A stretch of 19,500 nucleotides of DNA from a bacterium (GTDB lineage Bacteria; JAJVIF01; JAGGVT01), in NCBI GenBank assembly GCA_021157815.1, contig JAGGVT010000190.1:1-19500 (forward strand), read 5' to 3'. The notes beneath the pieces are model-generated. The model did no database searches, was not told the origin of the DNA, and saw only the letters and a program-made list of their open reading frames with translations. Within the stretch, counting starts at the first letter, position 1. Every line of letters starts with the position of its first letter. The position numbers were made by a program, and so were the translations under genes. This document shows positions 1-19,500 of the stretch, piece after piece.

Positions 1-654
1 ATCAAACTGATGATCTGACGTGCCCATTTCAAAGCGATTATTGTTTGCGTCCTTATAGCATATCACATAGGGTAAAACGCTGTGATTACCGGTCAGATTA
101 GCGAGTTCTTTTGTATATCCATCCGCATTGATTAGGACATCCGTTCTCATGCTTACCCCTGTCAACGGATAATGAGTATTGGATGAATCCTGCGGTTCAA
201 GAAGCAGCGCTAAATCGAAAACATCCAGATCGAGACGATTTGTGTTGGACGGTGGTTGACCGGGATCGCCCTTGTCGAACGGATGGCGCAACGAAAAACC
301 GGCGATTATATTGCCGTCTGTGTCAAGCCCGATACGGTTGAGTTTCAGGCAATCGGTGCAGGGTGAGATTGTGAAAAAACTTCCGCCATTTACAACATAC
401 GCCTCACCTTTGGTAACGCTTCTTACAGGTATCAACTCAGCAGACAGGTTGTCATCAGACAGGATTAACTCGAATCCACCCAGTATTCCAAAAGCTGAAT
501 ACCGGTCATGTGTGATAATTGGTAGTGTGTCAAAATCAATGTGACTGAAATCCTGAGGTAAAGAGCCAGTGATTGGCTCGGAACCGCCACCTGAACAACC
601 GACGATGAATGCAATGGATAATACAATCCAAAAGAAACCTCTGTTTTTCAACAT
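1..654 (-). CDS. Secreted lipoprotein of unknown function (5' part; 3' end outside window)
   Basis: The reverse strand reads ATG at 654-652 and stays open to the window edge (218 codons, no stop), so the gene is cut at its C-terminus. An AAGGAG ribosome-binding site (661-666) lies 6 nt upstream of the ATG and supports this start. The N-terminus MLKNRGFFWIVLSIAFIVGC has a short basic n-region, a hydrophobic core and a lipobox ending at Cys20, followed by SGGGS, so it is predicted to be a lipid-anchored envelope protein. The mature part has recognisable phrases (GGFELILSDDNLSAELIPV; CTDCLKLNRIGLDTDGNIIA; FSLRHPFDKGDPGQPP; NTNRLDLDVFDLALLL) suggesting a beta-rich extracellular domain. No catalytic motif is visible. 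The two Cys of CTDC could form a disulfide or bind metal. I do not recognise a named family. Confidence 0.85.
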   Translation of the reverse strand, partial: MLKNRGFFWIVLSIAFIVGCSGGGSEPITGSLPQDFSHIDFDTLPIITHDRYSAFGILGGFELILSDDNLSAELIPVRSVTKGEAYVVNGGSFFTISPCTDCLKLNRIGLDTDGNIIAGFSLRHPFDKGDPGQPPSNTNRLDLDVFDLALLLEPQDSSNTHYPLTGVSMRTDVLINADGYTKELANLTGNHSVLPYVICYKDANNNRFEMGTSDHQFD

Positions 655-724
655 GACATTCTCCTTAATAATTATTTATCGTATCCCCTGGGAATTTCAG
701 AGTTTTCACTCGTATCTATTTTTA

Positions 725-730
725 ATTATA
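725..730 (-). promoter_or_regulatory. Possible -10 element for the lipoprotein gene
   Basis: The reverse strand has a perfect TATAAT at 730-725, about 70 nt upstream of the ATG at 654. The best-spaced -35 (rc of 748-753, TGGCAA) is poor. Seen by eye only. Confidence 0.3.
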
Positions 731-791
731 CACCAGTGATTGATATTTTGCCAGAAAATGGGTCGTACGGTTTTCGGGGAGCGGGTCAGCC

Positions 792-875
792 GGGCTGTTG
801 AAAAGCCTTTTTATCCCATACTGTAGGGGCGAACCTTGTGTGTACGCCCCTACATTAGCGCTTTTTCAACAGCCC
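792..875. repeat. 84-bp MITE-like palindrome with GGGCTGTTGAAAA termini
   Basis: Terminal inverted repeats are GGGCTGTTGAAAA (792-804) and its complement TTTTCAACAGCCC (863-875). An inner perfect 10-bp inverted repeat, TGTAGGGGCG (822-831) / CGCCCCTACA (845-854), forms a second hairpin. The same termini recur at 2387 and 2574 around a different interior. No convincing target-site duplication flanks this copy. The 298 bp between the lipoprotein gene and the glycosyltransferase (655-952) otherwise hold only the lipoprotein's 5' signals and AT-rich sequence. Confidence 0.8.
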
Positions 876-952
876 CACACTCTCGACTTTCAACAAAAAA
901 AGAAGGTTGGACATCTCTTTTAGTATTATTTTAGTTAAAGCTAAACAACCTG

Positions 953-2161
953 TTGAAAATGCTAAAATGGCGGGTGATGACGCGCGGTGAACGAAAATTC
1001 AATCCCGATGATGGACTGCTTCTTCTCATCGATGCTCCTCCCTACAGGGGCTTGATGCAGCGGCATCAGCAAATCGTAAACAGATTAAAAAACCGGATTC
1101 GAATAGTTTATCAGGAGGAATCTCCCAGCATTCTGTCATGCCTGTTGAAAAAGCAATATTCATTTTCCCAAGCTTTTGAATATAAAAAAGGCATGCGGGA
1201 GATATCATCGGGCCTTTTTCATATTTGCTCTCCACCGGGATTGCCTGAGAAACTTGGATTTAACTGGGTGAATCGCCTGAATCATATCGCGGCTTATAAT
1301 CATCTGAAACATCATTTGGAGAAAATGGGAGGCAGGATTGTTCTGTGGATTGCGCATCCCAAAGGCATTGAGATAGCTGATTATCTCGATTACGAGTTGT
1401 GTATCTATGACTGCTATGACTCCTTTGGCGATTTTTCTGAGGAGAAATGGAAATCAGCCCAAACAAAGCAGCTTGAATTAAAATCGCTGGCGAAAGCTGA
1501 TCTTGTGCTTGCCAGTGCGGAATCGCTGGCGGATACATGCAGACAGCATAATGCGAATGTGCATCTTGTTTCGAATGGAGCGGATGTTTCCCATTTTCAG
1601 AGGGTTATGTCGAAACCCGGAAAGAAATATCCGATTGACATTTCGCAGATAAAACGACCCATTGTCGGTTACATGGGTGATATAGCATCGTGGCTGGATA
1701 TCGATTCCCTTTTGAAATGCGCGTCAGAAATGCCTGATGCCAGTTTTGTTTTTCTTGGGACAATAAAACGTAATATTGAAAATCTTCGCGCATTGCCGAA
1801 CGCGCATTTCTTTGGCAGGATTGACTACGATGACCTGCCGTATTTTATACGCCATTTCGATGTCTGCACGATTCCGTTTGAAATTAACGAGATGACTGTT
1901 CATGTGAATCCAATCAAGGTTTATGAATATATGGCGACCGGGCTTCCGATTGTCAGCTCAAAACTTCCCGAGGTGCTTAATCTGGGCGATTTGGTCTATT
2001 TTTATAATGGCGCGGATGATTTCATTGAGAAAGTTAAGGATGCGCTTGGGGAGAAGGAGAATCAATTAAATCTGAGTGAGCGTCGAAAAGAAGCCGCGAA
2101 GGCGAATTCGTGGGATGCTCGTGTTGATTTGATTTGGGAATTGATTGAGGGGACTGTGTAG
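953..2161 (+). CDS. Glycosyltransferase, GT4-like (GT-B fold)
   Basis: The 402-residue product is predicted to move a sugar from a nucleotide-sugar donor onto an envelope glycan or similar acceptor at the cytoplasmic side of the membrane. The C-terminal half shows the donor-binding Rossmann domain: RPIVGYMGDIASWLDI (about 235-250), MPDASFVFLGT (260-270), NAHFFGRIDYDDLPYFI, and NPIKVYEYMATGLPIV (319-334), whose glutamate in the KVYEYMA helix is the usual GT4 donor-binding acid. SNGAD (207-211) is the usual inter-domain motif. The order and the about 400-aa length suit GT4/TuaH-like enzymes. The start is uncertain: TTG at 953 and ATG at 959 are both in frame and neither has a clear ribosome-binding site. 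It stands alone with no visible operon partner and converges on the PBP gene. The acceptor cannot be read from the sequence. Confidence 0.85.
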   Translation: MKMLKWRVMTRGERKFNPDDGLLLLIDAPPYRGLMQRHQQIVNRLKNRIRIVYQEESPSILSCLLKKQYSFSQAFEYKKGMREISSGLFHICSPPGLPEKLGFNWVNRLNHIAAYNHLKHHLEKMGGRIVLWIAHPKGIEIADYLDYELCIYDCYDSFGDFSEEKWKSAQTKQLELKSLAKADLVLASAESLADTCRQHNANVHLVSNGADVSHFQRVMSKPGKKYPIDISQIKRPIVGYMGDIASWLDIDSLLKCASEMPDASFVFLGTIKRNIENLRALPNAHFFGRIDYDDLPYFIRHFDVCTIPFEINEMTVHVNPIKVYEYMATGLPIVSSKLPEVLNLGDLVYFYNGADDFIEKVKDALGEKENQLNLSERRKEAAKANSWDARVDLIWELIEGTV

Positions 2162-2203
2162 GGGCGTTGCTTGGAAACTGTCTCAGAACTAATAAACATC
2201 TAG

Positions 2204-2333
2204 AGACCTCTGAAAAAAGGAAATAAATGGTAGCCCGGTTTCTCATTAACCGGGGTAATGCGTGAATATTACCCATGTTTTCCCGGCTAATGAGAAGCCG
2301 GGCTACAATATTAAGAATCTTTTCCAGAGGTCT
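2204..2333. repeat. Nested 130-bp element, AGACCTCTG termini, 7-bp target duplication CATCTAG
   Basis: The ends AGACCTCTG (2204-2212) and CAGAGGTCT (2325-2333) are inverted copies, followed inward by A-rich/T-rich runs. CATCTAG occurs directly before (2197-2203) and directly after (2334-2340), as expected of a target-site duplication; it can equally be read as 5 bp, ATCTA, with GAGACC...GGTCTC ends. The interior is a near-perfect 25-bp hairpin (2230-2254 / 2282-2306, two mismatches). A lone copy of the terminus sits at 18259-18268. Confidence 0.8.
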
Positions 2334-2386
2334 CATCTAGTAAATATCCTGTGAATATCTAACAATTTTGTGCTGCGGGCATCCTG

Positions 2387-2574
2387 GGGCTGTTGAGAAA
2401 ACCTGTTTTAATTTTATCTTCCCTCAAAGATGGCAAATTGTCATTCTGAACTTGATTCAGAATCCACGTCTTCCAGGCTTGAATATGGATTCCGGGTCAA
2501 GCCCGGAATGACATTGAATATACTTGATGGTTTTATTATGATTTTCTGGTCTATTAAACCTTTTTCAACAGCCC
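2387..2574. repeat. Nested 188-bp element, GGGCTGTTGA termini, 7-bp target duplication CATCCTG
   Basis: The ends GGGCTGTTGAGAAAA (from 2387) and TTTTTCAACAGCCC (2561-2574) are inverted. CATCCTG is present on both sides (2380-2386 and 2575-2581). The insertion splits a hairpin whose uninterrupted relative is present at 17606-17636, where GGGCATCCTGCCTGCA is continuous, so the empty site is visible in the same window. The element carries a REP-like palindrome (2439-2513). Confidence 0.85.
2439..2513. repeat. REP/BIME-like palindrome (TGTCATTC...GAATGACA)
   Basis: The ends are TGTCATTC (2439-2446) and GAATGACA (2506-2513). Inside are two hairpins: ATTCTGAA-CTTG-ATTCAGAAT and the perfect ATTCCGGG-TCAAG-CCCGGAAT. 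Related sequence occurs at 18192-18249. Read as protein it gives the typical repeat-derived string 'FRVKPGMT', which is not a gene. Confidence 0.8.
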
Positions 2575-2665
2575 CATCCTGCCTGCAGCACAAAATTACT
2601 GGTTATTTGCACATTTCAATTAGTTCTGAGACAGTCTCCGCGCTGCGCCTGAAATATATTCGGGA

Positions 2666-4756
2666 TTAAAAATGCACTCTGGGGTTTCCCGGTTTTTCAT
2701 CCTCATCATTGTCATCGCCAGGTTTGGGAATTTGAAACACATTTGAGGGAGTTTCATCATCAGTTGATTCGCCGTTTTCAGCAAGTTCGTCTTCAGCTTC
2801 CTGATTTTCACGCATTACACGAAGCTGTTTCTGGGAATAGAGCGGTTCAAGCGACATAATCGCCGGAGGATACCAATCCGGCTGAAGGAATTTCTTTTCC
2901 GGCAGGTCGAGCGTAACGGCTTTCATTATGTCATGCCAGATTCGCGCCGGATACCGTCCGCCGGTAACTCGTTTCATGTGAATGGATTCATCATCATTGC
3001 CGACCCAAACCGCCGCGGCATATTCAGGCGTGTATCCAACGAACCAGGCATCCTTGTAATCGCTTGTCGTGCCTGTTTTCCCAGCGCAGTCGCGCTCAAT
3101 CCTCGCTCGAGTTCCTGTTCCCTGCAAAACAACACTTCTAAGCATGTGAGTCATGAGCCTGACAAGGTTTTTTGGCGCTCCTCTTTGCGGATGCGGGGAA
3201 TGCTGATAGATAATCTGCCCGTTGGAATCGGTGATTAGCCGTATGCCGTACGGTTTGTTGTATATGCCATCGTTTGCGATTGTCGAGTACGCGGATGTCA
3301 GTTCAAGCACTGAGACAACACCAGTACCAAGTGCGATTGAAAGTACCGGGTCGAGTTCACCGTTGTGAATTCCCATGTATTTCGCCCAATCTACTACTTT
3401 TTCGGGTGTAACAAGATTGCAGGTTTTTACTGCCACCACATTACGGCTGTACTGCAGGGCTTCCTTCATTGTAATGATATACATGTACTTGTGATCGTAA
3501 TTCTGCGGTGAGTAATCCCGCCCGAGTTTGTCCTGGAGTGTAACAGGTTCGTCAATAACAAGGCTTCCCGGCGAATAACCGGCTTCCAGAGCGGCAAGGT
3601 AAACGAATGGTTTAAACGCGCTTCCCGGCTGGCGTTTCGCCTGCCATGCCCTGTTAAATTCATTCTGCTCAAAATCAATGCCGCCAACCATCGCTTTCAC
3701 AGCGCCGGACGAGGAATCCAAAAGAACAAACGCCCCTTGTGATATCTTAGCTTTCTGGAATTCATTACTCAGTATATATTCAACCAGTTTTTCCTCAGCG
3801 ATTTCCTGCGCTTCAGTATTAAGCGTCGTGTATATTCTCAATCCGCCGAAAAACAGCTTGCGCTGTCCGACAAGTTTTTTCGCCTCTTCAAGAATATAGG
3901 TTCCGAAGTATGGGTGTTTGAGGTTCTTGTAGCCGCCTTTTGTTAATCCAACGAGAGTGATTTCCTCTTTCTTTGCAGCATTATTCTCTTCCGGAGTGAT
4001 ATATCCCTCCTCCATCATGGCGTTTAAAACAAGATTTCGCCTGTTGGTCGCTCTTTCGATGGAGAAATAGGGATTCAGGTTTGATGGCGCCTGCGGGATT
4101 CCGGCAATCAACGCCGCTTCGGCAAGAGTGAGTTCCGATGCATGTTTCCCGAAATAATTCTGGCATGCCGCCTCAATGCCGTATGAGTTCGAGCCAAAGA
4201 ACATCTCATTAAGGTAGAAAGTAAGAATCTCGTCCTTGGAGTATTTGGTTTCAAGCCTTAGCGCGATAATCATTTCCTTGATTTTACGCAAGTATTTATC
4301 GAGCGTGTCGCTTTCTTTTTCCAGAAAGAGTTTGCGAACCAGCTGCTGTGTGATTGTGCTTCCACCCTGCTGAATTTTCCCGCCGGCTTTGACATTTGCC
4401 AGAAACGCTCTTGTGATGCCCCCAAAATCAATACCCCTGTGATCGTAAAACTCCCTGTCCTCAATCGCGATTATCGCCTGTTTCAGGTTTAATGGAATTT
4501 GGTCATACGGCAGGATGATCCTGTCTCCCCTTTCAGCGTAAACCTTTCCCAGGAGTTGGTTGTCGGCGGTGTAGATACGGCTTGCCTGAATGGGTTCGGG
4601 GACTGAAAGCTTGTCCAGGAGAGGCATATCCTGAACGACCTGAGAGAAAAAGCCAACCAGAAAGGCGAGTCCGATGCACAAGCCGAATAGTATAATCCAA
4701 CTAAGCCAGCCGATTATGCTTCCGAATATCGCGAGTATTTTTTTTACCCTTTTCAA
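2666..4756 (-). CDS. mrcA: Penicillin-binding protein 1A family (bifunctional transglycosylase/transpeptidase)
   Basis: This 696-aa class A PBP polymerises lipid II and cross-links peptidoglycan outside the cytoplasmic membrane. In order: a signal-anchor helix (about 10-38); a GT51 domain with catalytic Glu99 in AIEDREFYDHRG and the conserved QQGGSTITQQLVRKLFL (129-145); and a transpeptidase domain with SxxK at Ser379 (RQPGSAFKP), SxN at 437-439 (SRN) and KTG at 560-562 (GKTGTTSD). All catalytic motifs are intact. There is no room for a large OB insertion between the domains, as in shorter PBP1A relatives. The C-terminal 45 residues are very acidic and low-complexity (ENQEAEDELAENGESTDDET), probably a disordered tail. 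The start is TTG at 4756-4754 with AAGG 8 nt upstream (4765-4768); a TATAAT (4771-4776, -) lies close upstream. Confidence 0.97.
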   Translation of the reverse strand: MKRVKKILAIFGSIIGWLSWIILFGLCIGLAFLVGFFSQVVQDMPLLDKLSVPEPIQASRIYTADNQLLGKVYAERGDRIILPYDQIPLNLKQAIIAIEDREFYDHRGIDFGGITRAFLANVKAGGKIQQGGSTITQQLVRKLFLEKESDTLDKYLRKIKEMIIALRLETKYSKDEILTFYLNEMFFGSNSYGIEAACQNYFGKHASELTLAEAALIAGIPQAPSNLNPYFSIERATNRRNLVLNAMMEEGYITPEENNAAKKEEITLVGLTKGGYKNLKHPYFGTYILEEAKKLVGQRKLFFGGLRIYTTLNTEAQEIAEEKLVEYILSNEFQKAKISQGAFVLLDSSSGAVKAMVGGIDFEQNEFNRAWQAKRQPGSAFKPFVYLAALEAGYSPGSLVIDEPVTLQDKLGRDYSPQNYDHKYMYIITMKEALQYSRNVVAVKTCNLVTPEKVVDWAKYMGIHNGELDPVLSIALGTGVVSVLELTSAYSTIANDGIYNKPYGIRLITDSNGQIIYQHSPHPQRGAPKNLVRLMTHMLRSVVLQGTGTRARIERDCAGKTGTTSDYKDAWFVGYTPEYAAAVWVGNDDESIHMKRVTGGRYPARIWHDIMKAVTLDLPEKKFLQPDWYPPAIMSLEPLYSQKQLRVMRENQEAEDELAENGESTDDETPSNVFQIPKPGDDNDEDEKPGNPRVHF

Positions 4757-5001
4757 ATCCTGTGCCTTGAATTATACATTATGCAATAATGATACCAGAT
4801 TCGCATTCCATGGAAAAAATGATAATGCCAAATCAAGCTGACAGCAACATATTTGATTCTATTTGAAGATCTTATATATATCAATCCTTATGATAGAGAT
4901 AGTTATAATGGAAGATTATGGACTGACAAAAGCAAAATGATATGATATTTTATTCATTGGGGATTGGAGATATTGTCGCTTTGCTTTTGGGGTGAGACAG
5001 T

Positions 5002-5397
5002 TTGAAGATTGGCCGCATATTAAAAGAGACAAGGATAAAGAAAGGCATTACGTTGAGTGAGGCTTCAAAAGCGCTTCTCATTCAGGAAGACTATCTTGAG
5101 GCAATCGAGGATGGCATGGATGACAGGCTGCCGGCGGGAGTTTACAAGCTTATTTACACTCGATCATACTGCGCGTATCTAGGAGTTGAATACAGGGAAG
5201 AGAAATCTAAGAAATCGCCTGAGCAGGATGACATTGAGAAAGAAGGGGAATCTGAAAAGCCGGAATCTCAAAGTACGGAACCACTTGAGCTGGATTTTCC
5301 AATCGATATCAACCGCGCGTTTCGAATGGGCTTTAAAATAATTGTATCAATTGTCATCGTTTATATTATAGTTAAATTCTTCCAGCTGATTTTTTAA
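5002..5397 (+). CDS. RodZ-like helix-turn-helix membrane protein
   Basis: A 131-aa protein. Residues 1-65 (MKIGRILKETRIKKGITLSE, then LIQEDYLEAIEDG and LPAGVYKLIYTRSYCAYLGV) form the Cro/HTH_25-type helical domain found at the N-terminus of RodZ and related proteins. A charged, Glu/Lys/Ser-rich linker (about 66-105) follows, then one hydrophobic helix (about 112-130) at the very C-terminus. It therefore lacks the periplasmic domain of RodZ and would be a cytosolic HTH tethered to the membrane. RodZ binds MreB in rod-shaped cells; whether this shortened form does is unknown. It could instead be a membrane-bound regulator. It starts with TTG at 5002 behind GGGGTGAG. It is divergent from the PBP1A gene with a 245-bp shared upstream region (4757-5001) in which only weak promoter-like AT-rich stretches are seen. 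Confidence 0.8.
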   Translation: MKIGRILKETRIKKGITLSEASKALLIQEDYLEAIEDGMDDRLPAGVYKLIYTRSYCAYLGVEYREEKSKKSPEQDDIEKEGESEKPESQSTEPLELDFPIDINRAFRMGFKIIVSIVIVYIIVKFFQLIF

Positions 5398-5481
5398 TCA
5401 CAAGATGCAACTTATACGGTTGTTCAAGTATCATAGGATTAGTGAAAAAGTTCATTAAGAAGGCAGGAGAGAGCAGGTAAA

Positions 5482-5712
5482 ATGAAAATGTATATGTCAC
5501 CTTTCGGATTGATTTCGAATCGAGTGCTTCTGTGTGTTTTATTTATGATAGTGGCAGGCGCTGTTTTTTTTTATGAGGTAATCCTGAAGCTTGTCGCGAT
5601 TGGATTTATCGGGTTCGTTGGCTGGATGATTGGCTCGGCGCTCGATGACAGGTATTTTTTAGGGCGCTTGAAGTATAAGGTGAATAACATGTTCTCCCGC
5701 CGCGGCAGGTGA
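5482..5712 (+). CDS. Small membrane protein of unknown function
   Basis: A 76-aa protein with two predicted membrane helices (about 12-30, RVLLCVLFMIVAGAVFFYEV, and 35-52, LKLVAIGFIGFVGWMIGSAL) and a basic C-terminal tail (RLKYKVNNMFSRRGR). The AGG of GCAGGTAAA before the ATG serves as a short-spaced ribosome-binding site. It lies 84 bp downstream of the RodZ-like gene on the same strand and may share its transcript. The length of its frame, the membrane-helix pattern and the tail following the positive-inside rule argue for a real gene. No family is recognised. Confidence 0.65.
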   Translation: MKMYMSPFGLISNRVLLCVLFMIVAGAVFFYEVILKLVAIGFIGFVGWMIGSALDDRYFLGRLKYKVNNMFSRRGR

Positions 5713-5757
5713 TGGTTTGATATTGATTATGGAATAGCTGAGCGTTTAAGCCCTCTG

Positions 5758-7041
5758 CTATTTTTCTGATTTCCCATATACTTTCTCGATTATCGCTTTT
5801 GTCTCCTCAATTGGGTGGGTGAATCTGTATGCCATCTGTGTGATGAGAATTATAGACTGCGGACGGAATCTCGCCTCGACAAGCAGACCTGTGAACATGT
5901 ATGGGAGAATTAATCCAAGCCAGTGAATCCTGCCGCAGAATATGTGAGGGACGTTGGCAAATAAATGAGCGATTGCATCAAGCCAGCAAAGCAGGAATGC
6001 ATTTCCGATGTTAAGAAAACCAGCCGCTGGCTCGTAAACCTGCGCGATTATCGCCGATGCGAGTCCCGTGTATGTCGCGAGTTCGCAGATGGGAATTGCA
6101 ACGACATTCGCGATGAAGCCTGACGGGCTTATCCTGTGGAAATGAAATGCGAGAACGGGAATCACGGCAACTTGGGCGGCGATACACAACAGGAGTATTT
6201 CATGCGCGTATTCAAGAGGTCTCCTGATGATTTTAATATGCTTGAATTTGTTGATTAATCGTTTCGAGAGAGGCATTATCCCGCTCAGGCGCGGATAGAT
6301 ATAGATTAATCCCCAGCTTGCGGCGTATGACAACCTGAATCCGATATCGTTCATCAGTTTGGGATTTGCGAAAAGCCAGAACAAAGCTGTAACGTAGATT
6401 ATGTTCAGCGAATGAGCCTTGCGATTTATCAGGCGCGCGGCAAGATAAAGGTAACATGCTGTGATTGCCCTGAGGATTGACGGTTCCTGGCCAACAAGCA
6501 GAAGAAGCACAAACAGCAGAATTCCAGCCGCAAAGAAAAGCGAATTCCTTAACTTTGATGGCAGTTTGAAATTCTCCGCGAGCAGGATAATTGGAAAAAT
6601 AGTCAGTGATACTTGCGCGCCGGATGCCACAAGGAGATGCGACATTCCACTTTGGACAAAATGATTCCAGTTTCTGATTTCAATAGTGCCGCTTCCCCGA
6701 CCAAGAATAATTCCTCCAACCAGTTCTTTTTGGGTTGATGTCATGCCGAATCCCATACCGTCAACCAAACTTTCCCGAAGAGGGATAATCGCCTGCTGGA
6801 ATGACAGGAACCACTCCTCGGGAAAGAAAGAGATGGCGCCGTATGATGCTCGAACCAATCCGGCAATGAGACAGGAGATTAGCAAAGTGAAACGCATTAA
6901 TGAGCTAGTGGCTCGAAAGGAGGTAAAAAGCAGCGTAATCGCTATCATTATTAGATATGACTGAGCGAATTTGTCGATTGTGATTTCGAATCCGATAAGG
7001 ATTCCGAGAGAATAAGCAAGTAGAACGTAAAAGGCGTACAA
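5758..7041 (-). CDS. comEC: ComEC/Rec2-type competence channel domain protein (short form)
   Basis: A 427-aa polytopic membrane protein with the ComEC/Rec2 'Competence' domain, which forms the inner-membrane pore for single-stranded DNA during natural transformation. Diagnostic stretches are NHFVQSGMSHLLVASGAQVS (125-144, the counterpart of the usual 'HllaiSGlHv') and QEPSILRAITACYLYLAARL (185-204, the conserved xRA motif), with NDIGFRLSYAASWGLI (around 230-245) also typical. About ten hydrophobic segments are present. The usual N-terminal OB-like domain is reduced to about 100 residues and the C-terminal metallo-beta-lactamase-like domain is absent; full ComEC is commonly 700-800 aa. The protein ends in a basic/acidic tail rather than an abrupt break, so it looks like a natural short form. 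It starts with TTG at 7041-7039 with AGGA 8 nt upstream. No other competence gene is in view. Confidence 0.85.
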   Translation of the reverse strand: MYAFYVLLAYSLGILIGFEITIDKFAQSYLIMIAITLLFTSFRATSSLMRFTLLISCLIAGLVRASYGAISFFPEEWFLSFQQAIIPLRESLVDGMGFGMTSTQKELVGGIILGRGSGTIEIRNWNHFVQSGMSHLLVASGAQVSLTIFPIILLAENFKLPSKLRNSLFFAAGILLFVLLLLVGQEPSILRAITACYLYLAARLINRKAHSLNIIYVTALFWLFANPKLMNDIGFRLSYAASWGLIYIYPRLSGIMPLSKRLINKFKHIKIIRRPLEYAHEILLLCIAAQVAVIPVLAFHFHRISPSGFIANVVAIPICELATYTGLASAIIAQVYEPAAGFLNIGNAFLLCWLDAIAHLFANVPHIFCGRIHWLGLILPYMFTGLLVEARFRPQSIILITQMAYRFTHPIEETKAIIEKVYGKSEK

Positions 7042-7207
7042 TGCAAAATTCCTGTTAAGATGATTTAAACAACTTTAATATTCGCTTTATACTTTATAAT
7101 TAATGCCGACACTATATTTAGTGAATGGCGCTCTGATTAATAGACGGCGCCGAATTCGATTTCGCTGCAATGAATGGGGATTTATTTTTGTTCAACTTGT
7201 TTTGATT

Positions 7208-7236
7208 TTGACAGATATTAATTAAAGAAGTCTAAA
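7208..7236 (+). promoter_or_regulatory. Candidate sigma70-type promoter of the ABC/GldG operon
   Basis: TTGACA (7208-7213) is a perfect -35; after a 17-bp spacer comes TCTAAA (7231-7236), a 4/6 match to TATAAT. It sits about 70 nt upstream of the ATG at 7302, with no other good candidate in the 260-bp gap. A 12-bp perfect palindrome, TCCACCGGTGGA (7280-7291), lies between promoter and ribosome-binding site. Confidence 0.45.
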
Positions 7237-7301
7237 GATGATTAAGAGTATGATAAATACCGCAAGGTAATTGTTGAAATCCACCGGTGGACAGGTGAGG
7301 T

Positions 7302-8258
7302 ATGATTGAAGTAGAAAGCTTGACCAAATCGTTCGGTGACACGGTCGCCGTAAAAGATGTTTCTTTCAATGTTGAGTCCGGCGAGGTCCTTGGGCTCCTT
7401 GGCCCAAATGGCGCGGGCAAGACCACGACAATACGCATGCTTACGGGTTATCTTCCGCCCACACGCGGCACCGCACGGATAGTCGGTTATGATATTTTTA
7501 AGGATTCGCTGAAAGTCAGGCGTCAAATCGGATACCTGCCGGAAAACGTTCCTCTTTACAATAATATGTCTGTTAACACGTTTCTTAATTTTGTCGCGCG
7601 TGTGAAAGATACTGAGGTGCGAACCAGAAACGACCAGATTGATGAAATCCTTCTGCACTGCGGCCTTAGAGAGGTTCAGAATAAAACTATCGGCAAACTG
7701 AGCAAGGGCTTCAAGCAAAGAGTTGGACTTGCGCAGGCGCTGATTGGCAATCCGATGGTTCTTATTCTTGATGAGCCGACAACAGGACTCGACCCAAGGC
7801 AGATTGCCCAGATTCGAGATTTGATTAAGCAACTTGCATCAGGGCATACAATTATTCTCTCGACTCACATACTTCACGAGGTCAGCATGGTTTGCGACAG
7901 AGTCGTTATCATTCATAACGGCGAGGTTGTCGCGCAGGACTCAGTTGAGAATCTTACAAAAGAACTGACCAAGACGCAGATGACATACATTACGATCCAC
8001 GGACCGCTTAAACTTGTAAAGGAAAGCCTTAAAACAGTTGAGGGCGTGCTTGTAGTGGAGAGCCATCCCGGGGATGTTGAGGATGTGAATAATTTTATTG
8101 TTCATGCCCAACTTGAAAGGGATATACGGGAACTTATCGCAAAATGTGTTGTAAACAGTGGGTTCGGTCTTCTTGAACTGAAAAGCCATGCACTTTCACT
8201 TGAGGATATTTTCCTTCAGTTGACAACAAAGGGCGCCAAACCGATGAATTTGAACTGA
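7302..8258 (+). CDS. ABC transporter ATP-binding protein, GldA-like
   Basis: The 318-aa nucleotide-binding subunit of an ABC-2 type exporter or export-like complex; it hydrolyses ATP at the inner membrane to drive the permease encoded next. Motifs: Walker A GPNGAGKT (34-41), GYLPENVPLY (77-86, the Q-loop region with the Glu typical of GldA-like proteins), signature LSKGFKQRV (133-141), Walker B LILDEP (154-159) and H-loop His189 in STHIL. A C-terminal accessory region of about 90 residues follows the ATPase core. AGGTGAGG directly precedes the ATG. It is the first gene of an operon (61 bp to the permease). In Bacteroidetes the equivalent GldA-GldF-GldG set is needed for gliding, but homologues are widespread without gliding, so motility should not be inferred. 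Confidence 0.95.
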   Translation: MIEVESLTKSFGDTVAVKDVSFNVESGEVLGLLGPNGAGKTTTIRMLTGYLPPTRGTARIVGYDIFKDSLKVRRQIGYLPENVPLYNNMSVNTFLNFVARVKDTEVRTRNDQIDEILLHCGLREVQNKTIGKLSKGFKQRVGLAQALIGNPMVLILDEPTTGLDPRQIAQIRDLIKQLASGHTIILSTHILHEVSMVCDRVVIIHNGEVVAQDSVENLTKELTKTQMTYITIHGPLKLVKESLKTVEGVLVVESHPGDVEDVNNFIVHAQLERDIRELIAKCVVNSGFGLLELKSHALSLEDIFLQLTTKGAKPMNLN

Positions 8259-8319
8259 TTGCTGAAAAGCGCCGTTGGATGATGAATTTGATAAATTCAA
8301 AACCGATCAGGATTAAGAA

Positions 8320-9039
8320 ATGAAAAACGTAAAAACAATAATGGACAAAGAGATCAGGGCTTATTTTACGTCACCGATGGCCTACACAGCCTTGTGCTTG
8401 TTCCTGCTGATTAGTGGAGTCATTTTCAACAGCAACATTTTGAAGGAACATAGCAGTGAAATGATCAATCTGTTCATTCTGATGATATATCTTTTCATCA
8501 TGATAATTCCAGCATTGACCATGCACCTGTTCGCTGAGGAGCGCAGGAGCGGCACAATCGAATTGTTGATGACCTACCCGATTCAGGACTGGGAGGTTGT
8601 AATGGGCAAATTCCTTGCGGGCTTCGCGCTTTTTATGGGGATGCTTCTTTTGACATTCCACTTTCCATTGTTTTTGTTAATGTGGGGGAATCCGGACCCC
8701 GGCGCAATACTCGCCGGCTATCTGGGATTAATCCTGCTTGGCGGTACGTTTCTCAGTATTGGAATGCTTGCTACATCATCCACTAAATCACCCAACGTCG
8801 CGTTTATCATGGCTGCGGGAGTTTTGTTCGGGCTGACAGTAATTGGCCAGGTCGCAATTAATTTTGCGGGAACCGGAGCTATCGCGGATTTCGTTTCGTA
8901 CATATCAATAACGGAACACTTTCGCAATTTTACAATGGGGACCATTAATTCCAAGGATATCGTGTTCTATTTAAGCGTTATTTTCTTCGCGCTGTTTGCT
9001 TCTATCAGGCTTGTGGAGATGAGACGCTGGAAAAATTAA
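8320..9039 (+). CDS. ABC-2 type permease, GldF-like
   Basis: A 239-aa membrane subunit with six hydrophobic helices. The family hallmarks are the N-terminal amphipathic start MKNVKTIMDKEIRAYFTSPM, the cytoplasmic loop FAEERRSGTIELLMTYPIQDWEVVMGK (around 70-95; EERRSGTIELL is the conserved coupling stretch of this permease family) and the closing SIRLVEMRRWKN. It partners the ATPase upstream. AGGA sits 7 nt before the ATG. 42 bp separate it from the GldG-like gene. Confidence 0.93.
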   Translation: MKNVKTIMDKEIRAYFTSPMAYTALCLFLLISGVIFNSNILKEHSSEMINLFILMIYLFIMIIPALTMHLFAEERRSGTIELLMTYPIQDWEVVMGKFLAGFALFMGMLLLTFHFPLFLLMWGNPDPGAILAGYLGLILLGGTFLSIGMLATSSTKSPNVAFIMAAGVLFGLTVIGQVAINFAGTGAIADFVSYISITEHFRNFTMGTINSKDIVFYLSVIFFALFASIRLVEMRRWKN

Positions 9040-9081
9040 TGAAATGTTCAGTATAACAGCACTGAACACGGGAGACATAGA

Positions 9082-10716
9082 ATGGTTGGTTTAAACCCGG
9101 ATCACGATAATATCAGGGACATATATATGGATAGCAATCCGTCTGAGAAAATCAGGCAATCCAAAAACGCGATACCAAAGCTGATTGGCAGTGTGGGCGC
9201 CATCGCGCTTGTTCTTGGATTGATAATCATCGCGATTTCAGATTCCGTTAATGTCTTCACGCTTGGCTTGTCGGGTCTGGGACTGCTTCTTCTGCTTGTG
9301 TTTGTCGCGATTGATTTCAAGAAAGTCAAAGCGTTTATGTCATCACGAGAAACAGTCTATTCAGCCAACATGACAATAGTGTTTCTCGCGTTGTTTGGAA
9401 TTCTTGTGATTGTGAATTCAGTCTCGTCGAACCATTATGTTACAATTGATCTTACAAAAAACAGCGATAACACTCTCAGCGAACAGACCAGGAAAATCCT
9501 GAAAGATGTCAGTTCAACAAAACGAAATATTCAAATCACAGCGTTTTTACGAAATGACAGCCCGAGGAAGATGCCATGCCTGGCGCTTCTGGAACGCTTC
9601 AGCCATTTCGCGCCAACACTGAAATACGGTTGTATTGATTATGAGATAAAAAAGAAACTGGCAATTGAAAAAGGAATCGACAGGCCATGCCTGCTGCTTG
9701 AATCGGATGGCATGTCGCAGATTTCCAATGATTTTGATGAGAGGAGCGTTACAAGCGCGTTGTTAAAACTTCTTCATCCTGACCAGAAAGTTATTGGGCT
9801 TCTCGCAGGACACGGGGAATTCAAACCGCAGGGGACAGGTGGACGATCTCTCTCGCAACTGGTGGCATATCTCGAAAAAGAGAACTTCATTGTAAAACCG
9901 CTTAATATCGCATCGACGGGAAATATCCCGCTTGAGATTTCGCTTGTGGTGATAGCGGCGCCTAATCGGCCTGTCAATGAGAGGGAAATCGCGGCATTAA
10001 CGGACTTTTCACGTCGTGGCGGTTCCATCGCGCTTTTCCTCGAACCATTTTCAAATCACGGGCTTGATTCGTTTCTTGGCAAAATCGGTGTTGAGGATAA
10101 TGATGACATGCTCATCGATCGCACGGAAAACTACTTCCAGGAGGAGACAACTCCTGTACTAAAAACATATATGCATCACCCGATAACCGCAGGTTTTCTT
10201 GAAAAGCAAATGGAGGAGGGCGGATTTGTTGGTGGATTGATAGTTCCAACCGCGACTAGTTTTAAAATATTGGATAAACTTCCACAGGAACTTAGCGTGG
10301 AACCGCTTGCGCTTTCAAGCAAAGAGTCATGGGGTGAAACTGACAGCACGATTGTGGAATTAAATCCTGAGGAGGACAATGTCGGGCCTGTAAATGTAGC
10401 GGTTGTATCAACTATAAATTTCCCGATGAATGAAGAGGATGGGACTGAATCGGTTACATCCCGTTGTGTTGTGGTTGGTGATGCGGATTTGCTTACAGAT
10501 GCCAGTTTGAAAGAGGGCAGCAATTTCGATTTCGTTCTCAACTCGATTAACTGGCTGGTGGAAGAGGAAACAATGATTGCAGAGCGTGTGCGTATTGCCG
10601 AGGACCGTAAAATTGATCTTGAGCCTTCGCAGATTAAAGCCATGCAGGTTATCAATTTGTTTATTCCTTTGTTTATCGCAGCGATAGGCTTGTTCATGTG
10701 GATTAGACGGCGTTAG
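9082..10716 (+). CDS. GldG-like ABC auxiliary protein (ABC_transp_aux type)
   Basis: A 544-aa protein with three N-terminal membrane helices (about 36-52, 57-78, 97-114), a large extracytoplasmic region, and a final helix (about 523-541) ending in RRR. The soluble part starts with the family phrase HYVTIDLTKNSDNTLSEQT (about 118-136), then 'KRNIQITAFLR', and carries the GLLAGHGEFKP motif typical of GldG/ABC_transp_aux proteins. The role is thought to be periplasmic partner of the ABC complex; no substrate is known for the family. GGGAG lies 7 nt before the ATG at 9082; an internal ATG at 9127 (MDSNPSEK) is possible but has no better signal. The gene order ATPase-permease-GldG-DUF4340 is the standard one. 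Confidence 0.92.
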   Translation: MVGLNPDHDNIRDIYMDSNPSEKIRQSKNAIPKLIGSVGAIALVLGLIIIAISDSVNVFTLGLSGLGLLLLLVFVAIDFKKVKAFMSSRETVYSANMTIVFLALFGILVIVNSVSSNHYVTIDLTKNSDNTLSEQTRKILKDVSSTKRNIQITAFLRNDSPRKMPCLALLERFSHFAPTLKYGCIDYEIKKKLAIEKGIDRPCLLLESDGMSQISNDFDERSVTSALLKLLHPDQKVIGLLAGHGEFKPQGTGGRSLSQLVAYLEKENFIVKPLNIASTGNIPLEISLVVIAAPNRPVNEREIAALTDFSRRGGSIALFLEPFSNHGLDSFLGKIGVEDNDDMLIDRTENYFQEETTPVLKTYMHHPITAGFLEKQMEEGGFVGGLIVPTATSFKILDKLPQELSVEPLALSSKESWGETDSTIVELNPEEDNVGPVNVAVVSTINFPMNEEDGTESVTSRCVVVGDADLLTDASLKEGSNFDFVLNSINWLVEEETMIAERVRIAEDRKIDLEPSQIKAMQVINLFIPLFIAAIGLFMWIRRR

Positions 10717-10740
10717 CGCCGGATTATTCGGAGACACGTA

Positions 10741-12114
10741 ATGAAATACACTAAAATACTGGTTCTTATTTTAATCATTCTTGCCGTTGGTTATTTCTTT
10801 CTGGAACATAAAAATCCTCAGAAAAAACCAGGTGTGTTCGCAACCGTTGGCGAGTATTTTTTTGTTAAGGCGTCTGATATTGACAGAGTGGAACTTGCCA
10901 GTGATGATGGGAATATCGTTATTGTCAAACAGGCGGATGAATGGCGGATTGAGTCGCCACTCAAATCTCCCGCTGATATAGGTACTGTCAACGCGCTTCT
11001 CGGGGGAATCATTCAAAATCCGATACATCGTGTATTGCCATCCGACCAAATAGGTGAACTTTCTGAATATGGCCTTTCTGACACAAGTGAATCTGTAACA
11101 CTTTACGGCGGCGGGAAAGTCCTTCTCGATTTAAAACTGGGCGACAGGAATCCAACCGGCAGTGATCTTTACGCGAAGAAAGGCGGTGGTGGCGAGATTT
11201 TCACAACCGCGGTTCAAATAGATGACAAGCTTATTTATGACCCGAACCATTACAGGACGCGTACGCCGATGCGAATTGATGTGGATTCGGTTTCATCGCT
11301 TGTGTTCACATATCCTGATAGCTACTGGCGGCTTGACCGTCGTGGCGATACCGGCAACTGGTATATTAGCGAACCTGAAATGTTCAGGGCTAAAAATTCA
11401 AAAATAAACAGGATGCTTTCCCAGCTGAAATCAATGCAGGTTACTGAATTCTTGAATCAGCGTCTTCCCGATGATGATGCTCATGGCCTGAATACTCCCG
11501 AAGTCGTTGTTGAAATTACCAGCAAGATTGATAACAGAACTAAAACAACAAAGATGATTCTGGGTGAAACATCGGTAGAGAAAAACGCGATTTACGCCAG
11601 GCTTTCAGATTTGCCGGATGAGGATGTTCTTATCGAGGCAAGCATCCTTCACAAACTCAAACTGACTGCGGATGACCTTCGCGAGAACAGTTTGTTTCTT
11701 GTTGACCCGACTAAGATTGAGAGTTTGGATGTTCGCGAGCGCGGCGCAAAGAACCTGAGCATCTACCAGACTCCCAAAAATGAATGGAAAATGATTTCCC
11801 CCAATGCCGGAAACATGGCTGAGTCGGCATTGAAGGACTTTTTCCAGAAGCTGACCAACCTTCGTCCGAGTGAGTATATCTCCCTGGAGGATTTGGATAA
11901 CATTGATGTGGATGTTACCGGATTTGAATCATACAAGGCGAAAATTGTGGTTAAACGGCGCGGTGATTACAGCGACCTCGAAATAGTTATAGGTAATATT
12001 GACAAGGACAAGGGATATTACGTTTTGGTCAGTGATATTGAGGGCGCGTATTTTGTAAGTGAGGATTTAGTCGCACAGCTATTCGACTCCAACAAACGCC
12101 TCAAGGGTGTGTAG
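10741..12114 (+). CDS. DUF4340 domain protein
   Basis: A 457-aa protein with an N-terminal membrane anchor (TKILVLILIILAVGYFFLE, 4-22) and a periplasmic remainder. DUF4340 units appear three times: WRIESPLKSPAD (W68), WYISEPEMFRAKNS (about W207) and WKMISPNAGNMAES (about W348), each followed by a helix and a short strand set such as YGLSDTSESVTLYGG or HGLNTPEVVVEIT. DUF4340 proteins regularly follow GldG-like genes; their biochemical role is unknown. CGGAG lies 7 nt before the ATG and only 24 bp separate it from the gene upstream, so translation is probably coupled within one transcript. It is the last gene of the operon. Confidence 0.9.
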   Translation: MKYTKILVLILIILAVGYFFLEHKNPQKKPGVFATVGEYFFVKASDIDRVELASDDGNIVIVKQADEWRIESPLKSPADIGTVNALLGGIIQNPIHRVLPSDQIGELSEYGLSDTSESVTLYGGGKVLLDLKLGDRNPTGSDLYAKKGGGGEIFTTAVQIDDKLIYDPNHYRTRTPMRIDVDSVSSLVFTYPDSYWRLDRRGDTGNWYISEPEMFRAKNSKINRMLSQLKSMQVTEFLNQRLPDDDAHGLNTPEVVVEITSKIDNRTKTTKMILGETSVEKNAIYARLSDLPDEDVLIEASILHKLKLTADDLRENSLFLVDPTKIESLDVRERGAKNLSIYQTPKNEWKMISPNAGNMAESALKDFFQKLTNLRPSEYISLEDLDNIDVDVTGFESYKAKIVVKRRGDYSDLEIVIGNIDKDKGYYVLVSDIEGAYFVSEDLVAQLFDSNKRLKGV

Positions 12115-12246
12115 GATTTGTTTTCTATTCAAGGCGTGAGTGAGATGTTTTCCGATTTTTATTCAAGTTTATCTATTGTCGCACCTACCTCTCACTAACC
12201 AGGTTGTCGGAAAAGGCATTTTTTGCGATTCTCCTCATTGAAATCC

Positions 12247-12354
12247 CTCGGGTGCCGCCCATACAGCCGTCTCGGCTTTATGGGTAAAATCGCATGACTT
12301 CGCAGTAATCACCCACAAATCACAAAAAGACGTGATGTGTGGGCGGCACCCGAG
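12247..12354. repeat. MITE-like palindrome with CTCGGGTGCCGCCCA termini
   Basis: A perfect 15-bp inverted repeat, 12247-12261 / 12340-12354, encloses a second hairpin (CCCACAAATCAC 12312-12323 / GTGATGTGTGGG 12332-12343, one mismatch). This is the main content of the 538-bp gap 12115-12652, together with a short REP-like stretch (about 12386-12412, ATTCC...GGAATGACA) and the tandem array that follows. Confidence 0.75.
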
Positions 12355-12423
12355 CCATTTGAGTATATTTCCAACGTAGCAAGAGATTCCTCCGCTTCGC
12401 TACGGAATGACAATATTTCTTGT

Positions 12424-12583
12424 TCTGCCAACCTGCCAACCTACTAACCTGCTAACCTACTAACCTGCTAACTTACTAACCTGCTAACCTACTGACCTGC
12501 TAACCTACTAACCTGCTAACTTACTAACCTGCTAACTTACTAACCTGCTAACTTACTAACCTGCTAACTTACTAACCTGCTAA
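12424..12583. repeat. Tandem array of 20 x 8-bp units (YYTRCYRA, mostly CCTGCTAA / CTTACTAA)
   Basis: The 160 bp divide exactly into twenty 8-bp units. The first two are TCTGCCAA and CCTGCCAA. The rest alternate CCTGCTAA with CCTACTAA or CTTACTAA, giving a 16-bp higher-order period that is perfect over the last four pairs, as if recently expanded. Nearly every unit has TAA on the plus strand and TAG on the minus strand; because 8 is not a multiple of 3, all six frames close within a few units, so the array cannot be coding. Two units (CCTGCAAA, CCTGCTAA) recur at 13776-13791, on the other side of the lipoprotein gene. There are no spacers, so it is not a CRISPR. Confidence 0.95.
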
Positions 12584-12652
12584 AGAAACCACCTGTATTA
12601 ACGATAGATAGAATAGTGCATTAGTTATATCTATAAGATGGAGGTGCCACTG

Positions 12653-13684
12653 ATGAAGTGGACCCAAATATGGCTGCCCTTGATGGCAGTGATGGTTTTG
12701 ATGTTTGCGGGATGCAGTAGCTCGACAAATTCTGTTATTATCCCGAATCCTGATGAGGCAAGGGATACGAGTTACCTGCCGGATGAATACTGCGGCGAGG
12801 CTACAATTGTACCTTTAATCGCGGGGCAGAATATTACAGTGGGTGAAGTAATAGTAACCAACGATGAGGAATTCATTTATGTTGAATTCGTCACATGGGA
12901 CCCATGGGTGCTGATTGAGACGCATGTAGCGGTTTCAGATACGCTTGACGGCATTCCTCAAACGAAAAAAGGCAGTCCGAAAATCGGGCATTTTGATTAC
13001 ACAATCGATAGTTTCATTGAGTTGAGCCAATGGCCCGATGCCACCGAGCTTTACATAGCCGCGCACGCCGTGGTCCATATGCTTGGTGAGAATGGAGAAG
13101 TATTGCAGGAGGAAACAGCCTGGGCTAAGGGCGAAGGATTCGACAAGTCATGGGCGATGTATTTCCTCTACACCATTCAGGAATGCACTCCGGCAGTGGA
13201 TGACTGGGTGGTTCTTCCTGATTTTCCTGTCGAGATGATTGTTAATCCCGGTTACTGGGCGACATTCGATACGGAATTGATGAATATTCCGTATGGTGAA
13301 TATACAGTTGAGGACTGGTGGTATGGCGGCTGGTGCATACAGGAGGATGTTCCGATGGAGTATGGAACGACACTCTGGACATACCTGTATTCGTCACTGG
13401 CAGCCGACCTTCCGCCGGAAGCGTCGGGATATGATTGGGAGATGATTAATTATGTAATCAATCATACACCAATGGCAGCTACGCCTGAGGATATTCAGGA
13501 AGCTATCTGGTATTTCACGGAAAACAAGACGGAATATCCGACTGACCCTGAAGCATTATGGATGGTACTTGCTGCTGAAGAGAACGGAGAGGGTTATTCT
13601 CCTGTAGAGGGCGGAACTGTGGCGGTAATCTGTTATGTCGGGCCTGAAGTCCAGTTGAGCATTATTCAGGTGGATAATTCCTAG
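12653..13684 (+). CDS. Lipoprotein with candidate Cys-Gln thioester domain
   Basis: The start at 12653 is chosen because GGAGGTG (12640-12646) sits 6 nt before it; the in-frame ATG at 12638 overlaps that ribosome-binding site. The 343-aa product has a signal peptide MKWTQIWLPLMAVMVLMFAGC with lipobox Cys21. Domain 1 (about 45-180) carries phrases shared by many surface proteins: LIAGQNITVGEVIVTNDEEF, IETHVAVSDTLDGIPQTKKG, ELYIAAHAVVHM. Domain 2 (about 195-340) has GGWCIQEDVPM (Cys228) and EDIQEAIWYF (Gln282). This Cys...Gln-x-Ala-Ile-Trp layout matches thioester (TQXA-type) domains, in which Cys and Gln form an internal thioester. The function is inferred: a surface protein, possibly covalently reactive. 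The domain assignment rests on motif resemblance only. The gene stands alone between a tandem array and a terminator. Confidence 0.85.
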   Translation: MKWTQIWLPLMAVMVLMFAGCSSSTNSVIIPNPDEARDTSYLPDEYCGEATIVPLIAGQNITVGEVIVTNDEEFIYVEFVTWDPWVLIETHVAVSDTLDGIPQTKKGSPKIGHFDYTIDSFIELSQWPDATELYIAAHAVVHMLGENGEVLQEETAWAKGEGFDKSWAMYFLYTIQECTPAVDDWVVLPDFPVEMIVNPGYWATFDTELMNIPYGEYTVEDWWYGGWCIQEDVPMEYGTTLWTYLYSSLAADLPPEASGYDWEMINYVINHTPMAATPEDIQEAIWYFTENKTEYPTDPEALWMVLAAEENGEGYSPVEGGTVAVICYVGPEVQLSIIQVDNS

Positions 13685-13728
13685 CAATATTTCGGATTTG
13701 CTTTTAATTGGATCAATTGAAAATAACA

Positions 13729-13755
13729 GCCCGGCGAATCATCGCCGGGCTTTTT
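13729..13755 (+). terminator. Rho-independent terminator of the lipoprotein gene
   Basis: A perfect 9-bp stem GCCCGGCGA (13729-13737) / TCGCCGGGC (13742-13750), loop ATCA, then TTTTT. It lies 45 bp after the stop codon. Confidence 0.9.
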
Positions 13756-13762
13756 CATCTAT

Positions 13763-13794
13763 GCAGGTTTTCAAACCTGCAAACCTGCTAACTT
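13763..13794. repeat. Hairpin GCAGGTTT-TC-AAACCTGC plus two stray 8-bp array units
   Basis: A perfect 8-bp stem at 13763-13770 / 13773-13780 follows the terminator. CCTGCAAA-CCTGCTAA (13776-13791) repeats the unit of the 12424-12583 array. The following 13795-13860 holds TCCGTTCG / CGAACGGA inverted repeats and a small CCTGTC-GAAA-GACAGG hairpin. Confidence 0.6.
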
Positions 13795-13885
13795 CATCCG
13801 TTCGCAGATGAATCTGTCTTCGAACGGAACCTGTCGAAAGACAGGACCGGACGTATTAGCCTTAGGAAGTTTTAACTCTGCCAAT

Positions 13886-13923
13886 AATCCCCCCCCGGAG
13901 CAATCCGCGGGGGATTTTCTTTT
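13886..13923 (+). terminator. Second terminator-like hairpin
   Basis: AATCCCCC (13886-13893) pairs with GGGGGATT (13909-13916), followed by a T-rich run to about 13923. It could also act as a repeat element. Confidence 0.5.
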
Positions 13924-13970
13924 TCCTATCAATTTGATTTGCGTTTTCTAATGCTCTTAGGAGTAAATAC

Positions 13971-14124
13971 GTAACCCGGGGACGCTTCCCCGGGCGAAGT
14001 CGAAAGTTTTACATTATGGAATTGATTGTGCCATACAAAATAAACCAGATGTAACAGTGATTGACTTGATTGAATACGAGCGAAATAAGGACGACTAACG
14101 CCCGGGGAAGCGTCCCCGGGTTAC
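13971..14124. repeat. 154-bp element with 26-bp perfect inverted termini, each itself a hairpin
   Basis: Positions 13971-13996 and 14099-14124 are exact reverse complements. Each contains CCCGGGGA / TCCCCGGG, an 8-bp stem with a 4-nt loop. The right copy is further enclosed by GGACGACTAA (14089-14098) / TTAGTCGTCC (14128-14137). The region 13685-14428 between two converging genes has no credible gene; from 14140 to 14428 I see nothing beyond AT-rich sequence. Confidence 0.85.
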
Positions 14125-14428
14125 TGATTAGTCGTCCCTGAAAAACTATGTTTTGAGTTATGAGCAATTGAGTATCGGTTGGGATTTCCAGTTGGATTTC
14201 CTCAGGATGTTGTGAATACACTCAAAATCTTGACCAACGTTGTTTATAGGAGCGGATGCTTGTGTGAGAGGCATAAAAACAGGTGAAAAAAAGCGCAAAA
14301 AAGAAAGCGAGGCAAGTAGCTTTCTCAAAGACGAATTGGATTTAGAAAAAGCAGTAAATTAAAAGAATAGAACAGCATATTGAGCTCACAATTTGCAAGC
14401 TCAAGTCAATATGGTGGAAGTGGTTAGA

Positions 14429-16492
14429 TTACCAATACAAATCGTGCTGGTCGAAATAGTCTAAAATGCGCCAGCCTTCGGGTAGGCGGGTGAGGAGGAA
14501 GAAGCGGGTGTATTCGCGTGGGCGTTTTGTTGCTTTTGGCGTTGTGGTATCAGTATCCGATTCATCATTAATTAGCTCATCATTCTCAATTACGGGATAT
14601 TCGACTCGTAAAATTACCTGGAGTTTTGCGGTGTTCATCTCGACTTCCGCTTTCACCAGCTCGTGAGTGTAAACAACATTGTCCTTGAAACGTATTGGAT
14701 TCTGGTACCATGATTCGAGATTCGTGATTGCCTGTTGATTTAAATCGAAAGCGGTGAGGTCGCGGAATTGAATCCAGTCACGGGCGCGAAGGATATCATC
14801 AACGTACTGAAGAAACGATTTAATCCCCATAATATCTTTGCCCGACACAACGGCGGATGCCTGCGGGCGAATCGCCAGATACTTTTCCAGTTTAAAAAGG
14901 TTGGCCTGGCAGTCCTCAAGCGTTTCAGGCGGGAGAGCGTACTTTGACGCCCTTGCGTAGAAATTACGCGCGTCGATATAATTCTCTTTCAGCTTGGCGA
15001 TTCTTGCGAGGAAGAAACATGCCCAGCCGTATGATATTTTGTCGGGAGGAATGTAATTAATCGCTTCGAGGAAAACATCAAACGAGTCCATCAGTTTGTT
15101 GTTGTCGTACAGTATTTTCCCCTTGAGATATAAGGCATCGCCGTACCGCGGCTCCTCATGCAGGATTGATTCAACCTTGTCCAGCGCATTCTCTTTTTTC
15201 CCGAGGTCATTCAGAATCGCGGCTTTTTTCAAATCATCCATGAGATTCTTTCCGACAACTGGAGGCGATATGAATTTCTCAACCTGATCAACCAGTTTAG
15301 CCACATGCGCTTTATTCTCCAGAAGCGACCGCCCTGAGCGCAGGTGGCGTATCCACTGGGTTTCAATCTCCTCCAGCGTTGTGTCGAAATTGAATTCGAG
15401 ATTAGGCTCCGCGAGTATATAGAGAAAATCGTTCGGGTGGAATTTATTTTTTAGAAACAGAATGAAACTTCCACCGCTTGGGTCTTTTATACCGGATGGC
15501 ATCCGCGATGTGTATTTCTCATCAACAAGGAACATGAGTTCCGGAAGTTTGTCCTGGTTATATAGTTCACTTACCCAGGAATTAAGCGGGACACCGTTGT
15601 ATGTTTCCCGGATAGCGTCATCAAGCCCTCCGATGAACCAACGTGATGCGCCATAGCGATTGTACTTTTTACACAGGCGATGATAGGCATACGGTGCAAG
15701 TGCGGAGAGGTAATCGCCTTCGCCATGAAAAAGAGTGTGTATTTGGTCGAACGAGTAATCCTCCTCCTGCAGGTTTAGTTCAGCAGGATAGAATTTCTCC
15801 ATCAGCCTTTGCGACGGGTAAACAAAAACCTCGATTTTTTCATCACCGCTCAAATTCAAAAAAGCGGCGATTCGTTTCCAGTCACTGACCATCTGAGTGC
15901 CCATTTCCTCAACTTTTTCACGGGGCAGAAGATAATGCGGATACCGTATCAGGAGATGCCCCATAATCATACTGGAATCAAGAATCTCCATCACACGAAT
16001 ATCCATGCGGATTTTCGCGACCCTTTTCACCATGTGGGTCGATAAATCGTGCGCCTGGACAAAATCGAGATGCCCTGTCGCTTTTTCCAAAAATCCTTTT
16101 TGTTTGAATATCTCGGCGAGGTAAATATGATTCCATAGATTAACCTCCTCATCGACCGTATGCACAAGCGAGTCCTGCAGGTATTTAGCCGCTTTGTCCC
16201 AGTTGCGGTCTTTCATGTAGAGATATCCAAGAGTGTGTTCGACAAGAGGATTTTCCGGATTGTCTTTTAGGAGAGCGTGAAGGATATCAACCGCGCCCTC
16301 GTAGTCGCCATCGTGGAAATATGACCATGCCAGTTCAATTTTCTGTCCTAGTTCGCCCTGTGGTATCTGGATATGCTGCGCGGATGCGATTGGGGATATA
16401 AACAGAATGAGAGTGATGATGCAAAGACTAAAACACAGCCGGCGGGATGCCAGCGCTACGAATGCCAATTTGAATTTCTTTCGTTTATCCAA
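14429..16492 (-). CDS. Exported TPR protein with degenerate gluzincin (peptidase MA-like) domain
   Basis: A 687-aa protein. A signal peptide (about 17-38, ending ASA) sends it across the membrane. TPR-like helices (about 48-150; AWSYFHDGDYEGAVDILHAL and LGYLYMKDRNWDKAAKYL) precede a region (about 215-385) laid out like a peptidase MA-like domain: YPSQRLMEKF, then PYAYHRLCKKYN where HExxH is expected, SRWFIGGLDDAI where 'P-x-W-x-x-EGLAE' is expected, GGSFILFLKNKFHPNDFLYI, and LEEIETQWIRHL. Neither HExxH nor the third zinc ligand is present, so it is probably not a protease. A second TPR stretch (about 420-540) and an NTF2-like C-terminal domain (about 555-687) follow. It begins TTG at 16492, 6 bp after the permease stop, so the two are co-transcribed. 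Confidence 0.85.
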   Translation of the reverse strand: MDKRKKFKLAFVALASRRLCFSLCIITLILFISPIASAQHIQIPQGELGQKIELAWSYFHDGDYEGAVDILHALLKDNPENPLVEHTLGYLYMKDRNWDKAAKYLQDSLVHTVDEEVNLWNHIYLAEIFKQKGFLEKATGHLDFVQAHDLSTHMVKRVAKIRMDIRVMEILDSSMIMGHLLIRYPHYLLPREKVEEMGTQMVSDWKRIAAFLNLSGDEKIEVFVYPSQRLMEKFYPAELNLQEEDYSFDQIHTLFHGEGDYLSALAPYAYHRLCKKYNRYGASRWFIGGLDDAIRETYNGVPLNSWVSELYNQDKLPELMFLVDEKYTSRMPSGIKDPSGGSFILFLKNKFHPNDFLYILAEPNLEFNFDTTLEEIETQWIRHLRSGRSLLENKAHVAKLVDQVEKFISPPVVGKNLMDDLKKAAILNDLGKKENALDKVESILHEEPRYGDALYLKGKILYDNNKLMDSFDVFLEAINYIPPDKISYGWACFFLARIAKLKENYIDARNFYARASKYALPPETLEDCQANLFKLEKYLAIRPQASAVVSGKDIMGIKSFLQYVDDILRARDWIQFRDLTAFDLNQQAITNLESWYQNPIRFKDNVVYTHELVKAEVEMNTAKLQVILRVEYPVIENDELINDESDTDTTTPKATKRPREYTRFFLLTRLPEGWRILDYFDQHDLYW

Positions 16493-16498
16493 AATAGA

Positions 16499-17491
16499 TC
16501 ATCTCTCACCTGCGGGTGTTCGTAATACAAGCCAGAAGAAAGGCGCTCCGAGAATTGTTGTGATAATTCCAATCGGCAGTTCGCCGACAGGTAAAACATT
16601 TTGCGCGACCAGATCGGCTGCCATAAGCAGGAGTCCGCCGCCCAATCCTGTAATGGGGATTAGAACACGGTTATCGGGACCGTGGACCATCCTGAAGAAA
16701 TGCGGAACGATAAGCCCGACAAATCCGATTACACCGCTCATGCTGACCGCTGCGGCGGTAAGAATCGCTGCCGCTATTAGAATTTCCCGCTTGAGTGATT
16801 TAATGCGCACGCCCAGTCCAAGCGCGGTTTCCTCGCCCTGAGAAAGAAGGTTCAGTTTATATGACCTTGCAAACAGGTAAATCCAGACTATAATCAGAAC
16901 AAATCCAAGAATCACCCATCCGCCGCGAGGGCCTATTTCAAGGCTTCCCATCAGCCACCAGATAACCTGCCTGAGAGATTCCCCGCTTGCGATTATCATT
17001 AATGCCACAAACGAGCTGAGGAACGCGCCAAGCACTACCCCCATGAGTATCAGGCGTTTCGTTGAGAAATCACCTTTTTTGTATGATGAAATATACAAAA
17101 ATGAAATCGCCGCCAGTGCTCCCAGAAACGCGGCGATTGACATGAGAGTGCGTGTTCCCATGCTTGCAATCTGCGATTCACTTCCCGCCGCGAAAACGCC
17201 AAGCAGAATCGGCAGGAAAACCAGCACGGCTGTCGCGCCGAATGCCGCTCCTGAACTGGCGCCTATCAGGTATGGTTCCACAAGAGGATTTTTCAAAAGC
17301 GCCTGAAGCGCCAGTCCCGCAAGCGCGAGCGCGGCTCCGACCTCAAACGCCATTATCATGCGCGGAAATCGCAGTGACCAGATAATAGTCCTCGTTCCAT
17401 CATCACCGCCACCGTTGAAAGTCTCGATTAAAACTGGCAGTGAGTAGAATCGGCTTCCAACCATAAGCGATACAACAGCGAGAATAATCAC
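16499..17491 (-). CDS. FecCD/BtuC-type ABC permease (iron-chelate or cobalamin uptake)
   Basis: A permease of the FecCD family, which imports siderophore-iron, heme or vitamin B12 with a BtuD-type ATPase and a periplasmic binding protein. Hallmarks: LRFPRMIMAFEVGAALALAG (40-59), LLKNPLVEPYLIGASSGAAFG (66-86), GLGVRIKSLKREILIAA, GFVGLIVPHFFRMVHGPDNR (about 256-275) and the closing GELPIGIITTILGAPFFWLVL. The first start seen is GTG at 17491 (330 aa), but it has no ribosome-binding site and cuts off the usual N-terminus. The frame stays open upstream to an ATA at 17545-17543 (residues I-TDWKKRTLKTAIPLLIC), with AAAAGGA 10 nt before it, which looks like the real beginning. No ATPase or binding-protein gene is in the window, so the substrate is unknown. 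It precedes the TPR gene in an apparent operon. Confidence 0.92.
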   Translation of the reverse strand: MIILAVVSLMVGSRFYSLPVLIETFNGGGDDGTRTIIWSLRFPRMIMAFEVGAALALAGLALQALLKNPLVEPYLIGASSGAAFGATAVLVFLPILLGVFAAGSESQIASMGTRTLMSIAAFLGALAAISFLYISSYKKGDFSTKRLILMGVVLGAFLSSFVALMIIASGESLRQVIWWLMGSLEIGPRGGWVILGFVLIIVWIYLFARSYKLNLLSQGEETALGLGVRIKSLKREILIAAAILTAAAVSMSGVIGFVGLIVPHFFRMVHGPDNRVLIPITGLGGGLLLMAADLVAQNVLPVGELPIGIITTILGAPFFWLVLRTPAGER

Positions 17492-17578
17492 GCAGATTAG
17501 CAGCGGGATTGCGGTTTTAAGCGTTCTTTTTTTCCAGTCGGTTATTTTGGTTTATTCCTTTTGTTTTAATAAATAAAA

Positions 17579-17690
17579 TCTGAGACAGTTGCTTGATGAA
17601 TAAATTTGTGGTGCGGGCATCCTGCCTGCATCACAACAACGTCCCGTTTTAATTCAACAATTTTCCCGGGAAATGGATTCCCGGGCTACA
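17579..17690. repeat. Palindromic repeats upstream of the permease gene
   Basis: TCTGAGACAGT (17579-17589) matches the terminus of the 2173-2639 element. TTGTGGTGC (17606-17614) / GCATCACAA (17628-17636) is a hairpin with one mismatch and is the uninterrupted relative of the hairpin split at 2386/2575. TTCCCGGG...CCCGGGCTACAA (about 17664-17690) resembles the interior hairpin of the 2204-2333 element. Confidence 0.65.
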
Positions 17691-17694
17691 ACAA

Positions 17695-18313
17695 CTATTT
17701 ACGTTTATCATCCGAACACTCCGGCTCGCCGAGTACAGTAACGCCATCAATAATTACTTCACCCAAATATTCCTTTTCAGGTGATAGCTTATATATTGGC
17801 ACTCCCGGACGAAACAGCACGATAGTGCCGTCACGTGCAATACGGATATCACTGAGAATATACAATCCCTCGCCCCATGTCCAGAGTTCGGCGCCGTTTG
17901 AATTATATTTATGGACCGTCACTATGTCCCTTGAGAGTATCGCGCCAGTACTGTGGAACATAATTACGCCTTATGATATTTCCTTTCTCATCAATATACA
18001 TGAAGAAATCAAGATATCCGCACTGCATGGCGCCGATATATGAACCGTTCTCCAAAGGCAGGATTTCCTGAAGGCATTTATCCATGTAACCCGCATGAGC
18101 AGGCGCAATCAGAATGAGTGTTATAAGAAAAGCCATTATTGCTGCAGCACCCCGAAAAAATGATACTGTCTTTCGAAGCCTGACAAGAGTAGATTCCGGG
18201 TCAAGCATGGAATGACAGTAGCTTGTCATTCCGGCGAAAGCCGGAATCCATCCTTTTTCAGAGGTCTCCACTATTTTTCTTTGTTTGTTTGGCATACTCT
18301 GTATGATACTCAA
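17695..18313 (-). pseudogene. Decayed small exported protein gene (frameshifted, repeat-invaded 5' end)
   Basis: Two overlapping minus-strand frames appear to be one broken gene. The upstream frame (18313-17909) gives a signal peptide, IMAFLITLILIAPAHA, then GYMDKCLQEILPLENGSYIG and MYIDEKGNIIRRNYV; after that it runs into an unrelated 15-residue tail. The second frame (from ATG 17961 to 17695) continues naturally with STGAILSRDIVTVHKYNSNG, ELWTWGEGLYILSDIRIARD and GTIVLFRPG, so a one-base frameshift lies near 17950-17965. The 5' end of the upstream frame (about 18180-18268) is REP repeat, translated as GWIPAFAGMT, so the original start is probably lost; the nearest ATG downstream of the repeat is at 18135. 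The fragments look like short beta-strand repeats of a propeller or YD-like protein. An alternative is two tiny overlapping genes. No function is recognised. Confidence 0.5.
18192..18268. repeat. REP-like pair plus a lone CAGAGGTCTC terminus
   Basis: ATTCCGGGTCAAGCATGGAAT (from 18193, ending GACA) is a diverged version of the hairpin at 2490-2513. TGTCATTCCGGC-GAAA-GCCGGAAT (from 18224) is a clean hairpin. CAGAGGTCTC (18259-18268) equals the right end of the 2204-2333 element, but no left partner is found. Confidence 0.7.
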
Positions 18314-18322
18314 ATCTCCAAA

Positions 18323-19159
18323 TCAGGCGAACAATCTATTTCTAATTGAGGTTGACAGGTAGTCTATAAGAGAAATAACAACCAGAGTAATGATAAACGC
18401 CGTGCTCAGTTTGTTGATATCGAACATCTGGATATACTGTAAAACAAGATTGCCGATGCCATCAATGCCGATGTATCCAAGGATAAACGCCATTCGGATA
18501 TTTATATCTAATCTGTATAATGAGTAACCGATTAACAGAGGGAAAATTTGTGGAATGATGCCGTAGAAAATGACCTGCATGCGGTTTCCGCCTGTTGACT
18601 GAATAGCCTCTATCGGACCGGCATCAACATTTTCAATCGCTTCTGCATAGAGTTTTCCAAGCATACCAACGCTGTGAATTCCAATTGCGAGAATCCCGGA
18701 CAGCGCGTTGAATCCGAAAATGCTTGCCAGCACCAAAACGAGAATGAAAGATTCGAAAGCCCGTACCGCGTTGAACAAACCGCGAATTGAATAGAACACT
18801 CCCCGCTGCGGCTGGCGCGCGCCCATCAGATTGAAAGCGCCGATAAATCCCAGCGGAAGCGATATTATCACCGCCAGGACAGTGCCAAGAAATCCGATTT
18901 CAATGGTCTTTAGCATTTGCATTGAAAGCTTGGCGATTAATTCCCAGGATAAATCGGGATGAAGCAAATCTGTAATCAGAGTAGTTTTATTCAGATTTTC
19001 AATCGACAGCCCCCGTGCAATCTCCGATGGCAATAAACCTGTGTCTTTGCACATCCAGCACAACGCGACAACTGCCACAAGGCTGCCGGCAAATATCAGC
19101 GCCGTTTTGAGAGGCGGCCATTTGTAGGGGTCTTTTTTTATTTTATCGATTTTTTTCAA
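18323..19159 (-). CDS. phnE: Phosphonate-type ABC transporter permease, PhnE-like
   Basis: A 278-aa inner-membrane permease of the PhnE family, which with the PhnC ATPase and PhnD binding protein imports phosphonates, phosphite or phosphate. An N-terminal helix (about 18-36) is followed by the MetI-type core: TIEIGFLGTVLAVIISLPLG (85-104), NAVRAFESFILVLVLASIFG (130-149), and the EAA coupling loop IENVDAGPIEAIQSTGGNRM...GIIPQIFP (175-207), with YSLYRLDINIRMAFILGYIG after it. These phrases are characteristic of PhnE rather than of other permeases. It begins with TTG at 19159; the only Shine-Dalgarno-like sequence is the G-run of the repeat just upstream (19170-19177). No PhnC or PhnD lies in the window on either side, so it is either separated from its partners or at the edge of a cluster already broken by insertions. 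Confidence 0.9.
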   Translation of the reverse strand: MKKIDKIKKDPYKWPPLKTALIFAGSLVAVVALCWMCKDTGLLPSEIARGLSIENLNKTTLITDLLHPDLSWELIAKLSMQMLKTIEIGFLGTVLAVIISLPLGFIGAFNLMGARQPQRGVFYSIRGLFNAVRAFESFILVLVLASIFGFNALSGILAIGIHSVGMLGKLYAEAIENVDAGPIEAIQSTGGNRMQVIFYGIIPQIFPLLIGYSLYRLDINIRMAFILGYIGIDGIGNLVLQYIQMFDINKLSTAFIITLVVISLIDYLSTSIRNRLFA

Positions 19160-19168
19160 TTGTTTGTT

Positions 19169-19337
19169 TCCCCCCCTTAATCCCCCCGCGAGCGGGGAGA
19201 GATGTTAGTCCCCCCCTTAATTGAAGGGAGATGTTATTAGTTTTCCATTTATCAATCATGTTTCCAGTCTAAACACCCTTTATTAAAAAACACTACTTAC
19301 TCCCTCCACGCTCGCGGAGAGGGCTGGGGTGGGGGCT
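19169..19337. repeat. C/G-run repeats between the M16 and phnE-like genes
   Basis: TCCCCCCCTTAAT occurs twice (19169-19181, 19209-19221), each followed by a GAGATGTTA-type stretch, as an imperfect about 40-bp tandem repeat. CCGCGAGCG (19186-19194) is inverted at 19309-19317 (CGCTCGCGG), within a GGGCTGGGGTGGGGGC-type end. It resembles a dispersed palindromic element and occupies nearly the whole 183-bp gap. Confidence 0.6.
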
Positions 19338-19342
19338 TCTTG

Positions 19343-19500
19343 CTATTTTTCGTCCGGCACTATCGCGAAGAGTTTCATGCCGTCCGGATGGAAATATTTG
19401 TTCGCAACTATTGATAAATCCAGCGGAGTCAGCGAACTGTAGATTTCATCATAGTTAAGGACATGTTCATAACCGAGTCCGACTTTGTCAAAAAACGCAA
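19343..19500 (-). CDS. M16 (insulinase-like) peptidase, C-terminal end only
   Basis: The reverse strand from 19498 reads 51 codons to TAG at 19345-19343; the rest of the gene lies beyond the right edge. The fragment contains KVGLGYEHVLNYDEIYSSLT and LDLSIVANKYFHPDGMKLFA, then IVPDEK. 'LGYEYVxxYxExIxxVTxxDVxxVAxKYFxPDxxxxxVVGP' is the standard closing stretch of M16 zinc peptidases and their inactive partners. Which of the two it is cannot be told, because the HxxEH site is in the missing N-terminal half. Same strand as the phnE-like gene, 183 bp upstream of it. Confidence 0.75.
   Translation of the reverse strand, partial: AFFDKVGLGYEHVLNYDEIYSSLTPLDLSIVANKYFHPDGMKLFAIVPDEK

Follow-up and report, generated by a model that had tools for sequence, protein, structure and literature searches.

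A stack of nested MITEs in which an IS1182-family transposase probably placed one element into hairpin tips, with nesting that may be self-reinforcing

Insertion sequences of the IS1182 family, namely IS1272 and TnSha1, insert in hairpins, which they delete partly or wholly, and no duplication is produced (PMC5678879, PMC4923244). Duplication of the loop has been drawn as a possible "pathway c", without data, in one of these studies (PMC5678879). REP sequences carrying a GTAG tag have also been described (PMC3733652), and a hairpin of this type surrounds the locus reported here. The window, which is the whole 19,500-nt stretch that was analysed, belongs to contig C64 of a 3.2-Mb genome assembled in 221 contigs. 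We consider it fairly probable that the locus is a stack of MITEs in which an IS1182-family transposase put one element, B, into hairpin tips, and that nesting of this kind is self-reinforcing. With this target preference, more can be learned from the locus than from the nest by itself.

Structure of the nest and its elements

The nest is located in the convergent intergenic space between a glycosyltransferase gene (end 2161, forward strand) and a penicillin-binding protein gene (end 2666, reverse strand). The original prediction of three nested inverted-repeat elements in this space was confirmed by direct reading together with repeat finding, with two elements, A and B, inside an outer element, O. 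The nesting stood as predicted, and the limits of 2173–2639, 2204–2333 and 2387–2574 were refined to 2174–2638, 2203–2334 and 2386–2575. A search of Rfam revealed no match within the window. The features, all given on the forward strand, were as follows.

791–876 (+): second B-type element, 86 bp, enclosing an uninterrupted GTAGGGGCGAACCTTGTGTGTACGCCCCTAC hairpin of the type targeted by O
2158–2173 (+): left half of the GTAG-type REP hairpin hosting O, GTAGGGGCGTTGCTTG, overlapping the stop codon of the upstream gene
2174–2638 (+): outer element O including both inserts, termini GAAACTGTCTCAGAACTAAT / ATTAGTTCTGAGACAGTCTC
2198–2202 (+): left target duplication of A, ATCTA (sequence, compared with other copies)
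2203–2334 (+): element A, 132 bp, ends GAGACCTCTGAAAAA / TTTTCCAGAGGTCTC (closest other copy 99.2% identical)
2228–2309 (+): palindromic core of A, termed Q, TAGCCCGGTTTCTCATT...AATGAGAAGCCGGGCTA, also found alone and, at other loci, a target of O
2335–2339 (+): right target duplication of A, ATCTA (sequence, compared with other copies)
2366–2380 (+): left arm of the O core hairpin, TTTTGTGCTGCGGGC (sequence, repeat finding and folding)
2381–2385 (+): left target duplication of B, ATCCT, the tip of the O core hairpin (copies and folding)
2386–2575 (+): element B, 190 bp, a putative IS1182-type MITE, ends GGGGCTGTTGA / TCAACAGCCCC (copy comparison)
2439–2513 (+): REPIN-like double hairpin in B (solo copies elsewhere in the genome)
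2576–2580 (+): right target duplication of B, ATCCT (copies and folding)
2581–2595 (+): right arm of the O core hairpin, GCCTGCAGCACAAAA, at the deletion junction
2639–2650 (+): right half of the host REP, CGCGCTGCGCCT, in decayed form; O lacks an exact target duplication here

The repeats of 7 bp that had been read around A and B, CATCTAG and CATCCTG, are real; the duplication proper is 5 bp long, and the element ends match the additional C and G. The REP-like unit predicted at 2439–2513 could also be recovered, as a pair of inverted hairpins. The 86-bp B-type element lies upstream of the glycosyltransferase gene. At 18190–18270 of the window, a short predicted ORF includes a lone A terminus and a pair of CGTC-type REPs, with the REP translating in frame as GWIPAFAGMT.

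The other copies expected elsewhere in the genome were found. The B terminus produced 239 matches at no more than one mismatch (0 for the reversed control), the A terminus produced 50 (control 1), and O was present in more than ten copies. B copies are 96–98% identical within a subfamily, and from the close identity of copies the movement of both A and B looks fairly recent. As in MITEs, A and O are multicopy and gene-less, and have terminal inverted repeats and target duplications, which were 5 bp in 7 copies of A and 4–5 bp in 7 copies of O. No match to O was found among 39 other genomes, most of which are related at the domain level only.

Without A and B, the outer element measures approximately 133 bp. 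It had been reconstructed as an element of 135 bp; comparison with the other copies revealed it to be not the ancestral form but a core-deleted member of a family whose complete copies are approximately 182–194 bp long (approximately 190 bp for the copy on C175). The full core pairs the REP-like hairpin GCGGGC-ATCCT-GCCTGC with its reverse, in inverted orientation. Only one of the two is kept in the window, where GCCTGCAGCACAAAA follows immediately after ATCCT. The loss would most simply be explained by deletion between GCCTGCA and GCCCGCA, two segments of similar sequence, and the O copy on C185 has an identical junction.

Elsewhere, O occupies either GTAG-type REP loops (4 bp, mostly CTTG or CAAG) or the Q palindrome, and most of these copies have an exact target duplication. 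The flanks of O in the window read CTTG on the left and CGCG on the right, with no exact duplication. The assembly is fragmented at these repeats, with contig ends often falling inside B copies, and individual junctions could be chimeric. Such observations would fit a nest, or edges of a nest, created by misassembly of repeat copies. This explanation is very improbable, as the duplications of A and B in the window are perfect, equivalent nests are present on several other contigs, and the REP halves to the left and right of O still match in part.

The predicted order, with the outer element first and the inserts later, held at this locus. O preceded A because in most of its other copies, which are paralogues within this genome, the A site is uninterrupted; these are the insert-free sites that had been anticipated. 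It preceded B by the nesting itself. As a general rule the order failed, since O is elsewhere (C175, C146 and C156) inserted in Q, the palindromic core that A contains. The description of the locus as three generations was an undercount, because further layers are formed by the REP hairpin around O, the double-REP core in O and the double-REP core in B. A family with CTCGACTTTCGAC ends was also observed at the ATCCT tip of O, as was an inverted-repeat family of approximately 300 bp with CTCGACTTTCGACATTTA ends; the CTCGACTTTCGACATTTA-ended family adjoins a B element from C14:9913 onward (L063) and from C146:34527 onward (L083).

Target sites of the elements

The targets of B were evaluated in 63 distinct copies for which both flanks were available. 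Exact duplications were present in 41 of them, with lengths of 4 bp (n = 19), 5 bp (n = 18) and 6 bp (n = 4). Empty sites were obtained by rejoining the flanks around a single duplication, and the symmetry axis was tested at 17 offsets. At least five pairs formed around the duplication in 38 of the 41 empty sites, and in 37 of these 38 the centre of the loop coincided with the centre of the duplication at zero offset. The best stem lay uniquely on the duplication axis in 37/41 sites and was tied in two more. Nearly all of the 41 copies retain both arms of the stem.

The paired positions numbered 5.0 of 6, compared to 3.55 when flank partners were shuffled (2000 shuffles, maximum 4.29) and to 2.1 of 6 when the axis was slid by one base; 0.6% of random genome sites had 5/6 pairs. 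When the sample was collapsed to 22 distinct targets, 4.6 paired positions were observed vs 3.2. The comparison of flanks suggests that B selects hairpin tips, and that O does likewise, less strictly. The hairpins used by B include ATTCCCGC-GAAA-GCGGGAAT (the CGTC-type REP) and GCGGGC-ATCCT-GCCTGC (the O core), as well as CGCGGAC-AGCCTT-GTCCGCG, GCCGCA-GTAGCC-TGCGGC, GGGTGGAT-TTAAA-ATCTACCC and CCATGC-TTTA-GCATGG. As tips of 4 to 6 nt are duplicated in different hairpins, the length of the duplication follows the palindrome, within the narrow range of 4–6 bp. The term "tip" is preferred here to "unpaired loop" because the first and last bases of the 5-bp duplications can pair.

Most B targets come from a few repeat families (CGTC-type REP and O core), so that a sequence preference could contribute to the signal. 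B might even act on sequence alone, recognising a small number of abundant REP families, as IS1397, ISKpn1 and ISPsy8 do, with the dyad centring as a by-product of REP palindromy. Of the targets with duplications, over half come from two REP families, and REP-specific insertion sequences are known, ISPsy8 being located at the REP symmetry axis with a 3-bp duplication (PMC1525189). We regard this explanation as decidedly unlikely, since eight or more hairpin sequences, differing in their tips, serve as targets of B, with insertion nearly always on the axis and a duplication length that tracks the spacer. Related IS1182 elements also hit hairpins that lack a sequence consensus (PMC4923244, PMC5678879). 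Moreover, yet other hairpins serve as targets of elements with B termini in another family of this class, to which the genome G001 belongs. Exact B termini number 30 in G001 and 10 in G003. Among the G001 and G003 copies examined, ten have duplications of 4–5 bp, most of them at or near hairpin tips of differing sequence (for example ATGTGC-TTCCA-GCACAT), which suggests that tip targeting by elements with this terminus recurs in that family.

The repeated finding of B within O could instead reflect the spread of O and B as one composite unit through the transposase of O, so that the common position of B would result from copying. On C64, C43, C27 and C193, O carries a 190-bp B at the identical ATCCT and in one orientation. 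Yet these four O copies are of different arm subtypes and their B copies differ by 2–3%, other O cores have B elements of other lengths in one arm or the other, and sites of this kind are used by B outside O as well, targets that composite spread leaves unexplained. Composite spread therefore appears rather unlikely, and repeated targeting of hairpin tips remains the preferred reading.

Approximately 16 further B copies have no exact duplication. Beside these, another six copies, listed below, have no duplication, and their two flanks are mutually reverse-complementary.

L187:1024: inverted-flank B copy
L213:1289: inverted-flank B copy
L236:545: inverted-flank B copy
L242:240: inverted-flank B copy
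L243:543: inverted-flank B copy
L165:1385: inverted-flank B copy

These six could have been produced by recombination between two B elements, one in each hairpin of a double REP, by blunt insertion on the axis of a perfect palindrome or, by analogy with IS1272, by a hairpin-replacing event. An O element holding two B copies was observed on C27.

For O, the evidence of targeting consists of the 7 copies with duplications. Six of the 7 empty sites fold with at least five pairs around the duplication; the axis is 0.5–1.5 nt off in several, and the strict centred-stem test was not significant. For A, hairpin preference was not above background in the folding and centred-stem tests, and hairpin targeting by A was rejected on this basis.

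Transposases and the proposed course of insertion

The gene-less elements had been predicted to move in trans, and transposase remnants bearing B ends support this. Two Pfam transposase loci in the genome, on C90 and C56, share B-type ends. The remnant at C90:4771–5765 starts with GGGGCTGTTGAAAAA and ends with TATTTCAACAGCCCC, which are the B termini, and two pieces of its protein match the NCBIfam IS1182 model NF033551 (E-values of 1e-32 and 1e-13), with scores under the curated cut-off because the element is decayed. The copy on C56 has a related, B-like left end, GGACTTGTTGAAAAG. Both copies are decayed and split between frames. Thus, of the transposase expected to be bordered by element termini, a decayed IS1182-type version was found for B; no DDE transposase locus found was bounded by A or O ends at up to four mismatches. 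In this incomplete assembly no intact B transposase was detected by PF13751, PF05598, PF01609 and protein searches. Comparison of the B transposase with named genomes produced only distant matches in Neisseria and Haemophilus (30–35% identity), uninformative for ends or targets.

An intact 337-amino-acid IS1182/IS5-like transposase is present at C155:6729–7742 (L174), in an element that adjoins or lies in a truncated ORF near the contig end; it was set aside as a source of B because its ends, GGTACCGTTGCAAAA, differ. Two copies of a decayed DDE transposase element that has CCAATCGCGGATTT-type ends and no relation to A, B or O were observed at C103:10950 (L320) and C84:9657 (L321). The genome also contains nine Y1_Tnp (RAYT-like) genes (C65, C216, C189, C151, C56, C83, C182, C85 and C84) and inverted REP pairs. 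Among eight Y1_Tnp loci examined, only that on C56 (C56:36019) clearly has a B-core REP nearby.

As expected of an IS1182-family MITE, B shares its ends with IS1182-family insertion sequences of this genome and occupies palindromic targets. B was probably mobilised by the IS1182 transposase, and its target may be recognised as an extruded hairpin instead of a symmetric duplex. In the proposed course, O would have entered a REP hairpin at its tip, between the two convergent genes, B subsequently into the tip of the core hairpin of O itself, and A into the left arm of O. An IS1182-family DDE transposase would have moved B, choosing dyad-symmetric, hairpin-capable targets, and would have joined its ends on both sides of the tip, so that the tip of 4–6 nt becomes the target duplication. 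Since all three elements are palindromic and have REP-like cores, every insertion brings in further targets, and nesting would become self-reinforcing. Mutual targeting of palindromes may thus drive the accumulation of nested elements. A broader proposal is that this IS1182-family DDE lineage reads structure and not sequence and duplicates the tip, with the length set by the hairpin, while its palindromic MITEs breed targets for a chain of nesting; for this proposal we regard the case as evenly balanced.

Comparison with known systems

IS1272 and TnSha1 resemble B in their transposase family and in their use of hairpin targets that lack a sequence consensus. The "IR-replacing" insertion of IS1272 removes the hairpin, partly or completely, and leaves no duplication, whereas B retains the stem and duplicates the tip of 4–6 nt; only the six inverted-flank copies could fit hairpin replacement, or else recombination between B elements. 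Dozens of B insertions that keep the stem and duplicate the tip represent an outcome allowed by the published IS1182 model and unseen in it. In the openly accessible papers that were searched, hairpin targeting by IS1182 elements is described only together with loss of the hairpin, and no case of tip duplication by them was found. The variable, yet dyad-locked, duplication makes it testable that a DDE transposase takes its cut positions from the structure of the target.

IS1397, ISKpn1 and ISPsy8, which belong to the IS3 family, are similar to B in their insertion into REP hairpins, on the axis and with a short duplication in ISPsy8 (PMC1525189). They differ in transposase family and in using one REP type each, while B uses several unrelated hairpins. 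REPINs and the GTAG and CGTC REPs associated with RAYT (PMC3116915, PMC3733652) resemble the hairpins that host the elements, as well as the element cores, all of which are single or paired REP-like palindromes. However, the terminal inverted repeats of O, A and B are of DDE type and are accompanied by target duplications, features not known for REPINs. Ordinary bacterial MITEs are also short and gene-less, with target duplications and, as for B, terminal repeats shared with an insertion sequence. Unlike them, O, A and B appear to nest recursively by mutual targeting of palindromes, which offers a simple reason for small palindromic repeats piling up inside each other in bacterial genomes.
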